The notes beneath the pieces were generated by a model that did no database searches, was not told the DNA's origin, and was given only the letters and a program-made list of their open reading frames with translations. A program made the translations under genes and the position numbers. 52,218 nucleotides of DNA from contig JAFQRW010000004.1 in NCBI GenBank assembly GCA_017409875.1, forward strand, positions 1-52,218. Reading direction: 5' to 3'. Below are positions 1-52,218 of this stretch, one piece after another (within the stretch, counting starts at the first letter, position 1; each line of letters opens with the position of its first letter). The stretch is from Clostridia bacterium. GTDB taxonomy: Bacteria; Bacillota; Clostridia; RGIG6154.

Positions 1-318
1 TATGAAAGAATGATAGAAAAGCGGAACAGAGAAATCGAAGGGTTCAAAAATGAGATTGCAAAAATAGAGAATATTGATAAAACCATCAAAGAGAGAAAAA
101 AGGCAATGCTCGAAAATGCAAGCCTACTTGATAAGATATTAAGCGAAAAGGAACTGAGCCACACGAACTTGTGTCTGCTGTTAGAAAAAATAATAATCCA
201 TGAGGATGAATACGGACTCCGCCTTGAAATACGAATGAAGGCACCATTCCTTGAAAAGAGTTATATGGATGAAATTGGTATGATATACGAAGACGATTTC
301 GAAGAAGTATCTGCCTGA
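1..318 (+). CDS. C-terminal part of a large serine recombinase (probable, cut by window edge)
   Basis: The reading frame is open through the left edge, so only the last ~105 residues are visible. They form a charged helical stretch (ending near residue 50 of what is seen) followed by a segment containing EKIIIHEDEYGLRLEIRMKAPF, which resembles the C-terminal coiled coil and final beta strands of TndX/TnpX-type serine recombinases (leucine-rich 'LxxLIEKIxV...ieI' ending). The catalytic N-terminal domain lies outside the window, so activity cannot be judged. It stops just before a bidirectional terminator and sits next to a disturbed tRNA-Leu cluster, which suits the edge of an integrated element. 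A different coiled-coil protein is possible. Confidence 0.55.
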   Translation, partial: YERMIEKRNREIEGFKNEIAKIENIDKTIKERKKAMLENASLLDKILSEKELSHTNLCLLLEKIIIHEDEYGLRLEIRMKAPFLEKSYMDEIGMIYEDDFEEVSA

Positions 319-333
319 CAAATAACAGGCACG

Positions 334-367
334 AAAAAAGCTTACAGTCAAATCCTGTAAGCTTTTT
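334..367. terminator. Bidirectional intrinsic terminator between recombinase fragment and tRNA-Leu
   Basis: A 13-bp perfect inverted repeat (335-347 with 355-367, AAAAAGCTTACAG and its complement) with a 7-nt loop carries A/T runs on both sides. It can end transcripts from the recombinase frame (+) and from the tRNA-Leu operon (-). Confidence 0.85.
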
Positions 368-372
368 GTCGG

Positions 373-456
373 TGGTGCGGATGAAGGGACTTGAACCCCC
401 ACGATAAAATCACTAGATCCTAAGTCTAGCGCGTCTGCCAATTCCGCCACATCCGC
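373..456 (-). tRNA. tRNA-Leu (anticodon TAG)
   Basis: Reading the minus strand, the 7-bp acceptor stem GCGGATG/CATCCGC, the D arm GGCGGAATTGGCAGACGC, the anticodon stem CTAGA/TCTAG around loop CTTAGGA (anticodon TAG), a long class II variable arm and the T loop TTCAAGT are all intact. The 3' CCA is encoded (373-375). No good promoter is adjacent; transcription most likely starts at 793-821 and passes through two truncated tRNA-Leu copies. The terminator at 334-367 lies directly downstream. Confidence 0.95.
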
Positions 457-465
457 ATATTAAGT

Positions 466-498
466 TTTACCTCTTGATTTTTACACGGTAGAGGTAAA
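466..498. repeat. 9-bp inverted repeat upstream of tRNA-Leu
   Basis: TTTACCTCT at 466-474 is complementary to AGAGGTAAA at 490-498, with 15 bases between. There is no T-tract, so it is not a terminator. It lies in the 124-base spacer between the intact tRNA-Leu and its truncated copy, and could be a processing hairpin or a remnant of a recombination site. Confidence 0.4.
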
Positions 499-580
499 CC
501 GAGGAGGAGCATATCGCTTAATCCTCATCTATGAAAACGGGAAAACCGTAATCAACAATAAAATCACATACAGGACGGAA

Positions 581-618
581 CCTAAGTCTAGCGCGTCTGC
601 CAATTCCGCCACGCCCGC
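581..618 (-). pseudogene. Truncated tRNA-Leu (5' half, copy 2)
   Basis: The minus strand reads GCGGGCG (acceptor 5' strand), the full D arm and the 5' half of the anticodon arm ending CTTAGG, then departs from any tRNA sequence. Bases 581-612 are identical to 419-450 of the intact tRNA-Leu, and the match continues with two changes to 623/461 (41 of 43). The 3' half, including anticodon-stem partner, T arm and acceptor partner, is missing, so no functional tRNA can form. The two acceptor-stem changes (GCGGGCG against GCGGATG) show it came from a related but separate tRNA-Leu gene or has diverged. Confidence 0.8.
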
Positions 619-637
619 ATATTCAATTGTATTTCTT

Positions 638-757
638 GTCTGACTTACTTGTCAGACGCGCCCGCGAGACAGTTTGCGGTTCCCGAAATCACAGATTTCG
701 ACCGCTTCACCTTCTCATGTTCGTTTCTTCTGCCACAGGCAGCACTCACATTCAAAG
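638..757 (-). other. Hairpin-rich insert between tRNA-Leu remnants
   Basis: Three inverted repeats lie in 120 bases: 638-657 (GTCTGAC, 6-nt loop, GTCAGAC), 676-705 (GCGGT, 3-nt bulge, CGAAATC, 3-nt loop, GATTTCG, ACCGC) and 730-742 (CTGCC, 3-nt loop, GGCAG). On the minus strand two of them have a UGU loop. The stretch is more GC-rich than its surroundings and contains no convincing coding frame. It would be transcribed from the promoter at 793-821. I do not recognise an RNA family; it may be a structured RNA or a degraded mobile repeat. Confidence 0.4.
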
Positions 758-779
758 CTACCAATTCCGCCACGCCCGC
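758..779 (-). pseudogene. Truncated tRNA-Leu (5' end, copy 1)
   Basis: The minus strand reads GCGGGCGTGGCGGAATTGGTAG, the acceptor 5' strand plus most of the D arm of a tRNA-Leu, and then switches to unrelated sequence. It sits 13 bases after the -10 box of a strong promoter, exactly where a tRNA 5' end would be expected, so it marks the start of an original tRNA operon now broken after the D arm. Confidence 0.7.
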
Positions 780-792
780 AAGTTACCTGAAT

Positions 793-821
793 ATGATACC
801 ACACGAAACTGTTTTTGTCAA
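793..821 (-). promoter_or_regulatory. Sigma-A promoter of the tRNA-Leu cluster
   Basis: On the minus strand TTGACA (816-821), 17 bases, TATCAT (793-798). The first tRNA-Leu remnant begins 13 bases further on. This is the only good promoter ahead of the intact tRNA-Leu. Confidence 0.8.
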
Positions 822-833
822 GACATTAGTCCT

Positions 834-2900
834 TTAAAAAAGTTTCATAACATTTGAAACCAAAAAGCAAATTATAAAACCTGTCACGCTTGGGAGCAAA
901 AAAGACCAAAATGTCCATTTTAAACTTTTTGTTTCTTTATGCACCGTCATTAAAGTTGTGGCACACGGCCAGTGAAACAGTGAAAAAAGCATTGTGCAAA
1001 TAGCTGTAACATTAGTCCAACCGTTATCAATCAGCAAAGTTTTAATTATATTCAAATCGTCAATTTTTGTTAAACTTCCCTGTGCCATATAAGACATTAT
1101 TATAATTGGCAAAACAATTTCATTAGCAGGGAGTCCCAAAACAAACGCAAAAAGTATTACTCCATCTAAACCGATAAGCTTGCCTAATGGGTCCAAAAAC
1201 CGATTTATATGCCCCAAAAGTGTGATATCCCCCACTGTTATGTTTGCTAAAATCCATATAATTAATCCGGCGGGCGCTGCAGCAGTAATTGCACGCCCTA
1301 AAACAAACACTGTTCTGTCTAAAACAGATTTTACTACAATCTGTCCTATTTTAGGTTTTCTGTATGGCGGAAGTTCTAAAGTAAATGACGAAGGTGTGCC
1401 TTTTAAAATAGTTTTTGATAACACTTTAGACATAACAAATGTCATAAGTATCCCCAAAAGTACAAAGCCTGTAAGCAACAATGCTCCGTAAAGTGAATTA
1501 AGTTTTCCATTTATTGAGAAAATTAAAAACATAGAAATTATTGACACCAGAAACGGGAATCTGCCATTGCAAGGCACAAAACTGTTGGTTAAAATTGCAA
1601 TAAGCCTCTCTCTCGGAGAATCAATAATTCTCGCTCCGGTAACTCCCACGGCGTTACAACCAAAGCCCATACACATAGTCAGTGCTTGTTTTCCGCAGGC
1701 ACAGCACTTTTTAAAAGTTTTATCCAAGTTAAAAGCAATTCTCGGCAAGTATCCCAAATCTTCTAACAGCGTAAATAACGGAAAAAATATAGCCATTGGC
1801 GGCAACATTACCGAAACTACCCACGAAAGCACACGATACATTCCAAAAATTAAAGGCTCATATATAACACCTGGGACACCTAAGGTAAAACAAATTTTAA
1901 GCAAAACATCTTCAAAAGCAAAAAGTATATTGCCCAAAAACTCTGATGGAATATTTGCACCAAAAATGGTTATCCAGAAAACTACCGCTAAAAGCAAAGC
2001 CATAGCAGGAATCCCTGTGAATTTCCCCGTTAATATTTTATCAATTTTTCTGTCACGCTGAAGACATTTTTGGTTTTTATAGTTTGTTACGTCTTTAACT
2101 GCCTCATTAGAAGCATCTGCTATGCTAAATGCAATCGAATCTTTTATCTTTTCTATTGTTAATCCTGATTTTTCTAATTCTTTTTTTGATTTTTCCACCG
2201 TTTCTTTTATATTTTGGTTTCCAAGCAAATCAAATGATACATATTCTTTAATACTTTCATTTATTGACCGGTCTGATTCTATAAGTTTTAAAGCCAACCA
2301 TCTTGTATTTATATTAATATCCGCTTCTTTTTCAATCGCTTCCTTAATTCTTTCAATTTCTTTTTCAATTGGATCTATGTATCTTATTTGCCTTGCTTTT
2401 TTATTTAGGTGTTCTTGTGACAAACTGTAAAGCAGGTCATTTAGTCCCTCTTTTTTTGAGGCGTTAGTGCCCACAACCGGTACGCCTAAATTTTGTGAAA
2501 GTTTCTTTAAATCAACCTCTATTTCTTTTCTTTTTGCTTCATCTAATAGATTTACACAAACTATAACATTGTTTGTTATTTCAAGTGTTTGAAGTACCAG
2601 GTTCATATTTCTTTCAAGACATGTTGCATCACACACAACAATAATTTTATCAGGTTTTTCAAAACAAATATAATCGCGGGCTACCTCTTCCTCTTTGGAA
2701 TGCGCAAGAAGTGAATATGTGCCGGGCAAATCTACAAAAACGTATTTTTGCCCCTTATATTCCCTCTCCCCCTTTGCATTGCTAACCGTTTTCCCTGCCC
2801 AATTTCCGGTATGTTGTTTCATCCCGGTAAGGGCGTTGAAAACTGTGCTTTTTCCAACATTTGGATTTCCTGCAAGAGCCACCGTGACTTGATTATTCAT
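834..2900 (-). CDS. feoB: Ferrous iron transport protein B
   Basis: Inner-membrane Fe(II) transporter with a cytosolic G-protein domain. In the 688-residue product G1 is GNPNVGKS (11-18), G3 DLPG (57-60), G4 NLLD (117-120) and G5 TNA (about 145-147), followed by a helical linker and the FeoB membrane core with its two gate repeats, including a conserved MGFGCNAVGVTGARI stretch. The ATG at 2900 is preferred over the GTG at 2906 because AGGTG lies five bases upstream. The start overlaps the end of feoA by eight bases, which indicates translational coupling. Length is typical of Firmicute FeoB. No FeoC follows. I did not find a clear Fur or DtxR box by eye. Confidence 0.97.
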   Translation of the reverse strand: MNNQVTVALAGNPNVGKSTVFNALTGMKQHTGNWAGKTVSNAKGEREYKGQKYVFVDLPGTYSLLAHSKEEEVARDYICFEKPDKIIVVCDATCLERNMNLVLQTLEITNNVIVCVNLLDEAKRKEIEVDLKKLSQNLGVPVVGTNASKKEGLNDLLYSLSQEHLNKKARQIRYIDPIEKEIERIKEAIEKEADININTRWLALKLIESDRSINESIKEYVSFDLLGNQNIKETVEKSKKELEKSGLTIEKIKDSIAFSIADASNEAVKDVTNYKNQKCLQRDRKIDKILTGKFTGIPAMALLLAVVFWITIFGANIPSEFLGNILFAFEDVLLKICFTLGVPGVIYEPLIFGMYRVLSWVVSVMLPPMAIFFPLFTLLEDLGYLPRIAFNLDKTFKKCCACGKQALTMCMGFGCNAVGVTGARIIDSPRERLIAILTNSFVPCNGRFPFLVSIISMFLIFSINGKLNSLYGALLLTGFVLLGILMTFVMSKVLSKTILKGTPSSFTLELPPYRKPKIGQIVVKSVLDRTVFVLGRAITAAAPAGLIIWILANITVGDITLLGHINRFLDPLGKLIGLDGVILFAFVLGLPANEIVLPIIIMSYMAQGSLTKIDDLNIIKTLLIDNGWTNVTAICTMLFSLFHWPCATTLMTVHKETKSLKWTFWSFLLPSVTGFIICFLVSNVMKLF

Positions 2901-3135
2901 ATCCACACCTCACAAATATTTTTTTACTGTCATCTTCTCTTATTGCAATAACAGCGCCTTTTATTAAAAAAGCTGTAGGATCACCACCAGGTGCTTTTAA
3001 AACACACCTGATTTTTGTTCCCTCAACAACTCCTATATCCTGAAGCCTTCTCCTGATACTTCCCGAATTTTCCAAATGCAAAACTTTGGCACAATCGCCT
3101 ATATTAAGGGCATTTAAGCCACATTTTCTATTCAT
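2893..3135 (-). CDS. feoA: Ferrous iron transport protein A
   Basis: A small SH3-like cytosolic partner of FeoB, 80 residues, with the family pattern LNIGDCAKVLHLE near the N-terminus, RRRLQDIGVVEGTKI in the middle and the C-terminal strands ending IREDDSKKIFVRC. It is the first gene of a two-gene feoAB operon, with the ribosome binding site AGGAG before the ATG. It diverges from the AlkD-like gene, with about 85 bases between the two starts. Confidence 0.95.
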   Translation of the reverse strand: MNRKCGLNALNIGDCAKVLHLENSGSIRRRLQDIGVVEGTKIRCVLKAPGGDPTAFLIKGAVIAIREDDSKKIFVRCGYE

Positions 3136-3174
3136 ACTTAATTACTCCTTCTATTTTTATACTATGAAATGCAC

Positions 3175-3203
3175 TTGCAAACGTGATGAATTTATGTTAT
3201 TGT
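3175..3203 (+). promoter_or_regulatory. Candidate promoter of the AlkD-like gene
   Basis: TTGCAA (3175-3180), 17 bases, TATTGT (3198-3203). The implied leader before the ATG at 3221 would be only about ten bases, so the assignment is tentative. Confidence 0.35.
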
Positions 3204-3220
3204 GTAAATGGTGATTGTTT

Positions 3221-3913
3221 ATGGATATAACTAAAAAGCTATTTGAGTTTAAAGATATAAAATATAAGAGTTTTCAAGAAAAACTTATACCTACCGTGCT
3301 TTGTGATAAGGTTATCGGTATACGCACTCCTACTTTAAGAAAATTCGCCAAAGAATTATATAGCAAAAATGAATATGCGGATTTTTTAAACATTCTTCCG
3401 CATCGATATTATGAAGAGAATAATTTACACGCATTTTTGATAGAAAATATAAAAGATTTTGACATAGCATTAGAAGAAACTCGAAAGTTTTTACCTTACA
3501 TAGACAACTGGGCAACATGCGACTCTTTTCTTCCCCCTGTTTTTAAGAAAAACACTGACAAACTGTTTACTGATATTTTAAAATGGATTAAATCGGACAA
3601 GACGTACACAGTCCGTTTTGGGATAGGTTTATTACTAAAACTCTACGCAGACGAAAATTTTGATGCAAAATTCTTAAAGTTAGTATCCTCGGTAAAGTCA
3701 GATGAATACTATATAAAAATGATGGTTGCGTGGTATTTTGCAACACTTTTAGCAAAGCAATACGACAAAACAATTCCTTATATTAAAAACCACACACTTG
3801 ACAGATGGACTCACAATAAAGCAATACAAAAGGCTTTAGAAAGCTATAGGATAGACTTAAAAACAAAAGAATACTTAAAAACACTAAAAATCACACAAAA
3901 AAAGCAACCTTAA
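3221..3913 (+). CDS. AlkD-like DNA alkylation repair protein (HEAT-repeat glycosylase family)
   Basis: A 230-residue, mostly helical protein of the DNA alkylation repair family (PF08713-type), which removes bulky or positively charged alkylated bases from DNA. The diagnostic stretch IDNWATCDSF is at 94-103, with IGIRTPTLRKFAK near 32-44 and TVRFGIGLLL near 133. An in-frame TTG two codons upstream is less likely than the ATG at 3221, which has GGTGA six bases before it. The stop codon lies inside the terminator it shares with pyrI. It stands alone between feoA and the pyr operon. The exact substrate cannot be told from the sequence. Confidence 0.88.
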   Translation: MDITKKLFEFKDIKYKSFQEKLIPTVLCDKVIGIRTPTLRKFAKELYSKNEYADFLNILPHRYYEENNLHAFLIENIKDFDIALEETRKFLPYIDNWATCDSFLPPVFKKNTDKLFTDILKWIKSDKTYTVRFGIGLLLKLYADENFDAKFLKLVSSVKSDEYYIKMMVAWYFATLLAKQYDKTIPYIKNHTLDRWTHNKAIQKALESYRIDLKTKEYLKTLKITQKKQP

Positions 3914-3929
3914 AAGGTTGCTTTTTTTA
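3897..3929. terminator. Bidirectional terminator between the AlkD-like gene and pyrI
   Basis: GCAACCT (3904-3910) and AGGTTGC (3915-3921) with a 4-nt loop, flanked by an A run on the left and a T run on the right. It ends two converging transcripts and overlaps the last codons of the rightward gene. Confidence 0.9.
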
Positions 3930-4346
3930 ATCATTTGCTTTTGCTTCGCAGTATATACAGCGATAAACTCTGTTTTCTCTGTCTGTTAGTTTAAAGATAT
4001 GCTGAATATCTTGCTCTGTAGTTGTAATACATCTTGGGTTTTTGCACTTTATAACATCTGTTACTGTTTCAGGAAGTTCTAAGTGTTTCTTTTCAACAAT
4101 TTCACCATTTTTTACAACATTTACCGTTGCATCATGGTTGATGTAGCCTAAAACTTCCAGATTCAGTTCAATATTTCCGTCAATTTTTATAATGTCTTTC
4201 TTGCCCATTTTTTTGCTGGTTGCATTTTTTATAATTGCAACTGGGCAAACAAGCTCTCCTAAATTTAAATACTTATATACCTGCATACTGTTACCAGCTT
4301 TAATGTGGTCAATAACAAATCCGTTTTTAATTGAATCAATATTCAT
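3927..4346 (-). CDS. pyrI: Aspartate carbamoyltransferase regulatory subunit
   Basis: The nucleotide-binding allosteric chain that pairs with PyrB. In 139 residues there is an N-terminal alpha/beta allosteric domain (effector CTP/ATP in characterised members) and a C-terminal zinc domain with four cysteines, C101, C106, C130 and C133, that contacts the catalytic chain. It is the last gene of the pyr operon, 15 bases after pyrB. Many Bacilli lack PyrI, so its presence implies that the first committed step is under allosteric control here in addition to the leader attenuator. Confidence 0.95.
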   Translation of the reverse strand: MNIDSIKNGFVIDHIKAGNSMQVYKYLNLGELVCPVAIIKNATSKKMGKKDIIKIDGNIELNLEVLGYINHDATVNVVKNGEIVEKKHLELPETVTDVIKCKNPRCITTTEQDIQHIFKLTDRENRVYRCIYCEAKAND

Positions 4347-4361
4347 ACCATCCGCTCCCCC

Positions 4362-5276
4362 TTAATCGATTTCCAACAACTTTAATATAAGCGCCATTCT
4401 GATATATTTACCGTTTAAAGCCTGCTCAAAATAGCACGCCCTTGGGTCTTCATCTATTTTAGTGGAAATTTCATTTACTCTTGGAAGTGGATGCAAAATA
4501 GATAGATCTGCCTTTGCAGTATCCAGTTTTTCGGGAGTTAATATATAGCTGTCACGAAGTCTTATATAATCAGCCTCATTAAAAAATCTTTCTCTTTGAA
4601 CTCTGGTCATATAAAGCACATCAAGCTGCCCGATAACCTCCTGCAAATCTGACGTTTCGACAAATTCGCATTTTTCTTTTTTAAGTACATCTTTTCTTAT
4701 ATATCCCGGCACTTTAAGTTCATCCGGTGATATAAGCACAAATTTAACATTTTCATATCTTGAAAGTGCTGCAATAAGCGAGTGAACAGTTCTTCCAAAT
4801 TTAAGGTCTCCGCAAAAGCCTACTGTGATGTCGCTGAGCTTACCTTTTTTACGTTTGATTGTAAGAAGGTCAGTAAGTGTTTGTGTAGGATGATTGTGTC
4901 CGCCGTCTCCTGCATTTATAATAGGAGCATCCGATTTAAATGACGCAACCATAGGTGCGCCCTCTTTAGGATGACGCATTGCGATAATGTCTGCATAACA
5001 AGAGACAACTTTTACAGTATCGCTTACACTCTCGCCTTTTGATGCAGAGCTGCTTTGTGCTTCTGAAAATCCCAAAACATTTCCACCAAGCTCCATCATA
5101 GCCGCTTCAAAAGAAAGTCTTGTTCTTGTCGAAGGTTCAAAAAACAATGTCGCAAGCTTTTTATATTTGCACTTTTCTCTGTATTTTTCAGGATTTTTTA
5201 TTATATCGTTTGCTTTTTCAATAAGCTGTTCTATTTCATCTGTAGTAATATCTCTAATATCAATCAGATGCTTCAT
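4362..5276 (-). CDS. pyrB: Aspartate carbamoyltransferase catalytic subunit
   Basis: Condenses carbamoyl phosphate with L-aspartate in de novo pyrimidine synthesis. The carbamoyl-phosphate site STRTR is at 49-53, the lysine of the mobile 80s loop is K80 (SASKGES), and RHPKEGAP is at 101-108 with [15 protein letters not shown] at 123-137. The length of 304 residues is typical. Its ATG overlaps the pyrE stop (ATGA), and its ribosome binding site GGAGGG lies in the pyrE 3' end, so the two are coupled. Confidence 0.97.
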
Positions 5277-5911
5277 TTTGTCCCTCCTATCCAGCTTTCA
5301 TCAGATGGATTATTGCGGAAAGCGATAAGCTTTTGGATATCTTCAGGTTTTATATAACCAGTCTCTGCAGCAACCTCTGCAATCACATCAAAATTTGTAA
5401 GACTGACATTTTTAACATTTGCTTCTCTTAATCTGTCAATTCCTTTTTGCATACCGTAAGTAAAGATGCTGGCAACACCAAGAACCTCGGCACCTGCTTC
5501 TCTTAAGGCATCGACAACATCGATTACGCTGCCTCCTGTTGAAATAAGGTCTTCAATTACAACAACTTTCTGACCTTTTTCAAGTTTTCCTTCAATTCTG
5601 TTGGTTCTTCCATGATCCTTTGCGCCTGAACGAACATATCCCATTGGCATATTCATAATATGACCTGTGATAGCGGCATGCGCAATACCTGCAGTTGATG
5701 TTCCCATCAAAACTTCACATTCAGGATATTCTCTTTTTACAATCTCGGCTAAACCTTCTTCGATCATTGTTCTGACATTGGGTGCAGTAAGTGTTAATCT
5801 GTTATCGCAATACACAGGGCTTTTAATACCGCTTGCCCATGTAAACGGGTCCTCTGGTCTTAAAAACACTGCACCTATTGAAAGTAATCCTTCAGCAATT
5901 CTTCTTTCCAT
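5273..5911 (-). CDS. pyrE: Orotate phosphoribosyltransferase
   Basis: Makes orotidine 5'-phosphate from orotate and PRPP. The PRPP-binding signature [13 protein letters not shown] is at 116-128 and the flexible loop with [11 protein letters not shown] at about 98-108. Its 212 residues match the bacterial PyrE length. Ribosome binding site AAGGAGG precedes the ATG; it follows pyrF by 16 bases and overlaps pyrB by four. Confidence 0.97.
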
Positions 5912-5927
5912 TATTTAATCCTCCTTA

Positions 5928-6629
5928 TTATTCCCCACAAAATTCTCTTATACATCTTTCGTAAGCCGCAACCGGATCTTCTGCCTGAGTTATGGGTCTA
6001 CCCACAACTATGTAGTCAGAACCGATTTTGTTCGCATCTTCAGGTGTAGTAACACGAACCTGATCGCCTTTTTCGCCATCTGCAAATCTAACGCCCGGTG
6101 TTACTGTTAAAAACTCATTGCCGCATACAGCCTTTACATCTGACGCCTCAAGAGGTGAGCAAACAACACCGTCAAGTCCTGCAACTTTTGCATTTTTTGC
6201 ATAGTGTGCAACTACCTCTTTTAAAGGTTTATCAATCAAAATGTCGTTTTTCATTCTTTCTTCGCTTGTTGATGTAAGCTGAGTTACTGCAATTAAAAGC
6301 GGTCTTGTGCCGTCTTCTCTTGTTAATCCTTCGATAGCCGCCTTCATCATTTCTATTGTTCCTGATGCGTGAAGATTTGTCATATCTACATCAAGATTTG
6401 ATAAAACTTTCATTGATTTTTTTACCGTGTTTGGAATATCACAAAGCTTTAAATCAAGGAAAATTTTATGACCTCTTTTTTTAATCTCGCGCACAATTTC
6501 AGGACCCTCTGCATAAAAAAGCTCCATGCCAATTTTTACATAGGGCTTTTTACCTGTAAACTTGTCCAAAAAGCTTAAAACCTGCTCCTTTCCATCAAAG
6601 TCACAAGCGATAATAACATCTTTACCCAT
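5928..6629 (-). CDS. pyrF: Orotidine 5'-phosphate decarboxylase
   Basis: Final step of UMP synthesis. The catalytic D-x-K-x-x-D motif is [10 protein letters not shown] at 59-68 (D59, K61, D64), with the partner lysine K32 in YVKIGMELF. The phosphate-binding end [12 protein letters not shown] is near the C-terminus. The product has 233 residues. The start overlaps the pyrD stop by eight bases, a sign of coupled translation. Confidence 0.97.
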
Positions 6630-7539
6630 TATGTGCCACCCCTATTATTTCTTTTAAATTTTTAATATTGTACTTTTCCATTCTTTCAGGAAGTTTTTCT
6701 ATAATTTCCTTACAAACATAAGGATTTACAAGGTTTGCAGCTCCTACCTGAACCGCAGTTGCTCCTGCCATCATCATTTCTATAACATCGTCAGCAGAAG
6801 ATACTCCGCCCATACCGATAATAGGTATTTTAACGGCATCTGCCACTTTGTATACCATTGAAAGTGCTACAGGGAAAATGGCATCCCCTGAAAACCCACC
6901 TGCTTTTTGTGCAATAACAGGTTTTTTTCTGTTTAAATCTATTCTCATACCCACTAATGTATTTATAAGGCTGATACCGTCTGCACCTGCGTCTTCACAT
7001 GCTTTTGCTATTGAAACAATATCAGTAACATTAGGGCTTAATTTAATATACACAGGCTTTGTTGTAACCTTTTTAACCGCCCTTGTAACATCAGATACAT
7101 TTTTCTCGCTTGTACCAAAACTCATACCGCCGTTATGAACATTCGGACAGCTTACATTAACTTCAATAATCCCAACCTGTTCTTGTTTATCGATTTTCTC
7201 ACAACAATATACATATTCATCAACAGAAAATCCGCTGATATTTGCAATAACTTTTTTATTAAAGCATTTTTTCAGCTTTGGAAGTTCTTCTGATATAACT
7301 TTTTCAATGCCGGGATTTTGAAGTCCTACCGAGTTAATCATTCCGCTTTTACATTCTGCAATTCTTGGAGTTGGGTTGCCAAAACGGGCATCTTTTGTTG
7401 TGCCTTTAAACGAAAATGAACCAAGGCAGTTAATGTCATAAAGCTCAGCAAACTCATAACCAAACCCAAAAGTTCCGCTTGCAGGAATAACAGGATTGTC
7501 AAGTGTAATACCGCTTAATATGACTTTTGTATCTACCAT
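6622..7539 (-). CDS. pyrD: Dihydroorotate dehydrogenase B, catalytic subunit (class 1B)
   Basis: Oxidises dihydroorotate to orotate with FMN. The catalytic base of class 1 enzymes is a cysteine, here C131 in NVSCPN (128-133). The FMN-binding stretch SFKGTT is at 43-48, and the C-terminal [10 protein letters not shown] and [11 protein letters not shown] motifs follow. The adjacent pyrK, whose end it overlaps by seven bases, makes this the NAD-dependent class 1B heterotetramer rather than the fumarate-dependent 1A form. Confidence 0.97.
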
Positions 7540-8261
7540 ATTATTTCCTCCTTACATAAAACCGGGCCTTCTTTACATATACGTTTGTTTCCATATTTGG
7601 TTTTGCAGCTGCATCCCATACAAGCTCCGAATCCGCATCCCATTCTTTCTTCAAAACTAAACTCCCCGTCAGTTTTTGAAACATCATAAATTGCTTTAAG
7701 CATCGGTTCAGGTCCGCACGAATAAGTATATGTGTAATTAAGATTTTCAAGTGCTGCAGTTACAAACCCTTTTGTGCCAAAGCTTCCGTCTGCAGTTGTA
7801 ACTATGGTATCACAAACTGCATTAAACTCATCTAAGTAGTATATTTCATCTTTTGTGTTAAAACCCATTATAACAGTTGGGGTTTTACCCTGATCCTTTA
7901 ATACTTTTGCAAGGTTATACATCGGAGGAACACCTGCACCCCCGCCGATTAAAACTGGGAACTGTCCGCTTTTTGAAGTATCAAAACCGTTACCTAAGCC
8001 TGTTAAAATATCAAGCTTTCCTTCTTTCATCTCACTCATTTTTTCTGTGCCCGCACCTACTACTTTGTAGAGTATTGTAAAATCATTTTCAGAATAATCG
8101 CACACAGAAATCGGTCTTCTCAAGAAAAATCCGTCAAGCTTGATATTAACAAACTGTCCGGGTGCTGAAATCGCACTCGCATCGCCTGCAAGCACCATTT
8201 TATACATACTTTTATTAAGTTTAATGTTTTCTTTAATATCAAATAAACCTTGTTTTAACAT
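7533..8261 (-). CDS. pyrK: Dihydroorotate dehydrogenase B, electron-transfer subunit
   Basis: Passes electrons from PyrD to NAD through FAD and a [2Fe-2S] cluster. In the 242-residue product the FAD motif RRPIS is at 48-52, the nucleotide-binding GGGAGVPP at 107-113 region, and the cluster cysteines are C209, C214, C217 and C229 in MGCGFGACMGCSCK and the following segment. I chose the ATG at 8261 because AAGGAGA stands five bases before it; the upstream ATG at 8279 lies ahead of that ribosome binding site and inside the carB end. Its stop overlaps the pyrD start. Confidence 0.96.
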   Translation of the reverse strand: MLKQGLFDIKENIKLNKSMYKMVLAGDASAISAPGQFVNIKLDGFFLRRPISVCDYSENDFTILYKVVGAGTEKMSEMKEGKLDILTGLGNGFDTSKSGQFPVLIGGGAGVPPMYNLAKVLKDQGKTPTVIMGFNTKDEIYYLDEFNAVCDTIVTTADGSFGTKGFVTAALENLNYTYTYSCGPEPMLKAIYDVSKTDGEFSFEERMGCGFGACMGCSCKTKYGNKRICKEGPVLCKEEIIW

Positions 8262-8271
8262 TCTTCTCTCC

Positions 8272-11200
8272 TTACGCATCTATTGTTGAGATTGTAAGTG
8301 TTATTTCTTCCAACACATCAAGCAAAACTCTTACGGTGTCGAGTGAAGTAAAGAGTGTTACATTGTTCTCACTTGCAGTATGTCTTATTTCAACACCATC
8401 TTCATAGTGAACACCCGAAAGAATTGCGCGGGTATTAATTACATAACTTACATATCCTGCTCTGATAGCCTCTAAAATCTCGGTGCTTCCTTCCGAAAGC
8501 TTTCTTAAAACTTTTGTTCTGATGCCATGTTCTTTAAGGAAGTCTGCTGTCCCGATTGTAGCTTCAATGTTAAAGCCCATATCGTAGAATCGTTTAATGA
8601 GCGGAAGTGCTTCTTCTTTGTCTTCGTCCGCAAGTGTTACTAAAACAGTTCCGTAGTTCTGAAGCTTCATACCTGATGCCTGAAGCGCTTTATAAAGTGC
8701 ACGGTTTAATTTGTCATCATAACCGATTGCTTCACCTGTTGATTTCATTTCAGGTGAAAGGTATGCGTCAAGACCTCTGATTTTGCTGAATGAAAATACC
8801 GGAACTTTTACATACCAACGTTTTTTCTCTTCAGGATAAATATCAAATATGCCCTGTTCTTTTAAAGATTTGCCCATAATAACTTCTGTCGCAATATCAG
8901 CTAAGCTATATCCTGTTGCTTTTGATAAAAACGGTACTGTTCTTGAAGAACGTGGGTTAACCTCAATTATATACACGTTATCGTCTTTATCAACGATAAA
9001 CTGAATATTGAAAAGTCCCACAATTCCAATACCAAGACCTAATTTTTTAGCATACTGAAGGATTATACCCTTAACTTTATCAGAAATGCTGAATGTAGGA
9101 TAAACACTGATTGAATCGCCTGAATGAACACCTGTACGTTCAACAAGTTCCATAATTCCCGGAACAAACACATCTCTGCCATCGCAGATAGCATCAATTT
9201 CAACTTCTTTACCCTGAATGTATTTATCTACAAGTACCGGTTTATCTTCATCAATTTCAACTGCTGTTTTAAGATAATGTCTTAAATGCTCTTCCTTTGC
9301 AACAATTTGCATTGCTCTGCCACCAAGAACGAAGCTTGGACGAACAAGAACCGGATATCCGATTTCTTCTGCAGCTTTGATGCCATCTTCAATATTTGTT
9401 ACTGCTCTACCTTTAGGTTGCGGAATGTTAAGTTCTTCAAGAATTTTCTCAAAACTGTCACGGTTTTCTGCTCGCTCTATTGCTTCACAATCTGTACCTA
9501 CAATTTTAACTCCTCGCTTCATTAAAGGCTCAGCAAGGTTGATTGCAGTTTGTCCGCCGAGTGATGCAATAACTCCCTCAGGTTTTTCAAACTCAATAAT
9601 ATTCATAACGTCTTCTGTTGTAAGTGGCTCAAAATAGAGTTTATCTGCCGTTGTATAATCAGTTGAAACAGTTTCAGGGTTATTGTTGATAATAATAGCT
9701 TCATATCCTGATTTTTTAATGGTTGCAACTGCATGAACTGTTGAATAGTCAAACTCAACGCCCTGACCAATTCTTATTGGTCCTGCACCTAAAACTATAA
9801 GCTTCTTTTTATCGGAAAGTTCTGATTTGTTTTCGCCCTGATATGAAGAATAAAAATATGGAATATACGCTCCCGTATGGCATGTATCTACCATCTTGTA
9901 AACAGGGAAAATATTATTTTCTTTTCTTAAATTGAAAACTTCAAGTTCGGTAAGATTCCAGAGTTTTGCTATAAATTTATCGGAAAATCCCATTTTCTTC
10001 GCAGAAATCAAAGTTTCAATGTTATTGGGATTTGCCTTAATTTCTTTTTCTTTTTCAACTATTGTTTTTAATGCTTCCAAGAAATAAGGAGTAATTCTTG
10101 TCACATCATACAGTTTTTCGATTGTTGTATTAAGTCTTAAAAGTTGCGCTATGGCAAAGATATTGTCATCTTTAAAGTCTTTAATATAATCAAAAAGTTC
10201 ATCTTGTGACATATTATCAAACTTTGGAAGGTGGAAATGATTTGCTCCTACCTCAAGGCTTCGTACAGATTTGAGCAAGCATTCTTCAAGACATGAACCA
10301 ATTCCCATAACCTCACCTGTTGCCTTCATCTGTGTGCCTAATGTGTTTGGTGCAGATGTAAACTTATCAAACGGAAATCTCGGAAGCTTTGCAATTACAT
10401 AATCAAGCTGTGGTTCAAATCTTGCTGTTGTGTTTGCAATTTTAATTTCCTCAAGTGCCATACCAACTGCAATTTTTGCTGTCACTCTTGCAATAGGATA
10501 TCCGCTTGCCTTTGATGCTAAGGCCGAAGAACGTGAAACTCTTGGGTTTACTTCAATCAGATAGTACTCGCTGGAATTTGGGTTAAGTGCAAACTGAACG
10601 TTACATCCGCCCTCAATTTTAAGCTCGCGGATAAGTTTAATTGCGCTGTCATTTAACATTTTATAGTCGTGGTCATTTAAAGTCATAATTGGTGCTACAA
10701 CTATTGAGTCGCCTGTATGAACTCCAACAGGATCAATGTTTTCCATACCGCAGATGGTAATCGCTGTATCGTTTGAGTCACGCATTACCTCAAATTCAAT
10801 TTCTTTATATCCTTTAACGCTTTTTTCTATAAGCACCTGATGTACGGGCGATAATTTAAACGCATTAGTACCTATTTCAACCAATTCTTCTTCATTGTTA
10901 GCAAATCCGCCGCCTGTTCCGCCAAGAGTAAAAGCAGGACGAAGTACAACAGGATAGCCAATATCTTTTGCCGCTTTTTTAGCTTCATCCAATGAATATG
11001 TAATTTCAGAAGGAATAGTTGGTTCTCCTATTGACTGACAAAGCTCTTTGAAAAGCTCTCTGTCTTCTGCACGTTCAATACTTTCACTGCTTGTTCCCAA
11101 AAGCTTGACACCGCATTCTTTTAATATTCCTTTTTTCTCAAGCTGCATTGCAAGATTAAGTCCTGTCTGTCCGCCAATTCCAGGAACGATTGCATCAGGA

Positions 11201-11445
11201 CGTTCATATCTTAAAATTTTTGCAATATATTCTAAAGTTAAAGGCTCCATATAAACTTTATCTGCAATAGTTGTATCTGTCATAATTGTAGCAGGGTTTG
11301 AGTTGCAAAGCACAACCTCATATCCTTCTTCTTTAAGTGCCAAACACGCCTGTGTTCCTGCATAGTCAAATTCTGCAGCCTGCCCAATTACAATAGGACC
11401 TGAGCCTATAATCAGAACTTTTTTAATGTCTGTTCTTTTTGCCAT
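8272..11445 (-). CDS. carB: Carbamoyl-phosphate synthase large subunit
   Basis: Synthesises carbamoyl phosphate from bicarbonate, ammonia and two ATP. The 1057 residues contain the two homologous ATP-grasp halves; the first opens with GSGPIVIGQAAEFDYAG near residue 14 and the second with GAGPIRIGQGVEFDYS near 550. A C-terminal MGS-like domain, the usual site of UMP/ornithine regulation, follows. The small glutaminase subunit gene carA, which normally sits directly upstream, is absent: pyrC ends 20 bases before the carB start. The enzyme must either use a CarA coded elsewhere or free ammonia. Confidence 0.97.
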   Translation of the reverse strand: MAKRTDIKKVLIIGSGPIVIGQAAEFDYAGTQACLALKEEGYEVVLCNSNPATIMTDTTIADKVYMEPLTLEYIAKILRYERPDAIVPGIGGQTGLNLAMQLEKKGILKECGVKLLGTSSESIERAEDRELFKELCQSIGEPTIPSEITYSLDEAKKAAKDIGYPVVLRPAFTLGGTGGGFANNEEELVEIGTNAFKLSPVHQVLIEKSVKGYKEIEFEVMRDSNDTAITICGMENIDPVGVHTGDSIVVAPIMTLNDHDYKMLNDSAIKLIRELKIEGGCNVQFALNPNSSEYYLIEVNPRVSRSSALASKASGYPIARVTAKIAVGMALEEIKIANTTARFEPQLDYVIAKLPRFPFDKFTSAPNTLGTQMKATGEVMGIGSCLEECLLKSVRSLEVGANHFHLPKFDNMSQDELFDYIKDFKDDNIFAIAQLLRLNTTIEKLYDVTRITPYFLEALKTIVEKEKEIKANPNNIETLISAKKMGFSDKFIAKLWNLTELEVFNLRKENNIFPVYKMVDTCHTGAYIPYFYSSYQGENKSELSDKKKLIVLGAGPIRIGQGVEFDYSTVHAVATIKKSGYEAIIINNNPETVSTDYTTADKLYFEPLTTEDVMNIIEFEKPEGVIASLGGQTAINLAEPLMKRGVKIVGTDCEAIERAENRDSFEKILEELNIPQPKGRAVTNIEDGIKAAEEIGYPVLVRPSFVLGGRAMQIVAKEEHLRHYLKTAVEIDEDKPVLVDKYIQGKEVEIDAICDGRDVFVPGIMELVERTGVHSGDSISVYPTFSISDKVKGIILQYAKKLGLGIGIVGLFNIQFIVDKDDNVYIIEVNPRSSRTVPFLSKATGYSLADIATEVIMGKSLKEQGIFDIYPEEKKRWYVKVPVFSFSKIRGLDAYLSPEMKSTGEAIGYDDKLNRALYKALQASGMKLQNYGTVLVTLADEDKEEALPLIKRFYDMGFNIEATIGTADFLKEHGIRTKVLRKLSEGSTEILEAIRAGYVSYVINTRAILSGVHYEDGVEIRHTASENNVTLFTSLDTVRVLLDVLEEITLTISTIDA

Positions 11446-11465
11446 TTCAAATTCCTCCCGTATAT

Positions 11466-12686
11466 TTAAACCAATTTTCCATTAATTACTGTAAACAAAT
11501 GTTTTCCAAAAAGCTTTTCACCCTCAAATGGTGTAGCCTTTCCCATTGAAACAAATTCATTGGGATTTACAATAAATTCTTTCTCCAAATCCCATACGCA
11601 ATAATCATCACCTGTTGGTATATTAAAGCGTTTTTTAGGATTGACAGACATAAGCTGAATAAGTTTTTCCAGCGTTATGATGCCCGTTTTAACAAAATGC
11701 GTATACATAAGCTGGAAAGCTATCTCAATTCCTGTTATTCCAAATGCACTTTTTTCAAGCCCCTTTGATTTTTCTTCTTCAGAATGTGGGGCATGATCGG
11801 TTGCAATCATATCTATCGTTCCGTCTTTAATTCCCTCGATTAAAGCTTTTTTATCTTCAATACTTCTAAGTGGCGGGTTCATTTTGAATTTTCCGTCCTC
11901 TTTTAAATCACTGTCAGTTAAAATAAGGTAATGAGGTGCTGTTTCGCATGTGACATCTATTCCTCTTTTTTTTGCCTTCCTTATAAGCTCTACACTCTCT
12001 TTAGTGGAAATGTGGCACACATGATATTTAACTCCTGTTTTTTCAGCCAGTATTAAATCTCTTTCTATTTGTTTCCATTCACTTTCTGAGCAAATTCCCT
12101 TATGGTTATGTTTTTTTGCGTACTCACCGTCATGAATATATCCACCTTTTAAAAGCGAATTCACTTCACAATGAGCAACAATCATTTTATTAAGGGACTT
12201 GGCTTTTCGCATTGCCGCCTCCATCATTTCATCACTTTGAACGCCCCTGCCGTCATCCGAAAATGCTATGCAGTAATCACTCATCTGCTCCATATCTGAA
12301 AGCTCATCCCCAAGCTGCCCCTTTGTTATAGATGCGTAAGGATACACATTTATCACCGCATCATTTTTTATAATATCGAGTTGCTTTTTTAAATTTTCCA
12401 AATTGTCAGGCACAGGATTTAAATTCGGCATACTGCAAACTGCAGTATATCCGCCTTTTAAAGACGCTTTGCTTCCACTTTTAATTGTTTCTTTATAAGA
12501 AAAACCCGGCTCACGCAAATGAACATGTACATCGCAAAAGCCGGGGAAAATATGAACTTTTGAAAAATCGAAAATAGTGCCGCCTTGGGTTAAAGACAGC
12601 TTTTCACAACCGTTTGGAGCAGTAACATCTTTAATTTCAAATTTGTTATCGGTATATACCGACGCATTCTTCAGCACTAAAGCCAT
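11466..12686 (-). CDS. pyrC: Dihydroorotase
   Basis: Zinc amidohydrolase that cyclises carbamoyl aspartate. The metal motif HVHLREPG is at 54-61, with further metal or catalytic residues in VAHCEVN (about 170), HVCHIST (about 225) and ATDHAPH (about 300). The 406-residue length fits the type I dihydroorotase of Gram-positives. It is the first gene of the pyr operon and its ribosome binding site AGGAGA lies directly after the leader terminator, so expression depends on read-through of that terminator. Confidence 0.96.
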   Translation of the reverse strand: MALVLKNASVYTDNKFEIKDVTAPNGCEKLSLTQGGTIFDFSKVHIFPGFCDVHVHLREPGFSYKETIKSGSKASLKGGYTAVCSMPNLNPVPDNLENLKKQLDIIKNDAVINVYPYASITKGQLGDELSDMEQMSDYCIAFSDDGRGVQSDEMMEAAMRKAKSLNKMIVAHCEVNSLLKGGYIHDGEYAKKHNHKGICSESEWKQIERDLILAEKTGVKYHVCHISTKESVELIRKAKKRGIDVTCETAPHYLILTDSDLKEDGKFKMNPPLRSIEDKKALIEGIKDGTIDMIATDHAPHSEEEKSKGLEKSAFGITGIEIAFQLMYTHFVKTGIITLEKLIQLMSVNPKKRFNIPTGDDYCVWDLEKEFIVNPNEFVSMGKATPFEGEKLFGKHLFTVINGKLV

Positions 12687-12704
12687 TTATCATTCTCCTG
12701 TTTT

Positions 12705-12736
12705 CAAAAAAAATCTTGCCGTGCGACAAGATTTTA
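12705..12736 (-). terminator. Leader terminator of the pyr operon
   Basis: On the minus strand AAATCTTG (12734-12727), an 8-nt loop and CAAGATTT (12718-12711) run into a T tract ending about 12705. It stands 20 bases before the pyrC start, between promoter and first gene, which is the position of an attenuator rather than an operon end. Confidence 0.85.
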
Positions 12737-12822
12737 AAATGGACATAGCTTATCCATACAAACATAAAATTTGAAAATCTTGTCGGCATCAAGGTACCGC
12801 ACTTAAAGATTGATTTTTATCT
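12725..12822 (-). promoter_or_regulatory. pyr operon leader with alternative antiterminator helix
   Basis: Leader bases 12784-12774 (GACAAGATTTT on the minus strand) are perfectly complementary over 11 bases to 12735-12725, which is the 5' arm of the leader terminator. The long antiterminator helix and the terminator therefore exclude each other. Smaller hairpins lie upstream, including one with stem CGGTA/TGCCG and loop CCTTGA (about 12797-12782), which overlaps the antiterminator arm, and GGATA/TGTCC between the arms. I do not see the purine-rich PyrR-binding loop known from Bacillus pyr leaders. Pyrimidine-responsive attenuation is likely; the sensor is unknown. Confidence 0.75.
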
Positions 12823-12828
12823 TTATAT

Positions 12829-12857
12829 ATTATAGCAAAGCAAAGTATAATTGTCAA
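12829..12857 (-). promoter_or_regulatory. Promoter of the pyr operon
   Basis: A perfect consensus on the minus strand: TTGACA (12852-12857), 17 bases, TATAAT (12829-12834). Transcription should start near 12822, giving a leader of about 135 bases. Such a strong promoter fits control by attenuation afterwards. Confidence 0.9.
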
Positions 12858-12874
12858 TATAAATTCACAAAAAA

Positions 12875-13321
12875 TCAGTTGTTTTGCTGGATATATTTTT
12901 GTGTCATTAAAGCCGCCTCATAAACAAGCTCACTGCAAGGCCTTTTTTTATAAAACTCTTCTGTTCTTTTTGTTGGAACAGGAGAATTTTCTGCCTCTTT
13001 TAATCCCAAAAGTTCTCTGCAGATATAAGAACCGTTGTTTAAAGCAAACTCTTTGGCAAACTGCTGTATTCTTGAATAATGGTCTTTTTTTGCAGCATCA
13101 TCTTTTGGGCTAGTATAACCATAAAGACATCCAAGTACCATAAAAGCTCCGCTTACCGCACCGCACACCTCTCTTAATCTTCCCATTCCCCCTCCAAACG
13201 AAGAGGATAATTTAAGGGCGGTTTCTTCATCTATACCCATCACATCAGAAAAAGCACAAAATACCGCTTGTGCACAATTATACCCATTATTAAATAAATC
13301 TTTTGCTTTTTGTGCGTACAT
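12875..13321 (-). CDS. C_GCAxxG_C_C family protein (putative redox protein)
   Basis: A 148-residue protein with the conserved cysteine pattern of this family: C16 in GYNCAQAV, C53 in the CGAVSGAFMVLG stretch, C101 in ICRELLG and C129 in RPCSELV, plus the glycine-rich FGGGMGRL before C53. The family is widespread in anaerobes; a redox or metal-binding role is assumed from the cysteines but no reaction is established. It is the last gene of the nusB-to-bioY run, two bases after bioY, and ends just before the pyr promoter region without a clear terminator. Confidence 0.85.
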   Translation of the reverse strand: MYAQKAKDLFNNGYNCAQAVFCAFSDVMGIDEETALKLSSSFGGGMGRLREVCGAVSGAFMVLGCLYGYTSPKDDAAKKDHYSRIQQFAKEFALNNGSYICRELLGLKEAENSPVPTKRTEEFYKKRPCSELVYEAALMTQKYIQQNN

Positions 13322-13323
13322 TT

Positions 13324-13854
13324 TTACAGCTCCTTATTTAAACCTTTTAAAAAAGGTTTTAGCTTGCTTGAAATTACTGCAGCCGAAATGATTTTTAATA
13401 TATCTGCAATCACAAACGGCAGCACACATATCAAAACAGCATCAAAAAATTCAAGGTTTGTAAACATAGCAAACCATAAAGTTCCAATAAGATAACATAC
13501 TAAAGCGGCACACGACATCGCAAAAATATAGCCACGTATCTTAATAGCATCTTTAGTAAAATAAGCTACTGTCAAAACGCATGGAATATAGCTTATTATA
13601 AACCCGCCCAGAGGCGATATAATTCTCTGCAATCCGCCTGAAAAGCCTGAAAAAACGGGCAATCCTGCTATCCCGAGCAATATATAAACAAGTATTGATA
13701 AAGATGCCTTTTTTGCTCCTAAAACCGCACCCGATACAAAAACAACAAAAGTTGTCAGCGAAAGCGGAACCGGTCCTACCGGTATACAGATAGGAGCAGC
13801 AATACATAAAAGTGATGTGAAAATTGCCGCAAAGACTAAATCTTTAATTTTCAT
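13324..13854 (-). CDS. bioY: Biotin transporter BioY (S component)
   Basis: Membrane substrate-binding component of an ECF-type biotin importer. The 176 residues make about six membrane segments, with the BioY signature VPISLTTFVV-like IPVGPVPLSLTTFVVF near residues 22-37 and the PLGGFIISY stretch near 90. I chose the ATG at 13854, which overlaps the end of deoD by 11 bases, over the longer frame. No ECF ATPase/T-protein genes are present, so it would use shared components or act alone. birA lies 4 kb away. Confidence 0.92.
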   Translation of the reverse strand: MKIKDLVFAAIFTSLLCIAAPICIPVGPVPLSLTTFVVFVSGAVLGAKKASLSILVYILLGIAGLPVFSGFSGGLQRIISPLGGFIISYIPCVLTVAYFTKDAIKIRGYIFAMSCAALVCYLIGTLWFAMFTNLEFFDAVLICVLPFVIADILKIISAAVISSKLKPFLKGLNKEL

Positions 13855-14575
13855 TATATATATCTTCAGCTGTAGAAAGGGCAATTTCTATCATTTTAGT
13901 AAACCCTGTTTCTCTCTCCTGTGAAGACAAATACTGCTCTTTAATAAGCTGGTCTGAAACAGTGAAAATTCCAAGAGCTTTTTTGCCTGTAATTGCGGCA
14001 TTCATATAAAGTGCTGCACTTTCCATCTCTATAGCTAAAACACCCATAGCTGCCCACGCATATTTATCCTTAGGGTCAAAATCATAAAAACTGTCAGACG
14101 AAAGAACATTTCCTACATGATACTTAGCACCTGATTTTTCGGCATTCATCGCAGCTTTTTGTGCAAGTGAAAAATCACAAATCGGCGCAAATGTTCCGGG
14201 AAGTTTAAATTTTTTATCATATCTTGAATCAGTTGATGCGCCAAGACCAATAACAATATCCATAACTTCAACATTATTGTTTATAGCTCCGCACGAACCG
14301 ACCCTAATTATATTATCTACATCATAAAACTTAAAAAGCTCATAGCTGTAGATACCCATTGACGGCATTCCCATACCGCTCGCCATAACTGTTACTGGTG
14401 TGTTTTTATATTCACCTGTATACCCTTGCACACCCCTTATATTGTTAACAAGCTTTATGTTGCTCAAAAAATTCTCTGCAATAAACTTAGAACGATTTGG
14501 GTCGCCCGGCATAAGAACGGTTTTTGCTATTTCATCTTCTTTTGCCGCAATATGCGGTGTAGGACAGTTTGACAT
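13844..14575 (-). CDS. deoD: Purine-nucleoside phosphorylase, DeoD type
   Basis: Cleaves purine nucleosides with phosphate to base and ribose 1-phosphate. In 243 residues the phosphate-site motif MPGDPNR is at 22-28, RVGSCG at 91-96, the ribose-binding EMES at 183-186 and the base-protonating aspartate D208 in SDQ. The ATG at 14575 is chosen because AAGGAGG precedes it; a longer frame would overlap ispA. It lies between ispA and bioY in one operon, a grouping with no obvious functional logic. Confidence 0.94.
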   Translation of the reverse strand: MSNCPTPHIAAKEDEIAKTVLMPGDPNRSKFIAENFLSNIKLVNNIRGVQGYTGEYKNTPVTVMASGMGMPSMGIYSYELFKFYDVDNIIRVGSCGAINNNVEVMDIVIGLGASTDSRYDKKFKLPGTFAPICDFSLAQKAAMNAEKSGAKYHVGNVLSSDSFYDFDPKDKYAWAAMGVLAIEMESAALYMNAAITGKKALGIFTVSDQLIKEQYLSSQERETGFTKMIEIALSTAEDIYNEN

Positions 14576-14585
14576 ATAATCCTCC

Positions 14586-15458
14586 TTATCTGATTCTGCT
14601 CTCAAGCGACTTAACCAACTGTTTTAAAAACTCGCTTTTTTCTCCAAAGATTTCAAGTGCATCAACTGCTTTTTGCGTGTACTCTGATGCTAATTCTTTG
14701 CATTTTTCACTGCCATAAATTGAAAGATATGTACTCTTTTCGTTTTCAATATCGCTTCCTTTGGTTTTTCCTGTATCAATGTCAGGATTGTTATCCATAA
14801 GGTCATCGATAAGCTGGAACGCAAGCCCTAAATAGTCACCATACTCAGAAACTGCCTCAAGCTGCTTTTTATCAGCACCTGCGATAACAGCTCCGCAAAC
14901 AACAGACGCTTTAAAAAGTGCGCCTGTTTTTAGTCTGTTAAGCTCGCTTATAACCTCTTTGCTTGCCTTTTTTCCCTCGTAAGATAAATCGATTTGCTGA
15001 CCGCCCATCATGCCATGAACGCCGGAAGCCTCTGCCATAATAGAAATTGCATCTATTTGATTTTGATTTTTAGCAGCCTTTGACATTATTTCAAAAGGTC
15101 TTACCATAAGCACACAGCCTGCTAAAATTGCAGTGGCTTCGCCAAATACTTTGTGATTGGTAGGCACACCTCGCCTCAAATCATCATTATCCATTGCAGG
15201 AAGGTCATCAAAAATAAGTGAGCTTGCATGTATCATCTCGATAGCTGCTGCAAATGGCATTGCATCTTTTATATTCCCGCCTGCCATTTCGCACGCTGCG
15301 AGCAGCATAACAGGTCTTATTCTTTTCCCATTTGCTCCATAGCTGTAGTTAACGGCATCCATTAGTTTTTTGTACTCAGTATCACCGCTTAATTTATATT
15401 GCTCTACTATATCCTGTGCAATATCATAATATCTTTTAAACTCTGCATTAAAGTCCAT
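14586..15458 (-). CDS. ispA: Farnesyl/geranylgeranyl-type polyprenyl diphosphate synthase
   Basis: Short-chain isoprenyl diphosphate synthase for quinone, undecaprenyl and related lipids. The first aspartate-rich motif DDLPAMDND is at 84-92 and the second, DDLMD, at 218-222; GKRIRP is at 44-49. Length 290. It follows xseB by three bases, the xseA-xseB-ispA order that is common in Firmicutes, where dxs often comes next but does not here. Product chain length (farnesyl most likely) is inferred from that context. Confidence 0.93.
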   Translation of the reverse strand: MDFNAEFKRYYDIAQDIVEQYKLSGDTEYKKLMDAVNYSYGANGKRIRPVMLLAACEMAGGNIKDAMPFAAAIEMIHASSLIFDDLPAMDNDDLRRGVPTNHKVFGEATAILAGCVLMVRPFEIMSKAAKNQNQIDAISIMAEASGVHGMMGGQQIDLSYEGKKASKEVISELNRLKTGALFKASVVCGAVIAGADKKQLEAVSEYGDYLGLAFQLIDDLMDNNPDIDTGKTKGSDIENEKSTYLSIYGSEKCKELASEYTQKAVDALEIFGEKSEFLKQLVKSLESRIR

Positions 15459-15461
15459 ATT

Positions 15462-15680
15462 TTACTCCTCTTCGGGCACAAAATTCTGTTCCCCTGATTT
15501 ACTTAATATTGTAATTTTTTGTTCTGCTTCATCAATATATTTATTACAAATCGCAGCAAGTTTTACGCCTTCTTCGTACAATTTAACTGCATTGTCAAGT
15601 TCTTCAGCCGGATTTTCTAATTTTTCTGCTATTTCCTCAAGACGTTTTAAGGCATTTTCAAAAGTTACTTTTTCTGCCAT
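15462..15680 (-). CDS. xseB: Exodeoxyribonuclease VII small subunit
   Basis: A 72-residue two-helix protein with the family pattern TFENALKRLEEIAEKLENP at the N-terminus and LDNAVKLYEEGVKLAAICN in the second helix. Several copies bind the long helical region of XseA to form the single-strand exonuclease. The ATG, preceded by AAGGAGAG, overlaps the end of xseA by 16 bases. Confidence 0.95.
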   Translation of the reverse strand: MAEKVTFENALKRLEEIAEKLENPAEELDNAVKLYEEGVKLAAICNKYIDEAEQKITILSKSGEQNFVPEEE

Positions 15681-16882
15681 TGTTTTCTCTCCTTTTTTGT
15701 TACATTGGTATACAAAGCACCATCTTTTAAATAAAGTTTTATATTATCGCCTTCGTTAATATCATCTATACTCTTTACTATTTTTTCGTCCTTGAATATT
15801 GCAGCATATCCTCTTGCCATAACGGCAATCGGGCTTAATGCATGGAGCTTAGCTAACGAAACTGACAAATTTTCTCTTAAGCCCAGAAGTTTTTCTGAAA
15901 CCAAACCTTCAATATCCTTTAAAACAGAATCAATATACATTCTTTTTTGATTATATCCGTTTAAAACTCCCTGAACAGAAATTTTGCCGCAAACAGATTT
16001 AAGTGCCATTATTTTGTCGTCAATCATCTTTTTGCATCCAAAATTTATGCGCCTTTGAACACCTGATATATACCCTTTAAGGTCTAAAACTGAAATAACT
16101 GCAAGTTCTGCTGCAGCAGACGGTGTCGGTGCTCTTAAATCTGCCACAAAGTCTGCAATTGTATAGTCCGTTTCATGACCTACCGCAGAAATCACAGGGA
16201 TATCAGAATTATAAATTGCCTTAGCTACAACTTCTTCATTAAATGCCCAAAGGTCTTCTAATGAGCCTCCGCCTCTGCCGCATATTATTGTATCGCAGTC
16301 GCCTATTTTGTTTACTTCACTAATTGCTCTTGCGATATCTTGTGCCGCACCGCTTCCCTGAACAAGTGCAGGATACACGCATATATCGCAAAGAGGGTAT
16401 CTCCTTGAAATTACATTTATAATATCACGTACTGCCGCACCTGTCGGCGATGTAACAACAGCTATCTTTTTAGGAAGTTGCGGAATTTCTTTTTTATGCT
16501 CTAAAGAAAAATACCCTTCTGCCTCCAACCTGTTTTTAAGCTGCTCATAGGCAATGTACAGTGCACCCACTCCGTCAGGTTCTAAACCATCAATATAAAG
16601 CTGATATTGTCCGCCCTGCTCGTAAACTGAAATTCTTCCATGAGCTAAAACAACCATTCCGTCTTCAGGCATAAACCTCAACTTAAATGTGTTGCCTTTA
16701 AACATAACAGCTTTTAAGACAGAGTCAGAATCCTTAAGTGTCATATACATATGCCCTGAGCTGTGGTGCTTAAAGTTTGATATCTCACCCTTTACCCAGA
16801 CAGAAGACATAATTACATCGTCTTCAATTAAACCTTTAAGATAAGTATTAACTTGTGAAACTGTTAAGGTATTAGTCTTCAC
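15665..16882 (-). CDS. xseA: Exodeoxyribonuclease VII large subunit
   Basis: Catalytic subunit of exonuclease VII, which degrades single-stranded DNA in both directions. The 405 residues show an N-terminal OB fold (WVKGEISNFKHHSSGHMYMTLKD about 24-46), the catalytic core with VVTSPTGAAVRD and GRGGGSLEDLWAFNEE, GHETDYTIADFVADLRAPTPSAAAE-like motif in two parts, and a C-terminal helical hairpin for XseB. The start is GTG with GGAG seven bases before it, overlapping the nusB end by 11. Confidence 0.96.
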   Translation of the reverse strand: MKTNTLTVSQVNTYLKGLIEDDVIMSSVWVKGEISNFKHHSSGHMYMTLKDSDSVLKAVMFKGNTFKLRFMPEDGMVVLAHGRISVYEQGGQYQLYIDGLEPDGVGALYIAYEQLKNRLEAEGYFSLEHKKEIPQLPKKIAVVTSPTGAAVRDIINVISRRYPLCDICVYPALVQGSGAAQDIARAISEVNKIGDCDTIICGRGGGSLEDLWAFNEEVVAKAIYNSDIPVISAVGHETDYTIADFVADLRAPTPSAAAELAVISVLDLKGYISGVQRRINFGCKKMIDDKIMALKSVCGKISVQGVLNGYNQKRMYIDSVLKDIEGLVSEKLLGLRENLSVSLAKLHALSPIAVMARGYAAIFKDEKIVKSIDDINEGDNIKLYLKDGALYTNVTKKERKQWQKK

Positions 16883-17297
16883 TTTTCTCTCCGCTTGAGT
16901 CCTTCTGGCGTGCTATTGCTCTTAAAGTGCCATTTACAAAACCGCCTGCCGACTCGGTATTATATTTTTTAACAAGCTCTACTGCCTCATAAATTGCAAT
17001 ACTGTCAGGCACATCGTCTTTGTACATTATTTCATAAAGTGCCAAGCGAAGTGCTGCCTTGTCAATCTTTGAAATTCTGTTTAAAGTCCAGCTCTTAAGG
17101 CTCTTTGACAAGCATTTGTCAATTACTTCAATGTTTGAGTCTACACCTGAAATAACCTCTTTAATATATAATTTGTCATTTTGCGGGATTGTGTTTTGTT
17201 CAAAAAAATTATCAACCAGTTCAGAAGCGTTACATTTTTGAATGTCTGCCTGGTATAAAATTTTAAACGCATTTTCTCTTGAGTCTCTTCTTCCCAT
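16872..17297 (-). CDS. nusB: Transcription antitermination factor NusB
   Basis: RNA-binding helical protein that joins NusE and boxA RNA in rRNA antitermination. The 141-residue product opens GRRDSRENAFKILYQ and contains IDKCLSKSLKSWTLNRISKIDKA-type family sequence in the centre. Two adjacent ATGs exist at 17300 and 17297; the second has a better distance (six bases) from GGAG. It is the first gene of the leftward run to 12875, with overlapping or nearly touching junctions as far as the last gene. Confidence 0.93.
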   Translation of the reverse strand: MGRRDSRENAFKILYQADIQKCNASELVDNFFEQNTIPQNDKLYIKEVISGVDSNIEVIDKCLSKSLKSWTLNRISKIDKAALRLALYEIMYKDDVPDSIAIYEAVELVKKYNTESAGGFVNGTLRAIARQKDSSGEKSED

Positions 17298-17403
17298 CAT
17301 ATACTCCGTTTCCGTTTCTTTAATTGAAACCAAAATTATATCAAGATAATTATACAACAAAATTTTATAAAAATAAAGGTTTTTAAGAAATTTTATCTAA
17401 TTA

Positions 17404-17409
17404 TATAAT
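17404..17409 (+). promoter_or_regulatory. Possible -10 box of ppa
   Basis: TATAAT at 17404-17409, 50 bases before the ppa ATG, with only a weak TTTTAA at the -35 position (17381-17386). The 161-base nusB/ppa divergent gap is very AT-rich, so this call is uncertain. Confidence 0.35.
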
Positions 17410-17458
17410 ATTAACAAGATGCAAATACTATAAAAAAGATTGAAAAGAGGTTTTTTAA

Positions 17459-17989
17459 ATGAATTTATGGCATGATATGCCGCAAGAGCGTATTGACCCC
17501 TGGGAGTTTGATGCTGTAATAGAAATTTCAAAGTACAGCAAATCTAAATATGAGCTTGACAAACAGACAGGCGTTTTAAAATTAGACCGTGTTTTACACA
17601 CTTCAACACATTACCCTGCCAATTACGGATTTATTCCAAAAACGTACGCCGATGACGATGACCCTTTGGATGTGCTTGTTCTTTGTTCTGAAACAATACT
17701 TCCAATGTCACTGGTAACCTGCAAACCTATAGGCGTAATTTCAATGATTGACAATGATTCATCTGATGAAAAAATCATTGCTGTTGCATCAGGTGACCCG
17801 ACATATAACGGATACACCGATATTTCGCAGCTCCCTAAACACATTTTTGATGAAATGGCACATTTTTTCTCGGTGTATAAGGCATTAGAGCACACAACTA
17901 CAACAGTTGACAATATCGCTGACAAAGAAACTGCAGTTAAAATAATTGAAAAATCTATTTATAACTACAAACAAAAGTTTTCAAGTTAA
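17459..17989 (+). CDS. ppa: Inorganic pyrophosphatase, family I
   Basis: Hydrolyses pyrophosphate to drive biosynthetic reactions. The metal-binding signature DDDDPLDVLVL is at 65-75 and HYPANYGFIPKT at 51-62; the 176 residues match family I soluble enzymes rather than family II DHH enzymes or membrane pumps. It is a single gene with ribosome binding site AGAGG, diverging from nusB and converging on birA through a shared terminator. Confidence 0.94.
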   Translation: MNLWHDMPQERIDPWEFDAVIEISKYSKSKYELDKQTGVLKLDRVLHTSTHYPANYGFIPKTYADDDDPLDVLVLCSETILPMSLVTCKPIGVISMIDNDSSDEKIIAVASGDPTYNGYTDISQLPKHIFDEMAHFFSVYKALEHTTTTVDNIADKETAVKIIEKSIYNYKQKFSS

Positions 17990-18015
17990 AAAATCGGGCT
18001 TAATGCCCGATTTTT
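17988..18015. terminator. Bidirectional terminator between ppa and birA
   Basis: AAATCGGGC and GCCCGATTT (17991-17999, 18005-18013) with a 5-nt loop, flanked by A and T runs. It overlaps the birA stop region. Confidence 0.9.
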
Positions 18016-18785
18016 ATACTTATCTCACCAAAAGACAATACCCTTTTAGTTCCATCTTGATATTTAACTTCTAATTTGCAGTTTTCATCAATCCCCGTAC
18101 AAAATGCATCTTTTTCAGTTCCACTCTCAATTATCTTTATATCTTTACCCACAACACATGAACGGCAAATGTACTCACTAACGAACTCTTTTTTTGAAAG
18201 GTTTTTATAAATTTCGCAAAAATTATCAAGTATTTTAGCGCAAAGTCTGTTTCTTATCCCAAAATCAAAACTGTCAAAAACTGCTCCTGCTATGTCTTTT
18301 ATTTCATCATTAAATCCGCATTTTGGTTCAAATACATTAATTCCTATCCCTAAAACTGCGTAATCAAGTTTTTTATCTTTTGCTGACAAACCTGACTCAA
18401 CTAAAATTCCGCATACTTTTTTACCATTTAAATAAACGTCATTAACCCACTTAATATCAGCTTTTTTATCAGATATGTCTTCGATTGCACGAGCTACAGC
18501 AACTGATGCTGCTGTTGTTATTAAAACTGCGTCTTCGGGGTTTAAATCAGGTCTTAAAATTATGCTGAAATAAAGTCCTGATTCGTCCTCAGAATAAAAT
18601 TTTCTGCCAAGTCTGCCCCTTCCTGCTGACTGTGAAAGTGCAATTAAAGTCACTCCTTCACTTGCACCTTTTTTGGCCTTTTCTTTAAGTATATCGTTTG
18701 TAGAAGTTACTTTGTCTATAACCTCAATATTATAAAACTTTTTATTCTTAAGTTCACTTAAAACACCGGTTAGGCACAAATCCAT
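18000..18785 (-). CDS. birA: Biotin--[acetyl-CoA-carboxylase] ligase, single-domain
   Basis: Activates biotin with ATP and attaches it to carboxylase carrier domains. The biotin loop GRGRLGR is at 55-61 and KWVNDVYLNGKKVCGIL at 112-128, followed by the C-terminal SH3-like domain. At 261 residues it lacks the N-terminal winged-helix DNA-binding domain of bifunctional BirA, so it should not repress biotin genes itself. It ends a leftward group with the carboxypeptidase and the DUF6514-like gene; bioY is 4 kb downstream. Confidence 0.93.
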   Translation of the reverse strand: MDLCLTGVLSELKNKKFYNIEVIDKVTSTNDILKEKAKKGASEGVTLIALSQSAGRGRLGRKFYSEDESGLYFSIILRPDLNPEDAVLITTAASVAVARAIEDISDKKADIKWVNDVYLNGKKVCGILVESGLSAKDKKLDYAVLGIGINVFEPKCGFNDEIKDIAGAVFDSFDFGIRNRLCAKILDNFCEIYKNLSKKEFVSEYICRSCVVGKDIKIIESGTEKDAFCTGIDENCKLEVKYQDGTKRVLSFGEISIKIGH

Positions 18786-18827
18786 TTAAATCACCATTAA
18801 TTATTTTACCATCTGCTAAAAAAAGTG

Positions 18828-19937
18828 TCAATCACAAAGTGAAGAAATAAGAATTTTAAAATTGTCCCATATTGTTGGTATATACAAAACTTCTATATCA
18901 TTATTTGCAATAAGCGGTATCTCTGAAATTTTTTTATCGTTTAAATATATTTCAGCAAAACCAAGTGTCTGTCCTTTTAATACAGGCGCTTTAACATCTC
19001 TTGCAATGTTTACATTAATTTTCGTTTTATCACTTTTCAAAACAGGAAACCAAAAGCCTGCTTGCGCTTTTATTTCCACAACGGTCTCAGTGCCGTTTTC
19101 TATGCTACACTTCCCAAGTATTTCATCTTTTTTTACAATGCATTTGCTTTCTAAAAGTGAAAACCCTAAATCAAGCATTTTGGTATGATCATCCCAATCA
19201 TTCGGCGCATTAAGAGTTACCGCAATCAACCGTGTGCCATTTTTAAAAGCAGAAGACACAAGGCATCTGCCGCATTTTTTTGTAAATCCTGTTTTTACCC
19301 CATCTGCTCCTTCGTACAAAGAAAGCATTTTGTTGTGATTTTTAAGGCTTCTGTCCCACTTATGGCCTTGCCATGGAATTGTTTTTTGCTTTGTTGAAAC
19401 TATTTCTTTAAATTTCTCATTTTCCATTGCATACGCAGTTATTTTTGCAAGGTCAAGCGCTGTTGTATAGTGCCCCTCCTCATCAAGTCCATTAGGATTT
19501 TTAAACGAAGAATTATTTGCTCCTGCTTTTTTTGCCGTTTCATTCATCAAGAGAGCAAACTTTTCTGTTGTACCTGAAATATGCTCAGCAATTGCAATAG
19601 CTGCATCATTTCCTGAAGAAAGCATAAGTCCGTACAACAGGTTTTCAAGAGTTTGTTTTTCACCTGCTTCAAGCCACACAGATGATCCTTCCACATCGGC
19701 AGCTTTTTTACTCACAGTAACCACATCGGTTAAATTACTGTTTTCAAGTGCGGTAATGGCTGTTACAATTTTTGTTGTGCTTGCCATTCCTCTTTTTTCA
19801 TCTTGGTTTTTTTCAAAAATAATTCTTTGGCTTTGAGGCTCGTATAACACAGCATTTCGTGCCGAAACTTCGATTGCATGAACATTTTCAGGCACAATCA
19901 CGACAAGTATCAAAATAAGCATTTTAACAAATTTCAT
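18828..19937 (-). CDS. D-alanyl-D-alanine carboxypeptidase (peptidase S11, PBP5/6 family)
   Basis: Trims the terminal D-alanine of peptidoglycan stem peptides outside the membrane. A signal peptide covers about residues 1-21 (MKFVKMLILILVVIVPENVHA). The three penicillin-binding motifs are STTK at 53-56 (nucleophile S53), SGN at 108-110 and KTG at 215-217; a PBP5 C-terminal beta domain follows. The 369 residues match DacA/DacF-type enzymes. In spore formers such genes may be vegetative (dacA) or sporulation-specific (dacF, dacB); the sequence alone does not decide. Confidence 0.93.
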   Translation of the reverse strand: MKFVKMLILILVVIVPENVHAIEVSARNAVLYEPQSQRIIFEKNQDEKRGMASTTKIVTAITALENSNLTDVVTVSKKAADVEGSSVWLEAGEKQTLENLLYGLMLSSGNDAAIAIAEHISGTTEKFALLMNETAKKAGANNSSFKNPNGLDEEGHYTTALDLAKITAYAMENEKFKEIVSTKQKTIPWQGHKWDRSLKNHNKMLSLYEGADGVKTGFTKKCGRCLVSSAFKNGTRLIAVTLNAPNDWDDHTKMLDLGFSLLESKCIVKKDEILGKCSIENGTETVVEIKAQAGFWFPVLKSDKTKINVNIARDVKAPVLKGQTLGFAEIYLNDKKISEIPLIANNDIEVLYIPTIWDNFKILISSLCD

Positions 19938-19983
19938 ATAAACAACTCCTAAAATTCATATATGAAATTGTATGCTTAAAATC

Positions 19984-20256
19984 TTATATTGAATACAACT
20001 CTTCAGCAAATTCCTCGCAAAGCTGTTTTAAATGTACACATGTTACCTGATTTTTAATAAGAATGTTTATAAAATCCATAATGCTTTGCTTATCATCCCA
20101 AATATCATAAACTGCATCAAGCTGATGAGTATGTACATCTTTTATTGCAACTCCGTATGTAGTTATAGTTTTATCAGATGTTTTGTTCTTTGTTTCTGTA
20201 AGATAGTACTCAAAATCACCTGCGCCCTTTATATGACATGTTTTAACATACTCCAT
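19984..20256 (-). CDS. Small DUF6514-like protein
   Basis: A 90-residue cytosolic protein with the pattern YYLTE..., YGVAI and a C-terminal helix VTCVHLKQLCEEFAEEL, which resembles the DUF6514 family of Clostridia. No function is known. It has its own candidate promoter at 20304-20331 and sits 46 bases ahead of the carboxypeptidase gene. The family assignment is from memory of the pattern and not certain. Confidence 0.6.
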   Translation of the reverse strand: MEYVKTCHIKGAGDFEYYLTETKNKTSDKTITTYGVAIKDVHTHQLDAVYDIWDDKQSIMDFINILIKNQVTCVHLKQLCEEFAEELYSI

Positions 20257-20303
20257 AACAATTCCCTTTCTTAAAAAAATATTAAATTTTGTAACACATT
20301 TTT

Positions 20304-20331
20304 AGTATAGTGCATATCCAAAAAAACACAA
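20304..20331 (-). promoter_or_regulatory. Candidate promoter of the DUF6514-like gene
   Basis: On the minus strand TTGTGT (20326-20331), 16 bases, TATACT (20304-20309), about 50 bases before the start codon. Confidence 0.5.
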
Positions 20332-20572
20332 AATCTGTTTTCAGGGGAATTTATGGTAAATTTATTCTATTATTTAAAATTATAGGTATTTTTTGGCATT
20401 TTTCTTTTATTTTTCACTATTTTTATATATTTATAAAATTTAAGGAAATTTTTCGACATTGAAAATTCGCTTTAAATCAATATTTAATCGCGTTTTTATA
20501 CAACAAAATAGTTTTTTCGATATTTTTAAAATTTTTTATACATTTTTTAAATTTTAACACTTTTTTAATATT
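20332..20572. other. Gene-free, extremely AT-rich stretch
   Basis: About 240 bases with long runs of T and A and no reading frame, hairpin or recognised RNA on either strand. It lies between the argH terminator and the promoter of the DUF6514-like gene. I see nothing else in it. Confidence 0.6.
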
Positions 20573-20606
20573 TTTAAAAAAAGATGCGGCTGTTAGCCGC
20601 ATCTTT
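20573..20606 (-). terminator. Terminator of argGH
   Basis: Minus strand AAAGATGCGGCT and its complement (20606-20595 and 20591-20580) with a 3-nt loop, then a T run. It lies 12 bases after the argH stop. Confidence 0.9.
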
Positions 20607-20617
20607 AACCTAAAAAA

Positions 20618-21991
20618 CTATTTATTTCTTTTTGTTTTTACTCTTTCTATCTGAATTTCAACTGACTCAGGAGATGGTCCCCCTTCTGACGTTCTCTTTG
20701 AAACACAAGTTTCAAGACTTATTGCTTCCAAAACATCTTGCTCAAAATTCTCATTAAATTCTTTAAATGTTTCAAGCGATAAATCTTCCAAAACTGTATT
20801 GTTCTTAATGCAATATGCAACCAAAGTTCCCGACACCTTATATGCATCACGGAACGGAACACCCTTTTTAGTCAGATAATCTGCAACATCTGTTGCGTTA
20901 ATAAAGCCCTTTGATGCCGCTTTTCTCATATTATCTTCTAAAACCTTAACTGTATCTAACATAGGTATAAATGTAACAAGGCACTCTTTGAGTGTATCTA
21001 CTGCATCAAAAATTGCTTCTTTATCTTCTTGCATATCCTTATTATATGCAAGCGGCAGCCCCTTCATCATTGTAAGAAGTGTTATCAAATCGCCGTAAAC
21101 TCTTCCTGTTTTTCCACGTATAAGTTCAGTAACGTCCGGATTTTTCTTTTGAGGCATTATAGAAGAACCTGTTGAAAAGGCGTCGTCAAGCTCGATAAAC
21201 TTAAATTCTGAACTGCACCAAAGAATAATCTCTTCAGAAAACCTTGAAAGATGCATCATAATAATTGAAATTGTGGACGCAAGCTCAATACAAAAATCTC
21301 TGTCAGACACACCGTCTAAACTATTTTGACACACGCCATTAAAACCAAGGATTTCGTTTACCATTAGCCTGTCAATAGGATAAGTTGTACCTGCAAGCGC
21401 ACAGCTGCCAAGAGGCAGATACTTAATCCTTTGATTGCACTGAGACAGCCTTTCAACATCTCTTAAAAGCATCTGAACATAAGCCATTAAATGATGCCCG
21501 AAAGTAATAGGCTGTGCTCTTTGCAAGTGGGTATACCCCGGCATTACTACTTTTTTGTATTTTTCAGCTTTTTCTAACAATGTATCTATAAGCTCGTTAA
21601 CAAGCACCAAAAGTTCTTCAGTTTGTTCTGCTAAGTAGAGCCTTATATCAAGTGCTACCTGATCATTTCTGCTTCTTGCCGTATGAAGTCTTTTTCCTGC
21701 GTCTCCTATTCTTTGTGTAAGCTCAGACTCTATAAACATGTGTATGTCTTCTGCATCGCTATTAAAGCTCAGCACTCCGTTTTCAATGTCAGCTAATATT
21801 TCACTTAATCCTTTTATTATTTTTTCAACATCTTCACCGCTTATAATTCCTGTTGCGCCAAGCATTTTGGCATGCGCTATGCTGCCCTCGATATCGTTTT
21901 TGTACATTCTCGAATCAAAGCTTAAAGAGGAATTAAAGCTGTTTACTCTGTTATCAGTATCTTTAGAAAAACGGCCCGCCCATAACTTCAT
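20618..21991 (-). CDS. argH: Argininosuccinate lyase
   Basis: Last step of arginine synthesis, splitting argininosuccinate into arginine and fumarate. The superfamily signature GSSIMPQKKNPD is at 275-286, with TARSRNDQ at 104-111 and the catalytic histidine in YTHLQRAQP (about 153-161). The ATG at 21991 follows AAAGGAG and starts the usual MKLWAGRF; the ten extra residues of a longer frame are unlikely. The product has 457 residues. It is second in the argGH operon. Confidence 0.97.
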   Translation of the reverse strand: MKLWAGRFSKDTDNRVNSFNSSLSFDSRMYKNDIEGSIAHAKMLGATGIISGEDVEKIIKGLSEILADIENGVLSFNSDAEDIHMFIESELTQRIGDAGKRLHTARSRNDQVALDIRLYLAEQTEELLVLVNELIDTLLEKAEKYKKVVMPGYTHLQRAQPITFGHHLMAYVQMLLRDVERLSQCNQRIKYLPLGSCALAGTTYPIDRLMVNEILGFNGVCQNSLDGVSDRDFCIELASTISIIMMHLSRFSEEIILWCSSEFKFIELDDAFSTGSSIMPQKKNPDVTELIRGKTGRVYGDLITLLTMMKGLPLAYNKDMQEDKEAIFDAVDTLKECLVTFIPMLDTVKVLEDNMRKAASKGFINATDVADYLTKKGVPFRDAYKVSGTLVAYCIKNNTVLEDLSLETFKEFNENFEQDVLEAISLETCVSKRTSEGGPSPESVEIQIERVKTKRNK

Positions 21992-22017
21992 AATTAAATC
22001 TCCTTTAAAAGTTGATT

Positions 22018-22042
22018 GCACTGCCCTTTAAAAGAGCAGTGC
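22018..22042. repeat. Hairpin in the argG-argH gap
   Basis: GCACTGC (22018-22024) pairs with GCAGTGC (22036-22042) around an 11-nt loop. No T run follows on the minus strand, so it is not an intrinsic terminator. It may influence mRNA stability or processing between the two cistrons. Confidence 0.5.
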
Positions 22043-22052
22043 CTGAAAATTA

Positions 22053-23270
22053 TTATAATTTACCTAGTTTCTGTTCAAGTTTTGCCTGAACCTTAATCGG
22101 CAATCCAAACAAGTTGATAAAGCCTTGTGAATCCATCTGATTGTAGTCTTCATCTTCACCGAATGATGCAGTAACTTCATCATAAAGTGAGTATGGACTT
22201 TCCATAGATGCGTTAATAATATTGCCTTTGTAAAGCTTTAACTTAACCTCGCCTGTAACTGTTTGCTGAGTTGAATCAACAAAAGCGCAAATTGCTTTGC
22301 AAAGCGGTGTAAACCACTGACCGTTGTATACGATATCTGCCATCTTCTGTGAAACGATTTCTTTAAAATGCATTGTTTCTTTGTCAAGGCAAAGGGTTTC
22401 CAAAACAGAATGTGCGTGATAAAGAATTGTTCCGCCGGGAGTTTCGTATACACCTCTTGACTTCATACCAACCAAACGGTTTTCAACAATGTCTATAATA
22501 CCAATTCCGTTTCTTCCGCCGATTCTATTAAGCTCTTTAATTAATGAAACACCATCCAACTCTTTTCCGTTAAGTTTAACAGGTATACCTTTTTCAAATG
22601 AAATGGTTACATACTCAGGTGAGTCGGGTGCGGCTTCAGGTGAAACTCCGAGTTCAAGGATTTTATCATACATTGGCTCATTTTTTGGATCCTCCAAATC
22701 AAGACCTTCGTGTGATAAATGCCAGAGGTTTTTATCCTTTGAATAATTTGTTTCTCTTGTTATTTTAAGAGGAATGTTTCTCTCTTCAGCATATTTAATC
22801 TCATCTTCACGTGATTTTAAATCCCATGTTCTCCAGGGAGCGATGATATCCATATCGGGAGCAAACGCTTTAATTGTAAGTTCAAAACGAACCTGGTCAT
22901 TACCTTTGCCTGTGCAACCATGAGCAATAGCTTCACAACCCTCTTTCTTTGCAATTTCAACTAATCTTTTTGCAATAATAGGACGTGCAAATGAAGTGCC
23001 CAAAAGATAAGTACCTTCGTATTTAGCACCTGCTTTAAGTGTAGGCCAGATAAAATCTTCAACAAATTCTTTTGTTAAATCTTCTATGTAAAGTTTGCTT
23101 GCGCCTGTTTTTATTGCTTTTTCTTCCAAGCCCTCAAGCTCTGATTCCTGACCAACATCTGCTGCAACTGCAATAACTTCGCATCCATAGTTTTCTTTAA
23201 GCCATGGAATGATGATAGATGTATCCAATCCGCCTGAATACGCAAGCAATACCTTTTTATACTGTTTCAT
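22053..23270 (-). CDS. argG: Argininosuccinate synthase
   Basis: Joins citrulline and aspartate with ATP. The ATP-pyrophosphatase P-loop SGGLDTS is at 12-18, and [14 protein letters not shown] near 118 and [15 protein letters not shown] further on are family hallmarks. Length 405. It heads the argGH operon with a strong promoter 37 bases upstream; candidate arginine-repressor half-sites overlap that promoter. Confidence 0.97.
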
Positions 23271-23306
23271 TTTATAATTCCTGCTTTCTCTTTATAATTT
23301 TAGTAA

Positions 23307-23335
23307 AGTATACACCTGTTTTGCATAAAAGTCAA
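23307..23335 (-). promoter_or_regulatory. Promoter of argGH
   Basis: Minus strand TTGACT (23330-23335), 17 bases, TATACT (23307-23312). The motif TTTGCATAAAAGTCAAG on the plus strand (about 23320-23336) overlaps the -35 box and resembles an ARG box; two further TGCATA-containing stretches lie upstream at about 23352 and 23405. Confidence 0.8.
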
Positions 23336-23472
23336 GGGTATTTTAGAAAAATATGCAAATTTTTTTGAAAAAAATGTATATTTTATCATTTTTTGTACAT
23401 TTTTATGCATTTTAGTGCTATATACACACAACAATGAATAAAATTATACAAAAATTATTAAGGAGAAATTAA

Positions 23473-24390
23473 ATGTTAAAGCTTTTTATCCCTGTATTTA
23501 TTTACATTGGTGCAATAGTTGGTGCAGGATTTGCGTCAGGACAGGAAATTGCTGTATTTTTCGGAATGGACTCATCAGGATTTGGAATTCCAATAGCAGG
23601 GTTTTTATTTACTCTTTGTGCATTCAGAATCTTTTGTGATATTGAAAAATACAGCATCACTACCTATCAACAATATCTGAAAGAAAAAACTTACTTTTTT
23701 TCACCTTTTTTCAATGTGATTTCTGCTCTGTTTTGTTGTGCATCCTACGGGATAATGGTCTCAGGGGTTAATACCGTTTTGGAAAATTTCAATATAAGAT
23801 ACGGAGGAATTATTTTTGCGGGTTTTTGCTTTGTCATTTTCGCCTTCAGCCTTAAAGGCATAGAAATTGTAAATCTTATTTCCACTCCCCTTATCATTTC
23901 AGGAATGCTTACCGTAGGAATACGTTCTGTTCCCGTTTTTGCTGACCAGACTTTAAAAACGACTTACTATGTTGCCTACAATATGCTTGGTTGTTTGCCC
24001 GTATTGTGTGGTTTTAGAATATATATCAAAAATAAAAAACAGGCAGTTTTAGTTTCGGTAATAAGCGGCATTATACTTACGCTTTTAATGCTTATAGTCA
24101 ACATCTTAACGCCAATGGATTACAGCGAAATGCCGATGCTTGTTCAAGCCAAAAATTTAAATTTGGGCGTTTTATATTCAGCGGTATTGGTTTTAGCAAT
24201 GCTCACAACTGCTGTTTCAAACGGGTTTGGCTTTATACAATCTGTAAAAACAAAACCACTTTTTTCAAACATAATTCTCTTTATCACCGCGCTTATAATG
24301 CTGTCATTCGGCTTTGCCCCGCTGGTTGAAAAAGTATTTGTTTTCTTTGGCGTTTTAAGCACAGCACTGCTGTTTTTTGTGATTTTTTAA
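23473..24390 (+). CDS. YkvI-like multi-pass membrane protein
   Basis: A 305-residue protein of about ten membrane segments that begins FIPVFIYIGAIVGAGFASGQEI, the conserved first helix of the YkvI family, distantly related to the amino-acid/polyamine/cation carrier fold. The GxGFASGQE break in helix 1 resembles the substrate-binding unwound region of that fold. Substrate unknown. Its own terminator follows and it diverges from argG across a 202-base gap. The C-terminus ends within a membrane helix (LLFFVIF). Confidence 0.75.
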   Translation: MLKLFIPVFIYIGAIVGAGFASGQEIAVFFGMDSSGFGIPIAGFLFTLCAFRIFCDIEKYSITTYQQYLKEKTYFFSPFFNVISALFCCASYGIMVSGVNTVLENFNIRYGGIIFAGFCFVIFAFSLKGIEIVNLISTPLIISGMLTVGIRSVPVFADQTLKTTYYVAYNMLGCLPVLCGFRIYIKNKKQAVLVSVISGIILTLLMLIVNILTPMDYSEMPMLVQAKNLNLGVLYSAVLVLAMLTTAVSNGFGFIQSVKTKPLFSNIILFITALIMLSFGFAPLVEKVFVFFGVLSTALLFFVIF

Positions 24391-24402
24391 GCATCAGTTT
24401 AT

Positions 24403-24434
24403 ACCATCTCTTTCGAGATGGTTTTTTGTTTTTT
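24403..24434 (+). terminator. Terminator after the YkvI-like gene
   Basis: ACCATCTC (24403-24410), loop TTTC, GAGATGGT (24415-24422), then a T run interrupted by one G. Its 3' end is ten bases before the -35 box of the next operon. Confidence 0.9.
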
Positions 24435-24443
24435 AAAAAACTA

Positions 24444-24472
24444 TTGACAAACTTTACTTTTTGATATATACT
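24444..24472 (+). promoter_or_regulatory. Promoter of the GntR/ABC operon
   Basis: TTGACA (24444-24449), 17 bases, TATACT (24467-24472). The predicted start point falls inside the adjacent operator. Confidence 0.88.
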
Positions 24473-24476
24473 CAAG

Positions 24477-24500
24477 GTGTACTACTATGATATAGTACAC
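24477..24500 (+). promoter_or_regulatory. Operator for the GntR/YtrA-type repressor
   Basis: A perfect 8-bp inverted repeat, GTGTACTA (24477-24484) and TAGTACAC (24493-24500), with an 8-base spacer. It begins five bases after the -10 box and covers the start site, a classic repressor position. The GTACTA/TAGTAC core is like sites known for YtrA-subfamily regulators, and the repressor gene follows at once. Confidence 0.82.
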
Positions 24501-24520
24501 TATAGAAAGGAGGCGTTTTA

Positions 24521-24895
24521 ATGTTTGGAATTACTATTGATGGTATTGATGCTATTCACGAACAGCTTTCAAAAAGCATTAAAAAGCTGGTAATCACAGG
24601 CGTTTTAAAAAAAGGCTCTCCTCTTCCATCGGTAAGAGAGCTTGCCTTAGACCTTGCCATTAATCCAAACACCGTTCAAAAAGCTTATGCCTTTTTAGAA
24701 CAACAAGGTATAACGCACTCAGTAAGCGGAAAAGGCAGATTTGTTGCAGTGGATGCTAGCGACTTGAAAAAAATTTCGCAGCAGGAAATCTTAAATGTGA
24801 CTGCCCTTCAAATTAAAGAACTCAAAAATCTTGGAATGAGTCTTACTGACATTAAAGCTGAAATTGAAAAAATTTACGAGGAGGGAAACAAATGA
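24521..24895 (+). CDS. GntR-family transcriptional regulator, YtrA subfamily
   Basis: A short regulator of 124 residues: winged helix-turn-helix at about 10-75, with LPSVRELALDLAINPNTV at 35-52 as the recognition region, and only a short C-terminal helical tail instead of a ligand-binding domain, which defines the YtrA subfamily. It is the first gene of the ABC operon, its stop overlapping the next start (ATGA), and almost certainly represses its own promoter through the operator at 24477-24500. The inducer is not visible; in characterised YtrA systems it is often cell-wall stress. Confidence 0.9.
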   Translation: MFGITIDGIDAIHEQLSKSIKKLVITGVLKKGSPLPSVRELALDLAINPNTVQKAYAFLEQQGITHSVSGKGRFVAVDASDLKKISQQEILNVTALQIKELKNLGMSLTDIKAEIEKIYEEGNK

Positions 24896-25791
24896 TATCA
24901 ATTAAAAATGTAACGCACACTTATGAAAAAGAAACTGTCTTAGAAAACCTTTGTTCTGAAATAAAACTTGGCAGCATATACGGACTTATTGGTTCTAATG
25001 GTGCAGGAAAATCTACTCTTTTAAATGTTATTGACGGTATTTTCAAACCGCTTTCAGGTGAAGTTTTAATAGATGGAATAAATACATACGAAAATCCTGT
25101 TTTAAAAGATAAGATTGCCTACGTCCCTGACGACCCATTTTTCTTTAATTCTTATTCAATGGATGAAATGGCTAAATACTTAAATCAGGTTTTTGAGTCA
25201 TTTACTATGGAAAAATATAAAGAAATCAAAGCACATTTTCCACTTGAATCAAGCAAAAAGATGAACACGTTTTCTAAAGGTATGAAACGTCAGGCTGCAA
25301 TAATCTTTGCATTATCACAAAGCCCTAAACTTTTGCTTTGCGATGAGTGTTTTGACGGTCTTGACCCTGTTATCAAGCAGCTGGTTAAAAGAAATATTAT
25401 TGCAGAGGTTGAAAAAAACAACATGACTGTTATCATTTCTTCCCACAACCTGCGTGAAATTGAAAACCTTTGCGATGTTATCGGCATACTTCATAACAAA
25501 CAAATAATTTTAGAAAGAAGCATTGACGACATAAAAGAGGTTGTTAATAAATTTCAGGTTGCTTTTGAAAATCCGCTTCCGGATGACGCTTTTTCTGAAA
25601 TTGATATTATTTCAAAGCAAAGCAAAGGTAGCGTTACCGAACTTGTAACAAGAGGTAACAAGGATTTGGTAAAAGCCAAACTTAATGACTTAAAACCTGT
25701 TATTTTAGATACACTTCCTTTAAGTTTAGAGGATATATTTATTTACGAAATGGAGGCAAACGGATATGACTTCTCTAAAATTCTCGTATAG
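24892..25791 (+). CDS. ABC transporter ATP-binding protein
   Basis: ATPase of an ABC-2-type exporter. Walker A GSNGAGKST is at 34-42, the signature is the variant FSKGM at 127-131, typical of the YtrB/bacitracin-type subgroup, Walker B LLLCDE is at 147-152 and the switch histidine in SSHNL near 182. The 299 residues include about 75 C-terminal residues beyond the nucleotide-binding domain. It overlaps the regulator by four bases and the permease by 26, so the three are co-translated. Confidence 0.92.
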   Translation: MISIKNVTHTYEKETVLENLCSEIKLGSIYGLIGSNGAGKSTLLNVIDGIFKPLSGEVLIDGINTYENPVLKDKIAYVPDDPFFFNSYSMDEMAKYLNQVFESFTMEKYKEIKAHFPLESSKKMNTFSKGMKRQAAIIFALSQSPKLLLCDECFDGLDPVIKQLVKRNIIAEVEKNNMTVIISSHNLREIENLCDVIGILHNKQIILERSIDDIKEVVNKFQVAFENPLPDDAFSEIDIISKQSKGSVTELVTRGNKDLVKAKLNDLKPVILDTLPLSLEDIFIYEMEANGYDFSKILV

Positions 25792-27661
25792 CTTAAAACT
25801 TTTTAAAGAGAGCTTAAAGCAAAGCAGACATATTATGATTATGCACACAATCCTTCTTCTGCTGGCAACAATCCTGCCGGCGCAGATTGCAATAGCAGAC
25901 CTTGCTGAAAGGATAAAGGAGTATTATCCTACAATTTTAAATATGCGTGCAGATTATACATACCTTATATCAGGCTTTTCGTTTTTTGCAATGGTTGTTA
26001 TGCACCTTGCATCATTTTCAACTATGAGTTTTTCATATCTTTATAACTCGCGCTCTGCAATATTTTATGGTACACTACCATACAAAAAAAGCACAATGTT
26101 TTTTGCACGATACCTTTCAGGGATAGTCTCGCTTTTAATTCCTGTTATTATTTGCTACATAGTAAACGCATTTGTATTTTTAGGACATAATGAATTATTA
26201 GGCGGAGTCGATTTTATATGGTACACTAAAAACTGGATGTTTGTAGCACTTACCTACCTCTTAATTTACTCACTTTGCACGTTTGCGGCAAATCTTTCAT
26301 GCAACACATTTGCCCAGCTTATTATAATGGGTGCTATGATTTTACTATACCCATCTGTTGTATTCATCTTAGCGGAAACTGTAAATGTAATGATGAATAC
26401 CTATATGATTGACTATTCACTAAACGCATTTTACATCTTCCCGCCATTTGCAGCTGTATTTCGCGCAAGCGATATAAACTACACAATTACCTCTATTATT
26501 GCAATAATTGAATCTATTGCTTTAACAGGGCTTGGTTATGTTGGCTATATTAAAAGAAGAACCGAAAAGGTAAACAACTTTTTTGCTTTTTCCTCAGTAA
26601 ATTCAGTTTTAAAATACTTTATTACTTTTCTTTGTTCTGCAGGTTTTGGACTTTTGCTTGCTGCTGTTAACAGAAGTAACAAAGAAATCGCATACATAGG
26701 TTATATTGTTTTTGGTTTTGTGGGATATGCAATAATTCAGATGATATTTGAAAAAACTCCAAAAGCTATGTTTAAAAACATGAAAGGTCTTATAATCTTT
26801 CTGGTTATAATTTCTCTTCTTGCATCAATTCCTGTGTTTGACATTTTAAAACTTGAAGAAAAAATGCCAAACCCTGAAAAATTTGAAAAAGTTGCAATTA
26901 CAAAAATTGATTCTGTAAGTTCTTATTGGAACGGAGATACTGAAATAGTTTTAACTCAGCCTGAAAGTATAAAAGCAGCATGTAAACTTTATGCTAAAGG
27001 CGAACAAAAACTACAAAACTACGGAAGACGTTTCAGATTAACCCCAAACAATTCTATTTTCACAAGACGCACATATGCCCTAAGCATTGAAGATATCACT
27101 GAATTTTTAAAATCTGTTTACAATAATAATGACTACAAAAATGCAATCAAAATCCAAGATGATGCTTTCGATAGGTTTGGCACTGATTTACGTTATCGCT
27201 ACTATATCAACAAAAATGCTTTCTACGGAAGAAAAGAAGTTGCCGACAAGGAGATTATAAACAAGCTCGTCGAAACCTTTAATTCAGACCTTATTAATAC
27301 AAAAGCCGAAGATATTGATTTTACCGAAGCCTATGCATTTATTAATATTCCTGGTGGCGATGTAGCGGTATTTAAAGAATATAAAAACACCGTAGAGCTT
27401 TTGGAAAAAGAGTTTGTTGTAAAGCCTGACTATGCAAGCTTCAAGAAAATTGAGCTTAAAAGCTCTACCAAAGATGAAGTGGAACATACAATCACGGATC
27501 CTGAAAAAATCAAGTTCGTTCTTGACAATGTAACTGATTATTACCACGATGCCAGTTATTCAAAGGGATATCATATATGTTATGAAACCATAGATGGACA
27601 GAAGGTTAATCATATCGCATGGGTAACTGAAAGCTTTCTTAAAAAACATAACATCCTTTAA
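25766..27661 (+). CDS. ABC transporter permease with C-terminal soluble domain
   Basis: A 631-residue membrane subunit. Hydrophobic helices fill roughly residues 20-365 (including an N-terminal pair and a cluster at 100-270, then helices near 285, 315 and 345), followed by about 265 mainly polar residues with no membrane segment. The tail may correspond to a DUF6449-like extension seen on some Clostridial permeases, which I cannot confirm. Its ATG lies within the ATPase gene. The partner is the upstream ATPase; direction is probably export. Substrate unknown, with antimicrobial peptide or lipid a guess from the YtrA-type control. Confidence 0.8.
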   Translation: MTSLKFSYSLKLFKESLKQSRHIMIMHTILLLLATILPAQIAIADLAERIKEYYPTILNMRADYTYLISGFSFFAMVVMHLASFSTMSFSYLYNSRSAIFYGTLPYKKSTMFFARYLSGIVSLLIPVIICYIVNAFVFLGHNELLGGVDFIWYTKNWMFVALTYLLIYSLCTFAANLSCNTFAQLIIMGAMILLYPSVVFILAETVNVMMNTYMIDYSLNAFYIFPPFAAVFRASDINYTITSIIAIIESIALTGLGYVGYIKRRTEKVNNFFAFSSVNSVLKYFITFLCSAGFGLLLAAVNRSNKEIAYIGYIVFGFVGYAIIQMIFEKTPKAMFKNMKGLIIFLVIISLLASIPVFDILKLEEKMPNPEKFEKVAITKIDSVSSYWNGDTEIVLTQPESIKAACKLYAKGEQKLQNYGRRFRLTPNNSIFTRRTYALSIEDITEFLKSVYNNNDYKNAIKIQDDAFDRFGTDLRYRYYINKNAFYGRKEVADKEIINKLVETFNSDLINTKAEDIDFTEAYAFINIPGGDVAVFKEYKNTVELLEKEFVVKPDYASFKKIELKSSTKDEVEHTITDPEKIKFVLDNVTDYYHDASYSKGYHICYETIDGQKVNHIAWVTESFLKKHNIL

Positions 27662-27666
27662 TTGAG

Positions 27667-27695
27667 TTGTTTTTTTATTAGTTTTTTGATATACT
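27667..27695 (+). promoter_or_regulatory. Candidate promoter of uppP
   Basis: TTGTTT (27667-27672), 17 bases, TATACT (27690-27695). It lies in the 55-base gap between the permease and uppP; no terminator separates them, so read-through is also possible. Confidence 0.5.
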
Positions 27696-27716
27696 TATAT
27701 GAGGAGGTTTTTTAAT

Positions 27717-28523
27717 ATGGATTTTATTAAAGCAGTCCTGCTTGGAATAATCGAAGGTATAACAGAGTGGCTTCCTATTTCAAGCACAGGGCACATGATT
27801 TTATTCAATGAGCTTACAAATACTTCAGAAGGCTTTTTAACCACCGATGTGTTTTTATATGTTATCCAGCTTGGCGCAATACTTGCCATTGCAACACTTT
27901 ATTTTAAAAAGCTTAATCCATTTTCGCCATCAAAGTCAAAACAGGAAAAAGCTGATACCTGGCAGATGTGGTTTAAGGTAATAATCTCTTGCATTCCTGC
28001 TGCTGTAATAGGGCTTCTTTTAAACGATTTTATGGAAAACTTTGAAACGCCTTTCGTTATAAGTGCAGCACTTATTATTTATGGTATTTTATTTATTGTT
28101 ATAGAAAATCATAACAAAAAAGCATCTGTCACCCAGCTTAATCAGTTAAGCTACAAAACCGCAATTTTAATAGGTATGTTTCAGGTGTTATCAATTATAC
28201 CGGGGACGTCAAGGTCAGGCTCTACAATTTTAGGTGCAATGCTGTTGGGATGCTCAAGAGAATTATCCGCAGAATTTTCATTCTTTTTGGCTATCCCTGT
28301 TATGTTTGGCGTAAGCTTTTTAAAGCTTGTAACAAACGATTATATTATGACTGGCAGCGAATGGTTGATATTGCTTGTAGCTATGGCTGTAGCATACATA
28401 GTTTCAATCATTTCTGTTAAATTCTTAACAAATTATGTTAAAAAACACGATTTTAAAGTGTTTGGTAAGTACAGAATTATTTTAGGTATAATTATCGTTT
28501 TATATTTCTCAATCTTCAGATAA
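27717..28523 (+). CDS. uppP: Undecaprenyl-diphosphatase (UppP/BacA family)
   Basis: Membrane enzyme that recycles undecaprenyl diphosphate to the monophosphate lipid carrier; overexpression gives bacitracin resistance in known cases. The catalytic stretch EGITEWLPISSTGH is at 13-26 and PGTSRSG at 162-168. The ATG at 27717 follows GAGGAGG; the earlier ATG at 27699 lies before that site. The 268 residues make about eight membrane segments. It stands right after the YtrA-like ABC operon. Confidence 0.95.
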   Translation: MDFIKAVLLGIIEGITEWLPISSTGHMILFNELTNTSEGFLTTDVFLYVIQLGAILAIATLYFKKLNPFSPSKSKQEKADTWQMWFKVIISCIPAAVIGLLLNDFMENFETPFVISAALIIYGILFIVIENHNKKASVTQLNQLSYKTAILIGMFQVLSIIPGTSRSGSTILGAMLLGCSRELSAEFSFFLAIPVMFGVSFLKLVTNDYIMTGSEWLILLVAMAVAYIVSIISVKFLTNYVKKHDFKVFGKYRIILGIIIVLYFSIFR

Positions 28524-28550
28524 AAATGTTATTACTTTAACTATACTAAA

Positions 28551-28587
28551 AAAACCTCCTGTTAATAGGTTCTTAACAGGAGGTTTT
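28551..28587. terminator. Bidirectional terminator between uppP and dapB
   Basis: A 15-bp perfect stem, AAAACCTCCTGTTAA (28551-28565) with its complement (28573-28587), and a 7-nt loop. It serves both converging genes. Confidence 0.92.
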
Positions 28588-28596
28588 AATATTATT

Positions 28597-29352
28597 TTAT
28601 TCATTAACTAAATCTTTCATTGAGTAAAAACCAACAGGTTTTTTGTAAAGAAATTTAGCTGCTGCAACTGCACCGACAGCAAAAACTTCTCTTGAAGTTG
28701 CAGTATGCTTAAGTTCAATTAATTCGTTATTGCCAGCAAAAATCACTTCGTGTTCGCCAACAATTGTGCCGCCTCTTAATGTATGAATACCGAGTTCGGT
28801 GTTGGCTCTTTTCTTTCTTACGCTATGGCGGTCATAAATGTATTCTTTCTTTTTAAGCAAAACATCGTTTATTGCATCTGCAATGGCAAGCGCAGTACCG
28901 CTTGGAGCATCGATTTTCTGATTATGATGTTTTTCAATAATTTCTATATCAAAATTTTCTTCCAACACCTTTGCGGCTTGTGTAACAAGCTCAATTAACA
29001 AGTTGATGCCTATTGACATATTTGCTGAGAAAAATATTGCAGTTTCTAAAGATGCTTTTTCCATTAAATCCTTTTGTTCTTCAGAAAGACCTGTTGTTGC
29101 TACAACAACAGCAGTTTTTGTTCGGGTTGCATACTCTAACACACCTTCTAAGCAAGCCGGATGTGAAAAATCTATAATTACATCAGCCTCACCTGAAAAT
29201 TGTGACGGGTCAGAAAAAACAGGATATCCGTTTTCTGAAGTTGTATTTATATCAAACCCTGCAACCACTTCGATGTTTTCATCGTTTTTAACAAGATTTG
29301 ATATTACGCTGCCCATTTTACCATTGCAACCTGAAATAATAAGCTTAATCAC
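28597..29352 (-). CDS. dapB: 4-hydroxy-tetrahydrodipicolinate reductase
   Basis: NAD(P)H-dependent reductase in the lysine/diaminopimelate pathway. The nucleotide-binding SGCNGKMG is at 7-14 and the substrate-binding KHHNQKIDAPSGTA at 141-154. The start is GTG, with AAAGGA upstream. The length of 251 residues is typical. It is the third gene of asd-dapA-dapB. Confidence 0.97.
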   Translation of the reverse strand: MIKLIISGCNGKMGSVISNLVKNDENIEVVAGFDINTTSENGYPVFSDPSQFSGEADVIIDFSHPACLEGVLEYATRTKTAVVVATTGLSEEQKDLMEKASLETAIFFSANMSIGINLLIELVTQAAKVLEENFDIEIIEKHHNQKIDAPSGTALAIADAINDVLLKKKEYIYDRHSVRKKRANTELGIHTLRGGTIVGEHEVIFAGNNELIELKHTATSREVFAVGAVAAAKFLYKKPVGFYSMKDLVNE

Positions 29353-29378
29353 TTAAAAATCATCCTTTGTGTAGAGTG

Positions 29379-30266
29379 TTATGCGATAATTCCGCACTTT
29401 TGCATTTCAGCTTTTAAAACTGAGAGGTTTTTGTCTTCAATTTCAGTAAGCGGCATTCTTAAAAGACCTGTATCAAAGCCCATAAGTTTTAATGCAGCTT
29501 TTACAGGAATTGGATTAACCTCACAAAACAGTGCTTTAATAAGATTTAAATATTTAAGCTGAAGTTTAGCAGCTTCTTTGAAATTGCCGTCTAAACAATA
29601 CTTGCACATATCGTGAGTTTCTTTTGGTGCAACATTAGCAAGAACAGAAATTGCACCAACAGCGCCTACAGACATAAGTGGAACATTAATATCATCATTA
29701 CCTGAATAAATAGCAAAATCTTCACCGCAAAGATTCTTAATTTCCATTGCCTGAACAATATCACCGCTTGCTTCTTTAATACCAACTATGTTATCTATTT
29801 TAGAAAGTTCATAAGCGGTTTGAGGCAATATGTTAACACCTGTTCTTGACGGAACTGAGTATGGAATAATAGGAACATCAACAGCATTTGCTATCATTTC
29901 ATAGTGCTTTATAAGACCTTTTTGGGTAGCCTTGTTGTAGTACGGGGTAACGCACAAAAGAGCGTCAACACCTGTAGCTGCAGCCATTTTGGAAAGTTCA
30001 ATGCCATGGGCAGTATCGTTACTTCCGGTGCCGCCGATAACAGGAATTCTTCCGTTAACTCTTTTTACAGTGTGTTCAATAACTGATACGTGTTCTTTAT
30101 CAGGCATTGTAGCAGATTCGCCTGTTGTGCCGCATACAATGATTGCATCTGTGGAATTTTCAATATTAAACTCTATCAAACGGTCAAGTTCGGCAAAATT
30201 AACACCATTTTCATTAAAAGGAGTAACAATAGCAACGCCTGAGCCTTCAAAAATTCTTTTCTTCAT
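29379..30266 (-). CDS. dapA: 4-hydroxy-tetrahydrodipicolinate synthase
   Basis: Schiff-base aldolase that condenses pyruvate with aspartate semialdehyde. GTTGES is at 46-51, the lysine that binds pyruvate is K164 in GIKEASGD, and the catalytic tyrosine is Y136 in YSVPSRTG. It has 295 residues and lies between asd (21-base gap) and dapB, so substrate supply and first two committed steps are coded together. No lysine riboswitch is visible ahead of the operon. Confidence 0.97.
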   Translation of the reverse strand: MKKRIFEGSGVAIVTPFNENGVNFAELDRLIEFNIENSTDAIIVCGTTGESATMPDKEHVSVIEHTVKRVNGRIPVIGGTGSNDTAHGIELSKMAAATGVDALLCVTPYYNKATQKGLIKHYEMIANAVDVPIIPYSVPSRTGVNILPQTAYELSKIDNIVGIKEASGDIVQAMEIKNLCGEDFAIYSGNDDINVPLMSVGAVGAISVLANVAPKETHDMCKYCLDGNFKEAAKLQLKYLNLIKALFCEVNPIPVKAALKLMGFDTGLLRMPLTEIEDKNLSVLKAEMQKCGIIA

Positions 30267-30287
30267 TTTTAAACACCATTCCTTTAA

Positions 30288-31364
30288 TTAGTCAAGATAA
30301 CCTTTTGCTGCTAAAAGTTCTGCCATTAAAACAGCACCACCTGCAGCACCTCTTAAAGTGTTGTGTGAAAGGCAAACAAACTTATAATCATACTGAGTAT
30401 CTTCTCTTAATCTTCCGATTGAAACAGCCATACCGCCCTCTAATTCGCGATCTAATTTGGTTTGCGGTCTGTTGTCATCTTCAAAATAATTTAAAAACTG
30501 CTTAGGAGCAGACGGAAGATCGAGTTCCTGGGGAACGCCTTTAAATTCTTTCCATGCAGTAAGTATTTCCTCTTTAGTAGGTTTTTTATCAAATGATGCA
30601 AAAACCGCAGCCAAGTGGCCATCAGAAACAGGCACTCTTATGCACTGAGCAGTAATTGAAGGAGATGTAGCATTTTTGATTTCGCCATCTTCAATTTTAC
30701 CCCAGATTTTAAGTGGTTCCTGCTCACTTTTTTCTTCTTCGCCACCGATATACGGAATAACGTTGTCTATAATCTCAGGCCATCTTTCAAAAGTTTTACC
30801 TGCACCTGAAATTGCCTGATATGTGCAAGTAAGAACATTTTTAGGGCCAAATTTCATAAGTGGATGAATTGCAGGAACATAGCTTTGAAGTGAGCAGTTA
30901 GATTTTACAGCAACAAAACCTTTTTTTGTTCCGAGTCTTTTTCTCTGTGCGTGTATAATTTCAGCGTGTTCCGGATTAATTTCAGGAACAATCATAGGAA
31001 CATCTTTTGTTCCTCTGTGTGCAGAATTGTTAGAAATAACAGGACATTCTTTTTTAGCATAAGCTTCTTCCAATGCTCTGATTTCGTCTTTTTTCATATC
31101 AACTGCACAAAAAACAAAATCTACTTCTGATACAATTTTATCCATATCTTTTACGGCATCGTAAACATTCATTTTTTTAATTTTGTCAGAAAGAGGAGCT
31201 TTCATTGCCCATCTTTCCCCTAATGCTTCCTCATAGGTTTTGCCTGCGCTTCTTGATGATGCTGCGAGTACCTTTATTTCAAACCACGGGTGGTTTTCAA
31301 GCAGTGTAATAAATCTCTGACCAACCATACCGGTTGCGCCAATAATACCAACATTAAAATGCAT
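30288..31364 (-). CDS. asd: Aspartate-semialdehyde dehydrogenase (archaeal/fungal-type subgroup)
   Basis: Reduces aspartyl phosphate to the semialdehyde, the branch point for lysine, threonine and methionine. The NADP motif GATGMVGQ is at 9-16 and the catalytic cysteine is C157 in KSNCSLQS; the SNCSLQ context and 358-residue length fit the archaeal/fungal-like subgroup also found in Clostridia. It heads the asd-dapA-dapB operon, about 50 bases from a strong promoter. Confidence 0.95.
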   Translation of the reverse strand: MHFNVGIIGATGMVGQRFITLLENHPWFEIKVLAASSRSAGKTYEEALGERWAMKAPLSDKIKKMNVYDAVKDMDKIVSEVDFVFCAVDMKKDEIRALEEAYAKKECPVISNNSAHRGTKDVPMIVPEINPEHAEIIHAQRKRLGTKKGFVAVKSNCSLQSYVPAIHPLMKFGPKNVLTCTYQAISGAGKTFERWPEIIDNVIPYIGGEEEKSEQEPLKIWGKIEDGEIKNATSPSITAQCIRVPVSDGHLAAVFASFDKKPTKEEILTAWKEFKGVPQELDLPSAPKQFLNYFEDDNRPQTKLDRELEGGMAVSIGRLREDTQYDYKFVCLSHNTLRGAAGGAVLMAELLAAKGYLD

Positions 31365-31413
31365 AAAAACATTCCTTTCCTATGTTAAAAATTTGTAGTT
31401 CATTTAATACATT

Positions 31414-31442
31414 ATAATACCATTTTAACAGCTATATGTCAA
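31414..31442 (-). promoter_or_regulatory. Promoter of asd-dapA-dapB
   Basis: Minus strand TTGACA (31437-31442), 17 bases, TATTAT (31414-31419). The short leader (about 45 bases) leaves no room for a riboswitch. Confidence 0.85.
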
Positions 31443-31448
31443 TAGAAA

Positions 31449-33602
<2,154 letters not shown>

Positions 33603-33625
<23 letters not shown>

Positions 33626-34940
33626 GTATTTCCTCCTGAATTTTTTCCACTGTGCATCCCGGGAAATAGTGAGTTAAAATCTGGTCAAATGTAAATCCTG
33701 ATTTTGCCATACCTTTAGCACCGTTTTGGCTCATACCGATACCATGACCGTACCCAGAGCCATAAACTACATATTTGTCGGCAGCCTGCTCAGAAAAAGA
33801 AGGCGAAACCTTTGAAATTCCGGTTGAAGAAACAGCGTATTGTGCGTCAACTTTTTTAATACCATCTGAAGACATAACATAACCTGAATTATTAGAAGTT
33901 GTTACTCCATTTGAAGTCAAAAAGGTAGTTTTATATTCGTTTCTTGAATATTCCTTTGAAATTTTAAAAACCTGACTTTTGAGATTAAGTACAGTTCTTG
34001 TATTACCTAAGGTATATGTTTTTGAACCACGTTCTCCTACAAAAGTAAGAGATGTTACAGCGCCCTGAGGGGTGGTTTTATCAATGGTAATATCTTTAAT
34101 TGTACCAAGAGAAAACCCTTTGTCGTTCATAAGCTTTGTAACTTCCGACTGGGTGTATGCAACTTCCCATGTATACCCGTTTGGATATATAACGCTTTGG
34201 TATGTGTCAGGAACTGATATCAGATAAGGATATGTTGTAGACCCCCACACATCTTTAACATCTAAGGTTTCACCGCTTGATGACGCATAGTAAAATGTTT
34301 CAGCCAACTTTCCGTTATATAAAACAACCATACCTTTTGTTTCGTCAACTGCACTTGTGCAATCCGGCGCCTCTGATTTTATCCCGCCATAAACCTGAGA
34401 AAGAGTATTGTCTGTGAGGTCAAACCCGTGCTCGGAAAAACGACCGATGTTATTTACAGCATAAGTTCTTGCACATACAGCCTGAGCTTTTAAAGCTTCA
34501 TACGGGAATCCGGTTGACATCTCATGCGGAAGAACGCCATATAAATACTCTTCAATATTTACGTCATTTATAACGGTAATTTTACCATTCTTATCCACTT
34601 TGAGTGTGATTTGTCCCCTGTATTTTTTTGAATTAACCTGAATGAAGTCATCTACAGCGCATATTACGGCATCCCCTTGCAATATGTAAGAATTAACTCC
34701 GTCGTTTGCACATAAACTTCCTTCAGATACTGTAAAACTAAAATCATTTGCAGTTGCAACAACAAGTTCTGAAGAATCTGAAAGCGTTGCCCCCGCTAAG
34801 CACGAAATAACTACGTCACTTTTTGCAGTATTTCCGTAAAAAAGTCCTATTTTTATTGTTTCCGGTAGCTCGTATGCCTTAGATGTCATGCAAGATAAAA
34901 TCATCAGCATAAAAGCTAATATAAATGCAAGTTTTTTCAT
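33603..34940 (-). CDS. SpoIID/LytB-domain protein
   Basis: Extracytoplasmic protein related to the peptidoglycan lytic transglycosylase SpoIID, which in spore formers acts in engulfment. The 445 residues start with a signal peptide (about 1-23, [17 protein letters not shown] then MTSKA), and the SpoIID core includes [26 protein letters not shown] and the C-terminal [16 protein letters not shown] chose the ATG at 34940, which follows AGAGG, over an ATG 21 bases upstream. Many Clostridia carry vegetative SpoIID-like paralogues beside queA-tgt, so a role in sporulation is not proven. Confidence 0.9.
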
Positions 34941-34952
34941 AAAAAACCTCTG

Positions 34953-34982
34953 TTTGTACATTGATTTGTTTTTCTTTGTACA
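34953..34982. repeat. Direct repeat TTTGTACA in the spoIID-like leader
   Basis: TTTGTACA occurs at 34953-34960 and 34975-34982, 22 bases apart (about two helical turns), between the -10 box and the start codon. Each contains the palindrome TGTACA. This is a plausible operator pair for an unknown regulator. Confidence 0.4.
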
Positions 34983-35011
34983 ATTATATCAAATTTAAGC
35001 ATATTTTGCAA
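34983..35011 (-). promoter_or_regulatory. Promoter of spoIID-like/queA/tgt
   Basis: Minus strand TTGCAA (35006-35011), 17 bases, TATAAT (34983-34988). Confidence 0.75.
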
Positions 35012-35080
35012 GGCTTGACCGCTAAAAACAACTTATAAATTGTGTAAGGAATGTATTTTTATGCAAAAAACATTGGATTA

Positions 35081-35109
35081 TTGACATTATTTACAATATA
35101 TGTTATAAT
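35081..35109 (+). promoter_or_regulatory. Promoter of the amino-acid ABC operon
   Basis: A perfect consensus: TTGACA (35081-35086), 17 bases, TATAAT (35104-35109), about 53 bases before the first start codon. A small GCCA/TGGC hairpin lies in the leader. Confidence 0.9.
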
Positions 35110-35162
35110 TTTTATTGTTTAATTTTTGTTTAATAGCCACTGTGGCATAAAGAGGTGTATAT

Positions 35163-35864
35163 ATGAATTTTTGGCAAAGTTTATATGATGGTTTTCATAC
35201 AAATATCATTGTTAGCGATAGATGGTTTTTATTGTTAAAAGGTCTTGGAATTACTCTTGAAATTTCACTTTTTGCTGTGATAATCGGTGTTGTTTTAGGT
35301 GTTATTCTCGCGCTTGCCAAAATTTCAAAATCCAGAAATTTTATTATTGTATTTTTCAGATGGATTTCTAACGTATTTATAGATGTTATAAGAGGAACTC
35401 CGTCTTTTGTTCAGCTTCTTATTATCAATTTTGTTGTGTTTGCATCGGTAGACATTGACAAAACTATTGTAGCATCAATCGCATTTGGCTTAAACAGCGC
35501 TGCATATATTGCTGAAATTATCAGAGCAGGTATTCAGTCTATAAATAAAGGTCAGACAGAGGCGGGCAGGTCTTTAGGTTTAAGCGAAGGCCTTACTATG
35601 AGATATATTATCTTGCCGCAGGCGATTAAGAATATTTTACCCGCACTTGGCAACGAGTTTATTGTTTTGGTAAAAGAAACTTCTGTAGCAGGTTACATAG
35701 GAGCTTACGAGCTTACAAAAGCTTCACAGATTATTACCAGCAGAACATACAATTCCTTCTGGCCGCTCTTTGCAATAGCAGTTATTTATTTTGTTGTTGT
35801 AAAGTTGCTTTCGGTAGCCTTGGCTGCACTTGAGAATAAACTTGGAAAATCTGATGCAAGATAA
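35163..35864 (+). CDS. Amino-acid ABC transporter permease (HisMQ/GlnP type)
   Basis: A 233-residue membrane subunit of a polar amino-acid importer. Five or so membrane helices are visible, with the conserved permease loop EAGRSLGLSEGLTMRYIILPQA near 130-151 (the EAA motif that docks on the ATPase). It begins LLKGLGITLEISLFAV near residue 23, typical of the family. It is the first gene of a permease-ATPase-binding protein operon. Substrate cannot be read with confidence; glutamine, cystine or arginine are candidates. Confidence 0.92.
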   Translation: MNFWQSLYDGFHTNIIVSDRWFLLLKGLGITLEISLFAVIIGVVLGVILALAKISKSRNFIIVFFRWISNVFIDVIRGTPSFVQLLIINFVVFASVDIDKTIVASIAFGLNSAAYIAEIIRAGIQSINKGQTEAGRSLGLSEGLTMRYIILPQAIKNILPALGNEFIVLVKETSVAGYIGAYELTKASQIITSRTYNSFWPLFAIAVIYFVVVKLLSVALAALENKLGKSDAR

Positions 35865-35876
35865 AGAGGTTTGAAT

Positions 35877-36599
35877 ATGATTAAAGTAGATAATTTGCAT
35901 AAAGACTTCGGTAACCTTAAAGTTTTAAAAGGCGTAAGCGAAGAAATAAAAAAAGGCGAAAAAGTTGTAATTATCGGACCATCAGGTTCAGGTAAAAGCA
36001 CGTTTTTAAGATGCCTTAATCTTTTGGAAGAGCCTACCGGCGGAACAATAGAATTAAACGGTGAGATTATTAACCAAAAGGGTGTCGATATCAACAAAGT
36101 AAGGCAAAAGATGGGAATGGTTTTCCAGCAATTTAATCTTTTCCCTCACCTTAGCATTATGGAAAATATTACTTTGGCACCAATGAAAATTAAAAAAATG
36201 AGTAAGCAGGATGCAGACGAGCTTGCAATTAAACTTTTGAAAAAAGTAGGGCTTGAAGACAAGGCTGACAGTTATCCATCTCAGCTATCTGGCGGACAGC
36301 AACAGAGAATTGCCATTGCAAGAGCGCTTGCAATGGAGCCTGAAATTATGCTCTTTGATGAGCCTACATCAGCACTCGACCCCGAGATGGTAGGCGAAGT
36401 TTTAGATGTTATGAAAGATTTGGCAAATCAGGGAATGACAATGGTTATTGTTACTCATGAAATGGGATTTGCAAAAGAAGTAGGTTCAAGAGTTTTGTTT
36501 ATGGATGACGGTGTGGTTGTTGAACAAGCAACGCCCAGCGAGCTTTTTTCCAATCCAAAAAATGAACGAACAAAAGCTTTTTTAAATTCAGTACTGTGA
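35877..36599 (+). CDS. Amino-acid ABC transporter ATP-binding protein (GlnQ type)
   Basis: The 240-residue ATPase of the importer. Walker [10 protein letters not shown] is at 34-42, the signature LSGGQ at 137-141, Walker B IMLFDEP at 157-163 and the switch histidine in VTHEMGFA near 192-199. The ATG at 35877 has AAAGAGG upstream; an in-frame TTG two codons earlier is unlikely. Twelve bases separate it from the permease stop. Confidence 0.94.
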
Positions 36600-36641
36600 A
36601 AAACTCTTAAAAGGGTTTAAAATATTAAAGGAGAGATTGAT

Positions 36642-37376
36642 ATGAAAAAAATTATTGCATTACTTTTGGTAGCTGTTTTGGCAGTAGCATTAGTATCATG
36701 CGGTGGAGAAAATGCTGATGTTGTTACAATGGGAACAAACGCAGCATTTGAGCCTTTTGAATTTATCGAAGGCGACGAAATTGTTGGTATCGATGCTGAA
36801 ATCGGTGCAACTATTGCTGAAAAGCTCGGCAAGGATCTCAAAATCAACGATATGGAATTTGAATCACTCTTGGGTGCTTTGAAAACTGACAAAGTTGATT
36901 TTGTTGCAGCAGGTATGACTGCTAATGACGAAAGAAGAAAAGAAGTAGACTTTTCTGACACATACTACACAGCAACTCAGGGTATCATTGTTGCAGAAGA
37001 CAGCGATATCAAAGGTATTGATGATATCTTAGATAAAAGAGTTGGCGCTATTACAGGTTACACAGGTGAAGTTATCTGCACAGAAACATACAAAATTAAA
37101 GATATGCTTACATTCAAACGTGGTGTAGATGCTGTTATGGAACTTAAGAATGGTAAACTTGATGCTGTTGTTATCGACCTTCAGCCTGCAAAAATGTTTG
37201 TTGACAAAAACGAAGGACTTAAAGTAATTGAAGATCCTTCATTTGAAGCAGAAGAATATGCTATCGCAATTAAAAAAGGCAATACTGAGCTTTTAGAAAA
37301 AGTAAACGAGGTTATTGCTGAACTTAAAGAAACAGGCAAGCTTGATGAAATAATCAACAAATATCAGAATAAATAA
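36642..37376 (+). CDS. Amino-acid ABC transporter substrate-binding lipoprotein
   Basis: Extracellular binding protein anchored by lipid. The signal ends in the lipobox LVSC with C20 as the lipidated residue. The 244 residues have the family 3 solute-binding fold, with GTNAAFEPFEF and IVGIDAEIG after the signal and AGMTANDERRKEVDFSDTYY in the middle, the segment that lines the amino-acid site. It ends the operon before a strong terminator. Confidence 0.94.
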   Translation: MKKIIALLLVAVLAVALVSCGGENADVVTMGTNAAFEPFEFIEGDEIVGIDAEIGATIAEKLGKDLKINDMEFESLLGALKTDKVDFVAAGMTANDERRKEVDFSDTYYTATQGIIVAEDSDIKGIDDILDKRVGAITGYTGEVICTETYKIKDMLTFKRGVDAVMELKNGKLDAVVIDLQPAKMFVDKNEGLKVIEDPSFEAEEYAIAIKKGNTELLEKVNEVIAELKETGKLDEIINKYQNK

Positions 37377-37383
37377 TTTGTTT

Positions 37384-37420
37384 AGCGGTGAAACGAGACG
37401 TTTCACCGCTAATTTTTTTT
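37384..37420 (+). terminator. Terminator of the amino-acid ABC operon
   Basis: A 12-bp stem (37384-37395 with 37399-37410, AGCGGTGAAACG and complement), loop AGA, then a T run from 37413. Confidence 0.93.
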
Positions 37421-37440
37421 AAAAAACTAATAGCCAGCTA

Positions 37441-37469
37441 TTGATAAATTTTCAATTTTATGGTATCAT
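37441..37469 (+). promoter_or_regulatory. Promoter of the GMP synthase gene
   Basis: TTGATA (37441-37446), 17 bases, TATCAT (37464-37469), 36 bases before the ATG. Together with the terminator upstream it shows that the short gene is an independent unit. Confidence 0.82.
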
Positions 37470-37505
37470 ATTAACATTAAATAATTAAACGTAGGAGGAA
37501 TCTGT

Positions 37506-38486
37506 ATGGATAACAATAAACGTCCTGAAACAATGGCGCGTATTAACACACAGGAGTTAGCAAATGCATTTATTGATGAACAGGTAAAACAAGTCAGGGC
37601 ACAGGTTGGAGATAAAAAAGTGCTTCTTGCTCTTTCAGGCGGTGTGGATTCTTCTGTTGTTGCTGCACTTTTAATAAAAGCTATAGGTAAGCAACTTGTA
37701 TGCGTTCATGTTAATCACGGACTTATGCGCAAAGGCGAAAGTGAACAAGTTATTGATGTTTTTGGAAAAGAACTTGACGCAAACCTTATTTATATTGATG
37801 CAACCGATAGATTTTTGTCAAAATTAGAGGGAGTATCAGACCCTGAAACAAAGAGAAAAATTATTGGTGGAGAGTTTATTGTAGTATTCGACGAAGAAGC
37901 TCGTAAACTTAAAGATATCGACTTTCTTGCACAGGGAACAATCTATCCCGATATTTTAGAAAGCGACGGAGTTAAAGCACATCACAACGTGGGCGGACTT
38001 CCTGAAGATATGAAATTTGAGCTTGTTGAACCAATTAAGCTTTTATATAAAGATGAAGTAAGAGTTGTAGGAAAAGCTCTTGGTCTTCCTGCTGAAATGG
38101 TAGACCGTCAGCCATTCCCCGGTCCGGGACTTGGCGTAAGATGCCTGGGTGCAATTACCCGTGACCGCCTGCATGCTTTAAGAGAAGCAGACGCAATTTT
38201 GCGTGAAGAATTTGATAAATGCGGTCTTGCTAAAAAAGTTTGGCAGTATTTTATCGCAGTGCCTGATTTTAAAAGTGTAGGCGTAAGAAACGATAAAAGA
38301 TATGAGGGTTGGCCGGCAATTATCCGTGCAGTTAATACAACTGACGCTATGAGTGCCACAATCGAAGAAATCCCTTACGAAGTTCTTCATAAGATTACAA
38401 ACCGCATCACTAACGAAGTCGAGGGCATCAACAGAGTTTTAATGGACCTGACCCCCAAGCCGGTAGGCACAATAGAGTGGGAATAA
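37506..38486 (+). CDS. guaA: GMP synthase, ATP-pyrophosphatase and dimerisation domains only
   Basis: Aminates XMP to GMP. The 326 residues correspond to the C-terminal two thirds of the usual ~515-residue GuaA: P-loop SGGVDSS at 44-50, HVNHGLMRKGE near 73, LAQGTIYPDILES near 142 and the C-terminal dimerisation domain ending LTPKPVGTIEWE. The N-terminal class I glutaminase domain is missing, and not because of a frameshift: the gene has its own promoter, ribosome binding site (TAGGAGG) and a terminator just upstream. Archaea and some Clostridia split the enzyme in this way. A separate glutaminase subunit, or ammonia use, is implied. Confidence 0.92.
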   Translation: MDNNKRPETMARINTQELANAFIDEQVKQVRAQVGDKKVLLALSGGVDSSVVAALLIKAIGKQLVCVHVNHGLMRKGESEQVIDVFGKELDANLIYIDATDRFLSKLEGVSDPETKRKIIGGEFIVVFDEEARKLKDIDFLAQGTIYPDILESDGVKAHHNVGGLPEDMKFELVEPIKLLYKDEVRVVGKALGLPAEMVDRQPFPGPGLGVRCLGAITRDRLHALREADAILREEFDKCGLAKKVWQYFIAVPDFKSVGVRNDKRYEGWPAIIRAVNTTDAMSATIEEIPYEVLHKITNRITNEVEGINRVLMDLTPKPVGTIEWE

Positions 38487-38517
38487 TAACAAATTTTGTT
38501 TCATATTGATTAATTTT

Positions 38518-38553
38518 GCAGACAGTTGTTTTAACTGTCTGCATTTTAATTTT
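38518..38553 (+). terminator. Terminator after guaA
   Basis: GCAGACAGTT (38518-38527), loop GTTTT, AACTGTCTGC (38533-38542), then a T-rich tract. Confidence 0.88.
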
Positions 38554-38703
38554 ATTATCTGTATTATTTGAAAAGTTTAGTATCACAGGTCAAAACGGTT
38601 CGACTGTTGTTTTTTGCTAAAATTTGTAGAAATAATTGGGAATTAGTGCTATAATATTTTTGAATATAAGAACATAAAAATTCTTTTTTGGAAGTGATAA
38701 ATT

Positions 38704-39594
38704 ATGCCAATTATTTTAGACCATCAACTTCGGGAACAAATGCCACACGATATCACAGCGTTTCCTATCACATATTTTCATGATGAACTTGCCACTATTC
38801 CTAATTGGGAGGGGCCACTACATTGGCATCCTGATTTTGAAATTGCTACTGCAATAAGTAATACTCTTGACTATCAAGTGGAAAGGCAACACATAACATT
38901 GAAACCGGGAGATAGTATTTTTGTAAATGGAAATATACTGCATGCAATAAAGCAAATATCCGGTAATACTCCCGAGCCGATGCCTAATATAGTTTTTTCG
39001 GGAGCTATTGTTGCACCTGAAACAAGCGAGATTTATCAAAAATATATTCTTCCCATTAAACAATGTAATGCTTTGCCGTTTGTTGTCTTTCGACACGAAG
39101 ATATTTGTCATAAAGAAGTAAATTGCTTAATCAAAGATATTTATAATTGTTTGGGAGAGAAAAAACAATGCTATGAATTGACTGTGCAAAGAGATTTAAG
39201 CAATATATTTGAATATATCTTTTGTAACTTTGATGATTTACCAAAACATAATACTACACGCATACAAATCAACAATCAAATACGGATACAAAAAATGCTT
39301 TCATTTATTTACGATCATTATGCCGAAGCTATTACTCTTGAAGATATTGCTCATTCGGCTAATATCAGCAGGAGCGAAGCGGGGCGTTGTTTTAATTCTT
39401 ATATGGGAATTTCTCCTGTAGATGCACTTATTAAGTATAGGCTTCAAATTGCATACAGAAAGTTGAATGAAAATATATATACGCTTCAGGAAATCAGTCA
39501 GGCATGTGGGTTTAACTCCGCAAATTATTTTAGTCGGCAGTTTAAGAAAAATTACGGATATGCTCCCAGCCAAAATGAGAAATTGGTTAAATAG
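38704..39594 (+). CDS. AraC-family transcriptional regulator
   Basis: A 296-residue activator with an N-terminal cupin-type sensor (LHWHPDFEIATA near 40-51, then a beta-rich region with LKPGDSIFVNGNILHAI near 66-82) and a C-terminal double helix-turn-helix from about 190, with ITLEDIAHSANISRSEAGRCF-like first and LQEISQACGFNSANYFSRQF second helix-turn-helix. The cupin points to a sugar or related small ligand. It lies upstream of the MFS gene and the deacetylase/epimerase/NagB-like module, the likely targets. A TATAAT box lies at 38650-38655 without a good -35, which suits an activator-dependent or autoregulated gene. Confidence 0.9.
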   Translation: MPIILDHQLREQMPHDITAFPITYFHDELATIPNWEGPLHWHPDFEIATAISNTLDYQVERQHITLKPGDSIFVNGNILHAIKQISGNTPEPMPNIVFSGAIVAPETSEIYQKYILPIKQCNALPFVVFRHEDICHKEVNCLIKDIYNCLGEKKQCYELTVQRDLSNIFEYIFCNFDDLPKHNTTRIQINNQIRIQKMLSFIYDHYAEAITLEDIAHSANISRSEAGRCFNSYMGISPVDALIKYRLQIAYRKLNENIYTLQEISQACGFNSANYFSRQFKKNYGYAPSQNEKLVK

Positions 39595-39619
39595 TGCTTA
39601 AAATTGGTTATTCTGTGTC

Positions 39620-39648
39620 TTGTCGGTTTTCTTATGTGATGATATAAT
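39620..39648 (+). promoter_or_regulatory. Promoter of the MFS gene
   Basis: TTGTCG (39620-39625), 17 bases, TATAAT (39643-39648), 34 bases before the ATG. Confidence 0.65.
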
Positions 39649-39681
39649 ATCAATATTATTATCTACATATAAGGAGTTATT

Positions 39682-40878
39682 ATGATAAAGCAGAAGAATT
39701 ACAAAAAAACATTGATAGCGTGTTATCTTGGTTTCGTAACACAAGCTATATCGGCAAATTATGCACCATTGCTATTTCTAACTTTCAAAGGAACCTACGG
39801 AATTTCGCTCGAAAATATAGCTCTAATTCCTTTTGTCTTTTATTTTACACAATTATTGGTAGATTTTACAGCCACAAAATTTGCCGATAAAATAGGTTAT
39901 CGTACTTGTGTAGTTGCATCACAGTTGTTGTCATCGCTAGGACTGATCCTAATGGCAATTTTGCCGGAGATTGTACCTGTTCCCTTTATAGGTATTTTGA
40001 TTTCAGTAGTGCTCTATGCAATAGGCAGTGGTCTTATCGAGGTTTTGGTAAGTCCGATTGTTGAAGCATGCCCCTTTGAAAATAAGGACGGAATGATGAG
40101 CCTCTTACACTCGTTTTATTGTTGGGGTGCAATGGGTGTGATTTTGGGTTCAACTGTCTTTTTTGCTTTATTTGGTATAGAGAGCTGGAAATTACTTACA
40201 TTTATTTGGGCATTGATTCCCCTATATAATACATTTAATTTTATAAACTGTCCTATTGAAAGATTGGTCGAAGATGGAAAGAGCATGAGTATCAGACAGT
40301 TACTTGGAGTGCCTGTGTTTTGGCTGATGATAATTCTTATGATATGTGTTGGTGCTTCAGAAGCAACTATGTCTCAATGGACATCCGCGTTTACAGAATC
40401 TGCACTTGGTGTTTCTAAAACAGTAGGCGATTTAGCAGGACTCTGTATGTTTGCTATGTTTATGGGGATATCTCGTATGTTGTACGGGAAAATGAGTAAA
40501 AAACTTGATCTTACAAAGACGATGCTTTTATGTGCAATGCTGTGTGTATTCTGCTACTTGTTGGCATCGTTGTCGGATTCTTCAATATTAGGGTTGACGG
40601 GGTGCGCCCTTTGCGGATTGGGTGTTGGAATAATGTGGCCGGGGACAATCAGTATTTCGTCACAGAAATGCCCCAGAGGCGGAACTGCTATGTTTGCTTT
40701 TTTAGCTTTAGCAGGTGATTTAGGTGCAGCAGTAAGCCCTACTATGGTGGGCAGATTTTCAGAAATGGCAGGCGGTAATCTTAAGGTAGGATTACTTGTT
40801 GCTACTGTTTTCCCGATAATTTTAACACTTGGTTTGATTTTTCTTAACAGAAAAGTTAATTTGAAAGTGGAGCGATAA
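39682..40878 (+). CDS. MFS transporter
   Basis: A 398-residue carrier with about twelve membrane segments in two halves. The loop after helix 2 has a variant of the MFS signature (TATKFADKIGYRT near 64-76), and the half-repeat appears as ARMLYGKMSKKLDLT-like SRMLYGKMSKKLDLT. The second half contains GLGVGIMWPGTIS. The helix pattern with QAISANYAPLLFLTF at the start is similar to the fucose/glucose-type (FHS) carriers, so a sugar is a reasonable guess. It follows the AraC gene and precedes the amino-sugar-like module. Confidence 0.85.
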   Translation: MIKQKNYKKTLIACYLGFVTQAISANYAPLLFLTFKGTYGISLENIALIPFVFYFTQLLVDFTATKFADKIGYRTCVVASQLLSSLGLILMAILPEIVPVPFIGILISVVLYAIGSGLIEVLVSPIVEACPFENKDGMMSLLHSFYCWGAMGVILGSTVFFALFGIESWKLLTFIWALIPLYNTFNFINCPIERLVEDGKSMSIRQLLGVPVFWLMIILMICVGASEATMSQWTSAFTESALGVSKTVGDLAGLCMFAMFMGISRMLYGKMSKKLDLTKTMLLCAMLCVFCYLLASLSDSSILGLTGCALCGLGVGIMWPGTISISSQKCPRGGTAMFAFLALAGDLGAAVSPTMVGRFSEMAGGNLKVGLLVATVFPIILTLGLIFLNRKVNLKVER

Positions 40879-40939
40879 AGCCCGTTTTGATGTTAATTGA
40901 TATAAATCCTTACCTTACAAGTTTCAAACTTTAAAAACC

Positions 40940-40962
40940 ATATAAATAGGCATTATTTATAT
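40940..40962. repeat. AT-only 9-bp inverted repeat
   Basis: ATATAAATA (40940-40948), GGCAT, TATTTATAT (40954-40962). It lies in the 237-base gap before the deacetylase gene. Because it is all A and T it may be chance; it could also be an operator or weak hairpin. Confidence 0.35.
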
Positions 40963-41041
40963 CTATTGCGTGACAATCCGGTGGACTATATGCTGATTTG
41001 TAATCAACATAAAATATAATATGCTATTTTAGGCAAAGCAC

Positions 41042-41070
41042 TTGAAATATTTACTTATTTATGGTAATAT
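41042..41070 (+). promoter_or_regulatory. Promoter of the deacetylase/epimerase/NagB-like module
   Basis: TTGAAA (41042-41047), 17 bases, TAATAT (41065-41070), 45 bases before the first ATG. Confidence 0.65.
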
Positions 41071-41115
41071 TATAGTACGCGTTAATAATATATAACTAAC
41101 AGAAAGGTGATATTT

Positions 41116-41979
41116 ATGAAAATTTTGATGATTGGCGCTCATCAGGACGATAATGAGTTCGAACGTGGAGGACTCGCAAGCAAATATGTAAAGGCGGGAC
41201 ACGATGTTCGCTTCTTAAGTATGTGCAATGGTTGTGGTGGACACCATATTTTAAGTCCTGAAGAAACTACTGCAACACGTGCAAAAGAATCTGCAAAAGT
41301 TGCAGAGCTTTTAGGTATTAGGTACGATGTATGGGATATTGATGATTGCAATATTGTTCCGGACCTTGCTACAAGAAAACGCTTAATAAGATATATCCGT
41401 GAGTATAATCCTGATATGATTATTTCTCACCGTTTAAATGACTATCACGCAGACCACCGAACAGTAGGACAGCTTGTTCAGGATGCTTCTTATCTTTTAA
41501 CTGTTCCTCACGAATGTCCCGATGTTCCTGCAATGAGATATATGCCTGTTATTATGTATAGCGAAGATAGTTTTAAATATCCACCATTTAATGCTGACGT
41601 TGTGGTTGATATTGACGATGAAATAGATGTTAAATTTAAAATTGCAGATATCAACGTTTGTCAGGTATACGAATGGCTTCCTTATACATATGGTGAGGAA
41701 AACGAAGTTCCTACTGATCCGAAAGAGCGTTTTGAATGGCTCAAATTCAAAGGTAACAACATTACTTTAGAAACAACTGACGAAGAAATTAATGCACTCG
41801 AAGGCAGACAAGGATACGCTGTTCGTTTTGCAAGACCTGCTGCAAAATTCAGAAAAGAGCTTATTGAGAGATATGGTGAAGAAAGAGGCAGCAAAATTCG
41901 TTATGCAGAAGCATATGAACTTTGTGAATATGGAAAGCAGTTATCTAAGGAAGAAATGAAAGAATACTTCCCCTTTTAA
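41116..41979 (+). CDS. PIG-L/LmbE family deacetylase
   Basis: A 287-residue zinc-dependent N-deacetylase of the PIG-L family, whose members remove N-acetyl groups from amino sugars and related glycosides. The metal motif is AHQDDNEF at 8-15 (family AHPDDxE, with Q in place of P) and the second metal histidine lies in HADH at 111-114. The ATG at 41116 follows AAAGGTGA; a GTG three codons earlier sits in that ribosome binding site. It heads a three-gene set with tight junctions (12 bases to the next gene). The lack of a signal peptide indicates a cytosolic substrate. Confidence 0.88.
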   Translation: MKILMIGAHQDDNEFERGGLASKYVKAGHDVRFLSMCNGCGGHHILSPEETTATRAKESAKVAELLGIRYDVWDIDDCNIVPDLATRKRLIRYIREYNPDMIISHRLNDYHADHRTVGQLVQDASYLLTVPHECPDVPAMRYMPVIMYSEDSFKYPPFNADVVVDIDDEIDVKFKIADINVCQVYEWLPYTYGEENEVPTDPKERFEWLKFKGNNITLETTDEEINALEGRQGYAVRFARPAAKFRKELIERYGEERGSKIRYAEAYELCEYGKQLSKEEMKEYFPF

Positions 41980-41991
41980 TTGAGGTGCACT

Positions 41992-42924
41992 ATGAATAAA
42001 AAAGAACTGTTAAAAGTAGTGGGTTCTGTTGAGCAGATTGGCGGAGTGCGTGATTTTACATTTAACGATGGAAAATCAAAAGGCGTACGTGCCATTGAAG
42101 TAAACACAGGTGTTATCAGGTTTACAATTTTACCTGACAGATGTCTGGATATTGCACAAGCGTATTTTAAAGATGAGGCTGTAAGCTGGATTTCAAAAAC
42201 AGGAATTACTGATTCACGTTATTATGAAAAAGACGGACTAGGTTTTCTGCGTGGATTCTACGGCGGACTCGTTACTACCTGCGGACTTAAGAACATTGGA
42301 AGTCCGACCGACAATCTTGGTCTGCACGACAGAATTGCCAATATACCTGCCGAAAAAATCAGTGTGTTTTCTGACTGGATTGATGATGAATATGTTATAA
42401 AGGTTTCAGGTCAGGTAAGACAAAGTGTTGTTTTTGGTGAAAATCTTGTTTTAAAAAGAACCATAACAACAAAGCTTTTCTCAGACTCATTTACTTTAGA
42501 AGATGTTTTTGTCAACGAAGGGTTTGAAGATGAAAACGTTGCAATAGCATATCATTGTAATTTTGGTTATCCATTAGTTTGTGATGGTGCAAAAATTGTA
42601 AACGTTCCTGAAGATATAGCGCATATCACAGGTCCTATTCACGGAAAAACTGAAGAGTGTATCGGTGTTGATTTAACAGGTGAGGTCGCAACTGTAGGAA
42701 TTAAAAACGACCACATGGGTGCGTATATTACATACAAGCGTGACACAATGCCAGATTTTCTTATCTGGAAAATGCTTGGCGAAAGTGAGTATGTTGTAGG
42801 CCTTGAGCCAAGAACAACTAACTTTGGTGGCAAAAACATAGAAAAAAACAACAAATATGTGGCATTAAAACCATTTGAAGAATATAAATCATATTTGAAA
42901 TTTGAATTTAAAAAGGAGAATTAG
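41992..42924 (+). CDS. DUF4432 family protein (aldose 1-epimerase-like)
   Basis: A 310-residue beta-rich protein of the galactose-mutarotase superfamily, DUF4432 branch. Visible landmarks are [15 protein letters not shown] near 47-61, [12 protein letters not shown] near 85-96, [22 protein letters not shown] with a likely catalytic histidine near 189 and [13 protein letters not shown] near the end, with the acidic residue expected in such enzymes. The family has no firmly assigned reaction; sugar anomer or phosphosugar handling is inferred. The ATG has GAGGTG upstream. Its stop lies two bases before the next start. Confidence 0.85.
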
Positions 42925-42925
42925 T

Positions 42926-43864
42926 ATGGATTTTTTAAGCACTGTAAAAGGCAGCCTTTTAGAAGGTTTTTATCCTCAAGGGTGGGATATGGAGAAAATC
43001 GACAAATGCTGTGACAAAGGTGTAGCAAGAGAAGATTTCTGGCACAAGGATTTTAATCCTATTGAATGTGAAAGTCTTGCTGAATTTGACACACTTATGG
43101 GTCACGAAATTGCACTTCAGATTAAAAGGGCAAAAGACGAAGGTCAAAAACTTGCTATGATTTTACCTGTTGGTCCTATGGGTATGTATAAATGGGCAGT
43201 TTACTTCTTAAAAGAATGGAATGTAAAATGTGACCACGTTTACACATTCAATATGGATGAATGGTCAGATGCTGACGGAAACACACTTTCAAGCGATAAT
43301 CCTGCATCATTTGAATATAGCATGAAGCAGGCATTCTTTGATAAACTTGGTGAAAACACAATTCCACCTCAGCAGCGTAATTTTGCAACTAAGGAAAATC
43401 TTCCTACATATCCCGAAAAAATTGCAAAATTAAAGGCAGAAGGTGCAAAACTCGTGTTGGTATTCGGTATAGGCAGAATGTGTCATATTGCTTTCTGGGA
43501 ACCACAGTTCGGTGCTGAATTTGCAACAGTTGAAGAATGGAAACAGCAGTGCTACAGAATTGGTGCAAAACTTCATCCTTTAACAATCGAGCAAAATGCT
43601 ATCACAAGCTTTAAGAGCCGCACAACACTTGTTCCTTGCAGAGCAAACACAATCGGTCCTGGCTTATTCTTGCAGGCTGACTATATTATCGGCGGTGCAG
43701 ATGGTGCATTAGGACGCGGTATGCAGTGGCAGGGAATGAGTTTCTTAACAACTCTTCACTATGGTCCTGACAAGCATATTACATCTACATTTATTCCAAC
43801 ACTTCCTGGAAGACTCTTCTATCTTAAAGAACTTGCAGGTCCGTTAGAAGCTGAATGTAACTAA
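42926..43864 (+). CDS. Divergent NagB-like (glucosamine-6-phosphate deaminase/isomerase family) protein
   Basis: A 312-residue member of the NagB/6-phosphogluconolactonase fold. FNMDEW at 108-113 keeps the catalytic-base aspartate D111, and [13 protein letters not shown] at 181-193 keeps the ring-opening H187 and E192. But where NagB has GVGNDGH, the aspartate is replaced by M185, and the phosphate loop GLPTGGTP is replaced by ILPVGPMGM (79-87). It therefore probably acts on a different or non-phosphorylated substrate. An ~40-residue N-terminal extension is also unlike NagB. Ribosome binding site AAAGGAG precedes the ATG at 42926. It closes the module before a strong terminator. Confidence 0.82.
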
Positions 43865-43876
43865 AATCACATACAA

Positions 43877-43913
43877 AAAGAAGGCAGAAACAAAAGTTTC
43901 TGCCTTCTTTTAA
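43877..43913. terminator. Bidirectional terminator between the NagB-like gene and mgtC
   Basis: A 15-bp perfect stem (43877-43891 with 43896-43910, AAAGAAGGCAGAAAC and complement), loop AAAA. Confidence 0.93.
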
Positions 43914-43923
43914 TGCTCATATT

Positions 43924-44598
43924 TTAATCTGCATCTATACTCGCATCATAATCAAATAGATTTAAAATATCTTCTTCAGTTACTTCCGGAGGAATTTCAA
44001 CTGTAAATTTGAAGTCGGTTGTTCCCTCTGCCTTATTCTTTTTAAGCGACACCTCTCCTACCGAAATATTAAGTTCTTTTAATACATCAACAGTTTTTCT
44101 TTGAAATCCTTTATCGTTAACACAATTCACTCTTAAAACGCTTAATTTTGGTGCTTTAAGCCATTTTCTGTCCATGTGGAGTATTATTTGTGCCAATAAA
44201 ACAAAAATTGTTGCTACGATGCCTATAATATACATTCCTGCACCGACTGCCATACCAATTCCTGCTGTTGCCCAGATTCCTGCGGCTGTCGTTAAACCGT
44301 TAATTGTGTTTTTATGAACAAAAATCATACCGGCACCCAAAAAACCAACACCGCTAACAATCTGTGCAGCAATTCTTGTCGGGTCTGCTACACGTGTACC
44401 TTCCGGAAAAATCGGATCGTTAAAACCGTACATAGACACAATCATCATAAGTGCTGCAGCAGTGGATACCATGAAATGTGTTCTTAATCCGGCCTCTTTA
44501 GCTCGGTTTTTTCTTTCGATCCCGATTACAAGTCCGCAAAGGCCTGCAATCAGCATTCTTAAAATGTAGTGAATGCCATACTCATAAATTATATTCAC
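43924..44598 (-). CDS. MgtC/SapB family membrane protein
   Basis: A 224-residue protein with about five N-terminal membrane segments and a C-terminal cytosolic ACT-like domain (about 150-224). Family hallmarks are LCGLVIGIERK near 19-29, AGLRTHFMVS, IVSGVGFLGAGMI and GLTTAAGIWATAGIG. Members of this family affect Mg2+ homeostasis, F-ATPase or virulence in other bacteria; here the role is unknown. The start is GTG behind AGAGGGGG. No Mg2+-sensing leader is apparent. Confidence 0.92.
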   Translation of the reverse strand: MNIIYEYGIHYILRMLIAGLCGLVIGIERKNRAKEAGLRTHFMVSTAAALMMIVSMYGFNDPIFPEGTRVADPTRIAAQIVSGVGFLGAGMIFVHKNTINGLTTAAGIWATAGIGMAVGAGMYIIGIVATIFVLLAQIILHMDRKWLKAPKLSVLRVNCVNDKGFQRKTVDVLKELNISVGEVSLKKNKAEGTTDFKFTVEIPPEVTEEDILNLFDYDASIDAD

Positions 44599-44667
44599 AT
44601 ATATCCCCCTCTTTTAACAATATTTAAAGGTGCATTTAAATATGTTAAATATTAATTATAATTCGAT

Positions 44668-44696
44668 ATTATACAACCTTTTTCACTCTTTTTCAA
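44668..44696 (-). promoter_or_regulatory. Promoter of mgtC-like gene
   Basis: Minus strand TTGAAA (44691-44696), 17 bases, TATAAT (44668-44673), giving a ~60-base leader. Confidence 0.75.
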
Positions 44697-44773
44697 GCAA
44701 TTTAATAAAAAAAACATTTTAATATATACAAGAGGAACAGTTTTATGGTAAACTATATAAAGAGGTGAAATAT

Positions 44774-45574
44774 ATGGCAACAATTTTAAATAGTGATAAG
44801 CAATATCACATAAATGTTTCAACAGGTGATGTAGGTGAATATGTTATTCTGTGCGGAGATCCAGGCAGAGTTCCCAAAATAGCTGAGCATTTTGAAAATG
44901 CAAAGCAAATGTCTTATAACCGCGAATACAACGTTTACATAGGTTATTTAGATGGTGTTAAGGTTTCTGCTGTGTCTACGGGAATCGGCGGACCGTCTTC
45001 TGCTATAGCGGTAGAAGAACTGATAAAATGCAACTGCCACACCTTCATAAGAGTAGGAACAAGCGGTGGTATGAAAATAGATGTTGGTGGCGGCGACCTT
45101 GTTATTGCAAATGCTGCTATACGCTCTGAGGGCACGAGCAAAGAATATCTCCCCTATGAATACCCTGCTGTTTCTGATTTTGAAGTTACTTCGGCACTTA
45201 AAAATGCAGCGCAAAAGCTTTGCAGCGGCAAAGAATATGATAAGTACCATATAGGTGTTGTCCATTCCAAAGATTCTTTTTATGGTGAAACCAACCCAGA
45301 AGATATGCCTGTTGACTATATGCTCAAAAACAAATGGGATGCCTTTGTAAAAGCAGGTTGCTTAACCTCTGAAATGGAATGCGCCGCAATTTTTTCTGTA
45401 GCAAATTCACGCAAAGTGCGTGCAGGCGCAGTATTATCGGTATTATGGAATGTTGAGCGTTCAAAGCAAGGGCTTGCCGATAATATCAATAATTCAACCG
45501 AAAAAGCAATTAAATGTGCGGTTATGGCAATTAAAGAACTAATAAATAATGACAAAAAAATAAGCACCCTTTAA
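44774..45574 (+). CDS. udp: Uridine phosphorylase
   Basis: Salvage enzyme that splits uridine with phosphate to uracil and ribose 1-phosphate. CGDPGRV at 27-33 binds phosphate, RVGTSGGM lies near 90 and the ribose-binding EMEC near 200, followed by the Udp-type region. The 266 residues start at the ATG 44774 after AGAGGTG; an upstream in-frame GTG at 44765 is part of that site. It complements the purine phosphorylase at 13844 and the de novo pyr operon. Confidence 0.9.
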   Translation: MATILNSDKQYHINVSTGDVGEYVILCGDPGRVPKIAEHFENAKQMSYNREYNVYIGYLDGVKVSAVSTGIGGPSSAIAVEELIKCNCHTFIRVGTSGGMKIDVGGGDLVIANAAIRSEGTSKEYLPYEYPAVSDFEVTSALKNAAQKLCSGKEYDKYHIGVVHSKDSFYGETNPEDMPVDYMLKNKWDAFVKAGCLTSEMECAAIFSVANSRKVRAGAVLSVLWNVERSKQGLADNINNSTEKAIKCAVMAIKELINNDKKISTL

Positions 45575-45590
45575 CGGGTGCTTATTTTTT
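45554..45590. terminator. Bidirectional terminator between udp and putP
   Basis: AAAATAAGCACCC (45557-45569) with its complement (45576-45588), a 6-nt loop and T/A runs. It overlaps both gene ends. Confidence 0.9.
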
Positions 45591-47166
45591 ATGCTAAAAC
45601 TTCGTCTTTATAATTCTTAGCTTTTTCAAATTCTTCCTCGATTTCGGCCGATGGTTTCTTAGTAAGAAGTGATGCTATCACTATTACGATAGAAGAAAGT
45701 ACAAATGCGGGCAGAAGTTCATAAATACCCCAAAGTCCGCCCATAGGTTTTAAAAGAAGCTTCCAGATAAATACCATTGTACCACCTGAAATCATACCTG
45801 CAAGCGCACCTGCACGATTTGTTCTCTTCCAGAAAAGTGAGAACAGTATAACAGGACCAAATGTCGCACCAAAACCTGCCCATGCAAAAGACACAACATT
45901 GAAAATAACACTTTCTTCATCCCATGCAATAATTGCACCTACAACGGCAATTAAAATAAGTACTACACGTGAAACTGCCATTACCTGTTTATCTGTTGCA
46001 TCTTTTTTAACAATGCCCTCAAAAATATTCTTAGATACTGCTGATGCTGCAATCAAAAGATATGAATCTGATGAGCTGATTGTAGCTGCCAAAATACCCG
46101 CCATAATAACGCCTGCAACGATTGGATGGAATAAAAGCTGTGAAAGCTCAGCAAACACATTTTCTGCACTGCTTGCGCTATTTAATGTAGCACTTGCAGG
46201 GAACACACTTCTTCCGATAATACCAATCATAACGGCAGCTGCCAAAGAAATTACGCACCAAACAGTTGCAATTCTTCTTGAAGATTTAAGTTCTGAAGAT
46301 TTTCTTATTGCCATAAATCTTAAAAGAACCTGTGGAATACCAAAATATCCAAGTCCCCATGAGAGAGTTGAAAGAATTGTAAGCCAATCGTAACTACCCG
46401 GCTGTCCGAACTGAGCAATACCATTTAATGCAATTTGTGCACCGTTTTCGTCTAAAACAGGTGTTGCAGTTTTTGTAAGTGAAAGATATCCGGGAATATC
46501 TTTTGCATTTTGGATAACTTCAGCAAAGCCTCCTGCCTCAATCACACCAAAGATTAAAACGCCAACCAATGCAATTATCATTACTATAGCCTGCATAAGG
46601 TCTGAAACGCTTTCAGCCAAAAATCCGCCTAAAATAGTATACAAAATAACAAATGCAGCCCCGATTAACATCATTGTATGATAATCTGCATCAAACAGAC
46701 CTGCAAAAAGTTTGCCGCATGTAACAAAGCAGCTTGACGCGTAAACTGTAAAGAAAATCAAAATAAAAATAGCTGAAACACCTAAGATTATTTTTTTCTT
46801 TTCTTGGAATCTGTTGCTCAAAAAGTCGGGAACTGTAATGGCATCACCTGAAACTATTGAATAACTTCTTAATCTTTTTGATACTATAAGCCAGTTAACG
46901 TATGTACCAACTGCAAGACCTATCGCCGTCCATATAGCTTCTGCCGGCGAATTAAAATATGCAAGTCCCGGAAGACCCATTAAAAGCCATCCGCTCATAT
47001 CTGATGCCTCTGCACTCATTGCAGTAACCCAAGGGCCAAGAGAACGTCCCCCAAGGAAATAACTCTTTGAGCTTTCCTGTGAGCGCTTTGCAAAAAATAC
47101 ACCTATAAATACAACAATAAGCATATATCCTGCCATTGCCAATAAGATGTCAAGTTTATCTGTCAT
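45589..47166 (-). CDS. putP: Sodium/proline symporter (SSS family)
   Basis: Na+-coupled importer with about 13 membrane segments. Family stretches are YFLGGRSLGPWVTAMSAEASDMSGWLL-type sequence near 39-65 (split here by known helix breaks), GYFGIPQVLLRFMA and the Na2-site serines in AATISSSDSYLL. The 525-residue product starts at ATG 47166 after AAGGAGTG; a longer frame lacks a ribosome binding site. Proline is the likely substrate from overall similarity to PutP; no proline catabolic genes are nearby, so it may serve osmoprotection or protein synthesis. Confidence 0.93.
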   Translation of the reverse strand: MTDKLDILLAMAGYMLIVVFIGVFFAKRSQESSKSYFLGGRSLGPWVTAMSAEASDMSGWLLMGLPGLAYFNSPAEAIWTAIGLAVGTYVNWLIVSKRLRSYSIVSGDAITVPDFLSNRFQEKKKIILGVSAIFILIFFTVYASSCFVTCGKLFAGLFDADYHTMMLIGAAFVILYTILGGFLAESVSDLMQAIVMIIALVGVLIFGVIEAGGFAEVIQNAKDIPGYLSLTKTATPVLDENGAQIALNGIAQFGQPGSYDWLTILSTLSWGLGYFGIPQVLLRFMAIRKSSELKSSRRIATVWCVISLAAAVMIGIIGRSVFPASATLNSASSAENVFAELSQLLFHPIVAGVIMAGILAATISSSDSYLLIAASAVSKNIFEGIVKKDATDKQVMAVSRVVLILIAVVGAIIAWDEESVIFNVVSFAWAGFGATFGPVILFSLFWKRTNRAGALAGMISGGTMVFIWKLLLKPMGGLWGIYELLPAFVLSSIVIVIASLLTKKPSAEIEEEFEKAKNYKDEVLA

Positions 47167-47198
47167 AATAACACTCCTTAATTTAAAATAACATTTAT

Positions 47199-47227
47199 AT
47201 TTTACCATACATTATAAAAAATGTAAA
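47199..47227 (-). promoter_or_regulatory. Candidate promoter of putP
   Basis: Minus strand TTTACA (47222-47227), 17 bases, TAAAAT (47199-47204). Confidence 0.55.
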
Positions 47228-47240
47228 TATATTTATATAA

Positions 47241-47270
47241 AATTAAACCGTCTGATTAACAGACGGTTTG
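47241..47270 (-). terminator. Terminator of infC-rpmI-rplT
   Basis: AAACCGTCTG (47245-47254) pairs with CAGACGGTTT (47260-47269) around a 5-nt loop, with T-rich sequence following on the minus strand, seven bases beyond the rplT stop. Confidence 0.85.
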
Positions 47271-47276
47271 GTTTTA

Positions 47277-47630
47277 TTATAAACTTTTCTTAGCAGTTTC
47301 AACCAACGATGCAAAAGCAGCAGAGTCGTTAACCGCAAGGTCAGCCAATACTTTTCTGTTTAATGTAATACCGGCTTTTTTAAGACCGTTCATAAATTTT
47401 GAATATGAAATATCGTTCATTCTTGCAGCAGCATTGATTCTTGTAATCCAGAGATTTCTGAAGTTTCTCTTTTTCTGCTTTCTGCCGATATAAGCATACA
47501 CCAATGATTTCATTACTGCTTCGTTAGCAGTTCTAAACTGCTTGCTTTTCGCACCTCTGTAGCCTTTAGCAAGCTTTAATATTTTCTTATGACGCTGTCT
47601 TGTAGTAACAGCACCTTTAACACGAGCCAT
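47277..47630 (-). CDS. rplT: 50S ribosomal protein L20
   Basis: A 117-residue rRNA-binding protein needed early in large-subunit assembly; the family start [19 protein letters not shown] and the globular end with [11 protein letters not shown] are clear. In Firmicutes L20 also binds the leader of its own operon to cause premature termination, and such a leader is present here. It is the last gene of infC-rpmI-rplT. Confidence 0.98.
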
Positions 47631-47662
47631 TTATATTACCTCCTGATATTTTCTGATAAGTT

Positions 47663-47860
47663 TTATTTGTAAGGAATCAACTTTTTGATTACCTTTGCGT
47701 TTGCCGGTGAAGCATACGCCATTTTTCTTAATCCTCTTTTTCTCTTTGTTGACTTCTTTGTCAAAATGTGACTTCTGTAGGCACTGCCTCTTTTAACCTT
47801 GCCGTTTTTTGTAAGGCTAAATCTTTTAGCAGCTGCTCTGTGTGTTTTCAATTTAGGCAT
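47663..47860 (-). CDS. rpmI: 50S ribosomal protein L35
   Basis: A 65-residue basic protein, [16 protein letters not shown] at the start and [16 protein letters not shown] toward the end. ATG 47860 follows AAAGGAG at a suitable distance; the in-frame TTG two codons upstream is rejected. Middle gene of the operon. Confidence 0.97.
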
Positions 47861-47887
47861 TTTCAAAACTCCTTTATAAAAATTTGA

Positions 47888-48403
47888 TTAGTTCTTAGGT
47901 GTTATAAACATTGACATATTTCTGCCCTCAAGCTTTGGCTTTTTGTCTATGTTACCAACCTCTTCAAGAGCCTCGGCAAATCTGTCCAGCATAATTTCGC
48001 CGGCTTTTGAATACGCAACTTCTCTACCTCTGAAACGAATTGTAACCTTTACTTTATCTTTCTTACCGAGGAACTTTTTGGCCTGAGACACCTTAGTATT
48101 AAAGTCATGTTCATCGGTTGTCGGTGAAAGTCTTACTTCCTTAATGTTAACAACACTCTGGTTTTTCTTAGCTTCCTTTTCACGTTTTGCAATTTCGAAA
48201 CGGTATTTACCATAGTCCATAATTTTGCAAACGGGCGGAACCGCGTGCGGAGCAATTTTTACTAAATCTAAGTTTTTCTGAGCTGCAAGACTAAGTGCCT
48301 CTTTTGATGACATTACGCCAAGCTGAGTGCCCTCAGAATCAATAACTCTTACTTCCTTATCTCTTATTTGCTCATTTAACATTACTTCTTGTTTACCGCT
48401 AAT
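47888..48403 (-). CDS. infC: Translation initiation factor IF-3 (ATT start)
   Basis: Binds the 30S subunit and checks initiation codons. The 171 residues contain NEQIRDKEVRVIDSEGTQLG at the N-terminus, the linker with YGKYRFEIAKREKEAKKNQ and the C-terminal domain ending with EGRNMSMFI. I chose ATT at 48403: it is in frame seven codons before the first ATG (48382), gives the family-like start (I)SGKQEVMLNEQ, and has GGAGG nine bases upstream, while the ATG has no ribosome binding site. A rare start codon is a known autoregulatory feature of infC because IF-3 itself discriminates against it. Confidence 0.93.
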   Translation of the reverse strand: MSGKQEVMLNEQIRDKEVRVIDSEGTQLGVMSSKEALSLAAQKNLDLVKIAPHAVPPVCKIMDYGKYRFEIAKREKEAKKNQSVVNIKEVRLSPTTDEHDFNTKVSQAKKFLGKKDKVKVTIRFRGREVAYSKAGEIMLDRFAEALEEVGNIDKKPKLEGRNMSMFITPKN

Positions 48404-48557
48404 AACGATACACCTCCAAAAAAATATAAGCTGTTAATTACTTTTCGGTTCATAAAAAAAGAGAGAACCGCAATAAAACAGTTCTCAACCAAATTCAAGG
48501 TATTGACCCCTTCATAAAGTGAACTTGGGGTGAGAAGTAATCTTCTGCTTTATTAAC
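48404..48557 (-). ncRNA. L20-type ribosomal protein leader upstream of infC
   Basis: A leader of about 150 bases runs from the promoter at 48564-48592 to infC. It contains a GAAG/CTTC hairpin, a CCCC/GGGG hairpin (about 48527-48507) and then an intrinsic terminator. Leader bases TTCTC near 48536-48532 can pair with GAGAA of the terminator stem as an antiterminator. Position and architecture match the L20 leader known in Firmicutes, in which L20 binding favours termination. I cannot verify the pseudoknot by eye. Confidence 0.75.
48452..48486 (-). terminator. Leader terminator upstream of infC
   Basis: Minus strand GAGAAC (48486-48481) pairs with GTTCTC (48468-48463), with partial pairing inside a 12-nt loop, followed by a T run (48460-48454). 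It lies between promoter and infC, so it is an attenuator. Confidence 0.8.
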
Positions 48558-48563
48558 TACCAT

Positions 48564-48592
48564 ATAATAACATACTTTACGATAGTTGTCAA
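48564..48592 (-). promoter_or_regulatory. Promoter of infC-rpmI-rplT
   Basis: Minus strand TTGACA (48587-48592), 17 bases, TATTAT (48564-48569). The -35 box is eight bases past the prmC stop codon. Confidence 0.88.
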
Positions 48593-48599
48593 CCTTTTT

Positions 48600-49439
48600 T
48601 TAAAATTTTTTAATATTTGCCGTAAGCACTCGGTCATTCCCGCTCAAATCCTTGTAAAGCGTTATGTTTTCATAACCATTTGATTTTAAAATTTCAGTAA
48701 CTTTGTCTGCTTGATTGTACCCTATTTCAAGTGCTATCAGTCCGCCTTTTTTAAGCACTTTTTTTGCATAGTCTGCAATTTTTATATAAAACTTAAGTCC
48801 GTCTTGTCCGCCATCTAATGCAATATAAGGCTCATAATCTTTTACAATACTATCCAACTTCAAAACAACATCTGTTTCAATGTATGGAGGATTTGACACA
48901 ACAACATCATACTTAAAATTATATTTTTCAGATTTTAAAATATCATCCTGATAAAATTCAACATTCACGCCGTTATTACTTGCATTTTTTTCTGCAATTT
49001 CAAGGGCTTTTTCACTTATATCGCACGCTCTTACACATTTGCAGTTGATATATTTTGAAAGCGCTACCGCAACACAGCCGCTTCCGGTACAAATATCTAA
49101 AACTTCAGGATTTTTAAGCCCCATTTTCATTATAGTTTCAACCAAAAGTTCTGTATCCTGACGTGGTATAAGCACATCTTTTGACACTTCAAACTCAAGT
49201 GACATAAACTGAACATTTTTAGTAATATACTGACATGGAATTCCGCTTATTCTCGCATCAAGTGCGCTATCAAGTTCAGATATATCAACTTCTTTACTTG
49301 GTGTGATTATAATTGAGCTTAAATCGCCTTTTAAAAAGTCGCTCACCAAAAATCTGGCATCAGATTTATACTCTTTTATTCCGCCGTCTTTAAGCTTTTG
49401 TTCTGCGTATCTTAAAACTTCTCTTAATTTCATTGCCAT
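48600..49439 (-). CDS. prmC: Release factor glutamine N5-methyltransferase
   Basis: Methylates the GGQ glutamine of peptide release factors with S-adenosylmethionine. The 279 residues show an N-terminal helical domain, IPRQDTE at 91-97, motif I DICTGSGCVAV at 115-125 and the catalytic NPPY at 183-186. The start overlaps the end of the DUF1385 gene by ten bases; a second ATG at 49433 is possible. prfA, the usual neighbour, is not here; the infC operon follows instead. Confidence 0.95.
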   Translation of the reverse strand: MAMKLREVLRYAEQKLKDGGIKEYKSDARFLVSDFLKGDLSSIIITPSKEVDISELDSALDARISGIPCQYITKNVQFMSLEFEVSKDVLIPRQDTELLVETIMKMGLKNPEVLDICTGSGCVAVALSKYINCKCVRACDISEKALEIAEKNASNNGVNVEFYQDDILKSEKYNFKYDVVVSNPPYIETDVVLKLDSIVKDYEPYIALDGGQDGLKFYIKIADYAKKVLKKGGLIALEIGYNQADKVTEILKSNGYENITLYKDLSGNDRVLTANIKKF

Positions 49440-50362
49440 TTATCCTCTTCGGGGTTATCAGTTAAAACTGCCTTCATAGATGCAATAGCTACCTCCAACT
49501 GGCTGTCATCAGGCTCATTTGTTGTGATTTTCTGCAGGCAGAGGCCCGGATAGCTTATTATCTTTGTAATTAAATTATCATACTTACCGGCAAGCTTGAT
49601 TATTTCGTATGATATTCCCGCAACAACAGGAAGCAGTGCTATTCTTGTAATGCTTCTGATAAAAACATTATCCCATCTTAAAAATGAAAAGAATATTATA
49701 CTAACTACCATAACTATTAACAAAAAGCTTGTTCCGCATCTTGGATGAAGTCTTGTCATTTTTTTTGCGTTTTCAGGTGTAAGTTCTAATCCCGCTTCAT
49801 AACACGCGATTGTTTTATGCTCTGCACCATGATACTGAAAAACTCTCTTAATGTCATTCATTTTTGAAACAGCCCACAGATATACTAAAAATATTACTAT
49901 TCTTGTTACGCCTTCCAAAAGACTTTTTAAAACTGAACTTTGTATAAAGCTCTTTGTAAATCCAACTATCCAAGTTGGAAGCAGAATAAATAAGCCTATA
50001 GATAAAAACAGTGACAACACAACTGAAACATAAATTACAACATCCTTTATTTTATCCCCAAGCTTATCTTCAAGCCATTTGTCAAATTTTGAAGGCTCAT
50101 CTTCCTCTAAATCCACAAATTCAGCAGAATACATTAAAGTTTTTGTTCCTAAAACCAAAGACTGCACAAAATTTATGCATCCTCTCACAATAGGAAGCTT
50201 TGTAAACCAGTTTTTATTCTTATTGGGAAGCTGTTTCGTATCTATAATAATTTCACCGCCAGGCTTTCTTACCGCAACTGCATACGACTTTGGGCCGCGC
50301 ATCATAACGCCTTCCATTACAGCCTGCCCCCCTATTGATGTTTTGTGAATATTTTTATTCAT
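49430..50362 (-). CDS. DUF1385 membrane protein (YqhQ family)
   Basis: A 310-residue protein beginning with GGQAVMEGVMMRGPKSYAVAVR, the hallmark of DUF1385, and carrying four or so membrane segments (about 110-165 and 205-245) and the central stretch YHGAEHKTIACYEAG with MTRLHPRCGTSF. Function unknown; the conserved His/Glu/Cys residues hint at metal binding. DUF1385-prmC is a common pair in Firmicutes. It follows the acyltransferase gene by four bases. Confidence 0.9.
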   Translation of the reverse strand: MNKNIHKTSIGGQAVMEGVMMRGPKSYAVAVRKPGGEIIIDTKQLPNKNKNWFTKLPIVRGCINFVQSLVLGTKTLMYSAEFVDLEEDEPSKFDKWLEDKLGDKIKDVVIYVSVVLSLFLSIGLFILLPTWIVGFTKSFIQSSVLKSLLEGVTRIVIFLVYLWAVSKMNDIKRVFQYHGAEHKTIACYEAGLELTPENAKKMTRLHPRCGTSFLLIVMVVSIIFFSFLRWDNVFIRSITRIALLPVVAGISYEIIKLAGKYDNLITKIISYPGLCLQKITTNEPDDSQLEVAIASMKAVLTDNPEEDKWQ

Positions 50363-50366
50363 ACAA

Positions 50367-51395
50367 TCACCTCTTAATTTTAAAATCTTTTCCTGTTACC
50401 CACCCAACTGCTAATGTGTCTGCTACATATAAAAGTGACGCTAAAGCAACAGAAGCCAAAAGTGTAAGGTACACATAAATGTTACCGCTAAGCTTAAAAT
50501 AGCTATTTAAAAGAGTTATTACAATTCCATGAACCATATAAAACTCAAATGAAATCTTTCCTAAATATTCTAAAATAAAATTGTGTATTCTTATTCTCTG
50601 CAAGCACAACATCATTAAAACCTGAAACAAAATTGCTGTAATATTAGATCCTGCAACATAAAAATATTTATTTTTAAAGGTCGCAACCAACAGCGTAATG
50701 GTTATACAAAGTATAACAAATATCTTTAAAAAACCTTGCTTTCTTGCAACTGAAGTTAATACATCGTAATAGTGGTGCCAGAAAACTCCGCCTGCAAAGC
50801 AAAATGCCGTTGTGTACCAATAATTATCAAATCCTGCCTTTTTCACAAGAAAAATATATAAAATACTCACAGGTATCATCAAAAAAACTGCTACATTTCT
50901 TTTAAATATGTTAAAGCAAGCATAAAACATAATATAAAAATATATTATTGAAACAATATACCAACTAAATGAAACATAAGGCTCGCCTGTTTTATATGAG
51001 TTTATAAACCCAACCACAGTTGTATCAACACCTATCGCCTGCCTTATCCCAAGATAAATCACATTAGCAAACAGATATGGTATTAGTATAGTCATAAGCC
51101 TTTTTTTTAAGAAATTCTTCAGGTAGCGTTTTTTATTTACCGTACTGTACATAAGTCCGTATCCTGACAAGAAAAAGAAAATACTTGTAGACAAAAAACC
51201 TATGTACATAAAAAAGGATGTCCACTCATCGTGATGGTAAGCCGTAATATGCTGCATTGTAACAATCAGTGCGCACATGCCTCTTAAGGCATTTGTGTTT
51301 TCCAAAGACAAATATTCGTCATTATACGTGCCATTCGGTGAGAGCTTAGCACCTAAAAAAATTATTAATAATATTACAAACGGTACTGATACCAA
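50367..51395 (-). CDS. Acyltransferase 3 family membrane protein
   Basis: A 342-residue protein with about ten membrane helices, of the OafA/acyltransferase 3 superfamily that O-acylates cell-surface sugars. The conserved N-terminal region NALRGMCALIVTMQHI near 34-49 includes the catalytic-type histidine, and FFFLSGYGLMYS near 73-84 is typical. The start is TTG, behind GAGGTG. Acceptor and acyl donor cannot be told. It may be co-transcribed with DUF1385-prmC. Confidence 0.85.
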   Translation of the reverse strand: MVSVPFVILLIIFLGAKLSPNGTYNDEYLSLENTNALRGMCALIVTMQHITAYHHDEWTSFFMYIGFLSTSIFFFLSGYGLMYSTVNKKRYLKNFLKKRLMTILIPYLFANVIYLGIRQAIGVDTTVVGFINSYKTGEPYVSFSWYIVSIIYFYIMFYACFNIFKRNVAVFLMIPVSILYIFLVKKAGFDNYWYTTAFCFAGGVFWHHYYDVLTSVARKQGFLKIFVILCITITLLVATFKNKYFYVAGSNITAILFQVLMMLCLQRIRIHNFILEYLGKISFEFYMVHGIVITLLNSYFKLSGNIYVYLTLLASVALASLLYVADTLAVGWVTGKDFKIKR

Positions 51396-51558
51396 AATTC
51401 ACACCTCAAATCAACGAAGTCAACACACTTTTATAAAGACAGTATAATCCGCATTACAACCTTTTTGAGTGATTGCGACACATAAGGTTTAGATGCAAGC
51501 CTTTTTGATGGCTGTTCATATCAAGTTATAACTAAAAACATATAAATAAATTGGAGTT

Positions 51559-51972
51559 TTACAGAACCATTACCATAGTTCCAATTCCAATAAGTATGCA
51601 ACCTATCAAAGATTTTACTGTAAATTGCTCATGTAAAAATACAAATGCTAAAACCAATGTGATTACAACGCTTAATTTGTCAACAGGAACAACTTTTGAT
51701 GCATCACCTAACTGTAACGCCTTGTAATAACATAACCACGAAGCACCCGTTGCTAACCCGGATAGAACCAAAAACAACCAACTCCGTCTGCTTATTTCAG
51801 CAATTCCATTTTGTGCATTCGTGAAAAACACCATTCCCCAAGCCATAACAACTACAACAACAGTTCTTATTGCTGTTGCAAGATTTGAGTTAACTCCTTC
51901 TATGCCGACCTTCGCCAGTATAGATGTAAGAGCCGCGAAAATCGCAGACAGTAATGCGAGTACAAACCACAT
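51559..51972 (-). CDS. Half-size EamA-type transporter
   Basis: A 137-residue protein with four to five membrane segments that is one EamA (DMT superfamily) unit: AALTSILAKVGIEG near 13-26, SGLATGASWLCYYKALQLGDASKVVPVDKLS-type sequence in the middle and IGCILIGIGTMVMV at the end. Usual EamA carriers have two such units; single-unit members work as dimers. Substrate unknown. Ribosome binding site GGAGG precedes the ATG. A 245-base AT-rich tail with no gene follows to the window end. Confidence 0.85.
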   Translation of the reverse strand: MWFVLALLSAIFAALTSILAKVGIEGVNSNLATAIRTVVVVVMAWGMVFFTNAQNGIAEISRRSWLFLVLSGLATGASWLCYYKALQLGDASKVVPVDKLSVVITLVLAFVFLHEQFTVKSLIGCILIGIGTMVMVL

Positions 51973-52218
51973 ACAATATTACCTCCACAAATTCTAATTT
52001 ATTTCAACTTTTTTCGACAATCTTTATATGATTTTGTCAAGTTAGGGACAAAAAAATTTTTTATTTTTTTCAAACCACCTTGACACAATTATTCCATTTT
52101 AATATGAATAATTATATCACAAATGCTCTGAAGAATCAATATTTAGGACCAAATAAGTCAACTTATCAATGCTTTTTTGTTCTTTTGAACAATTAAAGTC
52201 TCTTTTTTTCTATCATCA

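Follow-up and report, generated by a model that had tools for sequence, protein, structure and literature searches.

The window analyzed here, a 52,218-nucleotide stretch of a Clostridia bacterium genome, carries on its reverse strand the gene cluster pyrC-carB-pyrK-pyrD-pyrF-pyrE-pyrB-pyrI (3927-12686; pyrB and pyrI were named by sequence inspection only), which is presumed to be regulated by the leader in front of pyrC. In this cluster carB directly follows pyrC (8272-12686), and carA is absent. The window features described below lie on the same reverse strand. The promoter, called perfect in the earlier note, has a -35 hexamer TTGACA (12852-12857) and a -10 hexamer TATAAT (12829-12834) separated by a 17-nt spacer. 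A gene encoding a C-GCAxxG-C-C family protein (12875-13321) ends 17 nt before the -35 hexamer, leaving no room for a terminator between this gene and the pyr promoter, and read-through into the attenuator is therefore possible.

Just before pyrC, the sequence and its folding reveal an intrinsic terminator (12706-12735) composed of an 11-bp stem (arms 12735-12725 and 12720-12710), a GCAC loop, and eight U residues (T at 12713-12706 in the DNA). The upstream segment GACAAGATTTT (12784-12774) is the exact reverse complement of AAAATCTTGTC (12735-12725) over 11 bases, and the flanking pair 12785/12724 extends the resulting antiterminator helix from 11 to 12 bp. Its 5′ strand, CGACAAGAUUUU, occupies 12774-12785, and its 3′ strand, AAAAUCUUGUCG (12724-12735), is also the 5′ arm of the terminator. 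Among 2000 shuffles of the upstream leader that preserved dinucleotide composition, complementarity to the terminator arm extended to at most 10 bases and never to 12 bp, and thus the predicted exchange between antiterminator and terminator helices is beyond chance. The leader fold is also more stable than that of shuffled sequences (z of -2.69). The promoter, the complementary segments, and the terminator of the earlier note were all recovered, and its proposal of an attenuator with helix exchange is supported by the sequence as well as by the comparison with relatives described below.

The earlier note had also pointed out a CGGTA/TGCCG hairpin with a CCTTGA loop, which is indeed present at 12799-12784 (upper hairpin CGGUA-CCUUGA-UGCCG; hexaloop at 12794-12789), as indicated by folding, comparison, and the covariance model. 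It had overlooked that the hairpin caps a longer element, in which AATCTT and AAGATT flank a TTTAA bulge. In the RNA, AAUCUU (12811-12806) pairs with AAGAUU (12781-12776) to form a lower stem below the hairpin. The entire element, AAUCUUUAAGUGCGGUACCUUGAUGCCGACAAGAUU (12776-12811), has the architecture of a PyrR-type anti-antiterminator, with a 6-bp lower stem, an asymmetric bulge containing UUUAA (12803-12807), a 5-bp upper stem, and a hexaloop. Alone, it folds at -7.9 kcal/mol. The leader thus contains three mutually exclusive helices, namely the anti-antiterminator, the antiterminator, and the terminator. The antiterminator state is more stable by folding energy than the anti-antiterminator combined with the terminator (-31.7 vs. 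-28.9 kcal/mol), and a stabilizing protein is therefore plausible.

The Rfam model of PyrR sites, RF00515, aligns end to end with this element at 39.3 bits. This value is below the gathering score of 54, which is also missed by a canonical site from a sister genus; since that canonical leader scores just 43.9 bits, the low score is no proof of degeneration. A scan of the window at the Rfam gathering cut-offs gave no PyrR match, and the site was found with a permissive scan, in which the leader had no credible match to any Rfam family other than PyrR. A whole-genome scan with RF00515, in which 150 of 200 candidates were scored, missed the window site and listed weak matches alone, probably reflecting a first-look limit of that scan.

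To compare this leader with those of relatives, pyrC loci were fetched from genome contigs (80 loci) and from the same family (4 loci). Many relatives have boxes of the form TTTAA...CGAUACAGAGA upstream of pyrC, at the same place as the window element. The site in the sister genus (locus L019, genome G004) is ATCTTTAAAGCGATACAGAGATATCGACAAGAT, and that of another genome, CTTTAAGTGCGGTACAGAGATGCCGACAAG, differs from the window site solely by AGA in place of CTT in the loop. In an alignment of 17 boxes, both UUUAA and C.G.GA were invariant. Both sides change in 8 of the 11 stem pairs among the relatives, compared with an average of 4.5 in shuffled controls, none of which reached 8 in 500 trials. 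A covariance model built from these 17 boxes, with the window left out, scored the window site at 24.9 bits over 12813-12774, the best match in the window (the next reached 17.1 bits). On the 1.46-Mb genome, the window site was the sole match at E ≤ 10 among the 150 of 441 candidates scored, and no second box was found among them; its E-value of 0.13 is modest, and the case for the site rests on its position before pyrC and its best rank. A loose box pattern matched the genome 41 times vs. 22 times for the reversed control and was mostly uninformative. In several relatives the box segment (e.g., GACAAGAT, GGCAAGATT, and TCGGCAAGG) also pairs with the 5′ arm of their own terminator, a pairing that a simple helix finder did not detect in all relatives.

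Other kinds of pyrC leader were also observed among these loci. Five (L025, L060, L065, L075, and L095) have PyrR boxes whose loop lacks position 2, being one base shorter (C-GAGA), a recurrent variant. Two others, L048 and L077, lack a PyrR box and share, approximately 100 nt upstream of pyrC, CTCGGTGT-N-C-NN-AGTGT ... CTCCTTGCAT/TTCCTTGCAT with a terminator-like end; they gave no Rfam match at E 0.01 and are possibly another type of pyr leader. The leaders L076, L102, and L021 have a terminator, no PyrR box, and no Rfam match, and no pyrR was found in their genomes (G023, G030, and G005); if regulated, they need another sensor.

PyrR sites have the hexaloop consensus CNGNGA, with invariant C, G, G, and A, which is reproduced by the alignments of the relatives. 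The window hexaloop, CCUUGA, retains the C at position 1 and the G and A at positions 5 and 6, and has U at position 3 (12792), where every canonical relative checked in the alignments and the genome survey has G. Compared with the commonest loop, three consecutive bases are changed. Since positions 2 and 4 vary freely among relatives (e.g., CCGUGA in L074), position 3 alone truly departs from the consensus. In a survey of 391 genomes of the class, the pattern with G at position 3 occurred at 48 sites in 38 genomes, while that with A, C, or T occurred once, in the window; these counts describe the sites searched by a pattern that fixes CG stem ends, in related genomes that are not independent. 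The terminal loop is crucial for PyrR binding (PMC7430163). The substitution at position 3 may have changed the affinity for PyrR, or it may be compensated by the protein.

The earlier note had proposed a search of the genome for pyrR, and a full-length, intact pyrR was found on another contig, outside the pyr operon. Its product scores 225.7 bits against NF003549, above the equivalog cut-off of 138, and 186.8 bits against the Bacillus subtilis protein (1a3c). A promoter-like stretch lies close upstream of the gene, which lacks a box of its own. The gene co-occurs with the box: pyrR is present in 24 of the 25 genomes with a pyrC box and in none of the five without one. In the class survey it is present in 36 of the 38 genomes with a canonical box, compared with 210 of 391 overall, and the two exceptions are both incomplete genomes, G099 (75% complete) and G061 (62%). 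In an alignment of 132 PyrR proteins, 25 columns are invariant in the other 131, and the window organism's PyrR keeps 24 of these, breaking the one at Arg15 (B. subtilis numbering), which is replaced by Lys; R19, H140, K152, and the PRPP motif are kept. As a control, we counted PyrRs that break one column invariant in all the rest and found 6 of 132 (~5%). Such a break is therefore unusual without being rare, and the exchange of Arg for Lys is itself conservative. R15 precedes R19 and H22 by four and seven residues and, if this segment is a helix, the three would lie on the same face. PyrR binds RNA on a basic concave surface (PMC7430163). As a possible specificity partner, B. subtilis Thr18 (Ala in the window organism's PyrR) was discarded, since this position differs widely among relatives.

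Taken together, these data make it likely that the leader is a PyrR-controlled pyr operon attenuator homologous to those of related Clostridia, and the sensor is very probably PyrR. The statement in the earlier note that no PyrR site is recognizable is thus mostly wrong, given the architecture and homology of the hairpin and the presence of pyrR. In known systems, UMP-bound PyrR stabilizes the anti-antiterminator so that the terminator forms, and otherwise the antiterminator forms (PMC7430163, PMC6296669). From this established biology we infer PyrR binding, the nucleotide response, and the effect on transcription at the present leader. At high UMP/UTP, PyrR would bind the anti-antiterminator (12811-12776) and hold AAGAUU there, allowing the terminator to form and stopping transcription before pyrC; at low UMP/UTP, the AAGAUU segment would pair with the 5′ arm of the terminator (12 bp) and transcription would continue. 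The leader shares with the PyrR attenuators of RF00515 (Bacillus subtilis, Enterococcus, and Streptococcus) the UUUAA bulge, the 5-bp upper stem, the 6-nt loop, the downstream antiterminator and terminator, the position before pyr genes, and the presence of PyrR in the genome. It differs from them in its loop (CCUUGA as against CNGNGA), in having a single predicted genomic site, and in a boxless pyrR outside the operon. Compared with the pyrC leader of the sister genus, it has the same position, stems, bulge, and type of terminator, whereas the loop there is the canonical CAGAGA and a second box precedes pyrR. This leader is not a new class, and there is no evidence for a new riboswitch or sensor; because one loop base violates the strict consensus, we regard it as a variant of the PyrR attenuator and not a standard member. 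Among the sensors listed in the earlier note, the unusual PyrR site was accordingly retained, one hexaloop base off CNGNGA, while another protein and a direct nucleotide-binding RNA found no support.

Direct sensing of a nucleotide by the leader RNA, with no protein involved, is extremely improbable, as the helix exchange is the single observation in its favor, and it conflicts with the clear homology to PyrR sites, the pyrR in the genome, and the lack of another credible Rfam family in the window scan. Attenuation by a leader peptide or UTP-dependent pausing, as in enterobacterial pyrBI, is highly improbable. An open frame read by eye (MPTRFSNFMF...) does run from an AUG at 12789 through the terminator, but this AUG lies within the box hairpin with no clear ribosome site before it, and the peptide is not conserved, the sister-genus leader having no such frame (ATG followed immediately by TAA). 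It is also improbable that the site is canonical and its loop misassembled: the changed bases are unique and come from one assembly, but a change of three adjacent bases is unlike a single miscall, and pyrR, elsewhere in the genome, also has a unique change.

A reading that keeps the homology and differs in present function is that the PyrR site is decaying, the loop mutation weakening or abolishing PyrR binding and leaving the operon near constitutive, as the more stable of the two states is the antiterminator. The otherwise invariant loop G, the boxless pyrR (compared with two boxes in the sister genome G004), and the family members G001, G003, and G005, which have neither a box upstream of pyrC nor pyrR, would agree with such decay. 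We nevertheless regard it as rather unlikely, since UUUAA, both stems, the 12-bp antiterminator, the terminator, and a full-length PyrR are all intact.

Within the preferred assignment as a PyrR attenuator, a possible though less likely than not reading is that position 3 of the loop (G to U) and PyrR residue 15 (Arg to Lys) changed in concert, yielding a PyrR with shifted RNA specificity; with one predicted target in the genome, such a joint change would be permissible. Linking the two changes is a hypothesis drawn from a single lineage. This deviant-loop attenuator is thus perhaps a co-evolved RNA-protein pair, or perhaps a case of early decay. Its discovery also illustrates that a site with clear homology can score under the Rfam gathering threshold and be overlooked. 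The mode of regulation is a textbook one, and the interest of this system lies in an RNA-protein pair in which one otherwise invariant loop base and one otherwise invariant arginine have both changed naturally. If true, the joint change would point to Arg15 as the residue contacting the loop guanine, and since to our knowledge no PyrR-RNA complex has been solved, the pair of loop base and arginine offers a direct test of the residue that reads the loop.
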